NCBI RefSeq assembly: GCF_023195885.1
Contig: NZ_JALPKO010000002.1
Coordinates: 124,001 to 188,000, forward strand
Reading direction: 5' to 3'
Length of the DNA: 64,000 nucleotides
DNA from: Methylonatrum kenyense
GTDB lineage: Bacteria > Pseudomonadota > Gammaproteobacteria > Nitrococcales > Aquisalimonadaceae
Of this stretch, positions 1 through 64,000 are shown in pieces; within the stretch, counting starts at the first letter, position 1, and every line of letters begins with the position of its first letter. The translations under genes were made by a program, and so were the position numbers. Below the pieces are notes generated by a model. It did no database searches. It was not told the origin of the DNA and saw only the letters and a program-made list of their open reading frames with translations.

Positions 1-49
1 CCACAAGCTGACCGAAAAAAACGAACCTGACCGGCGAACGGGCGGGCAT
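1..49 (-). CDS. atpI: Probable AtpI (ATP synthase subunit I), N-terminal fragment
   Basis: An open frame starts with ATG at 49 on the minus strand and runs off the window after 16 codons, reading MPARSPVRFVFFGQLV. A strong G-rich ribosome binding site (AGGGGGGTG) lies just upstream. The peptide resembles the start of AtpI, the small membrane protein encoded ahead of atpB that helps assemble the F1Fo ATP synthase rotor ring. The main support is position: in many Gammaproteobacteria the atp operon follows parB directly, and a good sigma-70 promoter lies between them here. The fragment is too short to prove identity, so the name is an inference from synteny. Confidence 0.45.
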   Translation of the reverse strand, partial: MPARSPVRFVFFGQLV

Positions 50-185
50 GTTGTCACCCCCCTGGGTCGTCGAACAGGATCATGACACCTGCGCCTGAAA
101 CGAATGTGACGGCGGCATTGGTGCGGTCGTGCAACAGGTCTTATTGTGCCCACGCACCGACCATCCGGGCCGGCACGAGCGGCGG

Positions 186-214
186 AGTATAAAGACTCGC
201 CCCTGGAGGGTCAA
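186..214 (-). promoter_or_regulatory. Sigma-70 promoter, probably of the atp operon
   Basis: On the minus strand, TTGACC (209-214) and TATACT (186-191) are separated by exactly 17 bp, close to the -35/-10 consensus. Transcription would start near 179 and read into the frame that begins at 49. The promoter lies just downstream of parB, so it would start the next operon independently of the mnmG-parB genes. Confidence 0.65.
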
Positions 215-258
215 CGCGGCTGCGGGCCTCATGGGAACGCTGACTGATCCCGGTCTGC

Positions 259-1113
259 CTAGCCGATGTGCTGCAGGATACCGTCCAGCTCGTCCAGGCT
301 GCCGTAATTGATCACCAGTTTGCCCTTGCCCTGGCGTCCCTGCTGGATTGTGACCGTGGCACCCAGGCGCTCGGACAACTCCGTCTGCAGGCGGCGCACG
401 TCAGGGTCCATGCGGCTGTTGCGCGGCGGCCGCTGTTCGCCGGCCAGGGCCTGTTGCACCAGCCGTTCTGTGGCACGCACCGACAGCTCGCGGCGAACCA
501 CTTCGGCAGCCACCGCGCTCTGCTGATGACCCTTGAGCCCGAGCAGGGCGCGGGCATGCCCCATCTCGAGTTCTCCCCGGGCGAGGCGCTCCCGCACGTC
601 GTCGTTCAGATCCAGCAGGCGCAGCAGATTGCTGACCGAAACCCGTGACCGGCCAACCGTTTCTGCCGCCTGCTGGTGGGTCAATCCGAATTCCTCCACC
701 AGCCGGGCGATGGCCATGGCCTCTTCCAGCGGGTTCAGGTTCTCGCGCTGGATGTTCTCGATCAGGGCCAGCGCCAGCGCCACCTGGTCGGTGATGCCAC
801 GGACAATGGCCGGCACGGTCTCCAGACCCGCCAGCTGGGCCGCACGCCAGCGACGCTCGCCGGCGATGATCTCGAACCGCTGGTCGCTCAGCGGCCGCAC
901 CACCAGTGGCTGAACGACGCCCTGGGTCCGGATCGAATCGGACAGCTCCTGCAAGGCGGTTGGATCCATGTCGCGCCGCGGCTGATAGCTGCCGCGCTGC
1001 AACCACTCCAAAGGCAGATCGCGCAGGTGCCCACTGTCGTCCGGCTCGGTCCGCGTCGCGCCGAGCAGGACATCGAAACCCTTGCTGCCAAGTCCCCGCT
1101 TCTTCGCCGTCAT
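259..1113 (-). CDS. parB: Chromosome-partitioning protein ParB
   Basis: This is the 284-residue parS-binding, CTP-dependent clamp of the chromosomal ParABS system. The conserved nucleotide-pocket motif GERRWR is at residues 85-90 and ENIQRENLNP at about 119-128. A helix-turn-helix at about 145-167 contains QQAAETVGRSRVSVSNLL. A linker and a C-terminal dimerisation region follow. The open frame extends further upstream, but the ATG at 1113 is chosen because it gives the normal N-terminus (MTAKKRGLGSKGFDVLLG) and overlaps the parA stop codon in an ATGA junction, which implies translational coupling. Its likely targets are the three parS sites at 13632, 14244 and 16880. Confidence 0.95.
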   Translation of the reverse strand: MTAKKRGLGSKGFDVLLGATRTEPDDSGHLRDLPLEWLQRGSYQPRRDMDPTALQELSDSIRTQGVVQPLVVRPLSDQRFEIIAGERRWRAAQLAGLETVPAIVRGITDQVALALALIENIQRENLNPLEEAMAIARLVEEFGLTHQQAAETVGRSRVSVSNLLRLLDLNDDVRERLARGELEMGHARALLGLKGHQQSAVAAEVVRRELSVRATERLVQQALAGEQRPPRNSRMDPDVRRLQTELSERLGATVTIQQGRQGKGKLVINYGSLDELDGILQHIG

Positions 1114-1892
1114 GATGCTGTCGCCGCCTGCATATCGCGTCGAATCACTTCGCTGGCCAGGGCCATGTAGGCCAGCGCCCCCCGTGAGTATCGATCGTAC
1201 TGGATTGCCGTCCGGCCGTGGCTGGGCGCCTCGGCCAGCCGCACATTGCGCGGTATCTGGGTGCTGTAGACCTGTTTCGGGAAATGCTGCATCAGCTGCG
1301 CCGCCACCTGATTGGCAAGATTGTTCCGTGGATCGTACATGGTCCTGAGCAGACCGTTGATACGCAGCTCCGGATTGGCCCGCTCCTGCACTCGCGCGAT
1401 GGTATTGAGTAACGCGGTCAGTCCTTCCAGCGCATAATATTCGCACTGGATCGGAATCAGCACGCCGCGGGCCGCCACCAGTGCATTCAGGGTCAGGATG
1501 TTCAGCGCCGGCGGACAGTCGATCAGGATGTAGTCATAATCATCCTTCAACCGCGCCAGTTGCCGACGCAGTTGCTGTTCGCGGGCCTCGCTTTCCAGCA
1601 GCTGGACCTCGGCCGCGGTCAGGTCGGAGTTGCCGGGTACCAGGTCATAGCCGGCATCCGGCAGCTCGATGATTGCCTCGCGTACGCTGACCTGCTGCAT
1701 CAGCACGTCATAGCCGGTGTGCTCCGGACTGTCCTTGTCCACGCCGGAGCCCACCGTGGCATTGCCCTGCGGATCCAGGTCCACCAGCAGGACACGGCGG
1801 CGATTCATGGCAAGGGCCGCCGCCAGGTTGACGCTGGTGGTGGTCTTGCCGACTCCGCCTTTCTGGTTTGCGACAGCTATGGTGTGCGCCAT
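1110..1892 (-). CDS. parA: Chromosome-partitioning ATPase ParA (Soj)
   Basis: This 260-residue deviant-Walker ATPase works with ParB to segregate and position the origin region. The start MAHTIAVANQKGGVGKTTT carries the KGGVGKTT Walker A box at about residues 10-17, and DCPPALNILTLNAL is the Walker B region. The chosen ATG at 1892 lies 13 bp after the rsmG stop codon and has a GGAG ribosome binding site. The longer open frame upstream runs inside rsmG and lacks ParA similarity. The gene overlaps parB by 4 bp and is transcribed with rsmG and mnmG. Confidence 0.96.
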   Translation of the reverse strand: MAHTIAVANQKGGVGKTTTSVNLAAALAMNRRRVLLVDLDPQGNATVGSGVDKDSPEHTGYDVLMQQVSVREAIIELPDAGYDLVPGNSDLTAAEVQLLESEAREQQLRRQLARLKDDYDYILIDCPPALNILTLNALVAARGVLIPIQCEYYALEGLTALLNTIARVQERANPELRINGLLRTMYDPRNNLANQVAAQLMQHFPKQVYSTQIPRNVRLAEAPSHGRTAIQYDRYSRGALAYMALASEVIRRDMQAATAS

Positions 1893-1905
1893 GGCATCTC
1901 CGGTG

Positions 1906-2549
1906 TCAGTCGTCGGCGCGGCGCAGACGCACCACGGTGCGCTGGGCGTCCAGCCCGGGAACCGAGAGCGGCAGGATGTCGGTCTGCCAACCGCGGTCCA
2001 GCTCGCGCAACTCCTCGCCGGCATCGAAACGCGCCTTCATCGCCAGCATGACGCCGCCCGGGGCGAGATGCGCGGCGGCGGCCTTGACGAACGTGTCGGT
2101 GCGGGCAAAGGCGCGGGAACAAATCGTGGCGAACGGCGCCGCGGGCCGGAAGGCCTCGACGCGCTGATGCACCACGGCAAGCCCGGTCAGCCCGAGCTGC
2201 AGTCGCACCTGCTGCATGAAGCGGGTCTTCTTGCCGTTGCTGTCCAGCACGGTCACCGCCATCTGCGGCCGGCAGATGGCCAGCGGAATCCCCGGCAGGC
2301 CGGCACCACTGCCCACATCAAGCAGTGAAGGCTGTTCAAGATAGGGAAGCAGACTCAGGCTGTCCAGCAGATGCAGCGGCACCATGTCCAGCGGATCGCG
2401 TACCGCCGACAGGTTGAAGGCGCGGTTCCAGCGATGCAGCAGCTCCAGGTAATCGAGCAGCGGCTCGACCGGCACCGTGCCGCCCTCCGGCAGCACGGCG
2501 AGACCGTCCTGCAACCGCTGCCGAACCGGTTGCCGCGGGAACGGCTCGG

Positions 2550-2553
<4 letters not shown>
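1906..2553 (-). CDS. rsmG: 16S rRNA (guanine-527-N7)-methyltransferase RsmG
   Basis: RsmG (GidB) methylates G527 of 16S rRNA using S-adenosylmethionine. The protein has 215 residues, the family's usual size. The SAM-binding glycine motif [14 protein letters not shown] is at residues 77-90, followed by [14 protein letters not shown], and ICSRAFA lies further on. It overlaps the upstream mnmG stop by 4 bp (ATGA), and the mnmG-rsmG-parA-parB order is the standard origin-proximal arrangement. Confidence 0.96.
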
Positions 2554-4448
<1,895 letters not shown>

Positions 4449-4553
4449 CGGAACACCCCGGGAAATTCAACAGGAGCGGTAGTTTAGGGAAATTGTGCGG
4501 CGCATTCCATGTTCCTGGTTGCACGCCTTATCGGTTGAGCCTGCCCGCGGGGA

Positions 4554-4931
4554 CGAGAGGAGACCAACTGCGCCGCGGGACGACGGCCGCATGGACGCGG
4601 CCGTCGAGCACCGGAGGGCACCATGGACATAATTTCACATCTGCGCCCGAGACCGGTTTTGGTCATCTGGCAAGGCGCGGTGCCGGTTCGGTAGCCGTAG
4701 CTACCGGGCCGGTGACGCAACACAGCCAGGGGCCAAAACCGGCCGGGCCCTTCGGGTTGGGCCGCATTTTTCCCGATTGCTGTGTTGCGCTGCTTGACCG
4801 CAGAATGACTGCGGCGCTGCGCAGCGCGCCTTGCCTCGGAAAAAATGCGACTCCAAGGCAGATGCGAAATTATGTCCATGGTGCCCTACCAGGGTTTACA
4901 GCGTTCCCGCGGCGCAGTTGGTCTCCTCTCG
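4554..4931. repeat. Nested inverted-repeat (fold-back) element, copy A
   Basis: This element fills most of the 516-bp gap between the metalloprotease gene and mnmG. A perfect 27-bp outer inverted repeat pairs 4554-4580 with 4905-4931. An inner 29-bp repeat pairs 4615-4643 with 4859-4887 with one mismatch. The centre contains the same core seen in copies B, C and D (CGCCCGAGACCGG from about 4646, then GGTCATCTGGCAAGGCGC, later GGCCAAAACCGG). The whole segment could fold into one long hairpin. A 131-codon frame across it is not believable as a gene. The tips differ from the GGGAAACACTGA tips of the other copies. It encodes no transposase. Confidence 0.85.
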
Positions 4932-4964
4932 CCTGTGCCGGATTTGGCATTTAGCGCAGCTAGC

Positions 4965-6254
4965 TCAGACGAGGTGCGCGTAATCCGCCTCGATGCGATC
5001 CAGGCTCAAGCGGTTGAGGAAGCCGGAGTAGGCCATCCAGGCAGCCAGTGCGCTCAGATCACTGAATTGCGGTGGCAGGAAGCGCGGCGGGTTGACCAGG
5101 CCTTCCTCGACCAGGTGCGCCAGCACCGGGATATCCTCCAGCGTGACCTTGCCGCAAAACAGCAGCGGCACCCGATCCAGACGGCCATGGCGAACCGCCA
5201 GCTGGATGAAGTTGTAGACCATGATGAAGCCCTTGCTGTAGCTCAGGTCCTTGGTGAACGGTCCGTAGGTCGGCCCACTGCCGCGGAACACGCGGGAGGC
5301 GTGGTTGAAGGACTCGTCGTCGCTCAGACCCTGCTCACGGAAAAAGCCGAACACATCGAGGAAGGTGGCGCCCTGCTCGGCCATGGAGACCGCCCGGATC
5401 CGGTTGCCGAGCTTGCGCAGTCGCTCCGGGTAGGACGTAAAGGCGATGATCTCCATCAGGATGGCCAGGCCCTCCTGGGTCACCGTGGCCGATGGCGGCC
5501 CCTTGCTGAGGAAGGTACAGACCGGCTGGTCCTGACCGTTCAGCGTCGTGCCCAGATGAACCCAACCCTCATGCACCTCCAGCATGCGGATGTCGCGGTT
5601 ACGAAAGCGCGCGTCGTCACGGATCTTCAGGTAGTCGGCACCGGCGGCCGCATCGGCCACGATGCCGTCGTCGAGAAACACACGCACCGAGGAATCCGCC
5701 TCGGCGAAGGCCGCGGACAGGCGTTGCTGCAGCATCCGCACCGCCTCCTCGGCGGGGATCTCCCGCGGTTCCGCGGACAGGTCACTCTCCCGGTCGATAT
5801 TGCCCAGCGTCTCGGCCAGCATCGCGCCAAGGTCGGCGATCGACGGATCGCCGGCATGGAAGGCATCCGAGGCGGCGCCGTAGAGCTGTTGCGACAGGTC
5901 GCTGAACGCCGGCGTGCCGCGGGCCTGTAGCATGCGGATCGCCATCTGATACTCGCGGCACATGCGGCCCATCATCTTGCCAACCGGATTGAACTGGCCG
6001 AGCTGGCGGACGATGTCGCGCTCGATGGCGTGCAACTCGTGGCCGAGTTCCTCGACATCGAAGCCCAGAGGACGATCACGGTAGTAAGCGGCATCGACCG
6101 CCGGCTGCTGACGACAGCCGCTGGCGAAGAACGCCTGCTTGACCGAGGCATCCCACTTGATCGCATCGAGGATACGGATCGGCTTCTGCGCCGCGACAAT
6201 GCGGTCAGACAGGTTCCGAACGGTGTCGCGGTAGGCGTCGTTGTTATCGGCCAA
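4965..6254 (-). CDS. MATCAP/DUF1704-family metalloprotease (QEGLA-motif protein)
   Basis: This 429-residue protein belongs to the DUF1704 group, often annotated as flavohemoglobin-expression-modulating QEGLA-motif protein. The same fold occurs in the eukaryotic MATCAP tyrosine carboxypeptidases. A zinc-binding HExxxH motif is visible as HEGWVH at residues 228-233. The matching glutamate lies in TQEGLA at 259-264, the motif that names the family. The protein looks cytosolic, with no signal peptide or membrane helix. The bacterial substrate is not known to me. The gene stands between mnmE and mnmG in the same orientation and is flanked on both sides by repeat-rich spacers, so it is probably a separate transcription unit. 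Confidence 0.85.
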   Translation of the reverse strand: MADNNDAYRDTVRNLSDRIVAAQKPIRILDAIKWDASVKQAFFASGCRQQPAVDAAYYRDRPLGFDVEELGHELHAIERDIVRQLGQFNPVGKMMGRMCREYQMAIRMLQARGTPAFSDLSQQLYGAASDAFHAGDPSIADLGAMLAETLGNIDRESDLSAEPREIPAEEAVRMLQQRLSAAFAEADSSVRVFLDDGIVADAAAGADYLKIRDDARFRNRDIRMLEVHEGWVHLGTTLNGQDQPVCTFLSKGPPSATVTQEGLAILMEIIAFTSYPERLRKLGNRIRAVSMAEQGATFLDVFGFFREQGLSDDESFNHASRVFRGSGPTYGPFTKDLSYSKGFIMVYNFIQLAVRHGRLDRVPLLFCGKVTLEDIPVLAHLVEEGLVNPPRFLPPQFSDLSALAAWMAYSGFLNRLSLDRIEADYAHLV

Positions 6255-6271
6255 GGGTCGCTCAGGCTCCC

Positions 6272-6339
6272 GTTTTATGTTTAACGTTTGACGTTTTAAG
6301 CAAACATCAACCTAAAACGTGAAACATTAAACCTTAAAC
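6272..6339. repeat. AT-rich GTTTAA-type repeat, copy 1
   Basis: This AT-rich patch stands out in GC-rich surroundings. The halves form an imperfect hairpin: GACGTTTTAAG on one side and CTAAAACGTG on the other. The 18-mer at 6322-6339 (minus strand GTTTAAGGTTTAATGTTT) recurs exactly at 45991-46008 beside estB. It starts 20 bp after the mnmE stop codon on the coding strand, just beyond a GC hairpin. Confidence 0.75.
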
Positions 6340-6359
6340 GCGGCCGCAACGGCGGCCGC
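6340..6359 (-). terminator. Putative intrinsic terminator of mnmE
   Basis: Directly after the mnmE stop codon, the minus strand has GCGGCCGC, the loop CGTT, then GCGGCCGC, followed by GTTTAAGGTTT. A very stable GC stem followed by a T-rich tract fits a rho-independent terminator. Each arm is itself palindromic, so other pairings are possible. Confidence 0.55.
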
Positions 6360-7709
6360 CTATTTCCCAATACAAAAACTGGAGAAGATCTCGCCGAGCA
6401 GATCCTCGCTGCTGAAGGCGCCGGTGATCGCGCCCAGGTGCTGTTGCGCCTGGCGCAGTTCCTCAGCCATCAGTTCGCCGGCCGCCGCTGCGTGCAGTTG
6501 TTCATGGGCCGCGCTCAGGTGTTCGGCGGTGCGGCGCAGGGCATCGAGGTGTCGGCGGCGGGCAATGAAACCGTCCTCGCCGCCACTGAATCCGATGGCC
6601 TGCTTTAGATGCTGGCGCAGCAGGTCGACGCCGGCGCCGGTCAGGGCACTGAGCCGAATCTCCGGCTTTCCGGCCACTTCCTCGACGCCCGGAACCCGGC
6701 CACTGAGGTCGATCTTGTTGCGAACCACCGTCACCGGCAGGTCCTCGGGCAGATCAGCCAGGCTGGCCTGTTCCACCAGTCCGACACCGACCGCGTCCTC
6801 CACCACCAGCAGAATACGATCCGCGGACTGCATGGCCTGCCGCGCCCGGCGCACGCCTTCCTGTTCCACCGGATCGTCGGAATCACGCAGGCCGGCGGTG
6901 TCGATGATATGCAGCGGCATGCCGTCAATCTGGATCTGTTCCCGCAGCACATCCCGGGTGGTGCCGGCGATCGCCGTGACGATGGCGCTGTCACTGCCGG
7001 CGAGCTGGTTCAGCAGACTGGACTTGCCGGCATTGGGCGGGCCGGCGATGACCACGGTCATGCCATCACGCAGGATCTGTCCCTGGCGCGCGGTGGCCAG
7101 CACCACATCCAGTTCGGTGCGAACCGCGCGCAGCTTGGCGGCAACCTCGCCGTCGGCGAGGAAATCGATCTCCTCCTCGGGGAAATCAATGGCCGCCTCC
7201 ACATGCACGCGCAGTTCGGTCAATGCCTGCAGCAGGGCCGTGACACGGCGGGAGAACTCCCCGGACATGGAACGCATGGCTGCGCGCGCGCCCTGTTCGG
7301 AGCCGGCTGCAATCAGGTCGGCAATGGCTTCGGCCTGGGCCAGGTCCAGTCGACCGTTAAGGAAGGCACGTTCGGAGAATTCGCCGGGACGGGCCGGGCG
7401 GGCGCCCAGTTCGGTCAGGCGCCGCATCAGCCGGTCAAGCACCACCGGCCCACCGTGGCCGTGGAATTCGACCACATCCTCGCCGGTAAAACTGCCCGGG
7501 CCCGGCAACCAGAGCAACAGGCCCTGGTCCAGGCTCTGGCCCCCGGCATCAGTAAATTGCCGGAAAACCGCGCGCCGCGGTTCGGGAAGTCGGCCAGCCA
7601 CCCGACTGGCGTAGCGGCCGGCTTCCGGCCCGGACAGGCGGACCACACCGATGCCGCCACGTCCCGGTGGCGTGGCAATCGCGCAGATGGTGTCGGGCAA
7701 GGGCTGCAC
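6360..7709 (-). CDS. mnmE: tRNA modification GTPase MnmE
   Basis: MnmE (TrmE) is the GTPase that works with MnmG on U34 of tRNA. The N-terminal tetrahydrofolate-binding domain, the helical region, an inserted G domain ([24 protein letters not shown]) and the C-terminal CIGK motif with the essential cysteine are all present. The start chosen is the GTG at 7709, giving [19 protein letters not shown] and a 449-residue protein close to the E. coli length. GGGAGGT lies 7 bp upstream of it. Upstream ATG codons in the same frame would add a tail unlike the family. The gene is 64 bp downstream of yidC. Confidence 0.95.
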
Positions 7710-7773
7710 GAACACACCTCCCTGGGAGCGCCGAACCCGGACCGGCCGCATGACCGGATCGCCTCGGCCGATG

Positions 7774-9444
7774 CTACTTCTCTTCGCCCTTTTCGATCCG
7801 TCGCGTGATGAACCACTGCTGGGCAATGGACAGCACGTTGTTGACCACCCAGTAGAGCACCAGCCCAGCCGGGAAGAAGGCAAAGAAGATCGTGAACACG
7901 AATGGCAGCGCCATCATGATCCGCTGCTGAATCGGGTCCAGCGGCGCCGGGTTCAGCTTCTGCTGCACGAACATGCTGACACCCATCAGCAGCGGCAACA
8001 CGAAGAACGGATCCGGCGACGACAGGTCATTGATCCAGAGCATGAAGTCCGCATGACGCAGTTCCACGCTCTCCAGTAGCACCCAGTACAGGGCAATGAA
8101 CACCGGGATCTGCACCAGGATTGGCAGACAGCCACCCAGCGGATTGATCTTCTCTTCCTTGTACAGCTTCATCATCGCCTGGTTCATGGCCTGGCGATCG
8201 TCGCCGTAGCGCTCCTTGATCGCTTTCATCCGCGGATGCACCTTGCGCATCCTTGCCATGGACCGGAAGCTGGTTTCGGAAAGCTTGTAGAACACCAGCT
8301 TGATCAGCAGCGTGACGATGATAATCGCCACGCCCCAGTTGCCGACGATGGAGTGAATCCATTCCAGGACGATGAACAGCGGCCGCGAGATGATCGTCAG
8401 CCAGCCATAGTCGACGGTCAGGTCGAGGGCATCGGCGGCGGCGGCCAGTCGCCGGTATTCCTTCGGGCCGACGTAGAGCTGGGTGGAGAATTCGCCGATC
8501 TCACCGTCCGCTACGCCACGCCAGAAGGTGTTCATGCCAAGGTCGTAGACGTTGTTGTCCCGTTCCTGGCTCCAGTAGCGACGCTCCTCGCCTTCGGGAG
8601 GTATCCAGGCACCGATGAAGTAGTGCTGAATCATCGCCAGCCAGCCGTCGCGGACGTTCTCGTCCAGGCGGTCGGAGCCACCCATGTCGGAGAACGAGAG
8701 CTTGGTGTAGCGATCGTCCGGCGTGTGCAACACGCCGCCGGTGAAGGTGTAGATGAACCAGGAGGTACCGTCACCGTGGTCGGCACTGCGCCGCAGGTAG
8801 GTCTGCTGCGAGGCGCGCACCTCGTCACCGGTGGCGTTCTCCACCTCGTGTTCGACGTCGATCAGATAGCTGTCGCGGTGGAAGGTGTAGCGCTTGGTGA
8901 CACGCAGACCATCCGCACCTTCCCAGACCAGCGGGACGGTCAGGCTGTCGGCATCATCCTCAAGGCTGAAGCTGTCCTGATCGACCTTGTAGATGCCCCG
9001 GCTGCCCGGACCCTGGGCGGCATTCTGGGTCACGATCCCGGCGCGCGCGATGAACAGGCGGCTCGGCTCGTCACTCATCAAACGCAGCGGGGTCTGGTCG
9101 TCGGTCGAAACCGGGTAGTCCAGCAGATCCACGCGCCGCAGTTCCCCGCCGCGGGTGCTGATCACCACGTCCAGCAGATCGGTGGTGATGCGGACGTCGC
9201 GCACCTCGGTGTCCTCGTCGGCCGCATCCGGCCGAACACCGTCCTCTTTGGTGGTGGTGTCGCGGTCGGGCCCCTCGGCATCCAGATCGTCCGGCACGAA
9301 CTGCTCGTCACCGGTTTCATCCTGCTCCTCGGCGACTTCCTCTTCGGTGGGCGGCGGAGCGCGGTGTTCGCGTTCCCAGGCTCCCCAGATCAGAAGCAGC
9401 AGGAGGCCGAGGGCAAAGAACTGGATCAGGCGTTGCGTTTCCAT
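7774..9444 (-). CDS. yidC: Membrane protein insertase YidC
   Basis: YidC inserts proteins into the inner membrane, alone or with SecYEG. The protein has 556 residues. The first membrane helix (about 5-22, [17 protein letters not shown]) is followed by a strongly acidic linker (about 30-75, rich in D and E), the large periplasmic beta domain, then the conserved membrane core with [21 protein letters not shown]. It ends in a short basic tail (RRIEKGEEK). The acidic linker is longer and more charged than in E. coli and may reflect a salt-loving host. It is encoded next to yidD, rnpA and rpmH in the standard order. Confidence 0.96.
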
Positions 9445-9447
9445 GAA

Positions 9448-9678
9448 TTACCGCTGGTCAGTACGTGAAGGTGGGACCGGATCGACGCCGCCCGGGTGCC
9501 AGGGGTGGCAGCGTAACACGCGTTTCAGGCTCAGCCAGGAACCTCGCAGGGCCCCGTGCTGCTGGATCGCTTCGCAGGCATATGCAGAACAACTGGGGTA
9601 GAACCGGCAACACGGACCGATCAACGGGCTGATAAGATACTGGTAGCCGCGTAAGAGCAGTATCAGCAGTCGCCGCAT
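9448..9678 (-). CDS. yidD: Membrane protein insertion efficiency factor YidD
   Basis: This 76-residue protein belongs to the YidD family, peripheral inner-membrane proteins that assist YidC-dependent insertion. The signature is clear: an N-terminal amphipathic segment ([16 protein letters not shown]), then [15 protein letters not shown] and [19 protein letters not shown]. The gene overlaps the 3' end of rnpA by 16 bp and ends 3 bp before yidC begins. This tight packing is conserved across bacteria. Confidence 0.95.
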
Positions 9679-10022
9679 CGCTTGATCAACCTTTGCCAGA
9701 GGGCGTCCAGCTTGCGCCGGAGCTGCGCCCGGTCCAGGCGCCGCGCCGGTGACCGCGCCAGCAGGATCACGTCCCGTGCCGGCAATGCCATCCGTTGCTG
9801 GCGGAACGCTTCCCGACTAATCCGCTTGATGCGATTGCGATCCACGGCCCGCGGCACATGACGCTTGGAGATTGCCATACCCAGGCGCGGCTGCTCGTGC
9901 TCACCGCCCTTCGCGAGTAACGTGAACGCGTCATCCGAGACGCGACAGGGTCCACTCGAAAAAACCCGCCGGAATTGGCTGGGCCGGAGAAGCCTTGCGT
10001 CGCGCGGGAATCTGTTACGCAC
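9663..10022 (-). CDS. rnpA: Ribonuclease P protein component
   Basis: RnpA is the basic protein cofactor of RNase P, which removes 5' leaders from tRNA precursors. The 119-residue protein carries the RNR-type signature [14 protein letters not shown] at about 61-74 and an N-terminal [11 protein letters not shown] segment that fits the substrate-binding cleft. It lies 19 bp after rpmH and overlaps yidD. Confidence 0.95.
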
Positions 10023-10041
10023 CGAATGTCAGGGCAACACC

Positions 10042-10176
10042 TCAGGGCGCCAGGCGGGCACGCCCCTTCGCACGACGCGCCTTGATCACGCGGCGGCCAC
10101 TCTTGGTCGCCATCCGGGCCCGAAAGCCGTGGGTCCGCTTGCACTTGATGACGCTGGGTTGAAATGTCCGCTTCAT
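10042..10176 (-). CDS. rpmH: 50S ribosomal protein L34
   Basis: This very short gene encodes a 44-residue basic protein starting [20 protein letters not shown] and ending in RARLAP. The pattern KRTFQPS, then [10 protein letters not shown], then [13 protein letters not shown] is diagnostic of L34. Position 12 is Cys where Arg or Lys is usual. The gene is the first of the rpmH-rnpA-yidD-yidC-mnmE run. It is divergent from dnaA, as in most bacteria, and has its own promoter-like sequence upstream. Confidence 0.97.
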
Positions 10177-10243
10177 GACTGAGCTCGCTCGATTCGTCGA
10201 CTGGGTAAGGGGCTGACCGGAGCCCGCACAAAATAAGCCCGCG

Positions 10244-10273
10244 AATGTACCGCCGCGGCTGCTCGACTGTCAA
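10244..10273 (-). promoter_or_regulatory. Putative rpmH promoter
   Basis: On the minus strand a perfect -35 box TTGACA (10268-10273) is followed 18 bp later by TACATT (10244-10249) as a weaker -10. Transcription would start about 60 bp before the rpmH ATG. Confidence 0.5.
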
Positions 10274-10294
10274 CGCTGACGGCATCTTACCGCC

Positions 10295-10303
10295 TGTGGA
10301 TAA
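10295..10303 (+). promoter_or_regulatory. Consensus DnaA box upstream of dnaA
   Basis: TGTGGATAA is an exact 9-mer DnaA box (reverse complement TTATCCACA). It lies in the rpmH-dnaA spacer, 151 bp before the chosen dnaA start. A TATAGA at 10318-10323 could be a dnaA -10 box, which would put this DnaA box at its -35 region, a common autorepression layout. Only one perfect box is visible in this spacer. Confidence 0.7.
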
Positions 10304-10453
10304 CACCGACTTTGGGGTATAGACTCGGCGGTCCACCGATCAAACCAGAGAAGCCTTGGCGACCGGTCAGAAGCAATGACCGGAACTCGCATGCCTGGCC
10401 CGGTCCGGTCGCGTCGTTCGATTTGTAGCTATTGCCTAATCTGGGGGTTCCGC

Positions 10454-11797
10454 TTGGACAGCTCCGTCTGGAAACATTGCCTGAATCGCCTTGAGGCCGA
10501 GATCCCCGAGCAGCAGCTCAATACCTGGATCCGTCCGCTGCAGGCGGTGGAAGGCGACCAGCGGTTGCGGCTATTGGCGCCGAACCGTTTTGTTCTGGAT
10601 TGGGTCAAGGAACATTTTTTCGATCGTATCCAGGAACTCGCCGAGCAGCACCGCGACCGGCCCAATGTGGTACTGGAAATCGGCAGCAGCCTGCCGCCGG
10701 AGCCAGGCAGCGCACAGCCGCCGGCACAAACCGGACGGCCGGAACAGCGAACACGCCACGAGGCCCGTGCCTCCGGCGGAAGTAACATCAATCCCCGGTT
10801 CACCTTTGACAGCTTCGTCGAGGGCAAATCCAACCAGTTGGCACGCGCGGCCTGCACCCAGGTGGCGGAGAATTCCGGTGGCGCCTACAACCCGCTTTTC
10901 CTGTATGGCGGCGTCGGCCTGGGCAAAACCCACCTGATGCACGCGATCGGTAATCTCATGCTGCGCAATAACCCGCGCGCCAAGGTGCTATATCTTCATT
11001 CGGAACGTTTTGTCGGCGATATGGTGAAAGCGCTGCAACATAATGCGATCAACGAGTTCAAGCGGCATTACCGGACGGCGGATGCGCTGCTGATCGACGA
11101 TATCCAGTTCTTTGCCGGCAAGGAACGATCACAGGAAGAGTTTTTCCACACCTTCAATGCCTTGCTCGAAGGACAGCAGCAGGTAGTCCTGACCTGTGAC
11201 CGCTATCCCAAGGAAGTCGATGGCCTGGAGGAACGCCTGAAATCACGATTCGGCTGGGGGCTGACCGTGGCCATTGAGCCACCGGAACTGGAGACTCGGG
11301 TCGCAATCCTGATGAGCAAGGCATCGCAGGAGGGGATCGACCTGCCTCACGAGGTGGCTTTCTTCATCGCCAAGCGGATCTGGTCGAATATCCGGGAACT
11401 GGAAGGCGCCCTGCGCCGCGTGTTCGCCAACGCGCAATTCACTGGAAGTCCAATCACCGTCGATTTCACCAAGGAGGCGTTGAAGGATCTTCTCGCGCTG
11501 CAGGACAAGCTGGTGACCATCGAGAACATCCAGAAGACGGTGGCCGACTATTACAAGATCCGGGTGGCAGACCTGCATTCCAAACGTCGCAGCCGCTCGA
11601 TTACCCGACCGCGACAGATGGCCATGGCATTGGCGAAGGAACTGACCAGCCACAGCCTGCCGGAAATTGGCGATGCCTTCGGGGGTCGGGACCACACCAC
11701 GGTACTGCACGCCTGTCGAAAAGTGGTGGAGCTACGCGAGGCGGATGCCAGGTTGGCCGAAGACTATGCCAATCTGTTGAGAACGCTGACCACATGA
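10454..11797 (+). CDS. dnaA: Chromosomal replication initiator DnaA
   Basis: DnaA binds DnaA boxes at oriC and opens the duplex. The 447-residue protein shows domain I ([18 protein letters not shown], then WIRPLQA), a variable linker at about 75-110, the AAA+ ATPase (GGVGLGKTH at 152-160, LLIDDIQFF at 212-220), and the C-terminal DNA-binding domain with the signature [15 protein letters not shown]. The start is placed at the TTG at 10454, giving [13 protein letters not shown] in line with known DnaA N-termini, with GGGGG just upstream. The upstream ATG at 10376 would add 26 residues unlike the family. Confidence 0.95.
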
Positions 11798-12034
11798 TGT
11801 GCGGAAGCTGTGGACAAAATGGCGGGTCCAACACGTCCACGATTTGTCCACAGCTTCTCCTCGGTACATACCGGAAAGGTACCGCTGCTTTCACACAGGG
11901 AAAAATTCAAATAGATAGCTGTTTTTAAAGGATAAATAAAAGATTTCCACAGCTGATCTGGAAGTCAGTAATAACCACAAGTCTTTTAAAAGATAAAACA
12001 CTAGTAATTAAGGAAGCGCTCAAAAGGCAGGCTT
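11798..12034. other. oriC: Probable oriC: dnaA-dnaN intergenic region
   Basis: This 237-bp spacer has origin features. Two DnaA boxes (TGTGGACAA at 11809-11817 and TTGTCCACA at 11844-11852) form a perfect inverted repeat with 14-bp arms (11805-11818, 11843-11856). Weaker box-like sequences are TTTCCACAG (11944-11952) and TAACCACAA (11972-11980). Two AT-rich tracts, about 11900-11946 and 11981-12015, stand out from the GC-rich background and could be the unwinding element. The rpmH-dnaA spacer also has a box, so a bipartite origin is possible. Confidence 0.65.
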
Positions 12035-13135
12035 ATGAAGATTGAAATCAAGCGGGAGACGCTGCTTCGGCCACTGCAGTCCATCATTGGGGTCGTCGAA
12101 CGGCGGCAAACGCTGCCGGTGCTCGCGAATGTTCTGCTGGTGGCAGATGACCAGGGGCTTGGACTGACGGCTACGGACCTGGAAGTCGAGATTGCGGCAC
12201 GGGTGGATGTACCGATAGCAGAGGCCGGGCAGATAACGGTACCGGCTCGAAAAATGATGGATATCGTGCGCAATCTGCCCGAGGGCAGCGACATTACGGT
12301 GGCCGTGGATCAGGATCGTGCCCTGGTCACTTCGGAGCGCAGCCGTTTCACGCTGACGACGCTGCCGGCCACCGAATTCCCGACCGTCGAAGACATCGGC
12401 GAGAGCCAGCCGCTGTTGCTGTCGCAGGGAAGCCTGCGTCGGTTGATCGAGAAAACGCAATTCTCCATGGCCTTGCAGGATGTCCGGTATTACCTCAACG
12501 GTCTGTTGCTGGAGCTTGATCCGGATCGACTTCGGGCGGTGGCCACCGATGGTCATCGGCTTGCTTTGGGCGAAGTCCCCGGTGCCGTGGATGTGTCAGA
12601 GAGCAAGCAGGTCATTGTGCCGCGCAAGGGCGTGCAGGAATTGCTGCGTCTTCTCGGTGACGACGACAGCGAAGTTCGCGTGGAATTGGGCAGCAATCAC
12701 CTTCGGGTGACCCTGACCGACTTGCGGTTTACCTCCAAGCTGATCGACGGTCGATTCCCCGAGTACCAGCGCGTGATTCCTGCGGTGGATGAGCGAATCC
12801 TGCTGGCGGATCGGGACGCCTTGCGGCAGGCCCTGGTACGGGCATCGATCCTGTCGAACGAGAAATACCGGGGTGTCCGCTTCATGGTGGATCAGGGCAG
12901 TTTGCGGATTCAATCCAACAACCCGGAACAGGAAGAGGCGGTCGAGGAGCTGACCGTCGACTATCAGGGAACCCCGCTTGAGATTGGTTTCAACGCGAGT
13001 TACCTGCTTGACGCGATCGGCGCCATCGAGACGGATCAGGTGTCCATTGGCCTGGTGGATGCCAATAGTTCCTGTCTGGTTACCGCGGCCGGCGATGCTA
13101 GCCATCAATATGTGGTCATGCCGATGCGGCTCTGA
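12035..13135 (+). CDS. dnaN: DNA polymerase III beta subunit (sliding clamp)
   Basis: DnaN forms the ring that tethers DNA polymerase III to its template. The 366-residue protein begins MKIEIKRETLLRPLQSIIGVVERRQTLPVL and ends with the typical VMPMRL clamp tail that shapes the partner-binding pocket. Three clamp domains of about 120 residues are consistent with its length. The gene follows the putative oriC and precedes recF in the standard dnaA-dnaN-recF-gyrB order. Confidence 0.97.
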   Translation: MKIEIKRETLLRPLQSIIGVVERRQTLPVLANVLLVADDQGLGLTATDLEVEIAARVDVPIAEAGQITVPARKMMDIVRNLPEGSDITVAVDQDRALVTSERSRFTLTTLPATEFPTVEDIGESQPLLLSQGSLRRLIEKTQFSMALQDVRYYLNGLLLELDPDRLRAVATDGHRLALGEVPGAVDVSESKQVIVPRKGVQELLRLLGDDDSEVRVELGSNHLRVTLTDLRFTSKLIDGRFPEYQRVIPAVDERILLADRDALRQALVRASILSNEKYRGVRFMVDQGSLRIQSNNPEQEEAVEELTVDYQGTPLEIGFNASYLLDAIGAIETDQVSIGLVDANSSCLVTAAGDASHQYVVMPMRL

Positions 13136-13216
13136 GCAGGCATTTCCAGGCGAATATGCTCGCCTTTACCATGACGTTGCCGGCTTGCGAAACCGTCTTT
13201 GTTAGCGGGGGCGCCA

Positions 13217-14287
13217 ATGGCGCTTGAGCGATTGACGATAGGGGGGTTTCGTAATCTGAGGGATGGCCTGTTGCCGGTGTTCGGCCGGGTTAACGCGATT
13301 ATTGGTCCGAACGCCTCGGGCAAGACCAGCTTGCTTGAAGCCATTCATGTTCTCGCTCGGGCGCGAAGTTTTCGCGCGGCGCGCCTCGATTCCGTGACCT
13401 GTCAATCCCGCGATGGGTTTCGTCTGGTCGCCGAGGTGGCGGCCGGTGGAAGCCGGCACCGGCTTGGGTTGGAGCGGGACCGGCGGCGATTGCGGGTCCG
13501 GGTTGATGGTCAGGATGTGCGGGTACTGTCCGAGTTGGCGCGTCATCTGCCTGTCCAGGTCGTCAACACCGAGAGCCAGCGCTTGTTGCAGGATGGACCG
13601 GGGCTGAGGCGACAGTTCCTGAACTGGACCACGTTCCACGTGGAACACCGATACCGAGAGGCATGGAAGCGTTTTGAACGGGTTCTGCGTCAACGCAACG
13701 CTGCGATTCGTGGGGGCGAACGCCGCCTTGCCCTGGCATGGAATGGCGAGCTGATCAATGCCGGCGAGCAGGTGACGGCGATGCGAAGTCGGTTGCTACA
13801 AGACCTGGAGCCGCTCCTGGAGCCCTTTCTTAAGGACTGGTTGGGTGGCGTTACCGTCGCGCTGCGCTACCGGCGGGGCTGGGCGAAGGATGTCAGCTAT
13901 GGGGAGGCGTTGAGGCGGAGCCAGGAAACCGAAATGGAGCGCGGTTTCACACTGGTCGGGCCTCACCGCGCAGATCTGGCGATCAAGGCTAATGGGGTGC
14001 CTGCACAGGAATGGCTGTCCCGCGGCCAGCAGAAGATCCTCGTAATCGGCTTGATGCTTGCTGTGACAAACCGGCTGCAGCAGCTGGGTGGTGGCGATCC
14101 GATCCTGCTGGTCGACGATCTGGCCTCCGAGCTCGATGCGGAACGCCGGCTGCAGGTCGTAGAGGCCTTGCTTTCGACTGGCGCGCAGGTGTTTTTGACT
14201 GCGGCGGCGCAGGAAGAACTGCCCCTGGGAGCCGATGCGCGGTGGTTCCACGTGGAACATGGCGAGCTCCGCGAAATGGTACAATAG
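13217..14287 (+). CDS. recF: DNA replication and repair protein RecF
   Basis: RecF is an SMC/ABC-like ATPase that helps load RecA at gaps. The 356-residue protein has Walker A GPNASGKTS at 30-38, the ABC signature LSRGQQKIL, and Walker B ILLVDDLASELD. The ATG at 13217 is chosen over a TTG at 13199 because it gives MALERLTIGGFRNL, the family N-terminus. Two identical FHVEH peptides at 140-144 and 344-348 are encoded by parS sequences, so the protein and DNA functions share the same bases. Confidence 0.96.
   Translation: MALERLTIGGFRNLRDGLLPVFGRVNAIIGPNASGKTSLLEAIHVLARARSFRAARLDSVTCQSRDGFRLVAEVAAGGSRHRLGLERDRRRLRVRVDGQDVRVLSELARHLPVQVVNTESQRLLQDGPGLRRQFLNWTTFHVEHRYREAWKRFERVLRQRNAAIRGGERRLALAWNGELINAGEQVTAMRSRLLQDLEPLLEPFLKDWLGGVTVALRYRRGWAKDVSYGEALRRSQETEMERGFTLVGPHRADLAIKANGVPAQEWLSRGQQKILVIGLMLAVTNRLQQLGGGDPILLVDDLASELDAERRLQVVEALLSTGAQVFLTAAAQEELPLGADARWFHVEHGELREMVQ
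13632..13647. promoter_or_regulatory. parS: parS site 1 (inside recF)
   Basis: The palindrome GTTCCACGTGGAAC at 13633-13646 matches the core of the Pseudomonas-type parS TGTTCCACGTGGAACA. It is the centromere-like site on which ParB loads. Here it lies within recF and encodes FHVEH. Confidence 0.85.
14244..14259. promoter_or_regulatory. parS: parS site 2 (3' end of recF)
   Basis: GGTTCCACGTGGAACA contains the full 14-bp parS core at 14245-14258. It encodes the second FHVEH of RecF, about 600 bp from site 1 and less than 70 bp before gyrB. Confidence 0.85.
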
Positions 14288-16726
<2,439 letters not shown>

Positions 16727-16729
<3 letters not shown>

Positions 16730-16764
16730 GGAAACACGGATCTATTCCCGCGTCTGCGCCCGAG
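16727..16764 (+). repeat. Fold-back repeat fragment, copy E, starting on the gyrB stop codon
   Basis: From the gyrB TAG onward the sequence reads TAGGGAAACACGGATCTATT and continues through CCCGCGTCTGCGCCCGAG. This matches the outer 38 bp of the repeat family. The rest of the element is absent. Confidence 0.75.
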
Positions 16765-16872
16765 CCCTGCGGGTGATCACCGGATTCACTGCTCGGCGGC
16801 ATTGTGGCGCGTGACGAGGGAAACACCCTCGCGCAGCCAAACGCATTGTCAGGCTTTGACGGCTGCCGGATC

Positions 16873-16902
16873 CTGACCGTGTTCCACGTGGAACACGGTC
16901 AG
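16873..16902. promoter_or_regulatory. parS: parS site 3 within a perfect 30-bp palindrome
   Basis: The consensus parS TGTTCCACGTGGAACA occupies 16880-16895. The symmetry extends on both sides as CTGACCG and CGGTCAG, giving a perfect 30-bp palindrome. It lies between the convergent genes gyrB and plsC, two bases past the plsC stop. It could also form a hairpin that ends transcription from either side, although no T tract follows. Confidence 0.88.
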
Positions 16903-16904
16903 TC

Positions 16905-17699
16905 CTATTTCCCCTGCTTGCCAGCCGTCCGGTCCTCGTAGGCCTGAGCGACCTCCCGGCTGTTCCGTTCGATCCAGTCCCGCGCTTCGGCCAGCAGGGA
17001 TTCCTGTGTTTTGCCTTTTGATTCAATGACCTGGCTTATCCTGACTCGAATCGTGCCCGGATATTTCAGGAACGAATTCTTTGGCCAACATTCACCGGCG
17101 TTGTGCGCAACCAGCACCACCGGATATCCGGTTTCCACGGCCAGCACGGCGCCGCCTCGCTGGTATCGGCCACTGCGTCCAGGCGGCACCCGGGTTCCTT
17201 CCGGGTAGATGACCACCCAGACGCCCTCGTCCAGTCGAGCCCGGCCCTGCTCCAGCATCTGTTGCATGGCCTCCTTGCGGGCGGACCTGTCGATGGCGAT
17301 GGGCTTCAACATGCGGATCGCCCAGCCGATGAACGGAATACGGGTGAGCTCACGTTTCAGCACCCAGGTCTGGGGCTGGAACAGGTCCATCAGGGCCAGG
17401 GTTTCCCAGGCTGACTGGTGTTTCGCCAGGACGATGCACGGTGTGTCTGGCCGATTCTCCAGGCCTTCAACCTCGAAGCGCACACCGGCCGCCACCGCGG
17501 CCCACCAGATCAGAAACCGGCTCCACAGGTTGAACAGCCGATAGCGCATCCGGTAGGGGCTCAGAGCCGCGAGCAGGATTCCCAACGTGCCAAAAACCAG
17601 CGTCGCGGCGAGTGTACCGGCCGCCCAGAGGATCGAGCCGAGGATGATTCGAGTGCTTCGGATCACCGGTTGGCCCGGGTTGCTTGGCGAATCTGCCAT
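16905..17699 (-). CDS. plsC: 1-acyl-sn-glycerol-3-phosphate acyltransferase (PlsC family)
   Basis: This 264-residue membrane enzyme transfers an acyl chain to lysophosphatidic acid in phospholipid synthesis. N-terminal hydrophobic segments (about 18-46 and 62-72) are followed by the acyltransferase boxes: HQSAWE at 94-99 (the HX4D/E catalytic motif, here ending in Glu), KRELTRIPFIGW at about 115-126, and YPEGTR at 165-170. It is the last gene of a glyQ-glyS-gmhB-plsC run and lies 13 bp after gmhB. The same neighbourhood is seen in other Gammaproteobacteria. Confidence 0.92.
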   Translation of the reverse strand: MADSPSNPGQPVIRSTRIILGSILWAAGTLAATLVFGTLGILLAALSPYRMRYRLFNLWSRFLIWWAAVAAGVRFEVEGLENRPDTPCIVLAKHQSAWETLALMDLFQPQTWVLKRELTRIPFIGWAIRMLKPIAIDRSARKEAMQQMLEQGRARLDEGVWVVIYPEGTRVPPGRSGRYQRGGAVLAVETGYPVVLVAHNAGECWPKNSFLKYPGTIRVRISQVIESKGKTQESLLAEARDWIERNSREVAQAYEDRTAGKQGK

Positions 17700-17712
17700 G
17701 GTTCCGGCAACC

Positions 17713-18288
17713 TCATTGCGTGATTGAATGACCCTGGTCCGACATGCCGCCGGCCAGCAGCCACTCTGCGAAATCCTTCAGGGTGTCGAATACCGGCACG
17801 TCCGGCATGGTGCCCGCGTCAAGGGTCTCCTCCCCCTTGCCGGTGCAAACCAGAACGGGCCGGGTCCCAGCCGCGATGCCGGCCTCGAGATCGCGGGCTG
17901 CATCGCCGACCATGAAACTGTTGCCGAGGTCCAGATCCAGTTCCTCCGCGGCCTGAAGGAGCATCCCCGGTCGGGGTTTACGGCAGGCACAACCGGCTTC
18001 CGGAAGGTGGGGACAGGCATAGATGCCGTCGAGCGCCGTGCCCTGCTCCGCCAACAGGCCCCGAAGATGCGCATGGATGCTGTCCAGCGTGGCCAGGCTA
18101 TAGAGTCCGCGGCCGACGCCGGACTGGTTGGTACAAACCACCACGGCCCAGCCGGCCTGTTTCAGCCGGCGGATGGCGTCCAGGCTTCCCGGCAGCGGCT
18201 GGAACTCCTCGACCGAGCGGATGAAAAGCTCTGAGTCCCGATTGATGACTCCGTCACGGTCCAGAAATACCGCTGAACGTGCGGCCAT
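17713..18288 (-). CDS. gmhB: D-glycero-beta-D-manno-heptose-1,7-bisphosphate 7-phosphatase
   Basis: GmhB is a HAD-superfamily phosphatase in the ADP-heptose pathway for lipopolysaccharide core. The 191-residue protein has the catalytic DRDGVIN motif (Asp10, Asp12), TNQSGVGRG, the zinc site C92-x-H94...C100-x-C102 (ACPHLPEAGCACRKPRPGM), and VGDAARDLEAG. The start codon shares one base with the glyS stop codon (TGATG), implying coupled translation. Confidence 0.93.
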   Translation of the reverse strand: MAARSAVFLDRDGVINRDSELFIRSVEEFQPLPGSLDAIRRLKQAGWAVVVCTNQSGVGRGLYSLATLDSIHAHLRGLLAEQGTALDGIYACPHLPEAGCACRKPRPGMLLQAAEELDLDLGNSFMVGDAARDLEAGIAAGTRPVLVCTGKGEETLDAGTMPDVPVFDTLKDFAEWLLAGGMSDQGHSITQ

Positions 18289-20397
18289 CAGGCCGGTGCC
18301 TGTTCGGGAGTCAGACGGGCGATATCGGCCACCGAACTCAGGATGCCAGCCAACTGACCGAGCAGGTGCAGCCGGTTCCGGCGTATCGCCGGATCGTCAG
18401 CCATGACCATCACCGAATCGAAGAACGCATCCACGGGTTCCCGCAGTTGCGCCATGGTGCTGAGCGAATCCTGGTAGCGGCGCGCCTGATTGAGGGCCTG
18501 TATCTCGGTTTTCACACGCTGCAGGTTCTGATAAAGAAGCTTTTCCTCTTCCGCATCGAAATGTGCGGGATCCGGTTCGGGCGCTGGAAGGGACTGTTCC
18601 GCCTTGCGCAGGATGTTTTGCACGCGCTTGTTCGCCGCCGCCAGGCTGGCAGCCGCCTCGGTTTTCCGGAAGTGGGCGCAGGCCTCAAGCCGAAATGCGA
18701 GATCCACAGGATCGTCCACCGCCGCGCCATCGTCCTCCATGGCCCGGGCGGCCGAGGCCGCATCGAATACGTCGCTGCTGACACCGCGATCAAGCATGTA
18801 GCCCCGCAGCCGTTCGAGGCAGAAGGCGACCAGATCGTCGATAACGGCAGGATCATGCAGATCTTGCGGCAGGTGATCATGGGCCTGCCTGAACAGTCGC
18901 CGCAGCGACAGCGAATGTTTGCATTCCACGAGGATGCGCATCAGCCCCAGGGCCGCGCGACGCAGCGCGAAGGGGTCTTTGTCGCCGGAGGGGATTTGGC
19001 CGAGGGCGAAAATGCCGACCAGCGTGTCCGCGCGCTCGGCCACGGCCAGCGCCTGGGCCAAGGCCGTCTCGGGAAGCCTGTCGCCGGCATAGCGTGGCAG
19101 GTAATGCTGCTCCAGGCTGCCGGCCAGTTCACCGTCCAGGCCGTCATGTAGCGCGTAGTAGCGCCCCATCGTACCCTGCAGTTCGGGAAATTCTCCGACC
19201 ATTTCGGTCAGCAGGTCGCACTTCGCCAGCATGGCCGCCTGTTCTACACGATCGGCATCGGAACCGAAGGCCGGCGCCAGCAGGCGGGCCAGTGCGGCAA
19301 CCCGCACCGCCTTGTCGTGCAGACTGCCGAGGCGTTTCTGGAAAATGATTTCCCGCAATGCCGGAACCCGCTCGGCCAGCGGCTTCCGCCGGTCCTGGTT
19401 CCAGAAGAACTCGGCATCGGCAAGCCGCGGCCGAATCACACGTTCATTGCCCAGCACGACCTGTTCAGGATCGCGGCTTTCGAGATTGGCAACGGTGATG
19501 AACGCGGGCATCAGCCGCCCGCCGGCGTCACGTAGCGGGAAATACTTCTGGTGTCCCTGCATACTCGAGACCAGTGCCTCGCTTGGTACGTCCAGGAAAC
19601 GGGCGTCGAAACGACCGGTAATCGCCACTGGCCATTCCACCAGGGCGGTAACCTCGTCCAGTAGGGAATCCTCGATCACGGCCCTGCCGCCGACCCGTTC
19701 GGCCTCGGCCTCGACCTGCTCCCTCACACGTTGGCGACGGCGCTCGAACCCGGCAAGCACGAAGCCTTTCTGCTCCAGCACGGCCTCATAGTCTGTCGCC
19801 TGCTGCAGAGGAATCGGCTCGGCGGTGTGGAAGCGATGTCCGCGTGTCAGCCGATCACTGGCGATCCCGAACAGCCGTATCGGCACCACCGTGTCGCCAA
19901 ACAGCGCACAGATCCAGTGCACCGGGCGCACGAAAGCCGCATCGCTGTCGCCCCAGCGCATGCGCCGCGGGATGGGTAGGCGGTTCAGCGCATGCTGCAC
20001 GATTTCCGGCACCAGTGCGCTGGTGTCCTGTCCGGGCTGTTCCGCCTGATAGCTCAGCCAGGCGCCTTTCTCGGTACGCTCCTCGCCAAGGTCCGCCACG
20101 TTGACACCGCAGGAACGGGCGAAACCCAGTGCCGCCTTGGTGGGCTCGCCGCTGTCATCAAACGCGGCCTGCAGTGCCGGCCCGCGTCGGTTGACCACGC
20201 GGTCCGGCTGTTTCACCGGCAGCCCGCGTAACAGCACGGCCAGCCGGCGTGGTGCGGCAAACGCCTGATGCTGCTCGGGCTTCAGATCCTGGCGCTCCAG
20301 TCCGGCCAGCACCTCCCGATGAAAGGATTCGATCAGTCGTGGCAACGCCGTCGGCGGCAATTCCTCGGTACCAATCTCCACCAACAGTTCACGGGTT

Positions 20398-20405
<8 letters not shown>
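18288..20405 (-). CDS. glyS: Glycine--tRNA ligase beta subunit
   Basis: GlyS is the beta chain of the heterotetrameric glycyl-tRNA synthetase. The chosen ATG at 20405 gives [22 protein letters not shown], matching the family N-terminus and yielding 705 residues. An ATG four codons upstream is possible but less typical. Conserved segments include [40 protein letters not shown], and [10 protein letters not shown]. The start overlaps the end of glyQ by 8 bp, so the two subunits are translationally coupled. Confidence 0.96.
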
Positions 20406-21339
<934 letters not shown>

Positions 21340-21601
21340 CGACGAAAATCCCTGAATCCGGCGGATAAATGGCCTGGTAGCAGGTCAAACCGGGCAGTAT
21401 ACCTGTATCGCCCGGCACCCACGAAGCCCCGGGCCGGGATGGCCAGCGGCCCGGATCTGCCAAACGGTCCACGGTTTCGAAGCGGAGGTTGGCGCATCGT
21501 CAACGTGTGGACCGACGATCCGTCCCGCAACTGCAAAGCTCGGCTGATTTGCGGGATGCCTGTCCCCTTGCGGATGGACCAGCGGTGGAGGTGAGTACGG
21601 C

Positions 21602-22174
21602 ATGGCGGAACTGATTCTCGAGCCAGGCGCCACGGCCCAGTGGCAACAACTCGTTCGCGACGCGGAGAACCGTTGTGGCGCGCGGCTGGATGAGGATGCC
21701 CAGAGCTACCTGGTCTTCCTCCTGATGCGTTATCTGCGTCGGTCTGATCTGATACGCAGACTGCTGGCAATTGCCTATCTGCAGGCGATGGCCAGCCAGG
21801 GCCGTGCGCGCGCGGACCGACTACGTGATGTCGGCGACGAATGCCTGTTGCTCGGGGGCCTGTTTCCGGGCCAGATAAGGCGCCGGCGCGTGACACTTGA
21901 TTACGTCATCGATCTCGGTCAGGGAGCCTATGGTGAACTCGGCGCCAGTGACGGCTCCGCCCTGGCCAGCCTGTTCGGCAAGCTGGCACAGGATTTCCCG
22001 TTGTTACTGGACGTACTCGGAGAACTTCGGCGGAATCCGGACACCGACTCGCTGGACAGGATGGCCCTGGCTGCCCATCGCTTTCTTGAGTCGGGCAGCC
22101 CCGCAGCGCGTCGCGAGCTGGAAAGAGCACACGGTCGTCTGATCGGAGCGCCGGGGGCTGATCTCCTGCATTAA
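21602..22174 (+). CDS. Hypothetical protein, helical, cytosolic
   Basis: I do not recognise this 190-residue protein. It starts MAELILEPGATAQWQQLVRDA with an excellent GGAGGTGAG ribosome binding site 6 bp upstream. It is predicted mostly alpha-helical, with no signal peptide or membrane helix. LDEDAQSYLVFLLMRYLRR and LLAIAYLQAM suggest a packed helical core. It stands alone between glyQ (divergent) and the NtrC-controlled glnA region. Its TAA stop lies inside the terminal repeat of fold-back element B. Overlapping frames on the minus strand lack such a start signal. Confidence 0.65.
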   Translation: MAELILEPGATAQWQQLVRDAENRCGARLDEDAQSYLVFLLMRYLRRSDLIRRLLAIAYLQAMASQGRARADRLRDVGDECLLLGGLFPGQIRRRRVTLDYVIDLGQGAYGELGASDGSALASLFGKLAQDFPLLLDVLGELRRNPDTDSLDRMALAAHRFLESGSPAARRELERAHGRLIGAPGADLLH

Positions 22175-22343
22175 GGAAACACTGATTTATTCCCGCGTCT
22201 GCGCCCGAGACCGGTTTTGGCCATCTGACAAGGCGCGGTGCCGGCCCGGTAGCCAGAACTACCGGGCCGGTGACGCAACACAGCCAGGGGCCAAAACCGG
22301 CCGGGCCACTGGCAAGCATGCGAATAAATCAGTGTTTCCTTAA
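22171..22343 (+). repeat. Complete fold-back (MITE-like) element, copy B
   Basis: Perfect 22-bp terminal inverted repeats pair 22171-22192 with 22322-22343 (tip TTAAGGAAACACTGATTTAT). Inside, CCGGTTTTGGCC (22211-22222) pairs with GGCCAAAACCGG (22289-22300). CCGGCCCGGTAG (22241-22252) pairs with CTACCGGGCCGG (22259-22270). The element is 173 bp, has no gene, and shares about 110 bp of core with copy A. The left tip includes the TAA stop of the upstream gene. Confidence 0.88.
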
Positions 22344-22364
22344 GAAGACACGGACCAGCGTTTA

Positions 22365-22381
22365 CGCACTGATTTGGTGCA
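22365..22381. promoter_or_regulatory. NtrC-binding site 1 upstream of glnA
   Basis: CGCACTGATTTGGTGCA fits the NtrC enhancer pattern GCAC-N7-GTGC with dyad symmetry. It is centred about 129 bp before the predicted sigma-54 start point, like the upstream enhancer of E. coli glnAp2. Confidence 0.7.
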
Positions 22382-22394
22382 TGCTGCAACGATT

Positions 22395-22411
22395 TGCGCC
22401 TTATTAGTGCG
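22395..22411. promoter_or_regulatory. NtrC-binding site 2 upstream of glnA
   Basis: TGCGCCTTATTAGTGCG is a second NtrC-like dyad centred 30 bp (three helical turns) from site 1, so the two sites lie on one face of the DNA. That spacing supports cooperative NtrC oligomer binding. A weaker half site, TGCACT, follows at 22437. Confidence 0.6.
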
Positions 22412-22475
22412 TATTGCCGCGAGTCCTGCCATGCTCTGCACTATTAAAACGCGATGCCGCGCCATGTATTGGTGC

Positions 22476-22490
22476 TGGCACGGTTACTGC
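22476..22490 (+). promoter_or_regulatory. Sigma-54 promoter of glnA
   Basis: TGGCACGGTTACTGC has the invariant GG and GC exactly 12 bp apart and differs from the TGGCAC-N5-TTGC consensus at one base. Transcription would start near 22502, 45 bp before the glnA ATG. Confidence 0.75.
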
Positions 22491-22546
22491 TTTACTTCGC
22501 ATCGACCGCGCCTGGCGCGACTATTTTTCATGACCGGGAGGTAAGC

Positions 22547-23962
22547 ATGGCTCGCACCGCAGCTGACATTCTGAAGTACATCAAGGAAGAGAAGATCAAG
22601 TATGTCGATCTTCGCTTCACCGACACCAAGGGCAAGGAACAGCATGTCACCCTGCCGACCTCCGGCATCGAGGAAGACACTTTCGAAGAAGGCAAGATGT
22701 TCGATGGCTCCTCCATTGCCGGCTGGAAGGGGATCAACGATTCCGACATGATCCTGATGCCGGATCCGGACAGCGCCGTGCTCGACCCCTTCTTCGACGA
22801 ACCGACGCTGAACATGACCTGCGACATCATCGAGCCGAACACCATGCAGGGCTACGAGCGTGATCCGCGCTCCATCGCCAAGCGCGCCGAGGCTTACCTG
22901 CAGTCCACCGGTCTGGGCGACACCGCGTTTTTTGGCCCGGAGAACGAATTCTTCGTGTTCGACGACGTGCGCTGGGGCGCGGATATCGGCGGCAGCTTCT
23001 ACAAGATCGATTCGGAAGAGGCCGGCTGGAACTCGGAGCGGGTCTATGCCGACGGCAATATGGGACACCGTCCGGGCGTCAAGGGGGGGTATTTCCCGGT
23101 TCCGCCTGTCGACTCGCTGCATGACCTGCGCGCCGCCATGTGCGAAGCGATGGAAGAACTTGGCCTCAAGGTTGAGGTGCACCACCACGAGGTGGCTACC
23201 GCCGGTCAGTGCGAAATCGGGGTCGAATTCAACACCCTGGTGAAGAAGGCCGACGAGGTGCAGAAGCTGAAGTACGCGGTGCACAATGTGGCCGCCGCCT
23301 ACGGCAAGACCGCCACCTTCATGCCCAAGCCTCTGGTCGGCGACAACGGTTCCGGCATGCATGTGCACCAGTCCATTTCCAAGGGCGGCGAGAACCAGTT
23401 CACCGGCGACCAGTACGGCGGTTTGAGCGAGACGGCGCTGTACTACATCGGCGGCATCATCAAGCACGCACGGGCAATCAACGCCTTCGCCAATGCCTCC
23501 ACCAACAGCTACAAGCGGCTGGTGCCAGGCTTCGAGGCGCCGGTGCTGCTGGCCTATTCGGCCCGTAACCGTTCCGCCTCGATCCGGATTCCGTGGATCT
23601 CCAACCCGAAGGCGCGGCGCATCGAAGTGCGCTTCCCGGATTCCACCGCGAACCCGTACTTCGCCTTCGCCTCGATGCTGATGGCGGGTCTCGACGGCAT
23701 CCAGAACAAGATCCATCCGGGCGATGCGATGGACAAGGATCTGTACGACCTGCCGCCGGAGGAGGAGAAGGACATTCCGAAGGTTGCCTTCGATCTGGAG
23801 GAGGCACTCCAGGCGCTGGACCAGGACCGCGAGTTCCTCAAGGCAGGCGGCGTGTTCACCGACGACGTGATCGATGCCTACATCGAACTGAAGATGGAAG
23901 AGGTCACACGCCTGCGGATGACCACCCATCCGGTGGAATTCGATTTGTACTACAGCGCCTGA
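22547..23962 (+). CDS. glnA: Glutamine synthetase, type I
   Basis: GlnA joins ammonia to glutamate using ATP. The 471-residue protein starts [26 protein letters not shown] after a GGGAGGT ribosome binding site. An upstream in-frame ATG at 22454 would include the sigma-54 promoter and is rejected. Signatures seen are [56 protein letters not shown] and [10 protein letters not shown]. Tyr400 in DLYDLPPEE is the adenylylation site, so control by GlnE is expected. The upstream NtrC sites and sigma-54 promoter, and glnL-glnG downstream, make this the nitrogen-regulation hub. Confidence 0.98.
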
Positions 23963-23987
23963 TCGGGTCTGCAGTCAGTGTGAATCC

Positions 23988-24012
23988 GAAAGGGGCCTGC
24001 GGGGCCCCTTTC
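23988..24012 (+). terminator. Intrinsic terminator of glnA
   Basis: GAAAGGGGCC (23988-23997) pairs perfectly with GGCCCCTTTC (24003-24012) across a 5-base loop, followed by TTGTT. It lies 25 bp after the glnA stop and would separate glnA from the downstream DUF4124-glnL-glnG genes. Confidence 0.8.
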
Positions 24013-24089
24013 TTGTTGGCGCCGCCGGGCACGCCGGCAGGCGTTACCCGGCGTTGTGAACCGTGGCCGCCGGCGCTAGTCTCAGGGAC

Positions 24090-24662
24090 ATGAGAATCCT
24101 GCTCTCCATCCTCGCATTGAGCCTTGCCGTAACCTTGTCGACGGGGGCCACGATTTATCGCTATGTGGATCAGGACGGCAACGTCAGCTTTAGTGACCAG
24201 CCTTCCGAGGGTGCGGAGCGGATCGAGATCGAGGGTTCTTCCACCTACACGTCTCCGCCACGGTCGCCGCGTCGCGAGCGGCCGGAACAGCCGATCGAGG
24301 AGGAAGCCGCTCCCGGCTATGAGCTGGTGCAGATACTGAGTCCGGCGGACCAGGGCACGGTGCGCGACAACGAGGGTCGTGTGACCGTCCGTGCCGAAAC
24401 CCGACCACCGCTGCGCGATGGTCACACGCTGGCGTTGTTACTGAACGGTGATGCCCACGGTGAACCCCAACGTGGCTACAGTTTCGAACTCACCGATATC
24501 CACCGCGGCGAACATACGGTGCAGCTGGTTGTGGTCGATGCCGACGGTCAAGCGGTGGCCGAATCGACTCCACATGTGTTCTACATGCACCAGGCATCGC
24601 AGCTATTCCCGCAGCGCCAGGGTCCAGCCGGCACCGGCATCACCCCGGGCCCGGCGCAGTAA
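24090..24662 (+). CDS. DUF4124-domain periplasmic protein
   Basis: This 190-residue protein starts MRILLSILALSLAVTLSTGA, a clear signal peptide, and continues with TIYRYVDQDGNVSFSDQPSEGAERIEI, the DUF4124 motif. A proline- and charge-rich linker (about 50-75) leads to a region with LSPADQGTVRDNEGRVTVRAE and HTVQLVVVDADGQ that looks like a small beta-sandwich. It is exported, but its job is unknown. The ATG at 24090 is preferred over an earlier TTG-type start because it opens directly on the signal peptide. A DUF4124 gene between glnA and glnL is a recurrent arrangement in related bacteria. Confidence 0.85.
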   Translation: MRILLSILALSLAVTLSTGATIYRYVDQDGNVSFSDQPSEGAERIEIEGSSTYTSPPRSPRRERPEQPIEEEAAPGYELVQILSPADQGTVRDNEGRVTVRAETRPPLRDGHTLALLLNGDAHGEPQRGYSFELTDIHRGEHTVQLVVVDADGQAVAESTPHVFYMHQASQLFPQRQGPAGTGITPGPAQ

Positions 24663-24674
24663 GCGGGCCGCGCG

Positions 24675-24691
24675 CGCACCATAATGGTGCG
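24675..24691. promoter_or_regulatory. NtrC-binding site upstream of glnL
   Basis: CGCACCATAATGGTGCG is a perfect 17-bp palindrome matching the strongest NtrC consensus. In E. coli an NtrC site at glnLp represses glnLG. Here the site lies 159 bp before glnL. A sigma-54-like TGGTGCATTTCTTGC at 24823-24837 lies downstream but ends only 12 bp before the glnL ATG. Confidence 0.8.
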
Positions 24692-24849
24692 ATGTTGAAT
24701 CACGCTGTATCCTCCAGGGTGCCTGCGGGACATGCCGGCGCACCATGTTGATCCCTGCCGGTTCCCGGCGCAGCGTGCCATGACCCCACGATAGCCGGCT
24801 TGGCGCCGGCGTCCCGCAAGCATGGTGCATTTCTTGCTAGACCCACTGC

Positions 24850-25920
24850 ATGATGACCATTGCCGATGACCCGGGCCTGAACAGCCGCTTGCTGGAAAAC
24901 ATGCAAACCGCATTGATACTCCTTGACCAGGAGTCGCGGGTTCGCTTCATCAATCCGGCAGCGCAGGCCTTGTTCGCGGTCAGCGCGCGCCAGGTTCAGG
25001 GACACCGGCTTTATCCCGCCTCACCGGGAGGGCGGGTCCTCGAACGCTTGGCTGAGGAAGCCATGCACCATGGTGAGGCATTCACCCAGCGGGAAGTCCG
25101 TGTCGAGGTTTCGGGTAGCCATCACATCACGGTCGATGTCGCCGCGATTCCGATCTCGGAATGCGAGCTCCTGCTGGAGCTTTCCCAACTGGACCGGCGC
25201 CTGCGGATTACCCGGGAACAATCCCTGATCAACCAGAACCAGGCGACTCGTCATCTATTGCGTGGGCTGGCCCATGAGATCAAGAACCCGCTGGGTGGAT
25301 TGCGCGGTGCGGCCCAGTTGCTGGAGCGGGAACTGAAGGCACCGGATCTGCGGGAATACACCCAGGTCATCATCGAAGAGGCGGATCGGCTGCGTACGCT
25401 TGTCAATGGCCTGCTGGGACCGAATTCGCCGCCGAACAAGCGCGAAGTCAACGTCCACGAGGTGCTGGAACGGGTTCGGCAGCTGGTTGACGCCGAGGCA
25501 CCCGAGGGCGTCGGCCTGGTTCGCGATTACGATCCGTCCATCCCGAGTCTGATCGGCGAACCCAACCAATTGATTCAGGCGGTGCTGAATATCGTGCGCA
25601 ACGCGCTGCAGGCGGTGGGCGAGGTTGGCCGCATCACCTTGCGAACCCGTTCCCAGCGTCAATTCACGATTGCCGATGTCCCGCACAAGCTGGTGGCCCG
25701 GATTGACATCGAGGACACCGGGCCGGGCATTCCACCCGAGATGATGGAACGCATTTTCTATCCGATGGTGACGTCGCGTGCCAAGGGTAGTGGCCTGGGC
25801 CTGTCCATCGCGCAAACCCTGATACACCAGCATGGCGGCCTGATTGAATGCTGGAGCGAACCCGGCCAGACCCTGTTCACGATCTGGCTGCCTCTGGAGA
25901 GCACGACCAATGGTGAATAA
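24850..25920 (+). CDS. glnL: Nitrogen-regulation sensor kinase NtrB (GlnL)
   Basis: NtrB senses nitrogen status through the PII protein and phosphorylates or dephosphorylates NtrC. The 356-residue protein has an N-terminal PAS domain (about 10-120), an H box with the phospho-acceptor His142 (GLAHEIKNPLGGLRGAAQLLE), and an HATPase domain with NQLIQAVLNIVRNALQAV, DTGPGIPPE and GSGLGLSIAQTLI. There is no membrane segment, as expected for a cytosolic sensor. The last 11 bp overlap glnG. Confidence 0.96.
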   Translation: MMTIADDPGLNSRLLENMQTALILLDQESRVRFINPAAQALFAVSARQVQGHRLYPASPGGRVLERLAEEAMHHGEAFTQREVRVEVSGSHHITVDVAAIPISECELLLELSQLDRRLRITREQSLINQNQATRHLLRGLAHEIKNPLGGLRGAAQLLERELKAPDLREYTQVIIEEADRLRTLVNGLLGPNSPPNKREVNVHEVLERVRQLVDAEAPEGVGLVRDYDPSIPSLIGEPNQLIQAVLNIVRNALQAVGEVGRITLRTRSQRQFTIADVPHKLVARIDIEDTGPGIPPEMMERIFYPMVTSRAKGSGLGLSIAQTLIHQHGGLIECWSEPGQTLFTIWLPLESTTNGE

Positions 25921-27310
25921 GGAAGAAATCTGGGTCGTCGATGACGACCGCTCGATTCGCTGGGTCCTGGAAAAGGCGATTGAACAGGAAGGGCTGTCGG
26001 TGCGGACCTTTGAATCCGGCGATGCGGCCCTGTCCGCTATGCCCCGGCGCCAGCCCGCGGTACTCATCACCGATATCCGGATGCCGGGTATCGATGGCCT
26101 GGAACTGCTGTCGCAGATCCACGAGCGCTGGCCGGACCTGCCGGTGATCGTGATCACCGCGCATTCGGATCTGGATGCAGCGGTTTCCGCTTACCAGGGT
26201 GGTGCCTTTGAGTACCTGCCCAAGCCGTTCGACGTCGATGATGCCGTCGGATTGGTGCGGCGGGCACTGGAGACGCGCAACTGGGATCAGGTTGTCGAAC
26301 CGCAGGATGACGAGAAGGTGCCGGAGATCATCGGTGAGGCACCCGCCATGCAGGAGGTCTTCCGTGCCATTGGCCGCCTGTCCAGCTCCAATATCAATGT
26401 GCTCATCAACGGCGAATCCGGTAGCGGCAAGGAACTGGTGGCGCGCGCCCTGCATCGCCACAGCCCCCGTCGGGAGAAGCCGTTCATCGCCCTGAACATG
26501 GCCGCGATACCGCGCGACCTGATGGAATCGGAGCTGTTCGGCCACGAAAAGGGCGCCTTCACTGGTGCCCAGCAAAGCCGTCAGGGCCGGTTCGAACAGG
26601 CCAACGGCGGTACCTTGTTCCTGGACGAGATCGGCGACATGCCCCCCGAATTGCAAACCCGTCTCCTGCGGGTCCTTGCCGAGGGACAGTTCTATCGCGT
26701 CGGCGGCCACACCGCGGTTACCGTGGACGTGCGCATCATTGCCGCCACCCACCAGGACCTGGAACGCCGCGTTGCCGAGGGCCATTTCCGCGAGGACCTG
26801 TTCCATCGCCTGAACGTGATCCGCATTCACTTGCCGGCACTCAGGGAGCGGCGCGAGGACATTCCGCGCCTTGCGCGCTACTTTCTGGCCCAGGCCGCCG
26901 AGGAACTCGGCGGCGAACCAAAGCAGCTCCGCGAGGAAGTGGGCCGATACCTGATGGGTTTGAGCTGGCCCGGCAACGTGCGCCAGCTCGAGAACACCTG
27001 CCGCTGGCTCACCGTGATGGCCAACGGCAAGGAAATTCACATAAGCGACCTGCCGGCGGAATTGCGGCAGGACGGGCAGTCGGCGTCCAGCGGCGAAGAC
27101 TGGGAAGACGCCCTCGCGGTCTGGGCGGAACGCGCCCTGGCGCGGGGTGAGCACGGCCTGCTCGAGACCGCCCTGCCGGGTTTCGAGCGGATCATGATCA
27201 AGGTCGCGATTCGCGCCACCGGAGGCCGGCGACAGGATGCCGCCCGCCTGCTTGGCTGGGGCCGCAATACCCTGACCCGCAAGATCAAGGAGCTGAACCT
27301 CGATTGTTAG
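25910..27310 (+). CDS. glnG: Nitrogen-regulation response regulator NtrC (GlnG)
   Basis: NtrC is the sigma-54 activator of nitrogen-assimilation genes. The 466-residue protein has a receiver domain with the phosphorylated Asp55 ([11 protein letters not shown]), a AAA+ domain with GESGSGKE (Walker A), GAFTGA (the sigma-54 contact loop) and LDEIGDMP, and a Fis-type helix-turn-helix at the C-terminus ([22 protein letters not shown]). The start is the ATG overlapping the glnL stop. The NtrC sites before glnA and glnL suggest control of its own operon. Confidence 0.97.
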
Positions 27311-27338
27311 GCGAGCGCCGCATGTTCAGGGTGCCGCG

Positions 27339-27358
27339 GTCCCGGGCCGGCCCGGGAC
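27339..27358. terminator. GC palindrome between convergent genes, possible terminator
   Basis: GTCCCGGG and CCCGGGAC flank CCGG to make a perfect 20-bp palindrome just after glnG and before the end of the convergent gene at 27384. No clear T tract follows, so termination is plausible but not certain. Confidence 0.45.
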
Positions 27359-27383
27359 AACGGGAATGTCCGCGCGACCCGGC

Positions 27384-27911
27384 TCAGAACGACAGGCTGA
27401 GCCCCGTCTCAAACAGCGGTATGTAGTCCCGCCTCACCCGGGTATCGTCATCCGCAGTGTATGGCTCCAGATAGGCAGCACCAAGCCCGATGTGCGTACG
27501 CAGGCGCCCGCTGATGAACTGATAGCCGAGCGTGCCGCCGAAGCCGAGCCGCTGGTAGGCTTTGCGATCGCCATCCTCGCGGCGCGTGTCGACCTCCAAC
27601 GTGCCGATCACGCCGCCCGCATACCAGCTGCTTTCCAGACCGCCGCCGCCGGAGAAAAGCCGGAAACCGCCGACAAAGCCGGTCTGCCGGCCGCGCTCGA
27701 AGCTGGCGCTGCCGGGCACGTCCAGGTGGTAGCCCACCATCACCCAGATGCTGCCAACCGGATTGGCCAGCTCCAGCTGGGCGCCGAGCACGTCATTGAC
27801 CACGCCGACCCCGGCGTAACCGCGTTCCGGGTACGGTCCGCGTTCAAATCCGTGCGCGGCGCCGGACGCCAGTGCCGCTGCCAGCACCAGCGTCAGTCCC
27901 CAGCGCGGCAT
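27384..27911 (-). CDS. Putative outer-membrane beta-barrel protein
   Basis: The 175-residue protein starts with a signal peptide (MPRWGLTLVLAAALASGAAHG). It continues with alternating, glycine- and aromatic-rich strands such as GSIWVMVGYHLDVPG, SSWYAGGVIGTLEV, LGFGGTLGYQFISGRLRTHIGLGAAYLEPY, and ends FETGLSLSF with a terminal Phe, the usual signal for insertion by the Bam machinery. This pattern fits a small outer-membrane barrel, but I cannot assign a family. It begins 8 bp after the fabG-like gene, so the two are probably co-transcribed. Confidence 0.7.
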   Translation of the reverse strand: MPRWGLTLVLAAALASGAAHGFERGPYPERGYAGVGVVNDVLGAQLELANPVGSIWVMVGYHLDVPGSASFERGRQTGFVGGFRLFSGGGGLESSWYAGGVIGTLEVDTRREDGDRKAYQRLGFGGTLGYQFISGRLRTHIGLGAAYLEPYTADDDTRVRRDYIPLFETGLSLSF

Positions 27912-27919
27912 CGGACCTC

Positions 27920-28666
27920 CTACATGTAGACGCCACCGTTGACGTTGATCTGCTGGCCGGTGATGTAGTCGCCATCGGCCGCCAGGAAAACCACCGCCCG
28001 GGCGATTTCCTCGGGCTGGCCAAACCGACGCATCGGGATCTTGTCGAGGATTTTCTGCTGGATCTCGTCGGGCACCTTGGCCAGCATTTCGGTCAGCGTG
28101 AAACCGGGAGCAATGGCATTGACCGTGACGTTGTAACGGGCCACTTCCTGGGCAGCGCTCTTGGTGAAGGCGATGATGCCACCCTTGCTGGCGGAGTAGT
28201 TGGTCTGGCCGAAGTTGCCCGCTTGGCCGACAAAGGAACTGATGTTGATAATGCGACCGAACTTCCGTTCCATCATGCCGGGCATGGCCGCACTGACCGT
28301 GTAATAGACGCTGTTGAGATTGGTGTTGATCACGTCTTCCCAGTCGTCATCGGTCAGTTTTTTCAGCGTGCGGTCCCGGGTGATGCCGGCGTTGTTCACC
28401 AGAACGTCCACCTGGCCCCACTGGTCCTCAACCTGCTTTACCAGCCCGCGGGCCTCGTCCTTTTTGCTGATGTCGGCCTGCACGGCCATGGCATCCGTTC
28501 CAAGTGCCTTGAGTTCCTCCACGACCTTGTCGGCTTCGTTGCTGCCACTGCGGTAGTTGATGGCGACCCGGGCGCCAAGCCGCGCCAACTCCAGGGCAAT
28601 GGCACGTCCGATACCACGGGAGCCACCGGTGACGATGGCGGTCTTGTTATCCAGGCGTTCAGTCAT
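27920..28666 (-). CDS. SDR-family reductase: 3-oxoacyl-ACP or acetoacetyl-CoA reductase
   Basis: This 248-residue short-chain dehydrogenase has the NADPH motif TGGSRGIG at 13-20, NNAGITRD at 91-98, and the catalytic Ser143/144, Tyr157 and Lys161 (YSASKGG). It ends GQQINVNGGVYM. It could act as FabG in fatty-acid synthesis or as PhaB in polyhydroxybutyrate synthesis; the C-terminus leans to PhaB. No fab or pha genes are adjacent, so the choice cannot be made here. The ATG at 28666 has a strong AAGGAGG site; an in-frame start 11 codons upstream is rejected. Confidence 0.88.
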   Translation of the reverse strand: MTERLDNKTAIVTGGSRGIGRAIALELARLGARVAINYRSGSNEADKVVEELKALGTDAMAVQADISKKDEARGLVKQVEDQWGQVDVLVNNAGITRDRTLKKLTDDDWEDVINTNLNSVYYTVSAAMPGMMERKFGRIINISSFVGQAGNFGQTNYSASKGGIIAFTKSAAQEVARYNVTVNAIAPGFTLTEMLAKVPDEIQQKILDKIPMRRFGQPEEIARAVVFLAADGDYITGQQINVNGGVYM

Positions 28667-28756
28667 TGACGTTCCTCCTTGTGGGCTTGCGAGGGTCACA
28701 ACCCGTCTGTGCCGTCGTCTTGGTTATCCCGGAACCGATGCCGGTGCTTACAAGCT

Positions 28757-28774
28757 TAGATCAGTGTTTCCCTA
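28757..28774 (-). repeat. Fold-back repeat tip, copy F
   Basis: TAGATCAGTGTTTCCCTA matches the outer tip of the repeat family (reverse complement TAGGGAAACACTGATCTA). Only the tip is present. It lies in the 250-bp spacer between the divergent genes fabG-like and trmL; I see no other feature in that spacer. On the minus strand it follows an in-frame TAG of an unassigned short frame. Confidence 0.55.
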
Positions 28775-28916
28775 GCGGAATCCGATCAGCTTCTCCATAC
28801 ACTGAACAGCCGATGCCGACGACGCAAGCTGCGCTGCCGCATGGCGGGCTGGACCCGGCCGGGTCGACACCGCAAAATGCCGGGCCGCCCGAAGCCAAGC
28901 CGGAGCATCGACGCAC

Positions 28917-29384
28917 GTGCTGCATGTGCTGCTGTATCAGCCGGAGATTCCACCCAATACCGGCAATGTGATTCGACTCTGTGCCAACAGTGGGGCGAGT
29001 CTGCACCTGATCGAGCCACTGGGCTTCACGATGGAGGATCGCCAGTTGCGGCGGGCGGGGCTGGATTACCACGAATGGGCCCGGGTCAGGCGGCATCCGG
29101 ATCTGGCAACGGCGCTGGATGCGGTGCGTCCCGGCCGGGTCTTTGCCATGTCCACGCGGGGCAGGAAAAATGTGTTCTCGGGCCGGTTTGCGGTCGGCGA
29201 TGCGCTGCTGTTCGGTCCCGAAACCCGGGGTTTGCCGGAGACGGTGCTCAACGCCCTGCCGGCGGCCCAGGTCCTGCGTCTGCCAATGCGGCCGGGCAAT
29301 CGGAGCCTGAATCTGTCGAATGCGGTGGCGGTCTGTGTTTACGAGGCCTGGCGGCAATTGGACTTCGTCGGCGCCGCCGAGTAA
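28917..29384 (+). CDS. trmL: tRNA (cytidine/uridine-34-2'-O)-methyltransferase TrmL
   Basis: TrmL is a SPOUT-family enzyme that 2'-O-methylates the wobble base of tRNA-Leu. The 155-residue protein reads LHVLLYQPEIPPNTGNVIRLCANSG at the N-terminus, has FGPETRGLP, and has the trefoil-knot SAM site LRLPMRPGNRSLNLSNAVAVCVYEA. It begins with GTG at 28917, which matches the family start exactly. It ends 10 bp from the convergent gpsA. Confidence 0.94.
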   Translation: MLHVLLYQPEIPPNTGNVIRLCANSGASLHLIEPLGFTMEDRQLRRAGLDYHEWARVRRHPDLATALDAVRPGRVFAMSTRGRKNVFSGRFAVGDALLFGPETRGLPETVLNALPAAQVLRLPMRPGNRSLNLSNAVAVCVYEAWRQLDFVGAAE

Positions 29385-29394
29385 GTGCTGAAAA

Positions 29395-30414
29395 TCAGCC
29401 TGGGGCTAGCGGGCTTTCGCCGCGGGGTGCTCGCTGCATCAGGGCACGCACCGCCTCTGCTGGCTGCAAGCCCTGCACCATGATCCGGTAGACCTGGTCA
29501 CAGATCGGCATTTCCACGTCATGCCGCTGCGCCAACTTGCGAACCTCGCGGGCCGTGTACATGCCTTCAACCGTCTGGCCGATCTCGGCGACCGCCCGCT
29601 CCAGTGTTTGTCCCCGCCCCATGGCCAGGCCCACGCGTCGATTGCGCGACTGGTTGTCCGTGCAGGTGAGGATCAGGTCGCCCATGCCGGACAGTCCCAT
29701 GAAGGTCAGGGGATCTGCGTTCAGGCTGTCTCCGAGACGCGCCAGCTCGGTCAGCCCCCGCGTGATCAGTCCGGCGCGGGTGTTGGCACCAAGTTCCATC
29801 CCGTCGGCGATGCCGGTGGCAATCGCAAGCACGTTCTTTACCGCGCCGCCCAGCTCGACACCGATCATGTCGGAGCTGGAGTAAGGCCGGAAATCCTCGC
29901 TGTAGAAGCGCTCCACCATGTCGTCGGCAAAGTCCGGGTCCGTGGAGGCGATGGTCACGGCCGTGGGCTTGCGTGCCGCCACCTCGGCCGCAAAGCTGGG
30001 CCCGGACAGGACCGCCATCGGGTGGCCGGGGGCGTTTTCTTGCACCACGTCGTGCAGCAGTCCACCGCTGTCCGCATCCAGGCCCTTGGTCGCCCAGATC
30101 AGCCGCGCATCCGGCATCAGTATGGGCTGCAGCTGCTGCAGGATGTCGCGGAACGCCAGGCTCGGGACCACGATCAGGATATCGCGAACGCCGTTAATCG
30201 CCTGGCGTAGATCGTCGGTGGGCTCCAGCGTGTCGGGAAAGCGGACGCCGGGCAGGTAACGCCGGTTCTCCTGATCGCGTGCCAGCGTGTCCATATGCGA
30301 CGGCACGTGCCCCCAAAGCCGCACGGCGTTGCCGTTGCGCGCAAGCACCAGGGCGAGTGCCGTACCCCAGGATCCGGCGCCGAGCACTGCGATTGGCTGC
30401 TGCGTGGCGGTCAT
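29395..30414 (-). CDS. gpsA: Glycerol-3-phosphate dehydrogenase [NAD(P)+]
   Basis: GpsA reduces dihydroxyacetone phosphate to sn-glycerol 3-phosphate, the backbone for phospholipids. The 339-residue protein has the dinucleotide motif LGAGSWGTALA at 11-21, WATKGLD, SGPSFAAEVA, and the catalytic-lysine region GGAVKNVLAIATGIADGMELGANTRAGLITRGL. It lies 13 bp after secB in the common secB-gpsA arrangement. Confidence 0.96.
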   Translation of the reverse strand: MTATQQPIAVLGAGSWGTALALVLARNGNAVRLWGHVPSHMDTLARDQENRRYLPGVRFPDTLEPTDDLRQAINGVRDILIVVPSLAFRDILQQLQPILMPDARLIWATKGLDADSGGLLHDVVQENAPGHPMAVLSGPSFAAEVAARKPTAVTIASTDPDFADDMVERFYSEDFRPYSSSDMIGVELGGAVKNVLAIATGIADGMELGANTRAGLITRGLTELARLGDSLNADPLTFMGLSGMGDLILTCTDNQSRNRRVGLAMGRGQTLERAVAEIGQTVEGMYTAREVRKLAQRHDVEMPICDQVYRIMVQGLQPAEAVRALMQRAPRGESPLAPG

Positions 30415-30427
30415 GCGCTGAGGCCGC

Positions 30428-30940
30428 TCAGGACGGCTTGGCCTCGCTGTTGTCGGCGGCGGCCGATTCGGCCTGCTGCTGTTCGCGTCGCTTCTGCATA
30501 TACAGCGCCTCGAAATTCACAGGCCCCAGCAGCATTTGCGGGAAGCCACCCTTGGCCACCAGGTCAGCTACCGCCTCGCGGGCAAACGGGAACAGGTTGG
30601 TCGGGCAGTAGCTGGCCAGCACCGCCTCCAGTGTCTTGTCGTCGAAGCCGGAGACACCGAACACCCCGGCCTGATGCACCTCACAGAGGTATGCTGTCTT
30701 GTCCTCGACCTTGGCGGTCACGGTAACGCGCAGCACACACTCGTAGGTGTCGTCGGCCAGCCGCTTGGCTTCGGTTCCAAGATCCACATTGACCTGCGGT
30801 TTCCACTCGCCGCGGAAGATATCCGGCGCATTGGGTGCTTCCAGCGAGGCATCCCGCAGGTAGATCTTGTGGATGGCGAACTGCTGCTTGTTTTCTTCCT
30901 GGGCACCTGCTGCGGCACCGTTGCTCTGCTTTTCAGCCAT
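30428..30940 (-). CDS. secB: Protein-export chaperone SecB
   Basis: SecB keeps exported precursors unfolded and delivers them to SecA. The 170-residue protein contains FAIHKIYLRDASLEAPNAPDIF, YLCEVHQAGVFGVSGF and the signature CPTNLFPFAREAVADLVAKGGFPQMLLGPVNFEALY. Low-complexity tails (Ala/Gln/Ser rich) flank the core. In many relatives a glutaredoxin gene (grxC) sits between secB and the rhodanese; here only 54 bp separate them and grxC is absent. Confidence 0.96.
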   Translation of the reverse strand: MAEKQSNGAAAGAQEENKQQFAIHKIYLRDASLEAPNAPDIFRGEWKPQVNVDLGTEAKRLADDTYECVLRVTVTAKVEDKTAYLCEVHQAGVFGVSGFDDKTLEAVLASYCPTNLFPFAREAVADLVAKGGFPQMLLGPVNFEALYMQKRREQQQAESAAADNSEAKPS

Positions 30941-30994
30941 GCTGACTCCTTCGTCGCGGTGCGTCGTCGGCGTTTGCCGATCTGACGGACCAGT

Positions 30995-31408
30995 CTATTT
31001 ACGTTCGGTGGGAAAGCCCGCTCCGGTCCAGCCGTCATAGCCGCCCTTGAGCTGCATGACCTGCTCGAAGCCTTCCTGTTTCAGGGCCTTGCCTGCCTTG
31101 CCGGCGACCATCCCGTTGCCGCAGTAGACGATCACCGGTTTCTGCTTCTGCTTGTGCAGGCGCTTGTGTCGGGGTTCGAACTTGCCCTCCGGCATACTCA
31201 CCGCGCCGGGCAGATGACCCTTGTTGAACTCGGCCTCCGGCCGGACATCCACGAAAACGCCGTCCTGCTTGTTGTAGAGTCGGGTAGCCTCGGTGGCGTC
31301 CACCTGCCTGACGCCCTGGGCCACGCGTCCCAGTTCACTCATCATGATCCAGCCGATCACGGCGGCCAGTGCGGCGAACAGGATCCAGTTATTGGCAATG
31401 AATTCCAT
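30995..31408 (-). CDS. Membrane-anchored rhodanese-like protein (YibN type)
   Basis: This 137-residue protein has one N-terminal membrane helix (about 6-24, NNWILFAALAAVIGWIMM) and a rhodanese domain. The active-site loop is YCGNGMVAGKAG with catalytic Cys96, and FVDVRPEAEFNKGHLPGAVSMP is the first half of the fold. Such proteins are thought to carry sulfane sulfur or assist at the membrane; the exact role is unknown. The ATG at 31408 is chosen because the longer frame adds 53 residues unlike the family. It is the first gene of the rhodanese-secB-gpsA run. Confidence 0.88.
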   Translation of the reverse strand: MEFIANNWILFAALAAVIGWIMMSELGRVAQGVRQVDATEATRLYNKQDGVFVDVRPEAEFNKGHLPGAVSMPEGKFEPRHKRLHKQKQKPVIVYCGNGMVAGKAGKALKQEGFEQVMQLKGGYDGWTGAGFPTERK

Positions 31409-31584
31409 CAGTCGATCCAAGTGGTGTGCAAAAATTGCGCGGAGGTCGCTGCCGCATGGCGGTCGCGATGGCGATATCGGCACCGGAAGCAGCGCCGCGT
31501 GGCCCCGGCCGGGGGCCTGTGACAGCGGCATCGAAACCCCGGACGCCGATCCAGGCGAACTCGGCATTATACAGGGCGGTCACA

Positions 31585-32817
31585 ATGAGTGAATGCCTGG
31601 CTTCAGGTGTCTTGCGCTACTTGGCGGATGCCGCGATCAGACGACCCGGGAGACCGCATTTGCGGGCGATTCGCCGGCTGCTGCTGTGCGGCCTGTTGCT
31701 GGCAAGTCCGGTGGTTCCAGCGGATACGGCCGATATTAAAGAGCGGGAGCAGCAGCTTGAGCAGCTGCGTGGCGAGATCGAGCGTATCGAACGCGATCTG
31801 GACGCCCAGCGCGCGGAGCGTGATGCGGTTGCCGAGGAGCAACGCAGGCTTGAGCAGTCCGTCAGCCGGTCCGTGCGGCGCGGCCGGGAATTGCAGGCGG
31901 AAGCGGAACAGGTCGGCACCCGCATCTCCGAACTGGAACAACAGCAGGCCGAGCAGGAAGAAAATGCCGAGGCCCAGCGGGAGCAGTTGGCCGAGGAGAT
32001 CCGTGCGGTCCATCGACTCGGCGCCCAGCCCGCGCTGAAGCTGCTGCTCAATCAGGAGGATCCGGCGGAACTGGGACGCATGCTGGTGTATCTGGAGCGT
32101 CTCGGTGCCCAGCGTGAGCAGCGCGTTCAGGAGGCGGTCGCGATGGTGGCGGAGCTGCGGGCCAGCCAGGAAGAGTTGGCCGGCCAGCGGCAGCAACTCG
32201 ATCAGTTGCGGCAGGAACAGGATGAAGAGGCCGAGCGCCTGGCGCGGCGCCGAGACGAACGGGCCGAACTGCAGGCGCGCCTGGACGCCGAGATTGCCAG
32301 TGAAGATGCGCGTCTGGCGCGCATGGCCGAAGACGAGCAGGAGTTGCAGGCCCTGCTCGACGAATTGCATCAGGCGCTGGCGGAGATCCCGCAGCAGGAT
32401 CGCGCCATGCAGCCATTCGATGAGCAACGGGGTGGTTTGCGCTGGCCGTTGCAGGGCGAGGTCATGGCCCGCTATGGCAGCAGCCGCGGGCGCAGCGGTG
32501 ATCGTTGGCGGGGGCTCCTGCTGGCGGCGGACCGGGGAACGCCGGTGACGGCCGTGGCCAACGGTCAGGTGGTGTTCGCCAACTGGTTGCGTGGTCAGGG
32601 GTTATTGATGATCATCGATCACGGTGATGGACACATGACGTTGTACGGCAACAATGACAGTCTGTACCGGGACGTCGGCGAATGGGTCGAGGCCGGCGAT
32701 GTCATTGCCAGTTCAGGCGATACCGGTGCCGGCGGCCGATCCGCCCTGTATTTCGAATTGCGCGTCGGTGGTGAGCCGCGTGACCCGATGACCTGGCTGC
32801 GTGCGGCCGAGGATTAG
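31585..32817 (+). CDS. envC: Murein hydrolase activator EnvC
   Basis: EnvC is a periplasmic divisome protein whose degenerate LytM domain activates the amidases that split daughter-cell walls. The 410-residue protein has a late hydrophobic export signal (about 33-46, LLLCGLLLASPVVPA), a long Gln/Glu/Arg-rich coiled coil (about 48-265), and a C-terminal M23 domain (about 290-405) with GLRWPLQGEVMARYG, GLLLAADRGTPV, HGDGHMTLYGN and YFELRVGG. Catalytic zinc ligands look incomplete, as in EnvC. The ATG at 31585 is the best start, but a TTG about 27 codons later would give a more usual signal peptide. Confidence 0.88.
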   Translation: MSECLASGVLRYLADAAIRRPGRPHLRAIRRLLLCGLLLASPVVPADTADIKEREQQLEQLRGEIERIERDLDAQRAERDAVAEEQRRLEQSVSRSVRRGRELQAEAEQVGTRISELEQQQAEQEENAEAQREQLAEEIRAVHRLGAQPALKLLLNQEDPAELGRMLVYLERLGAQREQRVQEAVAMVAELRASQEELAGQRQQLDQLRQEQDEEAERLARRRDERAELQARLDAEIASEDARLARMAEDEQELQALLDELHQALAEIPQQDRAMQPFDEQRGGLRWPLQGEVMARYGSSRGRSGDRWRGLLLAADRGTPVTAVANGQVVFANWLRGQGLLMIIDHGDGHMTLYGNNDSLYRDVGEWVEAGDVIASSGDTGAGGRSALYFELRVGGEPRDPMTWLRAAED

Positions 32818-32848
32818 TGCAGCGCGGATCGTTCTGGTGGAGAAAGAC

Positions 32849-34144
32849 ATGCGATATCCCGTAGTGCCCGGCCCGTTGATGGCCCTTGGCGTTGCAGTGG
32901 CGTGGTTACTGGCAATGCCTTCCGCGCTGGCGGATGAGCAGCCCGGGGCCCGGGATCTGCCGCTGGAGGAGTTGCGCACGCTGAGCGAGGTGTTTTCCCG
33001 GGTCAAGGGCGATTATGTCGAGGACGTGTCTGACAAGGAGCTGCTGGAAAACGCGATCCGCGGCATGCTTCAAGGTCTGGACCCGCATTCCGCCTACCTG
33101 TCCGCCGACGATTTTGCCGAGCTGCAGGAGGGAACTAGCGGTGAGTTCGGCGGGCTCGGCCTGGAAGTCGATGTGGATGACGGTTTCATCCGTGTGGTCG
33201 CGCCAATTGACGACACACCGGCGGCCCGCGCAGGTATCCGCGCCGGTGACCTGATCATCCGGCTTGATGATCGCAGCACCCGGGGCATGAACCTGAACGA
33301 GGCAGTCTCGCTGATGCGCGGCGAACCCGGTACGGACATCACCCTGACGATCACCCGCGAGGGCCAGGATGAACCGCTGGAAGTGACCCTGACCCGCGAC
33401 GTGGTGCAGGTGGTCAGCGTACGCAGCCGTATGCTGGAGGATGGCTACGGTTACCTGCGCATCAGCCAGTTCCAGAATCGCACCGCTGCCAATCTCAAGG
33501 ATCAATTGGCCGCCTTGAATGAGGCCGCGGACGGATCGCTGGATGGCCTGGTGCTCGACCTGCGGAACAACCCCGGTGGCGTACTGCAGGCGGCGGTGGC
33601 GGTGGCTGATGCCTTCCTCGAGGAAGGGCGGATCGTCTACACCGAAGGCCGCCTGGATCAGGCGCAGATGGAATTCGACGCCTCCGGAGAAGACCTGGCA
33701 CACGGGGCGCCGATCGTGGTGTTGATCAACGAGGGCTCGGCCTCGGGGTCGGAGATTGTTGCCGGCGCCCTGCAGGATCATCGGCGCGCCGTGGTCATGG
33801 GCACCCGCAGTTTCGGCAAGGGCTCGGTGCAGAGCGTGCTGCCGCTGAACAGCGGGGCGGCGATCAAACTGACCACGGCCCGCTATTACACCCCCGATGG
33901 ACGCTCGATTCAGGCTGAGGGCATCGAACCGGACGTGATTCTGGATCGGGTGCAGGTCCGTCTGCGCGAGGATTCCGAGCCGCGGCGCCTGACCGAACGG
34001 GATCTGCAGCGCCATCTGGATGGCGACCAGCTGCCGCGCCTGGAGGACGCTGACGAGCAGCGGGCGCGGGCGGTGGACGACTATGCCGTGTTCGAGGCGC
34101 TGAACCTGCTCAAGGGGCTGCGCATCCTCGGCCAGAGGCGCTGA
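32849..34144 (+). CDS. ctpA: Carboxy-terminal processing protease, S41A family
   Basis: This 431-residue exported protease trims or degrades periplasmic proteins. An N-terminal signal (MRYPVVPGPLMALGVAVAWL...SALA) is followed by an EVFSRVKGDYVE segment, a PDZ domain at about 85-165 (GLGLEVDVDDGFIRVVAPIDDTPA), and the peptidase core with LRNNPGGVLQAAV, the Ser motif INEGSASGSEIVAGAL and the Lys motif FGKGSVQSVLPL. The ATG at 32849 has a GGAG site. It follows envC by 31 bp, the usual envC-ctpA pairing. Confidence 0.94.
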   Translation: MRYPVVPGPLMALGVAVAWLLAMPSALADEQPGARDLPLEELRTLSEVFSRVKGDYVEDVSDKELLENAIRGMLQGLDPHSAYLSADDFAELQEGTSGEFGGLGLEVDVDDGFIRVVAPIDDTPAARAGIRAGDLIIRLDDRSTRGMNLNEAVSLMRGEPGTDITLTITREGQDEPLEVTLTRDVVQVVSVRSRMLEDGYGYLRISQFQNRTAANLKDQLAALNEAADGSLDGLVLDLRNNPGGVLQAAVAVADAFLEEGRIVYTEGRLDQAQMEFDASGEDLAHGAPIVVLINEGSASGSEIVAGALQDHRRAVVMGTRSFGKGSVQSVLPLNSGAAIKLTTARYYTPDGRSIQAEGIEPDVILDRVQVRLREDSEPRRLTERDLQRHLDGDQLPRLEDADEQRARAVDDYAVFEALNLLKGLRILGQRR

Positions 34145-34146
34145 GC

Positions 34147-34401
34147 GTGCACTGTTCCGTGTTCAAGGGCTCGCGCACGCCCGATACCTACCTCTTCCTG
34201 CCCGCCCGGCAACCGACCGATGCGGTGCCGCAACTCGTGTTGCAGCGCTTCGGCCAGCTGCAACACGTGATGGACCTGGTGTTGACGCCGGATCGCCAGC
34301 TGGCCCGGGTCGACGCACCGGTGTTACTGCGCGCATTGCTCACCCAGGGATGCTACATCCAGCTGCCACCGCAGGAAGAGCAACAGGGCGGACACGCCTG
34401 A
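34147..34401 (+). CDS. YcgL-domain protein
   Basis: This 84-residue protein belongs to the YcgL (DUF709) family: CSVFKGSRTPDTYLFLPAR, LQRFGQLQHVMDLVLTPDR and LLTQGCYIQLPP align with the fold. The family's role is unknown. It begins with GTG two bases after the ctpA stop, so it is translationally linked to envC-ctpA. Confidence 0.85.
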   Translation: MHCSVFKGSRTPDTYLFLPARQPTDAVPQLVLQRFGQLQHVMDLVLTPDRQLARVDAPVLLRALLTQGCYIQLPPQEEQQGGHA

Positions 34402-34417
34402 GCGGCCGGCGATGGTT

Positions 34418-35305
34418 TCAGTCGCTGTCCAGCGGCCGCATCAGTCCTTCCTGGGTCACCGAGGCCACGTGCCGGCCGCCGGCGTCGAACAGGCTGCCGC
34501 GGCAGAATCCGCGCGCCTCGGCCGTGGTCGGCGTTTCCAGGTGATACAGCAGCCAGTCGTCGATGCGAAACGGACGGTGAAACCACATGGCGTGGTCCAG
34601 ACTCGCCAGCTGCGTGCGGCCCTGAAAAATGGTGCGCCCATGGGGCAGCAGCGCCGTGCTCAGCAAGTGATAGTCCGAGGCATAGGCCAACAGCGCCCGA
34701 TGCATCAGCGGATCGTCCGGCAGGGCTGCCGGCGCCCGCAGCCACAGATCCCGATGACTGTCCTGCCGGTCCGGATTCAACGGGTGCTGGGGTCGTACCG
34801 GCCGGACATCGATCGGTCGCGGCCGGTCGGCCAGTCGCCGATAGGGCTCCGTCAGCAGCTCACGATGCCGTCGCAGCAGCGTCCATTCGCTGTCGAGTCC
34901 ATCGGCCGGCGGCACCTCGGGTGCCGGCAACTGGTGTTCATGTCCCTGTTCGGGCACATGGAACGAGGCGGACAGATTGAAGATCGGCCGACCGTGCTGA
35001 ATGGCCACGACCCGCCGGGAAGAAAAGCTGCCACCGTCGCGGGCCCGTTCGACCTGAAAGATGATCGGCGCACCGGCATCCCCGGCGCGCAGGAAATAGG
35101 CATGCAGCGAATGCACCGGCCGCCCAGCATCGACGGTACGACCGGCGGCAACCAGGGCCTGGCCCAGGACCTGGCCGCCGAATACACGGCGGCCGACGAT
35201 GTTGCGGCTCTCGCCGCGGAACAGATTATCCTCCAGCCGCTCGACGTCCAGAAGGGCGCAGAGCTGCCGCAGCAGGCCGCTAGCCTGGTCCTTGTCATTG
35301 GTCAT
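34418..35305 (-). CDS. tesB: Acyl-CoA thioesterase II (TesB)
   Basis: TesB hydrolyses medium- and long-chain acyl-CoA. The 295-residue protein has two hot-dog domains, with FRGESRNIVGRRVFGGQVLGQAL, RPVHSLHAYFLRAGD, SFSSRRVVAIQHGRPIF, ASLDHAMWFHRPF and GRHVASVTQEGLMR. The ATG at 35305 is chosen; the open frame continues 40 codons upstream into fold-back element C and lacks similarity. It is convergent with the ycgL-family gene. Confidence 0.93.
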   Translation of the reverse strand: MTNDKDQASGLLRQLCALLDVERLEDNLFRGESRNIVGRRVFGGQVLGQALVAAGRTVDAGRPVHSLHAYFLRAGDAGAPIIFQVERARDGGSFSSRRVVAIQHGRPIFNLSASFHVPEQGHEHQLPAPEVPPADGLDSEWTLLRRHRELLTEPYRRLADRPRPIDVRPVRPQHPLNPDRQDSHRDLWLRAPAALPDDPLMHRALLAYASDYHLLSTALLPHGRTIFQGRTQLASLDHAMWFHRPFRIDDWLLYHLETPTTAEARGFCRGSLFDAGGRHVASVTQEGLMRPLDSD

Positions 35306-35335
35306 AATGAGATCCTGTATCTGGCGCAGACGCTG

Positions 35336-35655
35336 GGGAAACGCTGACTTATTCGCACGCCTGCGTTGGAGTCCGCATTTTCTCCGAGGCAAGACACAAG
35401 GGTGCATTAAGCGCAGCGAATGCACGCGGTGTGATTCGTTACCATGATGCCAACCCGCGCTCGGTCACCGCCGCCGCCAATACCTTTCCCGGCCCTGGTT
35501 TGTTCGAACAACTTTGTTGTCCCGCCAACAGATCACACTGCGTGGGTCCGCTTCGCTTGACCCACCCTACGCCTCTACCGAACCGGCACCGCGGCTTGCC
35601 AGATGACCAAAACCGGTCTCAGGCGCAGACGCGGAAATAGATCAGCGTTTCCCTA
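35336..35655 (-). repeat. Fold-back element, copy C, starting on the ubiB stop codon
   Basis: Tips GGGAAACGCTGA (35336-35347) and its inverse TCAGCGTTTCCC (35642-35653) bound a 320-bp element that fills the tesB-ubiB gap. The ubiB-proximal end carries the family core (from the stop codon: TAGGGAAACGCTGATCTATT, then the CCGGTTTTGGTCATCTGGC block). The distal end resembles the right half of copy A (CTCCGAGGCAAG). A hairpin GTGGGTC/GACCCAC at 35542-35565 matches a short palindromic repeat common in proteobacteria. No believable gene lies inside. Confidence 0.82.
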
Positions 35656-37320
35656 ACGTCGGACCAGCGACACCACCAGGCCGATACCGGCCAGGCCGAG
35701 CAGGGACAGGCTCCAGCCTGCGGCATCGCCGGGCAGCAGTGCGCTGGCGCGCTGATCCAGCAGGCTGACCACCAGCGCTGCCAGCGCCAGCACTCCGGTG
35801 GTGTAAAGGCCCAGGCGGAGTCGGTTGCCGCGTTGCTGGGCATCGCGCAACTCCTGCACCGCGGTCGCCTGCCGGCGCACGTCGTCGCGCAGGCGATCCA
35901 GGTCATCCACCGCCTGCATCAGCTTGCCGGGCAGGTCCGGCAGTTGTTCACCCCAGGCCGGCAGTTGCTGGCGAATGCGGCGTAGCAGCGCGCGACCGCC
36001 CAGTTGTTCGCGCATCCAGCGCTGCATGTATGGCTTGGCCGTCTGCCAGAGGTCCAGGTCCGGGTACAGATCACGGCCCAGGCCCTCGATGTTGAGCAGG
36101 GTCTTCTGCAGCAGCACCAGCTGCGGCTGCACCACCATGTCGAAGCGCCGTCCGGTCTCGAACAGGCGCAGCAGGACAGCGCCAAACGAGATGTCCCGCA
36201 ACGGCCGTTCGAAGATCGGTTCGCAAACCGTGCGGATGGCGCCCTCGAATTCATCCACCCGGGTATCCGGAGGTACCCAGCCGGATTCCACATGCAGTTC
36301 CGCAACCCGGCGGTAGTCACGGTCAAAGAAGGCCAGGAAGTTTTCGGCCAGATAGCGGTGGTCGGTCGGGTTCAGGGTACCGACGATGCCGAAATCCACC
36401 GCGATATAGCGGGGATCCGCGGGATCCGTGGTGTCGACGAAGATATTGCCCGGGTGCATGTCGGCATGGAAGAAGCTGTCGCGGAACACCTGGGTGAAGA
36501 AGATCTCCACGCCCTTTTCCGCCAGCACCTTGAGATCCACGCCGCGGGCCCGCAGGGCCTCGATGTGGCCGATGGGCGTGCCGCTGACGCGTTCCATGAC
36601 CATGACCGTGCGCCGGCTGTGCTCGAACATCACGTCCGGTACATACAGCTTGTCGGAATCCAGGAAGTTGCGCCGCAGCTGCGACGCATTGGCCGCCTCG
36701 CGCAGCAGGTCCAGTTCGTCGATCAGGTTGCGTTCGAATTCCTCCACCACTTCCCGCGGCCGCAGGCGGCGGCCCAGATCGGAGTAGCGTTGCAACACAT
36801 CGGCGAAACTGTGCATGAGCTCCAGGTCACGCCGGATCACGCGGAAGATGCCCGGCCGCACCACCTTGACCACCACCTCGCGGCCATCCAGCAGCCGCGC
36901 GGAATGCACCTGGGCAATGGAGGCCGAGGCCAGCGGCACATCGTCGAAGCGCGCAAACACTGCATCCGGCGGGCAACCATAGGCCCGGGTGATGATGTCG
37001 CGGGCATCTGCCGCCGGGAACGGCGGCACCCGATCCTGCAGGTAGGACAACTGGTCGGCGATATCCGGCGGCAGCAGATCCCGTCGGGTCGACAGGATCT
37101 GACCGAACTTGACGAAGATCGGCCCCAGATCCTCCAGTGCCCGGCGAATGCGTTCACCGCGACTGTCCGGGTTGCGCCGGAACCAGGTCCAGGGTAGCAG
37201 CCAGCTCAGCCAGCGGACCGGCCGGAACAGCCGGGTGGCCAAGACCACCTCGTCCAGGCCGTGGCGGATCAGCACCAGGTTGATGCGAATCAGGTGGAGC
37301 ATCTGCCGTGGCCGGATCAT
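35653..37320 (-). CDS. ubiB: UbiB, atypical kinase-like ubiquinone biosynthesis protein
   Basis: UbiB is an ABC1/ADCK-family ATPase required for ubiquinone synthesis at the inner membrane. The 555-residue protein has the KxGQ signature PIFVKFGQILSTRRDLLPPD, the ASIAQVHSARL segment, HADMHPGNIFVD and VDFGIVG, and two C-terminal membrane helices (about 505-550). The ATG at 37320 is chosen and overlaps the ubiJ stop by 4 bp. The TAG stop falls on the tip of fold-back element C. Confidence 0.95.
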   Translation of the reverse strand: MIRPRQMLHLIRINLVLIRHGLDEVVLATRLFRPVRWLSWLLPWTWFRRNPDSRGERIRRALEDLGPIFVKFGQILSTRRDLLPPDIADQLSYLQDRVPPFPAADARDIITRAYGCPPDAVFARFDDVPLASASIAQVHSARLLDGREVVVKVVRPGIFRVIRRDLELMHSFADVLQRYSDLGRRLRPREVVEEFERNLIDELDLLREAANASQLRRNFLDSDKLYVPDVMFEHSRRTVMVMERVSGTPIGHIEALRARGVDLKVLAEKGVEIFFTQVFRDSFFHADMHPGNIFVDTTDPADPRYIAVDFGIVGTLNPTDHRYLAENFLAFFDRDYRRVAELHVESGWVPPDTRVDEFEGAIRTVCEPIFERPLRDISFGAVLLRLFETGRRFDMVVQPQLVLLQKTLLNIEGLGRDLYPDLDLWQTAKPYMQRWMREQLGGRALLRRIRQQLPAWGEQLPDLPGKLMQAVDDLDRLRDDVRRQATAVQELRDAQQRGNRLRLGLYTTGVLALAALVVSLLDQRASALLPGDAAGWSLSLLGLAGIGLVVSLVRR

Positions 37321-37934
37321 TCGGGTCTCCGGCGGCGTTCCAGACGACGCAGGCGTGCCTCCAGGCGATCCGCATCCGCCCGCAACCGGTCCACATCGTC
37401 GAGGAAATCCTCCACCTGCCACCGACTCGGCAGCAGCGCCTGCTCTTCGGTCAGATAGTCGGTCAGCGCTCCGGCATACTGGGAGCGCGCCTGGCGGAGC
37501 CAGCGGCGAGCCGCGCGGCCGGTCTCGCCCAGGCGATGCGCCGGCAGATCTCCGAGCATCCGCGCCAGTTGTTCCTCCCAGTCGATCTCGGTTCCGGCAA
37601 GCAGACTCCGCAGATCGCGGATCACGCCTAGGTCGCCGCTGAAACGCACCGCGTTGCCGCCTGCCTCGGGATCCCGGGCCAGCGCCAGCAGGGCCAGCGC
37701 ATTGCCGCTGATTACCGCATCGGGCACTCGGGTCGCGTCGTCGCTGGCGCCGGCGGCAAGTTGCAGTGTCGCGTCCTCGACTGTCAGGTGCAGGCTCAGT
37801 GTCGGCGCACTCAGATGAATGGCAATCCAGCGGTCGTTCAGCCGCTCCAGCCGCTGCCGGCTTTCGGAATCAATGGCCAGCAGCCGGTTCAGGCTGCTGG
37901 CCAGGGTGTCGAGTGGGCGGTCCAACCAGTGCAT
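37317..37934 (-). CDS. ubiJ: Ubiquinone biosynthesis accessory factor UbiJ
   Basis: UbiJ is a lipid-binding SCP2-domain protein that scaffolds the soluble Ubi complex. The 205-residue protein has the SCP2 fold in its first half (LHLTVEDATLQLAAG, DAVISGNALALLALAR, RFSGDLGVIRDLRSLL) and a C-terminal coiled coil (DDVDRLRADADRLEARLRRLERR). It lies 15 bp after ubiE and overlaps ubiB, giving the usual ubiE-ubiJ-ubiB operon. Confidence 0.9.
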   Translation of the reverse strand: MHWLDRPLDTLASSLNRLLAIDSESRQRLERLNDRWIAIHLSAPTLSLHLTVEDATLQLAAGASDDATRVPDAVISGNALALLALARDPEAGGNAVRFSGDLGVIRDLRSLLAGTEIDWEEQLARMLGDLPAHRLGETGRAARRWLRQARSQYAGALTDYLTEEQALLPSRWQVEDFLDDVDRLRADADRLEARLRRLERRRRPE

Positions 37935-37949
37935 AGCGCGCGTCCGCCC

Positions 37950-38696
37950 TCAGTAAACCCGGCCACGATGAACGGCCACGATGCCGCCGCTCATGTTGGT
38001 GTAATCGCAATCCTCCAGACCGGCGGCCTGCATCATGTCCCGCAACGTCTCCTGGTCCGGGTGCATGCGAATCGACTCCGCCAGATAGCGGTAGCTTTCG
38101 GCATCATCGGCAATCAGCTTGCCGAGGCGCGGCAGGATGCGAAAGGAATAGGCCTCGTAGAATGGCTCCAGCGGCGCGAGCCGCAGGCGCGAGAACTCGA
38201 GGATCAGCACCATGCCGCCCGGTTTCAGCACCCGTCGCATCTCCTCCAGCGCCGCTTCCTTGCGGGTCACATTGCGCAGGCCGAATGCCATGGTGATGCG
38301 GTCCATGCTGGCGTCGGCGAACGGCAGGTGCTCGGCATCGGCGAGCACGAAGTCCATGTCCGTCGCCAGGCCGCAATCGAGCATCCGGTCGCGGCCGCGG
38401 CACAGCATGGACTCGTTGATATCGGACATGATCACCCGGCCGGCATCACCCACCCGGGGCGCCATCAGCCGGGCCAGATCACCGGTGCCGGAGGCCAGGT
38501 CCAGCACCTGGTAGCCCGGGCGCAGGCCGGCCATGGCGACGGCCTGGCGTTTCCACAGCCTGTGCAGGCCGCCTGACATCAGGTCGTTCATCAGGTCATA
38601 GCGCCCTGCCACCGAGCGAAACACCTCGCCAACCCGGCGGGCCTTGTCGTCGGCCGGCACCCGCTGGAAGCCGAAGTCGGTGTCGTCGCCGCTCAT
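37950..38696 (-). CDS. ubiE: Ubiquinone/menaquinone C-methyltransferase UbiE
   Basis: UbiE performs the SAM-dependent C-methylation in ubiquinone synthesis. The 248-residue protein has VGEVFRSVAGRYDLMNDLMSGG, the SAM motif VLDLASGTGDLARL, ITMAFGLRNVTRK and the LKPGGMVLILEFS region. Its ATG overlaps the upstream DUF971 stop by 4 bp. Confidence 0.96.
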   Translation of the reverse strand: MSGDDTDFGFQRVPADDKARRVGEVFRSVAGRYDLMNDLMSGGLHRLWKRQAVAMAGLRPGYQVLDLASGTGDLARLMAPRVGDAGRVIMSDINESMLCRGRDRMLDCGLATDMDFVLADAEHLPFADASMDRITMAFGLRNVTRKEAALEEMRRVLKPGGMVLILEFSRLRLAPLEPFYEAYSFRILPRLGKLIADDAESYRYLAESIRMHPDQETLRDMMQAAGLEDCDYTNMSGGIVAVHRGRVY

Positions 38697-39067
38697 TGAC
38701 GGCCTCCGGCGGCGCCCTCGCGGCGCTGGTAGCCGGCGGCCTCCAGGCGCTCCAGGTAACGCTGCCAGAATTCCGCGTAATTGCTTCCGAGTTCGTAGAG
38801 GTAGTCCCAGCTGTAGAGTCCGGTGTGGTGGCCGTCGTCAAAATGCAGCCGCACCGCGTACTGGCCCACCGGTTCGATCTGCGTGATGTTGACGTCTTCC
38901 TTGTTGACCTGCAGCACTTCCTGCCCGGGCCCGTGGCCCTTGACGTCCGCCGACGGTGAGTGCACCCGCAAGTACTCGCAGCTCATGCTGAAGCTCTGGC
39001 CATCGTCGAAGGTCACGTCGAGGATGCGCGATTCCTGGTGCAGCTTGATTTCCGTTGGCGTGGGCAT
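38693..39067 (-). CDS. DUF971 (gamma-butyrobetaine-hydroxylase-like N-terminal) protein
   Basis: This 124-residue protein is a stand-alone DUF971 domain, related to the N-terminal domain of gamma-butyrobetaine hydroxylases: TEIKLHQESRILDVTFDDGQSFSMSCEYLRVHSPSA, then VGQYAVRLHFDDGHHTGLYSWDYLYELG. Related domains are linked to iron-sulfur cluster handling, but its role here is unproven. The ATG at 39067 is chosen over a start 30 codons upstream, which has no similarity. It lies between hslU and ubiE and overlaps ubiE by 4 bp. Confidence 0.88.
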   Translation of the reverse strand: MPTPTEIKLHQESRILDVTFDDGQSFSMSCEYLRVHSPSADVKGHGPGQEVLQVNKEDVNITQIEPVGQYAVRLHFDDGHHTGLYSWDYLYELGSNYAEFWQRYLERLEAAGYQRREGAAGGRQ

Positions 39068-39160
39068 GACTGGAATGACTCCGAGTTTGGACGGGCGGAA
39101 GCCTGGACTGCGCCCATGATAAGGAACGAGGGGTATCGGGCGCCACGTCGTGACCAACGC

Positions 39161-39231
39161 GGCACCCTGCCTAGCCAGATGACCAAAGCCGGTCTCGGGC
39201 GCAGGCGCGGGAATAAGTCAGTGCTTCCCTA
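39161..39231 (-). repeat. Fold-back repeat fragment, copy D, starting on the hslU stop codon
   Basis: On the minus strand the hslU TAG begins TAGGGAAGCACTGACTTATT. It continues through the family core CCCGCGCCTGCGCCCGAGA and CCGGCTTTGGTCATCTGGC, then diverges before the DUF971 gene. Only one half of the element is present, about 70 bp. Confidence 0.78.
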
Positions 39232-40572
39232 AAGAATATAGCGACTGAGATCCCGGTTCTGCGCCAGGTCGGAGAGGTGCTGGTCGACGTAGGCCGCATC
39301 CACGGTCACGGCCTGGCCGCCCTGATCCGAGGCCTCGTAGGAAATCGTCTCCAGCAGCCGTTCCATCACGGTATGCAACCGTCGGGCACCGATGTTCTCG
39401 GTGCCCTCGTTGACCTCCCAGGCCACCTGGGCGATGCGCGCGATGCCGTCCTCGGTGAAGCTCAGTTCACAGCCTTCGGTGCCAATCAGTGCCGTGTACT
39501 GCTCGGTGAGCGAGGCGTTGGGCTCGGTCAGTATGCGAACGAAGTCCTCCACCGACAGGGCATCCAGTTCGACCCGGATCGGCAGCCTGCCCTGCAGCTC
39601 GGGAATCAGGTCCGAGGGTTTGGACAGGTGGAAGGCGCCGGAGGCGATGAACAGGATGTGGTCGGTGCGCACCGAACCGTGCCGGGTGGAGACCGTGCTG
39701 CCCTCCACAAGCGGCAGCAGATCCCGCTGCACGCCCTCGCGGGAGACGTCGGCTCCGCCACTGCCGCCACCATCACTGCGCCGGGCAACCTTGTCGAGTT
39801 CGTCGAGGAAGACGATGCCGTGCTGTTCCACCCGCTCTACCGCGGCCAGCCGGATTTCCTCATCGTTGACCAGCTTGGCGGCCTCTTCCTCGCGCAGCAC
39901 CTTGCGCGCGTCGCGAATCTTCATGCGCCGCTTGCGGGTGCGCTGGCCGCCCAGGTTCTGGAACATGTTCTGCAGCTGGCTGGTCATCTCCTCCATGCCG
40001 GGCGGTGCCATGATTTCCACACCAGGCTGCGAGGCGGAGACCTCCACCTCCACCTCGCGATCATCCAGGTCGCCGAAACGCAGTTTGTTACGGAACTTGG
40101 TCCGGGTCGCCGAATCGGCGGGCTCAGCCTCGCCGTCGTCCCACTGGGAGACCGTCGGCCGTGGCAGCAGGATGTCCAGCAGCCGTTCCTCGGCTGCCTC
40201 CTCGGCCCGGTAGCGGACCTGGTCCATGGCCTCTTCCCGAGTCAGCTTGATCGCCGAATCCACCAGGTCGCGGACGATGGATTCCACATCGCGGCCGACG
40301 TAACCCACCTCGGTGAACTTGGTGGCCTCGATCTTGATGAACGGCGCCCGCGCCAAACGTGCCAGCCGGCGAGCGATCTCGGTCTTGCCGACGCCGGTCG
40401 GCCCGATCATCAGGATGTTTTTCGGCGTGATTTCGCGTCGCAGATCCTCGTCCAGCTGGCTTCGCCGCCAGCGGTTCCGCAGCGCGATGGCGACGGCCCG
40501 TTTGGCGTTGCCCTGGCCGATGATGTAGCGGTCCAGTTCCTGGACGATTTCGCGTGGTGTCATTTCCGACAT
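39229..40572 (-). CDS. hslU: ATP-dependent protease ATPase subunit HslU
   Basis: HslU is the AAA+ unfoldase of the HslVU protease. The 447-residue protein has Walker [20 protein letters not shown], the region [14 protein letters not shown], an intermediate domain (about 110-240), Walker [11 protein letters not shown], and the C-terminal tail [12 protein letters not shown] that docks into HslV. The protein therefore ends at its native C-terminus, with the TAG stop overlapping the tip of repeat copy D. It lies 12 bp after hslV. Confidence 0.97.
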
Positions 40573-40584
40573 GAATGCGATCCC

Positions 40585-41130
40585 TCAGGCCTCGGGGCCC
40601 AGCTCTTCAATGGTGAGATGGTGGTTGGTGTAGATGCAGATGTCGGCGGCAATGTTCAGCCCGTTCTCGACGATTTTCCTGGCCGGCAGCGAGGTATGGT
40701 CCATCAGCGCGGTCGCCGCGGCCTGGGCGAACGGGCCGCCGGAGCCGATCGCGATCAGCTCGCGTTCCGGTTCGATCACGTCGCCGTTGCCGGAGATCAT
40801 CAGGGTGCCGCTCTGGTCGGCGACCAGCAGCAGGGCTTCCAGGCGGCGCAGGGCGCGGTCCGAGCGCCAGTCCTTGGCCAGTTCCACTGCTGCACGCTGA
40901 AGGTTGCCGCGGTGTTTTTCCAGTTGCCCCTCGAAGCGCTCGAACAGCGTAAAGGCGTCCGCGGTGCCGCCGGCGAAGCCCGCCAGTACGCGATCGTGAA
41001 ACAGTCGCCGGACCTTGCGCGCATTGCCTTTCATGACCGTATTGCCGAGCGAAACCTGGCCGTCGCCACCGATCACGACCTGGCCGTCCCGCCGCGCGGA
41101 GAGAATGGTGGTGCCTCTGAACTGATCCAT
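40585..41130 (-). CDS. hslV: ATP-dependent protease peptidase subunit HslV
   Basis: HslV is the threonine protease core of HslVU. The 181-residue protein has a short propeptide (MDQFRG) before the catalytic Thr7 in [52 protein letters not shown] and [15 protein letters not shown] are also conserved. The 162-bp spacer to xerC holds no recognisable gene; a heat-shock promoter could lie there but I could not identify one with confidence. Confidence 0.96.
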
Positions 41131-41292
41131 GGACGCTCCGTTGGGAAGGGTTTACCGGGAACTGTGGGGTATGGGGGGTATCGGCACGCCCTTCAAGGAT
41201 CAGGGGCGGAATTGGCCCGGGGTCGAACGCCCGCTATCCCCGCGCCCGCTTCGCCATCCAGGCACGATCCCGGCTTGGCGCCTGATACCTGC

Positions 41293-42201
41293 TTATTTTT
41301 TCCGCGCCCGCGGGTGGGCCTGATCATACACCTGTGCCAGGTGCTGGAAGTCCAGATGGGTGTAGATCTGGGTCGTGCCGATGTCGGCGTGGCCAAGCAA
41401 TTCCTGGATTGCACGCAGGTCACCACTGGATTCCAGCAGGTGGCTGGCGAAGGCATGGCGCAGCATGTGCGGATGCACGTGGCGGTCCAGGCCGGTACTA
41501 GCCGCCAGTCGTTGCAGGCGGCTCTGGATGCTGCGGTGGGACAGCCGCTTGCCCTGTCGGCTGACGAACAGTGCGGCTTGCTGCTGCCCGGCGAATCGCG
41601 GCCGCAGTTCCAGCCAGGCGGCGAGCCTCCGGCGGGCCATGCCGCCCACCGGCAGGATGCGGGCGCGTGAACCCTTGCCGGTGACGTGCAGCATATCGCT
41701 GTCGGCGTCCACATCGCCCCGGTTCAGGGCCGCCACCTCTGCCAGTCTTAAACCGCAGGAGTAGATCAGCTCGAAGATCGCCACGTCCCGTTGTTGCAGT
41801 GGGTCGGTGGTGTCGGCGCCCTGATCCAGCAGCCGTGCGGTCTGGTCCGGGTCCAGCGTGGCCGGCAAGCGGCGTGGGCTCTTCGGTGCCCGGATATCCT
41901 GTGCCGGGTTGTTCTGGCAGAGGCCTTCCCGAATCAGAAAACGATAGAAACCGCGGATTGCCGACAACAACCGTTGCAGCGAACGGCCGCCGAGTCCGCG
42001 GCGGTGCTCACCGGCGACGAAGGCGCGGATATGGTGACTGTCGAGTTCGGTCCAGTGCTCCAGCCCGCTGGAATCGGCCCAGTCCGCCAGCCGGTCCAGG
42101 TCACGCCGGTAGTGTTTGCGGCTTAGTGGGGACAGGCGACGTTCGCTGGCCAGATGGCGGTCATGGCGATCAAGCCAGGCCAGCGCATCGTCGTTCTGCA
42201 T
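41293..42201 (-). CDS. xerC: Tyrosine recombinase XerC
   Basis: XerC resolves chromosome dimers at dif together with XerD. The 302-residue protein has the full catalytic set: Arg152 (CGLRLAEVAALN), Lys176, His245 and Arg248 (HPHMLRHAFASHLLE), His271 (LLGHADIGTTQIYTH) and the nucleophile Tyr280. It sits in the dapF-DUF484-xerC-hslVU series, which identifies it as XerC rather than XerD. It ends 3 bp from the DUF484 gene. Confidence 0.95.
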   Translation of the reverse strand: MQNDDALAWLDRHDRHLASERRLSPLSRKHYRRDLDRLADWADSSGLEHWTELDSHHIRAFVAGEHRRGLGGRSLQRLLSAIRGFYRFLIREGLCQNNPAQDIRAPKSPRRLPATLDPDQTARLLDQGADTTDPLQQRDVAIFELIYSCGLRLAEVAALNRGDVDADSDMLHVTGKGSRARILPVGGMARRRLAAWLELRPRFAGQQQAALFVSRQGKRLSHRSIQSRLQRLAASTGLDRHVHPHMLRHAFASHLLESSGDLRAIQELLGHADIGTTQIYTHLDFQHLAQVYDQAHPRARKK

Positions 42202-42204
42202 GTT

Positions 42205-42900
42205 CTAGTGACTCAGGTGTGGTCGCAGCGCGCGCCCGGCCAGTTGTCCCAGTTGACGCAGGAACACGGTGCCCTGACTGGCGTGGAAGCGATCGGCCTG
42301 ATAGCTGCCGATGGCCAGCAGGCCCATGGCGCTGCGGTCCGAGACCGGGATCAGTGCGGCGGATGCAACCTTGGCGGCGCTGTCGCCGAACAGGAAGGCA
42401 ATCTGCTCGCTGGCGAGCCTGCCGCAGACCGGTTTCTCGTCCTGCAGGAAGCGCCGGAAGTGGGACAAGCTGCTGTCTTCCGGGGCGATGAAATCCTGAT
42501 GTTTGGCTTGCAGCTTGCTGCTGTCGAACAGCCGCACGGCCACCATGTCGGCGGAAAAATGCTCCCGCAGGCCATCCTTGAGTGCGTGGAGCACGGCATC
42601 CAGGTCACTGCTGTCGAGCAGATCCAGGGTCAGCCGATGCAGGCGTTCGGAGAGACGGTCATTGTCCCGTGCAACCCGCACCAGCTCATCCAGGCGCCGG
42701 GCGGACTTGCGGTTCTGCTCGCGCAACACCTGCACCTGGTGCGAGATCAGCGACACTGCCTCACCGCATTCGTGAGGAATGCGCAACTGGGTCACCAGAT
42801 CCGGGTGGCGGACGAAGAAGTCGGGGTTTTGCTCCAGGTACCTGGCAACCCCGTCTTCCGGCGGATCTTGCTCAAGCTCGGTTTCGTGCTGGGTGCTCAT
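42205..42900 (-). CDS. DUF484 (GAF-like) protein
   Basis: This 231-residue protein is of the DUF484 family found between dapF and xerC. VARYLEQNPDFFVRHPDLVTQLRIPH is the family N-terminus, followed by a helical segment (VLREQNRKSARRLDELVRVARDNDRLSERLHRL) and a GAF-like domain (ADMVAVRLFD...ALIPVSDRSAMGLLAIGSYQADRFHASQGTVFLRQLG). Its function is unknown; the conserved place beside xerC suggests a link with recombination or cell-cycle control only by association. Confidence 0.88.
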   Translation of the reverse strand: MSTQHETELEQDPPEDGVARYLEQNPDFFVRHPDLVTQLRIPHECGEAVSLISHQVQVLREQNRKSARRLDELVRVARDNDRLSERLHRLTLDLLDSSDLDAVLHALKDGLREHFSADMVAVRLFDSSKLQAKHQDFIAPEDSSLSHFRRFLQDEKPVCGRLASEQIAFLFGDSAAKVASAALIPVSDRSAMGLLAIGSYQADRFHASQGTVFLRQLGQLAGRALRPHLSH

Positions 42901-42947
42901 CCGCGTCTCCGGTCATGGGTCCGGTTCGGCACCGGCTTTTCCTCAGT

Positions 42948-43817
42948 CTATCCGTCATTCGCATTGTCGTCATCGGGCAGCAGTACCTGACCCTCGAATA
43001 CGGTCTGCGCCGGACCGGTCATCCAGACGGGATTATCGCCACCCTGCCATTCGATGTGCAGGCGGCCGCCGGGAAGGTCCACCCGTACCGCCGGGCCCAG
43101 CACGCCCTGAATCTGGCCAACCACCGCCGCAGCGCAGGCACCGGTGCCGCAGGCCAGCGTCTCGCCGACGCCGCGCTCGAAAACCCGCAGTCGGATGTGG
43201 TCCGGGGCGAGCACCTGCATGAACCCAACATTGACGCGTTTCGGGAAACGGGGGTGGGCCTCGATCAGCGGCCCGAGTCGTTCTACCGGCGTGGTATCGA
43301 GTTCGTCGACCTGCAGCACGGCATGCGGGTTGCCCATGGAGACTGCGCCGATCTGCAACGTGCGACCATCCACCTCCAGCGCATACCGGCTGTCCTGAGT
43401 GGCGGCCTCGAACGGGATCGATGGCGGCGCCAGCCGCGGCGGTCCCATGTCCACGCGGATCTGGCTGTCCGCCAGACGCTGGATACGGGTCGGTCCACCC
43501 AGGGTCTGGATCACCAGCTCATCCGCCGTACTCAGGCCCTGTTCGGCCAGGAAGACGGCGAGGCAGCGCACACCATTGCCGCACTGTTCTACTTCGCCGC
43601 CGTCGGCGTTGAAGATCCGGTAGCGGAAATCGGCGCCGTCCTCGGTGGCGGGTGCGGCGAACAGGATCTGATCGCAGCCGATGCCGAAATGCCGGTCCGC
43701 CAGGAACCGCAGCTGCGCAGGGCTCAACTGGACCGGCTGACGGATGGCATCGATCACGACGAAATCGTTGCCGATGCCCTGCATCTTGCTGAACTGCAGC
43801 CGCCGCGTGGTATTCAT
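42948..43817 (-). CDS. dapF: Diaminopimelate epimerase
   Basis: DapF converts LL- to meso-diaminopimelate for lysine and peptidoglycan synthesis, using two cysteines. The 289-residue protein has Cys79 (EVEQCGNGVRC) and Cys223 (LACGTGACAAAV), plus FSKMQGIGNDFVVID at the N-terminus and SMGNPHAV. It overlaps the lysA stop by 4 bp. Confidence 0.97.
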   Translation of the reverse strand: MNTTRRLQFSKMQGIGNDFVVIDAIRQPVQLSPAQLRFLADRHFGIGCDQILFAAPATEDGADFRYRIFNADGGEVEQCGNGVRCLAVFLAEQGLSTADELVIQTLGGPTRIQRLADSQIRVDMGPPRLAPPSIPFEAATQDSRYALEVDGRTLQIGAVSMGNPHAVLQVDELDTTPVERLGPLIEAHPRFPKRVNVGFMQVLAPDHIRLRVFERGVGETLACGTGACAAAVVGQIQGVLGPAVRVDLPGGRLHIEWQGGDNPVWMTGPAQTVFEGQVLLPDDDNANDG

Positions 43818-45079
43818 GTTGCGGCACCGCTGTCATCGGGGAGCAGCCGCTCGCCCGCCAGCAGTTCCTCCACGGTCTCGCGCCGGCGGACCAGGTGAAC
43901 CGTGTCGCCGTCCACCAGCAGTTCTGGCGGCCGCGGCCGCGTGTTGTAGTTCGAGGCCATGACGAAACCGTAGGCGCCGGAACTCATTACCGCCAGCAGA
44001 TCACCGGTTTGCAGGCACAGGCTGCGGTCCTTGCCCAGAAAGTCGCCGGTCTCGCAGACCGGGCCGACCACATCGTAGTCGCGGCTTGCGCCATCCCGGG
44101 GTTGAGCCGGAAGGATGTCCTGCCATGCGGCATAAAGGGCCGGTCGCAACAGGTCATTCATCGCCGCATCGACCACGGCGAAGTTGTGGTGATCGGTGTG
44201 CTTCAGCACCTGCACACGGGTCAGCAGCACGCCAGCATTGGCAACGATGCTGCGGCCCGGCTCAATCAGCACCGTGAGGCCGCGATCCCGCAGCAGTGGC
44301 AGCACCGCTTCCGCATAGGCCGCCGGGCTCGGCGGCTGCTCGTCACGGTAGCGCACGCCGAGGCCGCCACCGATATCGATATGGCGGAGCCGCAGGCCGT
44401 CTTCGGCCAGGCGGTCGACCATCGCCAGCACACGATTCAGTGCATCGTGGAAGGGCGCCACCTGGGTCAGTTGGGAACCGATATGAAAGTCGACACCGAC
44501 GAAATCCAGATTCGGATAGCGCGCGCGGTCCCGGTACAGGGCTTCCGCCTGATCCAGCGCGATGCCGAACTTGTTCTCCTTCAGCCCGGTGGCAATGTAG
44601 GGGTGGGTCTGCGCGTCCACATCCGGATTGACCCGCAGCGAAACCGGCGCCGTCGTGTCCAGGTGCTCCGCCACGGTCTGCAACTGGCCCAGCTCGGCCG
44701 CCGATTCGACATTGAAGCAGGCAATACCGGCCTGCAGCGCTCGCGCCATCTCGTACCGTGTCTTGCCGACCCCGGAGAACACCACGCTGGCAGGGTCGCC
44801 GCCGGCGCGCAGCACCCGTTCCAGTTCGCCGCCGGAAACGATATCGAAGCCCGAGCCCAGTCGCGCCAGCAGGCCCAGCACGGCCAGGTTGGAGTTGGCC
44901 TTGACCGCGTAACAGATGCGGTGGTCCACGCTGGAGAAGGCCGCGGCAAATTCCTGCCAGGCGGCGGTGATCGCGGCGCGCGAATAGACGTAGGCCGGTG
45001 TGCCGTGTTCCTCGGCGATGGCGTTCAGGGAAACCTGTTCGGCAAAGAGCCGCCCGTCCCGGTAGGCAAAGGGATGCAT
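43814..45079 (-). CDS. lysA: Diaminopimelate decarboxylase
   Basis: LysA decarboxylates meso-diaminopimelate to lysine, the last step of the pathway, using pyridoxal phosphate. The 421-residue protein has the PLP lysine Lys60 (ICYAVKANSNLAVL), the glycine loop HIDIGGGLGVRY, EPGRSIVANAG, GPVCETGDFLGKDR and YGFVMASNYNTRPRP. The ATG at 45079 is chosen; upstream frame lies over lptM. The lptM-lysA-dapF order groups lysine synthesis genes with cell-envelope genes. Confidence 0.96.
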   Translation of the reverse strand: MHPFAYRDGRLFAEQVSLNAIAEEHGTPAYVYSRAAITAAWQEFAAAFSSVDHRICYAVKANSNLAVLGLLARLGSGFDIVSGGELERVLRAGGDPASVVFSGVGKTRYEMARALQAGIACFNVESAAELGQLQTVAEHLDTTAPVSLRVNPDVDAQTHPYIATGLKENKFGIALDQAEALYRDRARYPNLDFVGVDFHIGSQLTQVAPFHDALNRVLAMVDRLAEDGLRLRHIDIGGGLGVRYRDEQPPSPAAYAEAVLPLLRDRGLTVLIEPGRSIVANAGVLLTRVQVLKHTDHHNFAVVDAAMNDLLRPALYAAWQDILPAQPRDGASRDYDVVGPVCETGDFLGKDRSLCLQTGDLLAVMSSGAYGFVMASNYNTRPRPPELLVDGDTVHLVRRRETVEELLAGERLLPDDSGAAT

Positions 45080-45104
45080 GCAAACTCCGTGGGCTGAGAC
45101 CGTG

Positions 45105-45242
45105 TCAGGTGATGCGCTGGTCCTGCGCGGCCGGGGCGATGCTCTGCTCCTCGTCCTCGTCGGGCAGGAACAGCGGACCCTTCTGGCCACAGGCCGTGAT
45201 CAGCAGGCAGCTCAGCAACATCAGCAGCAAACAGCGGCGCAT
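45105..45242 (-). CDS. lptM: LPS-assembly lipoprotein LptM (YifL type)
   Basis: This 45-residue lipoprotein starts MRRCLLLMLLSCLLITACGQKGPLFLP, with a lipobox LITAC and the conserved CGQKGPLFLP of LptM, which helps mature the LptD outer-membrane translocon. The ATG at 45242 opens directly on the signal sequence; an in-frame start 17 codons upstream is unlikely. It precedes lysA-dapF, the conserved neighbourhood of this family. Confidence 0.9.
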   Translation of the reverse strand: MRRCLLLMLLSCLLITACGQKGPLFLPDEDEEQSIAPAAQDQRIT

Positions 45243-45331
45243 GGTGGCCTCCGATCCGGCAAAGCAGGCAGTATACCGCCCGTGTCCAGTCAACGCAGGC
45301 TGCGCTGCAGACGTGGAAATGGAGAAGGTGC

Positions 45332-46003
45332 ATGACGGAGAAACTGTTGGATGCCGTGGAGATCGGTGACGACGCGGCCCGCGCCTCGGTGATCTGGCTG
45401 CATGGCCTCGGCGCCGACGGCAATGATTTTCGACCCATCGTGCCGGAACTTCGGTTGCCGGCCTCGTCCGGGGTGCGGTTCATTTTCCCGCATGCGCCGG
45501 AACAGCCGGTGACACTCAACGGCGGCATGGTGATGCGGGCCTGGTACGACCTGATCTCGCTGGATCGGAGCGGTCGCCAGGACGAGGCCGGGATCAGGGC
45601 GGCGGCGGACCGGGTGCAAGCCCTGATTGAGCGGGAGAACAAGCGTGGCGTGCCGGATGAACGGATTATTCTCGCCGGGTTTTCCCAGGGCGGTGCGGTC
45701 GCACTGCACCTGGGCTTGCGTCATCCGCGCCGTCTGGCCGGCATCCTGGCGCTGTCCACCTACCTGCCGCTGCCGGAGACGGTCGCCGCCGAGCGCAGTG
45801 CCGCCAATGCGGAGACACCGATTTTCATGGCCCACGGAGCAATGGATCCGGTGCTGGAGCTGCGTCTCGGCGAACAGTCCCGCCAGGAACTGGCGTCACT
45901 GGGTTATGCAGTGGAATGGCACACCTATCCGATGGCGCATGCCGTTTGTATGGAAGAAATCATTGCCGTCGGGGAATGGATAACGGCGACGTTTAAGGTT
46001 TAA
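45332..46003 (+). CDS. Alpha/beta hydrolase, carboxylesterase/phospholipase family
   Basis: This 223-residue esterase has the triad Ser118 (GFSQGG), Asp172 (GAMDPVLE) and His203 (MAHAVCMEEI), with WLHGLGADGNDF forming the oxyanion region. It matches the EstB/acyl-protein-thioesterase-like group; its natural substrate is unknown. The last two codons and the TAA stop are written in the GTTTAAGGTTTAA sequence of an AT-rich repeat. It is divergent from lptM and convergent with argH. Confidence 0.9.
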   Translation: MTEKLLDAVEIGDDAARASVIWLHGLGADGNDFRPIVPELRLPASSGVRFIFPHAPEQPVTLNGGMVMRAWYDLISLDRSGRQDEAGIRAAADRVQALIERENKRGVPDERIILAGFSQGGAVALHLGLRHPRRLAGILALSTYLPLPETVAAERSAANAETPIFMAHGAMDPVLELRLGEQSRQELASLGYAVEWHTYPMAHAVCMEEIIAVGEWITATFKV

Positions 46004-46111
46004 TGTTTAAAGTTTTACGTTCAAAATCAGTAACCTAAAACCTAAAACCTAAAACCTAAAACCTAAAACCTAAAACCTAAAACCTAAAATGTCTAACGTC
46101 TAACGTTAAAC
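45991..46111. repeat. AT-rich GTTTAA-type repeat, copy 2, with 8 x CCTAAAA
   Basis: The spacer between convergent estB and argH is AT-rich and starts with the same 18-mer as copy 1 (GTTTAAGGTTTAATGTTT). At 46034-46089 there are eight perfect tandem copies of CCTAAAA. The right end (TCTAACGTCTAACGTTAAAC) is an approximate inverse of the left. The stop codons of both flanking genes (46001-46003 and 46106-46108) lie inside the repeat. Confidence 0.85.
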
Positions 46112-47503
46112 CGCGCCTTCCAGGCGCTGCCTGGCCTCGGCGATGCGTTGCCGGACCTGGTTCGGTGCGGTGCCGCCGAAATGATCGCGGGCGGCGACCG
46201 AGCCCTCCAGCGTCAGGATCTTGTAGACATCCTCATCGATGGTCTCGGAGAAGCCGCGCAGGGTGGGCAGGTCCATATCTGCCAGGTCCATGTCCTGTTC
46301 GACCCCATGGCGTACCGCGGCACCGACGATGGCGTGGGCGTCGCGGAAGGGCACGCCCTTGCGTACCAGGTAGTCGGCCAGGTCGGTGGCGGTGGCGAAA
46401 CCCTTTTTCGCTGCCGCATACATCGTGTCCTTCTTCACCTGCATGGCCGGCACCATGTCGGCAAAGGCGTGCAGACTGTCGCGTACCGTGTCGACGGTGT
46501 CGAACAGCGGCTCCTTGTCTTCCTGGTTGTCCCGGTTGTAGGCCAGCGGCTGCGATTTCATCAGCGTCAGCAGCGCCATCAGGTGCCCGTTCACGCGTGC
46601 GGTCTTGCCGCGCACGATCTCCGCCACATCCGGATTCTTCTTCTGCGGCATGATGCTGGAGCCCGTGCAGTAGCGGTCCGGCAGGTCGATGAAATCGACC
46701 AGCGGTGAGGCCCAGATGATCATCTCCTCGGCCATCCGCGAGGTGTGGGTCAGCAGGATCGAGGCGGCGGCGGTGAATTCCAGCGCGAAATCCCGATCCG
46801 AAACCGCGTCCAGGGAATTGCGGCTGGGGCGATCGAACTCCAGTTCGGCGCAGGTCATGTCGCGATCAATGGGAAAACTGGTGCCGGCCAGCGCCGCCGA
46901 GCCCAGCGGCATCACGTTCATCCGCTTGCGGCAGTCCTCGAAGCGCTCCTGGTCGCGCACCAGCATTTCGTACCAGGCCAGCATGTGGTGGCCGAAACTG
47001 ACCGGCTGCGCCACCTGCAGATGGGTAAACCCGGGCAGGATGGTGTCCACTTCGCGCTCGGCCAGGTCCACCAGGCCCTGCTGGAAGCGCAGCAACTGGG
47101 CGCAAATCGTGTCAATCGCATCGCGCAGGTAGAGGCGAATGTCGGTGGCGACCTGGTCATTGCGCGAACGGCCGGTGTGCAACTTCTTGCCGGCCTCGCC
47201 GATGCGGTCGGTGAGCCGTTTCTCGATATTCATGTGCACATCTTCCAGCGCCGGCGACCAGTCGAAATCGTCCTGCTCGATGTCGGCGCGCAGGGCTGCC
47301 AGGCCCTCGATAATCGCGTCCCGCTCCGCGTCGCTGAGCACCCCGGCCGTGGCCAGCATGCGGGCGTGGGCGATGGAGCCGCGGATATCCTGCGCATACA
47401 GCCGGCGGTCGAAATGCTCGGAGGCGGTGAACGCCTCGACGAAGGCATCGGTGGCCTCGGTGAAACGGCCGGTCCAGAGCTGGCTGGAAGTACGCTTGGT
47501 CAT
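46106..47503 (-). CDS. argH: Argininosuccinate lyase
   Basis: ArgH splits argininosuccinate to arginine and fumarate. The 465-residue protein starts [21 protein letters not shown] and has the fumarase-superfamily signature [42 protein letters not shown] and [19 protein letters not shown]. The ATG at 47503 is chosen over one 16 codons upstream. It is divergent from algZ, as in Pseudomonas. Its TAA stop lies inside the AT-rich repeat. Confidence 0.96.
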
Positions 47504-47634
47504 CGGGGCTGCTTCCTGCAGTGGGGTTGAAACGGCGGCACAGTATAGCAATCCGCACGGCGCAGACAGCAGGTGCTTGTTCCAGCGGCCCCGATCAGCC
47601 CATGCTGAAGGTGGCTACGGGGAGAGGGACAGGG

Positions 47635-48669
47635 ATGGTGGAGTCGGAACGGGAGCGGCGCACGAACTGCTTTCTGCCGGAATTCTGCCGTCTGCAGACC
47701 CTGTTCGCGGTGGTGGTCATCGCCCAGCTGCTGGTCTTTGTCATGGTGCTGGTGCAGCCCCAGGGCGTCGATCGCTGGACTGCACTCAGCCTGTACAGCC
47801 TGTTCGTGCAGTGGGTGGCGCTGGCCAGCACCCTGGTACTCTGCCTGACGCGGCCATTGTTGTGTCGCCTGTCGATGGCCCAGGCGGGCGTCATCGCCTG
47901 GTTGCTGGTGCTGCTGGTGACCCTCCTGGTCGGCGAAGTGGCGCGTCAGGTGCTGCCGGGGATGGTCACGCGCGAAGCCTGGGAGATCCATGCCCGAAAT
48001 CTCGCGATTAGTGGAATCGCGGCGGCGGTCAGCCTGCGCTATCTGCATCAGCAGTTTGCCTGGCGGCGGCGCCTGGAGACCCTGACCCGGAGCCGGATCG
48101 AGGCCCTGCAGGCGCGGATCCGGCCGCATTTCCTGTTCAACAGCCTGAACACGATCCTTGCCCTGATTCGGCAGCGACCCGAAGCGGCCGAGGTCGCGGT
48201 GGAGGATCTGTCCGGGCTTTTTCGCGCCAGCCTGGCCGAGGTCGACCGGCTGGTGCCGCTGGAGCGTGAGCTGGACCTGGCGCGCAACTACCTGCGACTG
48301 GAGGAACTGCGCCTGGGTGAGCGCCTGCAGCTGGACTGGCAGCTGGCGTCGGCGCCGGAGGATGCCCTGCTGCCGCCAATGAGCCTGCAGCCATTGCTGG
48401 AGAACGCGGTCCGTCACGGCATCGAGCCGCGGCGTGACGGTGGCGTGATCCGGGTCGAGGGGCGGCTGCGTGGCGACAGGGTGCAGATCGATATCCGAAA
48501 TCCGCTGGCCGGCCGCGACTGGCAATCGGACGGAAGCGGAACCGCACAGCGCAACGTCGCCGAGCGCCTGCAACTGGCGTTCGGTAACGCGGCATCGTTC
48601 ACGGCTTCGGAGGACGAGGAAACCTATGCTGTGCACATGGCCTTTCCGTATCGCAGGGAGTCGGCATGA
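47635..48669 (+). CDS. algZ: LytS/AlgZ-type sensor histidine kinase
   Basis: This 344-residue membrane kinase has four hydrophobic helices (about 22-40, 50-72, 84-100 and 122-136) and an unorthodox histidine kinase domain. The phospho-acceptor is His165 in RIRPHFLFNSLNTILALIR, the mark of the LytS/YehU/AlgZ group. PMSLQPLLENAVRHGIEPRRDGG is the N box. In Pseudomonas AlgZ (FimS) pairs with AlgR to control alginate and type IV pili; the gene order argH-algZ-algR-hemC is identical here. The regulated process in this organism is unknown. Confidence 0.9.
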   Translation: MVESERERRTNCFLPEFCRLQTLFAVVVIAQLLVFVMVLVQPQGVDRWTALSLYSLFVQWVALASTLVLCLTRPLLCRLSMAQAGVIAWLLVLLVTLLVGEVARQVLPGMVTREAWEIHARNLAISGIAAAVSLRYLHQQFAWRRRLETLTRSRIEALQARIRPHFLFNSLNTILALIRQRPEAAEVAVEDLSGLFRASLAEVDRLVPLERELDLARNYLRLEELRLGERLQLDWQLASAPEDALLPPMSLQPLLENAVRHGIEPRRDGGVIRVEGRLRGDRVQIDIRNPLAGRDWQSDGSGTAQRNVAERLQLAFGNAASFTASEDEETYAVHMAFPYRRESA

Positions 48670-49394
48670 GGGTATTGATCGTCGATGACGAGGGTCTCGC
48701 CCGGGAACGCCTGGCGCAGCTGGTCAGTGACCTGGGCGGCCATCAGGTGGTGGGTGCGGCCAGGGACGGTGAGGACGCGCTGCAACAGGTTGCGGAACTC
48801 AAGCCCGACGTGGTGCTGATGGATATCCGCATGCCGGGCATGGACGGATTGCAGGCGGCGGCGCAGCTGAACGGCGGCGAGGCCGACGCGCCGCGTGTGA
48901 TCTTCGTTACCGCCTATGGTGACCACGCGCTGGAGGCGTTCGACCTGCAGGCCGCCGATTACCTGTTGAAACCGGTGAACCGCGAGCGGCTGGCTGCTGC
49001 CCTGGAGCGGGCGGCCCGCGACCAGGCCGCACAGCGTCTGGAGGTCTCGGCGCAGCCTGCACCGCATGTGCTGTGCCGGCGGCGCGGTGATCTGCATCTG
49101 ATTCCGCTGGAGCGAAGCCGCTATTTCGAGGCAGAGCAGAAATATGTCACCGCCGTGCACGATGATGGTGAAGACCTGATTGACGATTCGCTGCGTCAAC
49201 TGGAGGACCGGTTTCCGAGCCTGCTGCTGCGTATCCACCGCAAGGCGCTGGTCTGCCGTGACCGCATCGAGGGGCTGGAGAAGGACATCAACGGTCGGCA
49301 CATGCTGGTGCTGCGGGATTCCGGTGAAAGGCTGGAGGTCAGTCGGCGACACCTGCCCGAGGTCCGACGGGTGTTACGTGAGCTCGGTTCCTGA
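48666..49394 (+). CDS. algR: LytTR-family response regulator AlgR
   Basis: This 242-residue regulator has a receiver domain with the phosphorylated Asp53 (VVLMDIRMPGMDG) and a C-terminal LytTR DNA-binding domain (about 135-240, with YFEAEQKYVTAVHDDGEDLIDDSLRQLEDRF and RIHRKALVCRDRIEGL). It overlaps algZ by 4 bp. The homologue in Pseudomonas controls alginate and virulence genes. The 136-bp spacer to hemC shows no clear structure. Confidence 0.91.
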   Translation: MRVLIVDDEGLARERLAQLVSDLGGHQVVGAARDGEDALQQVAELKPDVVLMDIRMPGMDGLQAAAQLNGGEADAPRVIFVTAYGDHALEAFDLQAADYLLKPVNRERLAAALERAARDQAAQRLEVSAQPAPHVLCRRRGDLHLIPLERSRYFEAEQKYVTAVHDDGEDLIDDSLRQLEDRFPSLLLRIHRKALVCRDRIEGLEKDINGRHMLVLRDSGERLEVSRRHLPEVRRVLRELGS

Positions 49395-49530
49395 GACGTC
49401 GGCCTGCGGTTCGGCCCTGCAACGCAGCCGTGGCATCATGACGGCCCGGTCGACAGATTGGCTGTGCCTGTCCGGGCCAACCAGGGCGCGTTCGAACCGC
49501 AGCCGTCGCTAATGAACCAAAGGGGGTCCG

Positions 49531-50481
49531 ATGAAGGATCTGTTGCGCATTGCCACGCGCAAATCGCCGCTGGCCGTCTGGCAGGCGGAACATGTTGCCT
49601 CGCTGCTCAAGCAGCGCCATCCCGGGCTTTCCGTCGAGCTGGTGCGGATGAGCACCCGCGGCGACCGCATATTGGATGCGCCCTTGGCGCGGATTGGTGG
49701 CAAGGGGCTGTTTCTGAAGGAGCTGGAGCAGGGGCTGCTGGAAGAGACCGCCGACATCGCGGTGCATTCGATGAAGGACGTGCCGGCTGAGATCACGCCG
49801 GACTTGCAGTTGCCGGTGATCCCGGAGCGCGGCGATCCCTGCGATGCCTTCGTTTCCAATGAGCATGCCAGCTTGCTCGATCTTCCACGCGGCGCGCGGG
49901 TGGGAACCGCCAGCCTGCGGCGTCAGTGCCAGATCCTTGCCTTGCGGCCGGACCTGGAGATCGAAACCCTGCGCGGCAGCGTCAACACCCGCCTGCAGAA
50001 ACTCGACGACGGCAAGTTCGACGCCATCATTCTCGCCGCCGCGGGCCTGCGACGCCTGGAACTGAGCGAGCGCATCCGGTATCTGGTGCCGCCGGAGGAG
50101 GTGTTGCCGGCCGTGGGTCAGGGCGCCCTGGGAATCCAGTGTCGGCAACGCGACAGTGAGGTCGAGCGGCTGATCGCGCCGCTGGATCATACCGAGAGCC
50201 ACATCCGGGTGGAGGCCGAGCGGGGCCTGAACCGCCAACTTCAGGGGAGTTGCCAGATTCCGATCGCCGCCTATGCCACCCTGGACGGTGACGAGTTGCA
50301 CCTGCGCGGCCTGGTCGGTTCCACTGATGGACAGGAGATCGTGCGTGGCGAGATCCGCGGTGTCGCGGTCGATGCCGACGAGTTGGGCACGCGGCTCGGC
50401 CAGGATCTGCTGGCCCGCGGGGCAGACCGTATCCTGCGTGACGTGCTGGCCGCCGCCGATGCCCAGCCGCCGCACTCCTGA
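49531..50481 (+). CDS. hemC: Hydroxymethylbilane synthase (porphobilinogen deaminase)
   Basis: HemC joins four porphobilinogens into hydroxymethylbilane for heme synthesis. The 316-residue protein has LRIATRKSPLAVWQAEHV, HSMKDVPAE, GTASLRRQCQ and RGSVNTRLQKLD, and Cys241 in LQGSCQIPIAAYA, which carries the dipyrromethane cofactor. It is first in the hemC-hemD-hemX-hemY run. Confidence 0.96.
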   Translation: MKDLLRIATRKSPLAVWQAEHVASLLKQRHPGLSVELVRMSTRGDRILDAPLARIGGKGLFLKELEQGLLEETADIAVHSMKDVPAEITPDLQLPVIPERGDPCDAFVSNEHASLLDLPRGARVGTASLRRQCQILALRPDLEIETLRGSVNTRLQKLDDGKFDAIILAAAGLRRLELSERIRYLVPPEEVLPAVGQGALGIQCRQRDSEVERLIAPLDHTESHIRVEAERGLNRQLQGSCQIPIAAYATLDGDELHLRGLVGSTDGQEIVRGEIRGVAVDADELGTRLGQDLLARGADRILRDVLAAADAQPPHS

Positions 50482-50485
50482 GCAG

Positions 50486-51268
50486 ATGCGCATCCTGGTG
50501 ACGCGGCCGGCGCACCAGGCGGGCCCGCTGTGCCGTCTGTTGCGGGAATCGGGTTTTCGTGTCTTGCGTTTTCCGGTCATCGGTATCGTCTGGCGACGCC
50601 TGAACGACGATGAGGCCGTGCTGCTGCGCACGGCGGCAGAACAGGAATTGCTGCTTTTCACCAGTGTGAACGCCGTGCAGGGCTTTACTGACCTGCTACG
50701 GGACCGCGATTTGCCGGTTCCGCGCCACCTGCTGGTGGCGGCCATCGGTGCCAGTACCGCAGCGGCCTTGCACGCGGCGGGTTTTGACCAGGTGCTGGCG
50801 GCGCCTCCGCCATACACCAGTGAGGCCTTGCTGGCTCTGCCACAATTGCGGGGGCTGGAGGGGCGGCCGGTGATGCTGGTCACCGGCGAAGGTGGTCGCG
50901 GCCTGATCGCCCGTCAACTGCGGCAGGATGGAGTGGTCCTGAAGGTATTGCCGGTCTATCGTCGGGTTCTGCCCGATACTGCAGCTGAACCCCTGCGGCA
51001 GGCCCTGGCAGAGGGCGATCTGCATCTGTCGATCGTCACCAGTGGAGAGGCCCTTGCCAATCTGCAACGACTGGCGGGGCCACGGGCCTGGTCACGTCTG
51101 CAGGAGCTGCCTCTGCTGACCGTCAGTGAGCGGCTGGCAGAGACCGCGAAACGGGCCGGCTTCACTGCCAGCATTCTGGTCACTCGGGCCAGCGATGCAG
51201 CTTTGGTCCATGCCGTAGTAGGCTGGAGTGAACAGATCACGAGAGGCGGACATGCCCATGAGCGATGA
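50486..51268 (+). CDS. hemD: Uroporphyrinogen-III synthase
   Basis: HemD closes hydroxymethylbilane into uroporphyrinogen III. The 260-residue protein starts MRILVTRPAHQAGPLCRLL 4 bp after hemC and shows the low-conservation HemD pattern: LFTSVNAVQGF, AAIGASTAAAL, EALLALPQL, MLVTGEGGRGLIARQL and YRRVLP. An in-frame upstream extension lies inside hemC and is rejected. The 3' end overlaps hemX. Confidence 0.92.
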   Translation: MRILVTRPAHQAGPLCRLLRESGFRVLRFPVIGIVWRRLNDDEAVLLRTAAEQELLLFTSVNAVQGFTDLLRDRDLPVPRHLLVAAIGASTAAALHAAGFDQVLAAPPPYTSEALLALPQLRGLEGRPVMLVTGEGGRGLIARQLRQDGVVLKVLPVYRRVLPDTAAEPLRQALAEGDLHLSIVTSGEALANLQRLAGPRAWSRLQELPLLTVSERLAETAKRAGFTASILVTRASDAALVHAVVGWSEQITRGGHAHER

Positions 51269-52502
51269 CAAGCAGCGTGAATCGGACACCAAGGAACAGG
51301 CCGCGGAGCATGACGAAGCCTCTGTCGACGCCGCGGCGGAATCGCAACAGGAGGGTTCCCGGCCAGAGGATGATGGCGGGCCGGGCGGCGAGCGGACGCC
51401 GTCCAGCGAGACGTCCGGCGGCGGTCGAGGAAGTGGTATTGCCATCCTGGCGTTGATCATCAGTCTGCTGCTGGCAATGGCGCTGGCCGTCGGCGGCTGG
51501 TTGTTGTGGCAGCGCCAGCAAGAGTTGATCGGCGCTCAGGACACTGTTGCCGATGCCGATGAGGTGGCGGCGCTGCGCGATGACCTGGAATCCGGTCTGG
51601 ACGAGATTCGTGACTCGGCGGTGGCGCGCGCGGATCGACTGGAGGGGCGCGTCGACAACCTGGCCGCCGAACATCAGGCGCATGTGCAGACGCTGGCCCG
51701 TGCGGAAGAATTGATGCAGGGCGTTCGCGAGCGCCAGTCGCGTGTCGATGAACGCCTCGAGCGCCTGCAGGAGTTGACCGACGACCGGCGGGAGGAGTGG
51801 GCCCGGACCGAAGTCGAGTACCTGCTCGGGCTGGCGGTGCATCGCGTGCGCCTGTACCAGGATCCCGACAGCGCACTGGCAGCCCTGCGCGAGGCGGATG
51901 CCATATTGCGGGCGCTGGACGCGGATACCGTTAATCAACGCCGGGCGATTCGCGACGCCATTGAGGCCTTGTTGGACGTGCGCTTGCCGGACCGGGGTGC
52001 GCATGCCGTCGAGCTGCGCGAGTTGATGACCTCGCTGGATGATTTCGCCGTGCATCAGCCAGACACCCGGCTTGACCCGCAGGCCATGGGGCGGCAGCGG
52101 GACGCCGAACTGGATTCCGTCGAGGGCTGGCGTGAAGCCGGTGCACGCGCCTGGCTGCAGTTCCGTGAGAGTCTGGCCAGCCTGGTGGTCGTGCATCGCG
52201 GCGAACCGGCGCCACCGCTGATGGGAGCGGAAGAAGAGTGGTACCTGCGGGAAAACCTGCGGCTGAGCCTGCAAGGGGCCCGGATCGCCCTGCTGCTGGG
52301 CGATCAGCGCGTCTGGGAAGACAGCCTTGGCGAGGCCGATGACTGGCTGCAGCGCTACTTCCAGCAGGATGACGGCGTACGCGCCGCGCGGGAAAGGCTG
52401 CAGGAACTGAAGGCGCTGGAGCTGCGGCCGGAACTGCCTGATCTGGCGGAGTTGTTGCCGGAACTGGATCGGTTCGATGAGGCCGAGGAGGACGACTCAT
52501 GA
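51258..52502 (+). CDS. hemX: HemX, uroporphyrinogen-cluster membrane protein
   Basis: This 414-residue protein has an acidic, Ser/Glu-rich N-terminal tail, one membrane helix (about 60-82, IAILALIISLLLAMALAVGGWLLW), a coiled coil (about 90-170) and a helical periplasmic region. It matches HemX of the hemCDXY operon; the old assignment as a uroporphyrinogen methylase is not supported by its sequence. The ATG at 51258 has the better ribosome-site spacing; ATG 51252 is an alternative. It overlaps both hemD and hemY. Confidence 0.88.
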   Translation: MSDDKQRESDTKEQAAEHDEASVDAAAESQQEGSRPEDDGGPGGERTPSSETSGGGRGSGIAILALIISLLLAMALAVGGWLLWQRQQELIGAQDTVADADEVAALRDDLESGLDEIRDSAVARADRLEGRVDNLAAEHQAHVQTLARAEELMQGVRERQSRVDERLERLQELTDDRREEWARTEVEYLLGLAVHRVRLYQDPDSALAALREADAILRALDADTVNQRRAIRDAIEALLDVRLPDRGAHAVELRELMTSLDDFAVHQPDTRLDPQAMGRQRDAELDSVEGWREAGARAWLQFRESLASLVVVHRGEPAPPLMGAEEEWYLRENLRLSLQGARIALLLGDQRVWEDSLGEADDWLQRYFQQDDGVRAARERLQELKALELRPELPDLAELLPELDRFDEAEEDDS

Positions 52503-53740
52503 TCCGCCTTTTCCTGCTGCTCGCCGCGCTCCTGCTGAGCGTGATCGCGGCCCTCTGGTTCCACCATCAGGGCGGCTATGTGATGGTCAACGTCGGCCAG
52601 ACCACCCTGGAAACCAGTCTTTTCCTTGCCGTGGCGGTCGCCGTGATCCTGGTCCTGCTCGGCTATGCGCTGCTGCGAGCGCTGATCCGTCTTGTGCGCA
52701 CACCGGGCAGCTTCCGGCGCTGGATGCAGCGGCGGCGTCTCGGCGGCGCCCGCGATCGACTCGTGCGTGGTCTGCTCCGGATCATGGAGGGTCGCTACGC
52801 CGAGGCCGAGCGGTCACTGGCCCGGTCTGCGCCCAAGGCCGATGTCCCCCTGCTGCACTACCTTTGCGCGGCGTTAGCCGCCCATGGCCTGGGTGCGACC
52901 GCGCGGCGCGACGATTATCTGGCGCAGGCTGATCGCAGTGATTCCCAGGCGCGGCTCGCCGTGGGCCTGGTGCAGGCCCGTTTCAGTCTGGAGGACAAGC
53001 AGTGGGAGACAGCATTCGCCAGCCTGACCTATCTGAACGAGAAATGGCCGCGTCAGGCCCGGGTGCGGGAATTGCTGGCGCGGGTCTGCGAACCGCTCGG
53101 TGAATGGGACCGCCTGTTGAGCCTGCTGCCCGGACTTCGCCGTGAAGGACGCATGGATGAAGCGACCCTTGCCCGACTCGAGCGGACCGCCGCCATCGGC
53201 AGTCTGCGCAATGCCGCCCGGCTGGATGAGTCGGCGCTGACCAGGGCCTGGAATGGCCTGCCGCGCTCCGCCAACGATGATCGCGAGGTGGCGCTCTGTT
53301 ACGTTGACTGCCGCATGCAGTTTTCCACCGCCGATGCCGAGGCAGAGCGGATTTTGCGACAACGTTTGCATCGGGAGTGGCGCAGCGAATGGGTCGACCG
53401 CTACGGTCGGCTGGAACTCGCCGATTCCAGTGCGCCGCTGCGACAGGTCGAGTCGTGGCTGAAGCAGCGCCCGGAAGACGCGGCGCTGCTGCTGGCAGCC
53501 GGCCGACTGGCTATCTGCAACGGACTCTGGGGGCGGGCCCGTTCCTATCTGGAGGCCGCGGTGTCCCGGGAGCCCAGCGGCGAGGCCTGCTATCTGCTCG
53601 GCAGCATGCAGGAGCGCCTGGGCGAGATCGACAAGGCTTTGGCATCGTACCGTCGCGCCTCCGAACTCGGTGCCGCGTTCCATCCGCCGGCCGGTCTCCG
53701 GCAATTGCGCAAACCGCTGCCAAACATGGCGGAGAGTTAG
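52499..53740 (+). CDS. hemY: HemY, TPR-containing inner-membrane protein
   Basis: HemY of this type is a membrane protein with two N-terminal helices (about 3-20 and 42-62) and a cytoplasmic array of TPR-like repeats (for example ARDRLVRGLLRIMEGRYAEAERSLARSA and ARSYLEAAVSREPSGEACYLLGSMQERLGEIDKALASYRRASEL). It is associated with late heme synthesis in enterobacteria; its exact role is unsettled. It ends 9 bp from the convergent maeB. Confidence 0.9.
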   Translation: MIRLFLLLAALLLSVIAALWFHHQGGYVMVNVGQTTLETSLFLAVAVAVILVLLGYALLRALIRLVRTPGSFRRWMQRRRLGGARDRLVRGLLRIMEGRYAEAERSLARSAPKADVPLLHYLCAALAAHGLGATARRDDYLAQADRSDSQARLAVGLVQARFSLEDKQWETAFASLTYLNEKWPRQARVRELLARVCEPLGEWDRLLSLLPGLRREGRMDEATLARLERTAAIGSLRNAARLDESALTRAWNGLPRSANDDREVALCYVDCRMQFSTADAEAERILRQRLHREWRSEWVDRYGRLELADSSAPLRQVESWLKQRPEDAALLLAAGRLAICNGLWGRARSYLEAAVSREPSGEACYLLGSMQERLGEIDKALASYRRASELGAAFHPPAGLRQLRKPLPNMAES

Positions 53741-53749
53741 GTTCGCGTA

Positions 53750-56029
53750 CTAGTCTGTGCCGCTTTCCAGCATGCTGGCCTCCACCGCGGCCAGCGCCGT
53801 CATGTTCATGATGCCGCGGGTGGTGGTGGACGGCGTCAGGATGTGCGCCGGCTTGTTGGTGCCGAGCAGGATCGGTCCCACCGAGACGCCGTCACCCATG
53901 ATCTTGAGCAGGTTGAAGGCGATGTTCGCGGCATCCAGTGTCGGCAGGATCAGCAGATTCGCGTTTCCCTTCAGCCGGGAGTTGGGGAAGATTCGCTGGC
54001 GGATGGTTTCCGACAGCGCGGCATCGCCGTGCATCTCGCCCTCGACCTCCAGCGAAGGGTCGCGTGCCTCGATCAGTTGCAGTGCCTCCCGCATCTTGGC
54101 CGCCGATGCGGCATCCGAGGATCCGAAACTGGAGTGGGACAGCAGCGCCACCTTGGGTGTGACGCCAAAGCGGCGGACCTCGTCGGCGGCGAGAATCGTC
54201 ATCTCGGCGATCTGTGCCGCAGTCGGGTCGGCGGACACATAGGTATCGCAGAGGAAGAAGGTGCCCTTGGGCAGGATCAAGGCGCTCATCGCCGCCAGAT
54301 TGCGCACGCCGGGGCGCCGGCCGAGCACCGATTCGATGTAGTTCAACTGGCGGTGGTAGCGGCCCACCGTGCCGCAGATCAGTGCGTCGGCTTCGCCCCG
54401 GTAGACCATCAGCGAGGCAATCACGGTGTTGCGCGTGCGCACGATATTGCGCGCCTGGTCGGGCGTGACGCCACGGCGTTCCATCAGGCTGTGGTAGAGC
54501 GTCCAGTATTCGCGGTAACGCGGATCGTCTTCCGGATCGGCCAGCTCGACGCTCTCGCCGATGACCAGGCGCAGCCCCAGACGCCGGATGCGCATCTCCA
54601 CCACCTTGCGGCGGCCGATCAGGATCGGTGCGGCCAGTCCGTCATCCACCACCACCTGCACGGCGCGCAGCACGCGTTCCTGTTCCCCCTCGGCATAGAC
54701 CACGCGCTTGAGGCTGCGGCGGGCCCGTTCGAACAGGGGCTTCATGACCAGGCCAGACTGGAACACAAACTGGTTCAGTCGCAGCCGGTAGGCCATGAAA
54801 TCCTCGATCGGCCGTGTTGCGACACCGCTGTCCATCGCCGCCTTGGCCACGGCCGGCGCGATGCGGGAGATCAGGCGCGGGTCGAATGGCTTCGGAATCA
54901 GGTATTCCGGGCCGAAGCGCAGCGGCTTGCCGCCATAGGCGGCGACCACCACGTCGGATGACTCCTGCATCGCCAGGTCGGCGATGGCCTCGACGCAGGC
55001 CAGCTTCATCTCCTCGTTGATGCTGGTGGCGCCGACATCCAGGGCGCCGCGGAAGATGAACGGAAAGCACAGCACATTGTTGACCTGGTTCGGATAATCC
55101 GAGCGTCCGGTTGCCATCACGCAGTCGGGACGGACCTCCTGCGCGACTTCCGGCAGGATCTCCGGCACCGGGTTGGCCAGCGCCAGGATCAGCGGCTTGT
55201 CGGCCATGGTCTGGGCCATCTCGGCGGTCAGCACGCCCGGGGCGGACAGGCCCAGGAAGACGTCGGCGCCGGCGATGATGTCGGCCAGGCTGCGCGCCTC
55301 GGTCTCGCGCGCATAGATCGCCTTGCGCGGGTCGAGATCAGTGCGGCCGCTATGCACCACGCCGTCGCGGTCGGTGACGACGATGTTTTCCGGCTTCATG
55401 CCCAGGCCGACCAGCAGATCCAGGCAGGCGATGGCGGCCGCACCGGCCCCGGAACAGACCAGGCGCACCTCCTCCAGTGATTTCTGCACCACCCGCAGGC
55501 CATTGCGGATGGCGGCGGCCGTGATGATCGCAGTGCCATGCTGGTCATCATGGAACACCGGAATGTTCATGCGCTCCTTGAGCCGCGCTTCGATCTCGAA
55601 GCACTCCGGTGCCTTGATGTCCTCCAGATTGATGCCGCCGAAGGTCGGTTCCAGGCTGGCAATGATGTCCACCAGTTTGTCCGGGTCCCGTTCCTCGATC
55701 TCGATATCGAAGACGTCGATGCCGGAGAACTTCTTGAACAGGACAGCCTTGCCTTCCATCACCGGTTTCGAGGCCAGTGGACCGATGGCACCGAGGCCAA
55801 GCACCGCCGTGCCGTTGCTGATCACGCCAACCAGGTTGCCGCGGGATGTCAGGTTCGCCGCCTCCTGGGGGTCCTGAACGATCAGGTCGCAGGCGGCCGC
55901 CACGCCCGGCGAGTAGGCCAGTGCCAGGTCCCGCTGATTGGCCAGCGGCTTGCTCGGGCTGATCGTGAGTTTCCCGGGGCTGGGGTAGCGATGGTACTCA
56001 AGGGCGGCATCACGCAGGTCGTCGGCCAT
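53750..56029 (-). CDS. maeB: NADP-dependent malic enzyme MaeB with phosphotransacetylase-like domain
   Basis: The 759-residue protein oxidatively decarboxylates malate to pyruvate, making NADPH. The malic-enzyme half (about 1-420) begins with [33 protein letters not shown] and has [31 protein letters not shown] and [16 protein letters not shown]. The C-terminal half (about 430-759) resembles phosphotransacetylase, with [18 protein letters not shown] and [14 protein letters not shown], and in this family is regulatory rather than catalytic. It is monocistronic, convergent with hemY. Confidence 0.95.
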
Positions 56030-56124
56030 GACGGGCTTGTCTCCGGTCGGGTTGCAATCGCCGAGTATAGGGAGTCAGGAAGCGGGAAGGCCAGCAACCA
56101 TTCCATATTGTGGAACGCATTTCA

Positions 56125-56928
56125 TCAACCAGATTCCACGCTATTCTCGAGGAAATGGATGACTTCTTCGCCGAAAGTCGTCGGGTCTTCCACGTGCAGC
56201 CAGTGCCCGCAGTTTTCCATGCAGCGCAGGCGGGCCCGGGGAAACAGTGTTTCTATTGCGGCCTGGTCTCCTGGACCCAGGTAATCCGAGCGTCCGCCGT
56301 GCAGGAACAGGGTCGGGCCATCGAAGGATTCCCCGGCCGTGGACCAGCCCACAATGGCGGCTAACTGGTCACGCAGGGTGGCCAGCGGCAAACGCCAGCA
56401 CCAGTCCTTGTCGCGGCGTTGCAGATTGGTCAGCAGAAACTGTCGCACGGCCTGAACCGGGACCGCAGCGGCCAGCGCCTGGTCGGCGTCCCGGCGGGAT
56501 TTCAGCGTGGTCAGGTCCAGTTGCCGCATCGCATCGATGATCGACTGGTGTTCGACGCCATCATAGGCACGTGGCGCCATGTCGGCGATAATCAGGCGCC
56601 GCAGCCGATGCTCGGCCTGCAGCGCGCAGTGCATCGCCACCTTGCCGCCCATGCTGTGGCCCAGGATATGGGCCCGCTCGATGTCCAGCAGGTCCAGCAG
56701 GGCCAGCACATCGGCGACCATCGCCGGATAGCTCATTTCCGCATGATGCGGACTGACGCCGTGGTTGCGCAGGTCGGGTACGATGACCCGAAAGCGCTCC
56801 GCCAGCGTTGGGGCGATCCGTGCCCAGTTGCTGCCCGAACCGTAGAGTCCGTGCAGCAGCATCAGGGGCTCGGAGTCGGGTTCACCATGCTGCTGGAACT
56901 GCAGCGCGACCGCTTCAGGCATCGACAT
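56125..56928 (-). CDS. Alpha/beta hydrolase, YbfF-type esterase
   Basis: This 267-residue esterase has LLHGLYGSGSNWARIAP, the nucleophile Ser92 (ILGHSMGGKVAMHCAL), an acid residue in GGRSDYLG and the catalytic His in NCGHWLHVEDP. It fits the YbfF group of short acyl-CoA/ester hydrolases. The start overlaps the end of the glutamate dehydrogenase gene by 14 bp, so the two are translationally linked; ATG 56922 is an alternative start. Confidence 0.9.
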   Translation of the reverse strand: MSMPEAVALQFQQHGEPDSEPLMLLHGLYGSGSNWARIAPTLAERFRVIVPDLRNHGVSPHHAEMSYPAMVADVLALLDLLDIERAHILGHSMGGKVAMHCALQAEHRLRRLIIADMAPRAYDGVEHQSIIDAMRQLDLTTLKSRRDADQALAAAVPVQAVRQFLLTNLQRRDKDWCWRLPLATLRDQLAAIVGWSTAGESFDGPTLFLHGGRSDYLGPGDQAAIETLFPRARLRCMENCGHWLHVEDPTTFGEEVIHFLENSVESG

Positions 56929-59900
56929 GGGCCTGCGCCGTCCGATTGGCCAGGTCCTGCAGGTCCTGGACCGTCACGCTCAACATTGCGGCGGTCGGTG
57001 TTCCGGCCGCGCGCAGGTCCTGCAGCGTGTGTTGCAGGCGGAACAGTGCCCTGGCCTGTTCTGCCCGCCATGTCTCGAGCAGTGCCGCTCCGTTTTCGGC
57101 CCGATCCTGTTGCTGCAGCAGGGCTGTGGCGAGCTGGCGCCTTGCTTCCCCCAGGCCGTCCTGCAGTCCGCTACGGAAGCGTTCCTGCCACGGGTCGTCG
57201 CCGGGCAGTTGCTGGATGTTCGCCGCAAGCCAGCGTAATTCCAGTTCTGCTGCCAGCCGGAAATAAAGTTCCGCCGCCAGGGTCAGGGGAGCTGCCGTAT
57301 CCTCGGCCATCAGGGTGATATCGAGTGCAGAAGACAACGGTTCAAGCTGTACGATCCGCTGCGCCAGGGCATCCGGAACCCCGGCATCGCGCCATTCCGT
57401 CGCGCACTCGCCGAGGTAGGCCTGATCGTCTGCCGGAAGCAACTCCGCCAACCTTGTCTCCAGTTCCGCCACCGGTCGCTGCAGGCGTGCCACGGCTTCG
57501 GCGATAGCCTGCTCGCCGTTGAAGTGGCGAACCAGCCACAGCACCACGGCCTCGACCACATCAAGCACCGCAAGCCGAAGCTCGGTCTGGGTCTGGCCGG
57601 AGACCTGATGATTGAGCTGATCGATCGCGGCCCACAGCGCATCGAGGCCGAATACCCGGCGGGCGATGAAATAGGCCCGGGCCGCCGCCTCGCCGGTGGC
57701 GCCAGCCTTCTCGTTGAGGCGCAGCAAGACACTGGCCCCAAGCCGGTTGAACAGTTCGTTGGCAATCTGGGTGGCGACGATTTCCCGGCGCAGGCGATGT
57801 GCCGGCAGGTATTCGCCATATTGCTCGCGCAGGGCGCTTGGGAAGTAGCTGTAGAGCGTGTCCTGCAGATCCGGGTCCTCAGGCAGATCGGTCTCGATCA
57901 GCGCCTCGTAGCCGGCCAGCTTGGCGTGGGCCAGCAACACCGCGGTTTCCGGCCGGGTCAGACCGTGGCCGACAGCCAGCCATTCCGCGATCTGCCGTTC
58001 ACCCGGCAAGGCCTCCAGCTCCCGGTTGAGGCGCCCGGATGCCTCCATATCCCGGATCAGCCGGGAGTGTTCGGCCAGCAACTGCGGCGCCCTGGCCTGC
58101 ATGATGCTCAGTGATTCGGTCTGCCGGTCGTTGTCCAGCAGCACCAGTTCAGCCACTTCGTCGCTCATCTCGGCCAGCAGTCGATTGCGCTGGGGTTCGG
58201 TCAATTCGCCATTTTCCACCAGGCCGTTGAGCAGAATCTTGATGTTGACCTCGTGGTCCGAGCAGTCCACGCCCCCAACGTTATCGATGGCGTCGGTATT
58301 GATCCGCCCACCGGCACGGGCAAATTCGATGCGTGCCCGCTGGGTCACGCCCAGATTACCGCCCTCGCCGATCACGCGGCACCGGAGCTCATCGGCATTG
58401 ACCCGCACGGCGTCGTTGCTGCGGTCGCCGACATCCGGGTGCGTCTCGCTGCTGGCCTTCACATACGTGCCAATCCCGCCATTCCAGAACAGGTCCACCG
58501 GCGCGCGAAGAATGGCCTGTATCAACTCGGCGGGGGTTAGCGGTCCCGGGGCAATGCCAAGTGCCTTGCAGGCCCTGGCGGAGGGCTCCACTGATTTGGC
58601 GGTGCGCGGAAATACCCCGCCACCCTCGGATAGTTGTTCACGGTCATAGTCGTCCCAGGAGGACCGGGCCAGATCGAACAGCCGCTGTCGCTCGCGGAAG
58701 CTGCGTTCGGGGTCGGGATCCGGGTCCAGGAATATGTGCCGGTGATCGAAGGCGGCGACCAGGCGGATCTGACGTGACAGGAGCATGCCGTTGCCGAACA
58801 CGTCGCCGGACATGTCGCCGACCCCGATGACGCTGAACGGCGTCGTCTGGATATCGTGGTCCATCTCGCGGAAGTGGCGCCGTACCGCCACCCAGGCGCC
58901 GCGTGCAGTGATGCCCATTTTCTTGTGGTCATAGCCGTTGCTGCCGCCGGAGGCGAAGGCGTCGCCAAGCCAGAAACCGTAGTCGGCGGCAATGGCGTTG
59001 GCGGTATCGGAGAATGTCGCCGTGCCCTTGTCCGCCGCCACCACCAGATAGGGGTCATCATCATCCTGGCGCACGACGCGCGGCGGTGGCGTGACCTTTC
59101 CGCCCGGGTAGTTGTCGGTGATGTTCAGCAGCGCACGAATGAACAGCCGGTAGCAGGTCCGTACTTCGTCGAGTTGGGCCTCGCGCTCCTCCGGAAGCTG
59201 GCGGGCGACGAACCCGCCCTTGGCGCCAAGCGGCACGATGACCGCGTTCTTCACCATCTGCGCCTTCATCAGGCCAAGCACCTCGGTGCGGAAATCCTCC
59301 TTCCTTTCCGACCAGCGCAGACCACCGCGGGCGACCTTGCCGCCACGAAGATGGACGCCCTCGACTCGCGGCGAATACACGTAGATCTCGAAAGCAGGGT
59401 GTGGCTCCGGCATATCCGGAATGGCCGCTGGCGTGAGTTTCAGACTGAGTGCCTCGTCGTCGCTGGCTTCCTGGTAGAAGCTGGTGCGCAGGGTGGCCTG
59501 TATGGCCGCCAGCAGGCGTCGCAGTATGCGGTCCTCATCCAGGCTTGGCACCTCGGCCAGGGCCAGCTCGACCTGTTCGGCGACCCGCGCGGCACGCTTG
59601 TCATCGAACCGATCCGGATCCAGCCGGTAGTGAAAAAGCCGCACCAGCAGCCGGGCAATCCGCGGGTTCCCGACCAGGGTGTCCTCGATGTAGGCCTGGC
59701 TGAACGTGGTACCGGCCTGCCGCAGGTAGCGGCCGTAGGCACGCAGAATCATGATTTCAGCCCAACCCAATCGAGCCGCTAGCAACAGGCGGTTGAACCC
59801 GTCGTTCTCGACCCGGCCATGCCAGATCGCATCGAATCCGCTTTCGAATAGTTCCCGGATCTGATCGAGGTCGGGTGCATTGGCGCCGGAGTCGAGCAGG

Positions 59901-61729
59901 CCGAAATCATGGATCCAGTGGGTCCGGGTGCGCAGATGAATGGTGTAGGGGCGTTCATCGACAACCCGCAGCCCCAAGTTTTCCAACAACGGCAGCACGT
60001 CGGACAGCGGAATGGCCTCGCCAAAACGGTACAGGCGCAGGCGGATCAGTTCTTCCGGTGCCTCCAGCGGCCGGTAGAGCATGATCTGCAGATCATGCTC
60101 CGGATCCAGCGATTCAAGCCGGGCCACGTCCTGGGCGCCGGTACGGGCACTGGTGTCCTCGCGGTAGGCGGCGCTGAAGGCCTGGCCGTACAGGTCGAAC
60201 AAATGGTTGCCGTCGGCCTCGCCGTAGTAGTCCAGCAGCGCATCATGCAGTTCATCGCACCAGTCCCTGGCGGCATGTGCCAGGCGCTGTTCCAGTGCCT
60301 CCAGGTCGACCTCCGGAATCCGGTGGTCGGAGACATGCAGCAGGAAATGAATCCGGGCCAGCACCGCTTCTGACAGATTCACCGAGAACTCGCTGCGGGT
60401 GGAGGCGAACGCCTGTTCCAGCTCCTGCTGCATGCGGCGGCGGACGCTGCTGTCATAGCGGTCCCTGGGCGCATAGACGAGACAGGAAACGAAGCGGCGA
60501 TAGGTGTCCTCGCGCACGAACAGCCGCACCCGTTGCCGTTCCTGCAGGTGCAGAATTCCCATGCTGATGCGGTAAAGGGTTTCGGTGTCGCTCTGGAACA
60601 GCTCATCCCGCGGATACGTCTCGAGCAGATTGTTCAATGCCTTGCCGGAGTGACTGTTGGCTGGCAGCCCCGCCATTCGCCGTACCGCGTCCAGTTTCCG
60701 CCGCAACAGCGGGATTTCGCGTGGATTTCTGCTGTAGGCCGATGAGGTGTAGAGGCCGAGAAAACGGTGCTCGCCGATGACCCGTCCCTTGTCGTCGAGC
60801 TCCTTGATGCCGACGTGGTCCATGTATCCCGGGCGGTGCACCGGCGAGCGATGTGCCGACTTGGTCAGCACCAGGCGATCGGGTTCCAGTGCCTTGGCAC
60901 GAATGTCCTTCGGCAGCTTGCTGAGGCGCCTGGTGCCATCTTCGTCGCCACCGCGCAGCAGTCCCAGTGCCGACTCCGGATCACCGCTCAACCGGTACTC
61001 GCGGCCCTGCTTCTGCAGCCGGTAGTGGCGGTAGCCGAGGTAGGTGAAATGCTCGGCGATCAGCCACTGCAGGAAGGCGTGTATCTCCTCGCCTTCCCGG
61101 TCCCGGGGTTCGCCCAGGCCGTCGAGTACCGTCTGCATTCGCTGGCGCATGGGCAGCCAGTCATTGACCACCACACGGCACTGGTCGATGACGGCCTTTA
61201 CGTCGTTCTGCAGCGCCCTGCGGCCCTCCTCGTCGGCGATCCGGTCCACTTCGAAATGCATCCAGGCTTCGGATTGGGCCTGGTCATTGCTGTCGTCGGC
61301 AAACAGTTCTTGAATCTCGTCGTCATCATCGCGCCGGACCCTGAGGATCGGGTGGATCGTGAGATGGATGGTCAGGCCCCGTCGATTCAGTGCCATGGCG
61401 ATGGAATCGACCAGGAACGGCTGGTCATCCACCACGATCTGAAGGATGGTGTGACTGGACTCCCAGCCATGCCGGTCCGGGGTGGGGTTGATCACCTGGG
61501 TTCGCACCAGGCCGGGGCGGCGTTGCCGGCCCAGGGTCCAGTGGGCCGCAGTCATGCCGTACAGGTTCTCGGACTTGCGCTGGCGCAGGTCGTCCGCCGG
61601 CACACGCCGGAAATACTGGGCAACCAGGACTTCCAGCAGTGGTACCGTGTGATCCGGCCACTTCTGGCGGATCCGGTCGATGACCGCGGCCAGGCTGCGA
61701 CGCTTGTACTCTTCGGCGCTGTGCTGCAT
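56915..61729 (-). CDS. gdhB: NAD-dependent glutamate dehydrogenase, 180-kDa class
   Basis: This 1604-residue enzyme oxidises glutamate to 2-oxoglutarate and ammonia. It belongs to the very large GDH class (Pfam Bac_GDH). A long N-terminal regulatory half with ACT-like parts ([29 protein letters not shown]) precedes the catalytic core (about 730-1150). That core contains [41 protein letters not shown], then [23 protein letters not shown] and [14 protein letters not shown]. The C-terminal segment is helical. As the catabolic counterpart of the glnA system, it may link nitrogen and carbon supply. Confidence 0.95.
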   Translation of the reverse strand: [1604 protein letters not shown]

Positions 61730-61923
61730 GTTGCTCCCCCGCGTGCCGGCGCAGGTCCATCCAGGACCGGCCGATGATGCTTATCATTCTCGGGATTCAC
61801 CGGCGGCGCGCCGCAGTGGCTGGTCTCGAGCCATCTGCGAGCGGACGGCACCTCCCTGCCCCGAGTTTGGCTGGCAGGCCGGTCGGTAGCAAACTGTCTG
61901 GACAGGGTAAAGCTGGGGACGTC

Positions 61924-62541
61924 ATGGCCATCGTCGACAAGGCAACACGGGAACGGCTGACGGAGCGCTTCGCGCGCGGCAGCGTGCATCCCGATGATCA
62001 AACGCGGATCACGCTGTTCGTGCAATCGGTGAAGGCCATCAACAGCGCGGTGCTGGCCCACGCCGAGCTGCAGGGCACCGATGCACCGTCACATCAGGCA
62101 CTGCACCAGCAGTATTTCAAGGAAGTCGAACTGGCAACGCTGCTGGGCAAGGCGACTGCGTGGTCGTCCAATCCGCTGCTTTACATGGAAGCCACGAATC
62201 TCAACCTGGAGTTGTGGAACCGGACAGGCGCAGCGCTGTACCTGCAGGGCTTGCTGGCGGACCAGGAACTGTTCTATCGGTACCTCGCGCTAAGCCATGC
62301 ACTGCTGGATGTGGTCCGGTTTGCACCGTTCATACCCGAGGAGCAGCGCCCGGACACACCGTTTCTTCAGGCCTTGTTGCAGGTCGAAGCCGACAGCGCG
62401 CGAGAATGCGCGGTGCAGGCTGGGCTGCTTGAGACATTGTCCGAAAAGATCGGACAAGAGCAGGCCAAGGCCATCCGGCAGCGCGAGCGGACCCAGGTGG
62501 AGGCCTGTTTCAAGGCCCTGCTGGATCGCCTCGGCGCCTGA
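61924..62541 (+). CDS. Hypothetical protein, helical
   Basis: I do not recognise this 205-residue protein. It starts MAIVDKATRERLTERFARGSV with a GGGGA ribosome site, has no signal peptide or membrane helix, and is predicted all-alpha (for example LATLLGKATAWSSNPLLYMEATNLNLELWNRTGAALYLQGLLADQELFYRYLALSHALLDVV). An upstream in-frame start at 61774 lies in the divergent spacer and looks non-coding. It is divergent from the large glutamate dehydrogenase gene (194-bp spacer, nothing clear seen) and convergent with the FabH-like gene. Confidence 0.65.
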   Translation: MAIVDKATRERLTERFARGSVHPDDQTRITLFVQSVKAINSAVLAHAELQGTDAPSHQALHQQYFKEVELATLLGKATAWSSNPLLYMEATNLNLELWNRTGAALYLQGLLADQELFYRYLALSHALLDVVRFAPFIPEEQRPDTPFLQALLQVEADSARECAVQAGLLETLSEKIGQEQAKAIRQRERTQVEACFKALLDRLGA

Positions 62542-62562
62542 GTCGCCAATCCATCGCGGTGA

Positions 62563-63552
62563 TCAGAGTCGCAGGGCCACGGCCGCCTGATTGAATCCCA
62601 CGCCCGAGCCGATCATCACCACCAGGTCGCCGGCCCGCATGCGGCCGCTGTTCTGGCCTTCGGACAGGGCCATCGGAATGCAGGCCGAGCCGGTGTATCC
62701 GCAGCGGTCCATGATCAAGGGGGCCTTTTCCAGCGGCAGCCCGATGCGTTCCGCCACCAGCTCGATGGTGTTACGGCGGACCTGGGTGAAGATCAGGTGG
62801 TCGACATCGCCCACGCTGATGCCGGTATTGATACAGAGTTGCTCGAACAGCCTGGGCCAGCCGTCGTCATTGATCTCCGGCGGATAGCGTTCGATCAGCC
62901 GAACCTGCGTGCGGCCAGCGGCCAACGCCTCGGTGTTGACCGGCTCGGCAGTGCCGCCGGCATAGATCCCCCAGCTTCCCGAGTAGGCACCGTCGGCGCG
63001 GAACGCGGCACCGAGGTAGCCCGGCGCGTCATCCAGTTCCATGACCGCCGCACCGGCGCCGTCGCCATAAAAGAAGATCATCGGGTCATTCGGGTCGGCC
63101 AGCTTGCGCATCATGTAGGCGCCGACGACCAGGACGGTTCTGATACCTGTCCGCCCCTGCAGCAGACCCGCCGCGGTGGCGATACCGGTCGGAAACGAGG
63201 CACAGGCGCAGCCGACGTCGAATGTACCGGCGTTGACCGCGCCAAGCTTGTGCTGGAGGACGGTGGAGGTTGCCGGGGTAATGTAGTCGGGGGAGTCGGT
63301 GCCGACGATCAGCAGATCGACATCCTCGGCCTTCCGTCCGGCCCGTTGCAGTGCCTCGCGTGCCGCCGGCAGGGCAAGATCGGACGTCGCCCAGTCGTCG
63401 GGCGCGTACCAGCGCTGCAGGATTCCGCTGCTGGCTTCGAACTTGCCGATCACCTCGGGTTTGCCGAGCGCTGCGAACCGCGCATTCAGCTCGGCATTGC
63501 TGACCAGGCGCTCGGGCACATAGTGGGCGGCAGCGATGATTCGCGGATGCAT
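62563..63552 (-). CDS. FabH-like beta-ketoacyl synthase III, altered triad
   Basis: This 329-residue thiolase-fold protein resembles 3-oxoacyl-ACP synthase III. The nucleophile is present as Cys117 in FDVGCACASFPTGIATAAGLL, and GDGAGAAV and IGSGVGFNQAAVAL are typical. The catalytic His of FabH (HQAN motif) is replaced by Thr256 in DHLIFTQVRRNT, and the catalytic Asn (GNTS motif) by Tyr286 in CGYTGSACIP. It may therefore transfer acyl groups without decarboxylative condensation, or use another mechanism. It lies near lpdA, 112 bp away, in the same orientation. Confidence 0.82.
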   Translation of the reverse strand: MHPRIIAAAHYVPERLVSNAELNARFAALGKPEVIGKFEASSGILQRWYAPDDWATSDLALPAAREALQRAGRKAEDVDLLIVGTDSPDYITPATSTVLQHKLGAVNAGTFDVGCACASFPTGIATAAGLLQGRTGIRTVLVVGAYMMRKLADPNDPMIFFYGDGAGAAVMELDDAPGYLGAAFRADGAYSGSWGIYAGGTAEPVNTEALAAGRTQVRLIERYPPEINDDGWPRLFEQLCINTGISVGDVDHLIFTQVRRNTIELVAERIGLPLEKAPLIMDRCGYTGSACIPMALSEGQNSGRMRAGDLVVMIGSGVGFNQAAVALRL

Positions 63553-63664
63553 TCAGCTCATCAAGGTCCGGCGTTCATGGTCATGCCAGAAAAGCATTCC
63601 AGGTGCCGCAAGCAACGCCACGGTTCTCCGGGATCCCGGTTGACGGGCGCGAACTGAATGTCCG

Positions 63665-64000
63665 TCAACGCTTTTTCGGCATGTACAGGTCGGTAATCGT
63701 ACCCTCTGCGGCTTCCGCCGCCATCCCCACGGTTTCGATCAGGGTCGGGTGCGGATGGACCGTGAGCCCGATGTCGGCGGCCTCGGCCCCCATCTCGATG
63801 GCCAGGCAGATCTCGCCGATCACGTCGCCGGCATTGGGACCAAGCACCGCACCGCCGATAAGGCGTCCGGTGTCCTTGCTGAACAGCAGCTTGGTCAGGC
63901 CCTCGTCGCGGCCCATGGCAAGCGCCCGACCGCTGGCAGCCCAGGGGAAGACGCCCTTTTCCACCTCGACGCCCTGTTCCTTTGCCTGTTCCTCGGTCAG
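63665..64000 (-). CDS. lpdA: Dihydrolipoyl dehydrogenase (E3), C-terminal part
   Basis: The last 111 codons of a flavoprotein disulfide reductase enter from beyond the right edge. KLLFSKDTGRLIGGAVLGPNAGDVIGEICLAIEMGAEAADIGLTVHPHPTLIETVGMAAE is the dimerisation domain, with the HPHPT-x-x-E motif that completes the partner active site. It ends ITDLYMPKKR. This is the E3 of the 2-oxo-acid dehydrogenase complexes; the other subunits would lie outside the window. Confidence 0.93.
   Translation of the reverse strand: MTEEQAKEQGVEVEKGVFPWAASGRALAMGRDEGLTKLLFSKDTGRLIGGAVLGPNAGDVIGEICLAIEMGAEAADIGLTVHPHPTLIETVGMAAEAAEGTITDLYMPKKR

Follow-up and report, generated by a model that had tools for sequence, protein, structure and literature searches.

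Fold-back repeats of Methylonatrum kenyense are copies of a small transposon family with an IS5-type target, many of them at stop codons

The fold-back repeats found in the window, the 64,000-nucleotide stretch of the Methylonatrum kenyense genome analysed here, are copies of a small non-autonomous transposon (a MITE family) whose ends and target are of the IS5 type. Very probably, a DDE transposase of the IS5 family moves these elements in trans, the insertions falling in the interior of genes are purged, and the stop codons that lie within the YTAR target of the family act as a refuge. The crowding of copies at stop codons is explained partly by this target, and the rest, we think, mainly by survival. 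Elements of this kind are already known, and what the crowding at stop codons adds is new but modest.

Architecture, target and distribution of the family

Twenty-nine copies from the genome to which the window belongs (the own genome; 2.95 Mb, 29 contigs), aligned with matching ends, define an element of about 270 bp, with variants of 165–406 bp, bounded by 18-bp terminal inverted repeats (GGAAACRCTGATYTATTC). The element is short and holds no transposase gene, and no PF01609 match exists in the whole own genome. On insertion, a 4-bp target YTAR (CTAG, TTAA, TTAG or CTAA) is duplicated, as in IS5-mobilised elements. These features were quantified in a sample of 53 stretches (1.10 Mb), which is element-rich and mostly not random, its stretches having been partly picked for tips. 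Among the 196 tips counted there (18-mer, up to three mismatches), 114 adjoin YTAR (TTAA 47, CTAG 45, TTAG 16, CTAA 6), both flanks are identical YTAR in 23 of the 56 paired elements, and 50 of the 56 cores of the L end are accompanied by a tip. The T(A/G) bases at the element start are target sequence, and not part of the element.

Copies are numerous and scattered. The 12-base tip GGAAACRCTGAT has 371 matches with at most one mismatch in the own genome, compared to 5 for the reversed-pattern control, so that the tip is not a product of chance. The 18-base tip, again with at most one mismatch, matched 196 times in the own genome. Two further genomes of the window's genus gave 126 and 179 matches and a fourth gave 5, those of one sister genus 87, 54 and 31, and genomes elsewhere 0 to 8 each; 22 of the 95 genomes searched, the own included, hold a match. 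The exact 44-base core pattern was found in 48 stretches, all of them from the Ectothiorhodospiraceae MAGs T3Sed10_218 and CSBr16_16, in a named genome collection that may omit own-genome records, a result suggesting that the organism is itself a member of this family. In genome G005, a reverse tip follows approximately 30–45 bases after the start of at least 10 of the listed contigs, a pattern that recent, nearly identical copies would leave by interrupting the assembly, yet a PF01609 match is absent there. Copies of 50–52 bp, hardly more than two terminal repeats (L031:15242-15291, L085:6124-6173, and L092:5507-5558), are flanked by perfect TTAA, CTAA or CTAG duplications, and are perhaps still mobile.

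The copies of the window are listed in Table 1. The sequence-only reading, which placed copies B, C, D, and E directly beside the stops of the 21602 gene, ubiB, hslU, and gyrB, is correct for all four tips. Its grouping of six copies by a shared tip and core holds in part, since copy F has the tip, while copy A has the core but other ends. Copy B is a short variant that reads as TTAA, the 18-bp repeat GGAAACACTGATTTATTC, the interior, the same repeat inverted, and TTAA. In copy C the flank at the other end is CTGG, hence an imperfect duplicate. Copy F is not at a stop codon, and the nearest gene on that side begins (5' end) 145 nt away. The long outer inverted repeat of copy A (CGAGAGGAGACC... 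and GGGCACCATGGACATAATTTC) has its only exact match in the 1.10-Mb sample at copy A itself, where another element or a rearrangement may have given a MITE its new frame.

Table 1. Copies of the element and their target sites in the window
Feature	Position	Strand	Remarks
Copy A	4554..4931	+	both inner MITE modules, without IS5-type tips, inside a different inverted repeat
Copy E target site CTAG	16726..16729	+	holds gyrB stop
Copy E fragment, ~35 bp	16730..16764	+	L tip and few L-module bases; faces gyrB
Copy B left target duplication TTAA	22171..22174	+	includes TAA, stop codon of gene 21602-22174
Copy B, 165-bp MITE variant	22175..22339	+	L end towards gene; perfect 18-bp inverted repeats at both ends
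Copy B right target duplication TTAA	22340..22343	+	
Copy F solo tip	28757..28775	-	target site CTAG at 28772-28775
Copy C, 316-bp variant	35337..35652	-	middle different; L end towards ubiB
Copy C target site TTAG	35653..35656	-	holds ubiB stop
Copy D fragment	39161..39228	-	L tip and part of L module only; faces hslU
Copy D target site TTAG	39229..39232	-	holds hslU stop

IS5-family relatives as a possible source of transposase

Complete IS5 elements that match the MITE at their ends and are flanked by YTAR occur within the same taxonomic family, in the relatives G004 and G011. Four elements of 1,202 bp are present in G004, with a mutual identity of 99.67–99.92% over approximately 1.2 kb where compared. 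They hold a perfect 18-mer at one end, the other end beginning with GGAAGCGCTGATCTAATG, and are flanked by CTAA, CTAG or TTAG; each of them carries a PF01609 match in an uninterrupted frame. The transposase of the G004 element at L094 (327 aa) matches PF01609 and PF05598, and scores 339.5 bits against NF033581, "IS5 family transposase" (cut-off 140). The single 1,202-bp element of G011 has flanks CTAG and CTAA, and its enzyme is 95% identical to the G004 one. The tips of the 1,202-bp elements from both genomes are GGAAACGCTGAT, GGAAGCGCTGAT or near variants. At 4 of 8 ends of autonomous copies, an open frame (31 to 146 codons, taken without gene calls) ends exactly at the target.

Profile searches of the own genome gave no PF01609 and no NF033581 match, an absence that falls short of proof in an assembly of 29 contigs. 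Compared by eye over the first 76–120 bases per end, the MITE and the G004 element agree only in the end repeats. As no inner sequence in common with the IS copies seen was apparent to the eye, none of these can be named as the exact parent; by its ends and target, the MITE is assigned to IS5-type mobilisation, and not as a demonstrated deletion derivative of the G004 or G011 copies.

Stop codons, orthologous gene ends and orientation

In the 1.10-Mb sample, 32 of the 114 YTAR-flanked tips start exactly behind the stop codon of a gene running towards the tip, at 32 distinct gene ends, with gene ends called by a home-made hexamer-model gene finder, which is inclined to place the end of a gene cut by an element at the element's edge or within it. 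The expected number was 9.8 (sd 3.0) when motif-matched sites were drawn from unoccupied non-coding and stop YTAR sites, with 20 at most in 2,000 draws, and 6.1 when all YTAR sites, including those within genes, were used. The idea that the elements begin on stop codons thus stands as an enrichment, although the stop bases belong to the YTAR target and the other 82 tips lie elsewhere. Of 987 gene ends in the sample, 171 are YTAR, giving 32/171 occupied YTAR stops, a share that is probably lower genome-wide because the stretches were partly picked for tips. Shifting the tips from -15 to +15 produced 0 or 1 coincidences at the other offsets, save for 5 at +11, where the TGA within the tip GGAAACACTGA ends the gene. 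In these five genes, with YTAR-flanked tips at L042:3100, L047:15126, L049:19682, L089:8803, and L168:13224 (0-based starts, + strand), the stop is supplied by the element, 11 bases into it, and the element may here have inserted within the 3' portion of the gene.

Occupancy of YTAR sides depends on their position. It amounts to 32/159 at stops, 16/204 at 1–100 nt 3' of a gene, 26/218 at 0–100 nt 5' of a gene, 35/1068 at more than 100 nt from a gene, and 0/43 at sides without a neighbouring gene. Inside genes it is 0/1093, with 5 further tips overlapping a gene end, some of which this zero may hide, given the way in which the finder tends to end genes cut by an element. With this gene-finder caveat, the figures for YTAR stops and gene interiors show in countable form that a transposon whose target contains a stop can fill a gene-dense genome without breaking genes. 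Stops exceed the 3' sites at 1–100 nt with a Mantel-Haenszel odds ratio of 2.9 (p=0.003), the 5' sites with one of 1.9 (p=0.04), and both kinds of near-gene sites together with one of 2.2 (p=0.004). Among the 74 near-gene tips, 17.4 would be expected at stops compared to the 32 observed. As this excess is approximately 2–3-fold, the target motif alone is insufficient to explain the number at stops.

A decay bias was considered as the source of the excess. The 82 of 196 tips without a YTAR flank, 3 of them at a gene end, had been dropped beforehand, and this could have favoured stops because a stop conserves its YTAR. However, the excess persists among perfect-duplicate copies, with 12 of 46 tips at stops against 3.9 expected, and 11 of the 23 perfect-duplicate elements have a stop on either side. 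In two sets of MAG loci, which were chosen for holding a copy, 9/29 and 11/25 YTAR ends are occupied. A co-directional gene within 10 nt lies behind 0/30 occupied stops compared to 20/135 unoccupied ones (p=0.026), which is a sign of selection. The frequency of convergent genes (14/28 occupied vs 37/102 unoccupied non-tight stops, p=0.20) supports no claim of a preference. Flanking base frequencies revealed no trustworthy target consensus wider than YTAR; an excess of C/G at position -6 is seen at stop sites and is absent at other sites.

Orthologous gene ends are in agreement with insertion at the stop itself. All 8 occupied ends have YTAR stops (gyrB 1, hslU 3, 21602 gene 1, ubiB 3). For gyrB, examined at 13 loci, of which one breaks off before reaching the end of the gene, a tip adjoins the stop in the own genome only; in G001 a tip lies 83 nt downstream of the gene, and G008, G009, and G012 have an unoccupied YTAR stop. 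The hslU stop holds a tip in 3 of 14 genomes, all within the genus and each with YTAR (TTAG, CTAG, and CTAA), and none of the 11 genomes without a copy has a YTAR stop there. The ubiB stop is also occupied in 3 of 14 genomes. One of them, G011, belongs to another genus, so that its copy is probably an independent hit; among the 11 unoccupied genomes only G008 has a YTAR stop. The 21602 gene is occupied in 1 of 3 genomes, G002 ending in TTAG without an element and G001 in TGA. Copies are thus present only where the stop of these four genes is YTAR, and many absences merely mean that the stop is not a target. The search for empty sites proposed by the sequence-only reading found L106, which aligns with the L152 gene end through CTAG and then shows no tip; with one flank aligned, this is a one-sided empty site, and it is consistent with insertion at the stop, as are the YTAR stops of the orthologues. 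A copy with a CTTG flank that overlaps a gene end is common to L164 and the MAG locus L128.

Regarding orientation, the stop-facing ends at the 32 stop tips of the sample are L in 15 cases, R in 11, and unclassified in 6, the corresponding numbers for all 114 YTAR tips being 48, 35, and 31. Among those of the 57 complete L/R elements of three genomes that have a stop on a side, the stop-facing end is L in 10, R in 6, and both in 1 (p=0.45). A fixed orientation is ruled out by these counts, and the four copies of the window that face the same way are within chance. Thus, the count over genomic copies suggested along with the claim of a single orientation, performed on the 1.10-Mb sample, upholds the enrichment at stops and contradicts the orientation. 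In one case, the same stop is occupied oppositely in two species, by the R end in the own genome (L088) and by the L end in CSBr16_16 (L127). Two named MAG sets look L-biased (L 7, R 1 and unclassified 1 in one; L 8, R 2 and unclassified 1 in the other), with L 5 and R 2 among their complete elements. This L excess is not counted as evidence, because a pattern from the L end had been used to retrieve these loci and a contig end coincides with several of the matches. A mild orientation bias may still exist.

Proposed mechanism, competing explanations and known systems

In the proposed mechanism, the transposase would recognise the element ends and join the element into YTAR. Since TAG and TAA are contained in YTAR, a stop codon that receives an insertion is restored; it would be duplicated, and the gene would keep its natural end in either orientation of the element. 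Insertions within genes would be purged, leaving the surviving copies at stops and in spacers. In a gene-dense genome of 64% G+C, YTAR stops are expected to offer a refuge, about one fifth of which is occupied in the element-rich sample. Less certain is the cause of the remaining 2–3-fold excess, for which copies surviving better when placed precisely at the gene end, perhaps together with some insertion preference, are held responsible. The view of the sequence-only reading that a mobile element moved in trans targets gene ends is retained as far as movement in trans is concerned, given the lack of a transposase match in the own genome and the IS5 relatives; the target is YTAR rather than the gene end, and orientation is free.

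A stronger role for insertion would be that the transposition complex prefers the 3' ends of genes (destabilised duplex, termination zones) besides YTAR, the stop excess reflecting insertion and not survival. The excess over motif-matched near-gene sites, which includes perfect-duplicate copies, speaks in its favour, together with the occupation of the ubiB stop by tips in members of two genera, the gene whose stop was hit in opposite orientation in two species, and the reported dependence of E. coli IS5 on local DNA structure (PMC5493358 and PMC11677980). However, the sites immediately 5' of genes are often occupied as well, and the lack of close co-directional genes behind occupied stops points to selection, so that this explanation is considered possible but unlikely. 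It is likewise doubtful that IS5-type machinery inserts preferentially at gene 3' ends beyond YTAR and selection, which would make stops a true integration niche; if true, this would be a transposon strategy where the target duplication regenerates the stop, making insertion at a gene end harmless.

It is hardly credible that a Y1 (RAYT) transposase placed the copies, as it would REP/REPIN-like palindromes or intrinsic terminators. They are palindromic, mostly extragenic and numerous, but the duplication of a 4-bp YTAR target and the IS5-type ends, for which matching DDE elements exist, disagree with such an origin, and no T-run terminator was found around copy B. Very improbable as well is the other proposal of the sequence-only reading, a domesticated 3' module that ends or processes transcripts and is kept at gene ends by selection. 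The hslU-stop copies in three species of the genus would suit it, as would the predicted fold of the full element, a long closing stem with inner hairpins, in which 15 of the 104 predicted pairs show changes on both sides. On the contrary, copies at stops are not better preserved: 6/32 are full-length compared to 31/82 elsewhere (p=0.07), and 18/32 have a partner tip compared to 60/82 (p=0.12). Copies D and E, at hslU and gyrB, are fragments, the orientation is free, and a search of 22100–22500, around copy B only, gave no intrinsic terminator (G+C-rich stem and T-run). Within the window, no Rfam family matched at gathering score. Of the 54 cells with both-side changes, 42 belong to the terminal repeats, and such changes are obtainable by arm-to-arm correction or descent, which suggests that the ends of a copy may have been matched by such correction or by subfamily descent rather than proving an RNA function.

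Among known systems, the closest one is MITEPsy1 from Pseudomonas syringae pv. phaseolicola, which targets CTAG or YTAA and whose ends resemble those of ISPsy2, the IS thought to be its source; it differs in its length of 100 nt and in its sequence, and the accessible part of that report (PMC3189936) does not describe a stop-codon link. E. coli IS5 and the IS5 family share with the present system the transposase family of the relatives' element (NF033581, PF01609, and PF05598; PMC5493358, PMC10359306, and PMC11677980) and the duplicated 4-bp target, described as Py-T-A-Pu with CTAG as the commonest (PMC5493358) and as YTAR (PMC10359306). IS5-family elements are autonomous, whereas the copies described here have no transposase gene. 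QMITE2 of Coxiella burnetii is similar in residing mainly in 3' untranslated regions, with one copy at the 3' end of enhC, but its sitting in a stop codon via target duplication is not described in the accessible portions of PMC10969869 and PMC5896051. Among the papers listed by searches of an open-licence library, none was recognised as describing the accumulation of a MITE or IS family at stop codons by way of its target duplication. For annotation, the family carries a warning: TAG/TAA followed by GGAAAC represents target and transposon end, and not a regulatory 3' element.

Some details of the alignment of copies (A1) can be added. Variable positions of the terminal repeats co-change per copy (columns 4–18 with 256–271), as in column 13/261, with UA in 16 copies, GC in 7, and CG in 5. 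Paired swaps of two bases also occur in one small hairpin of the interior.
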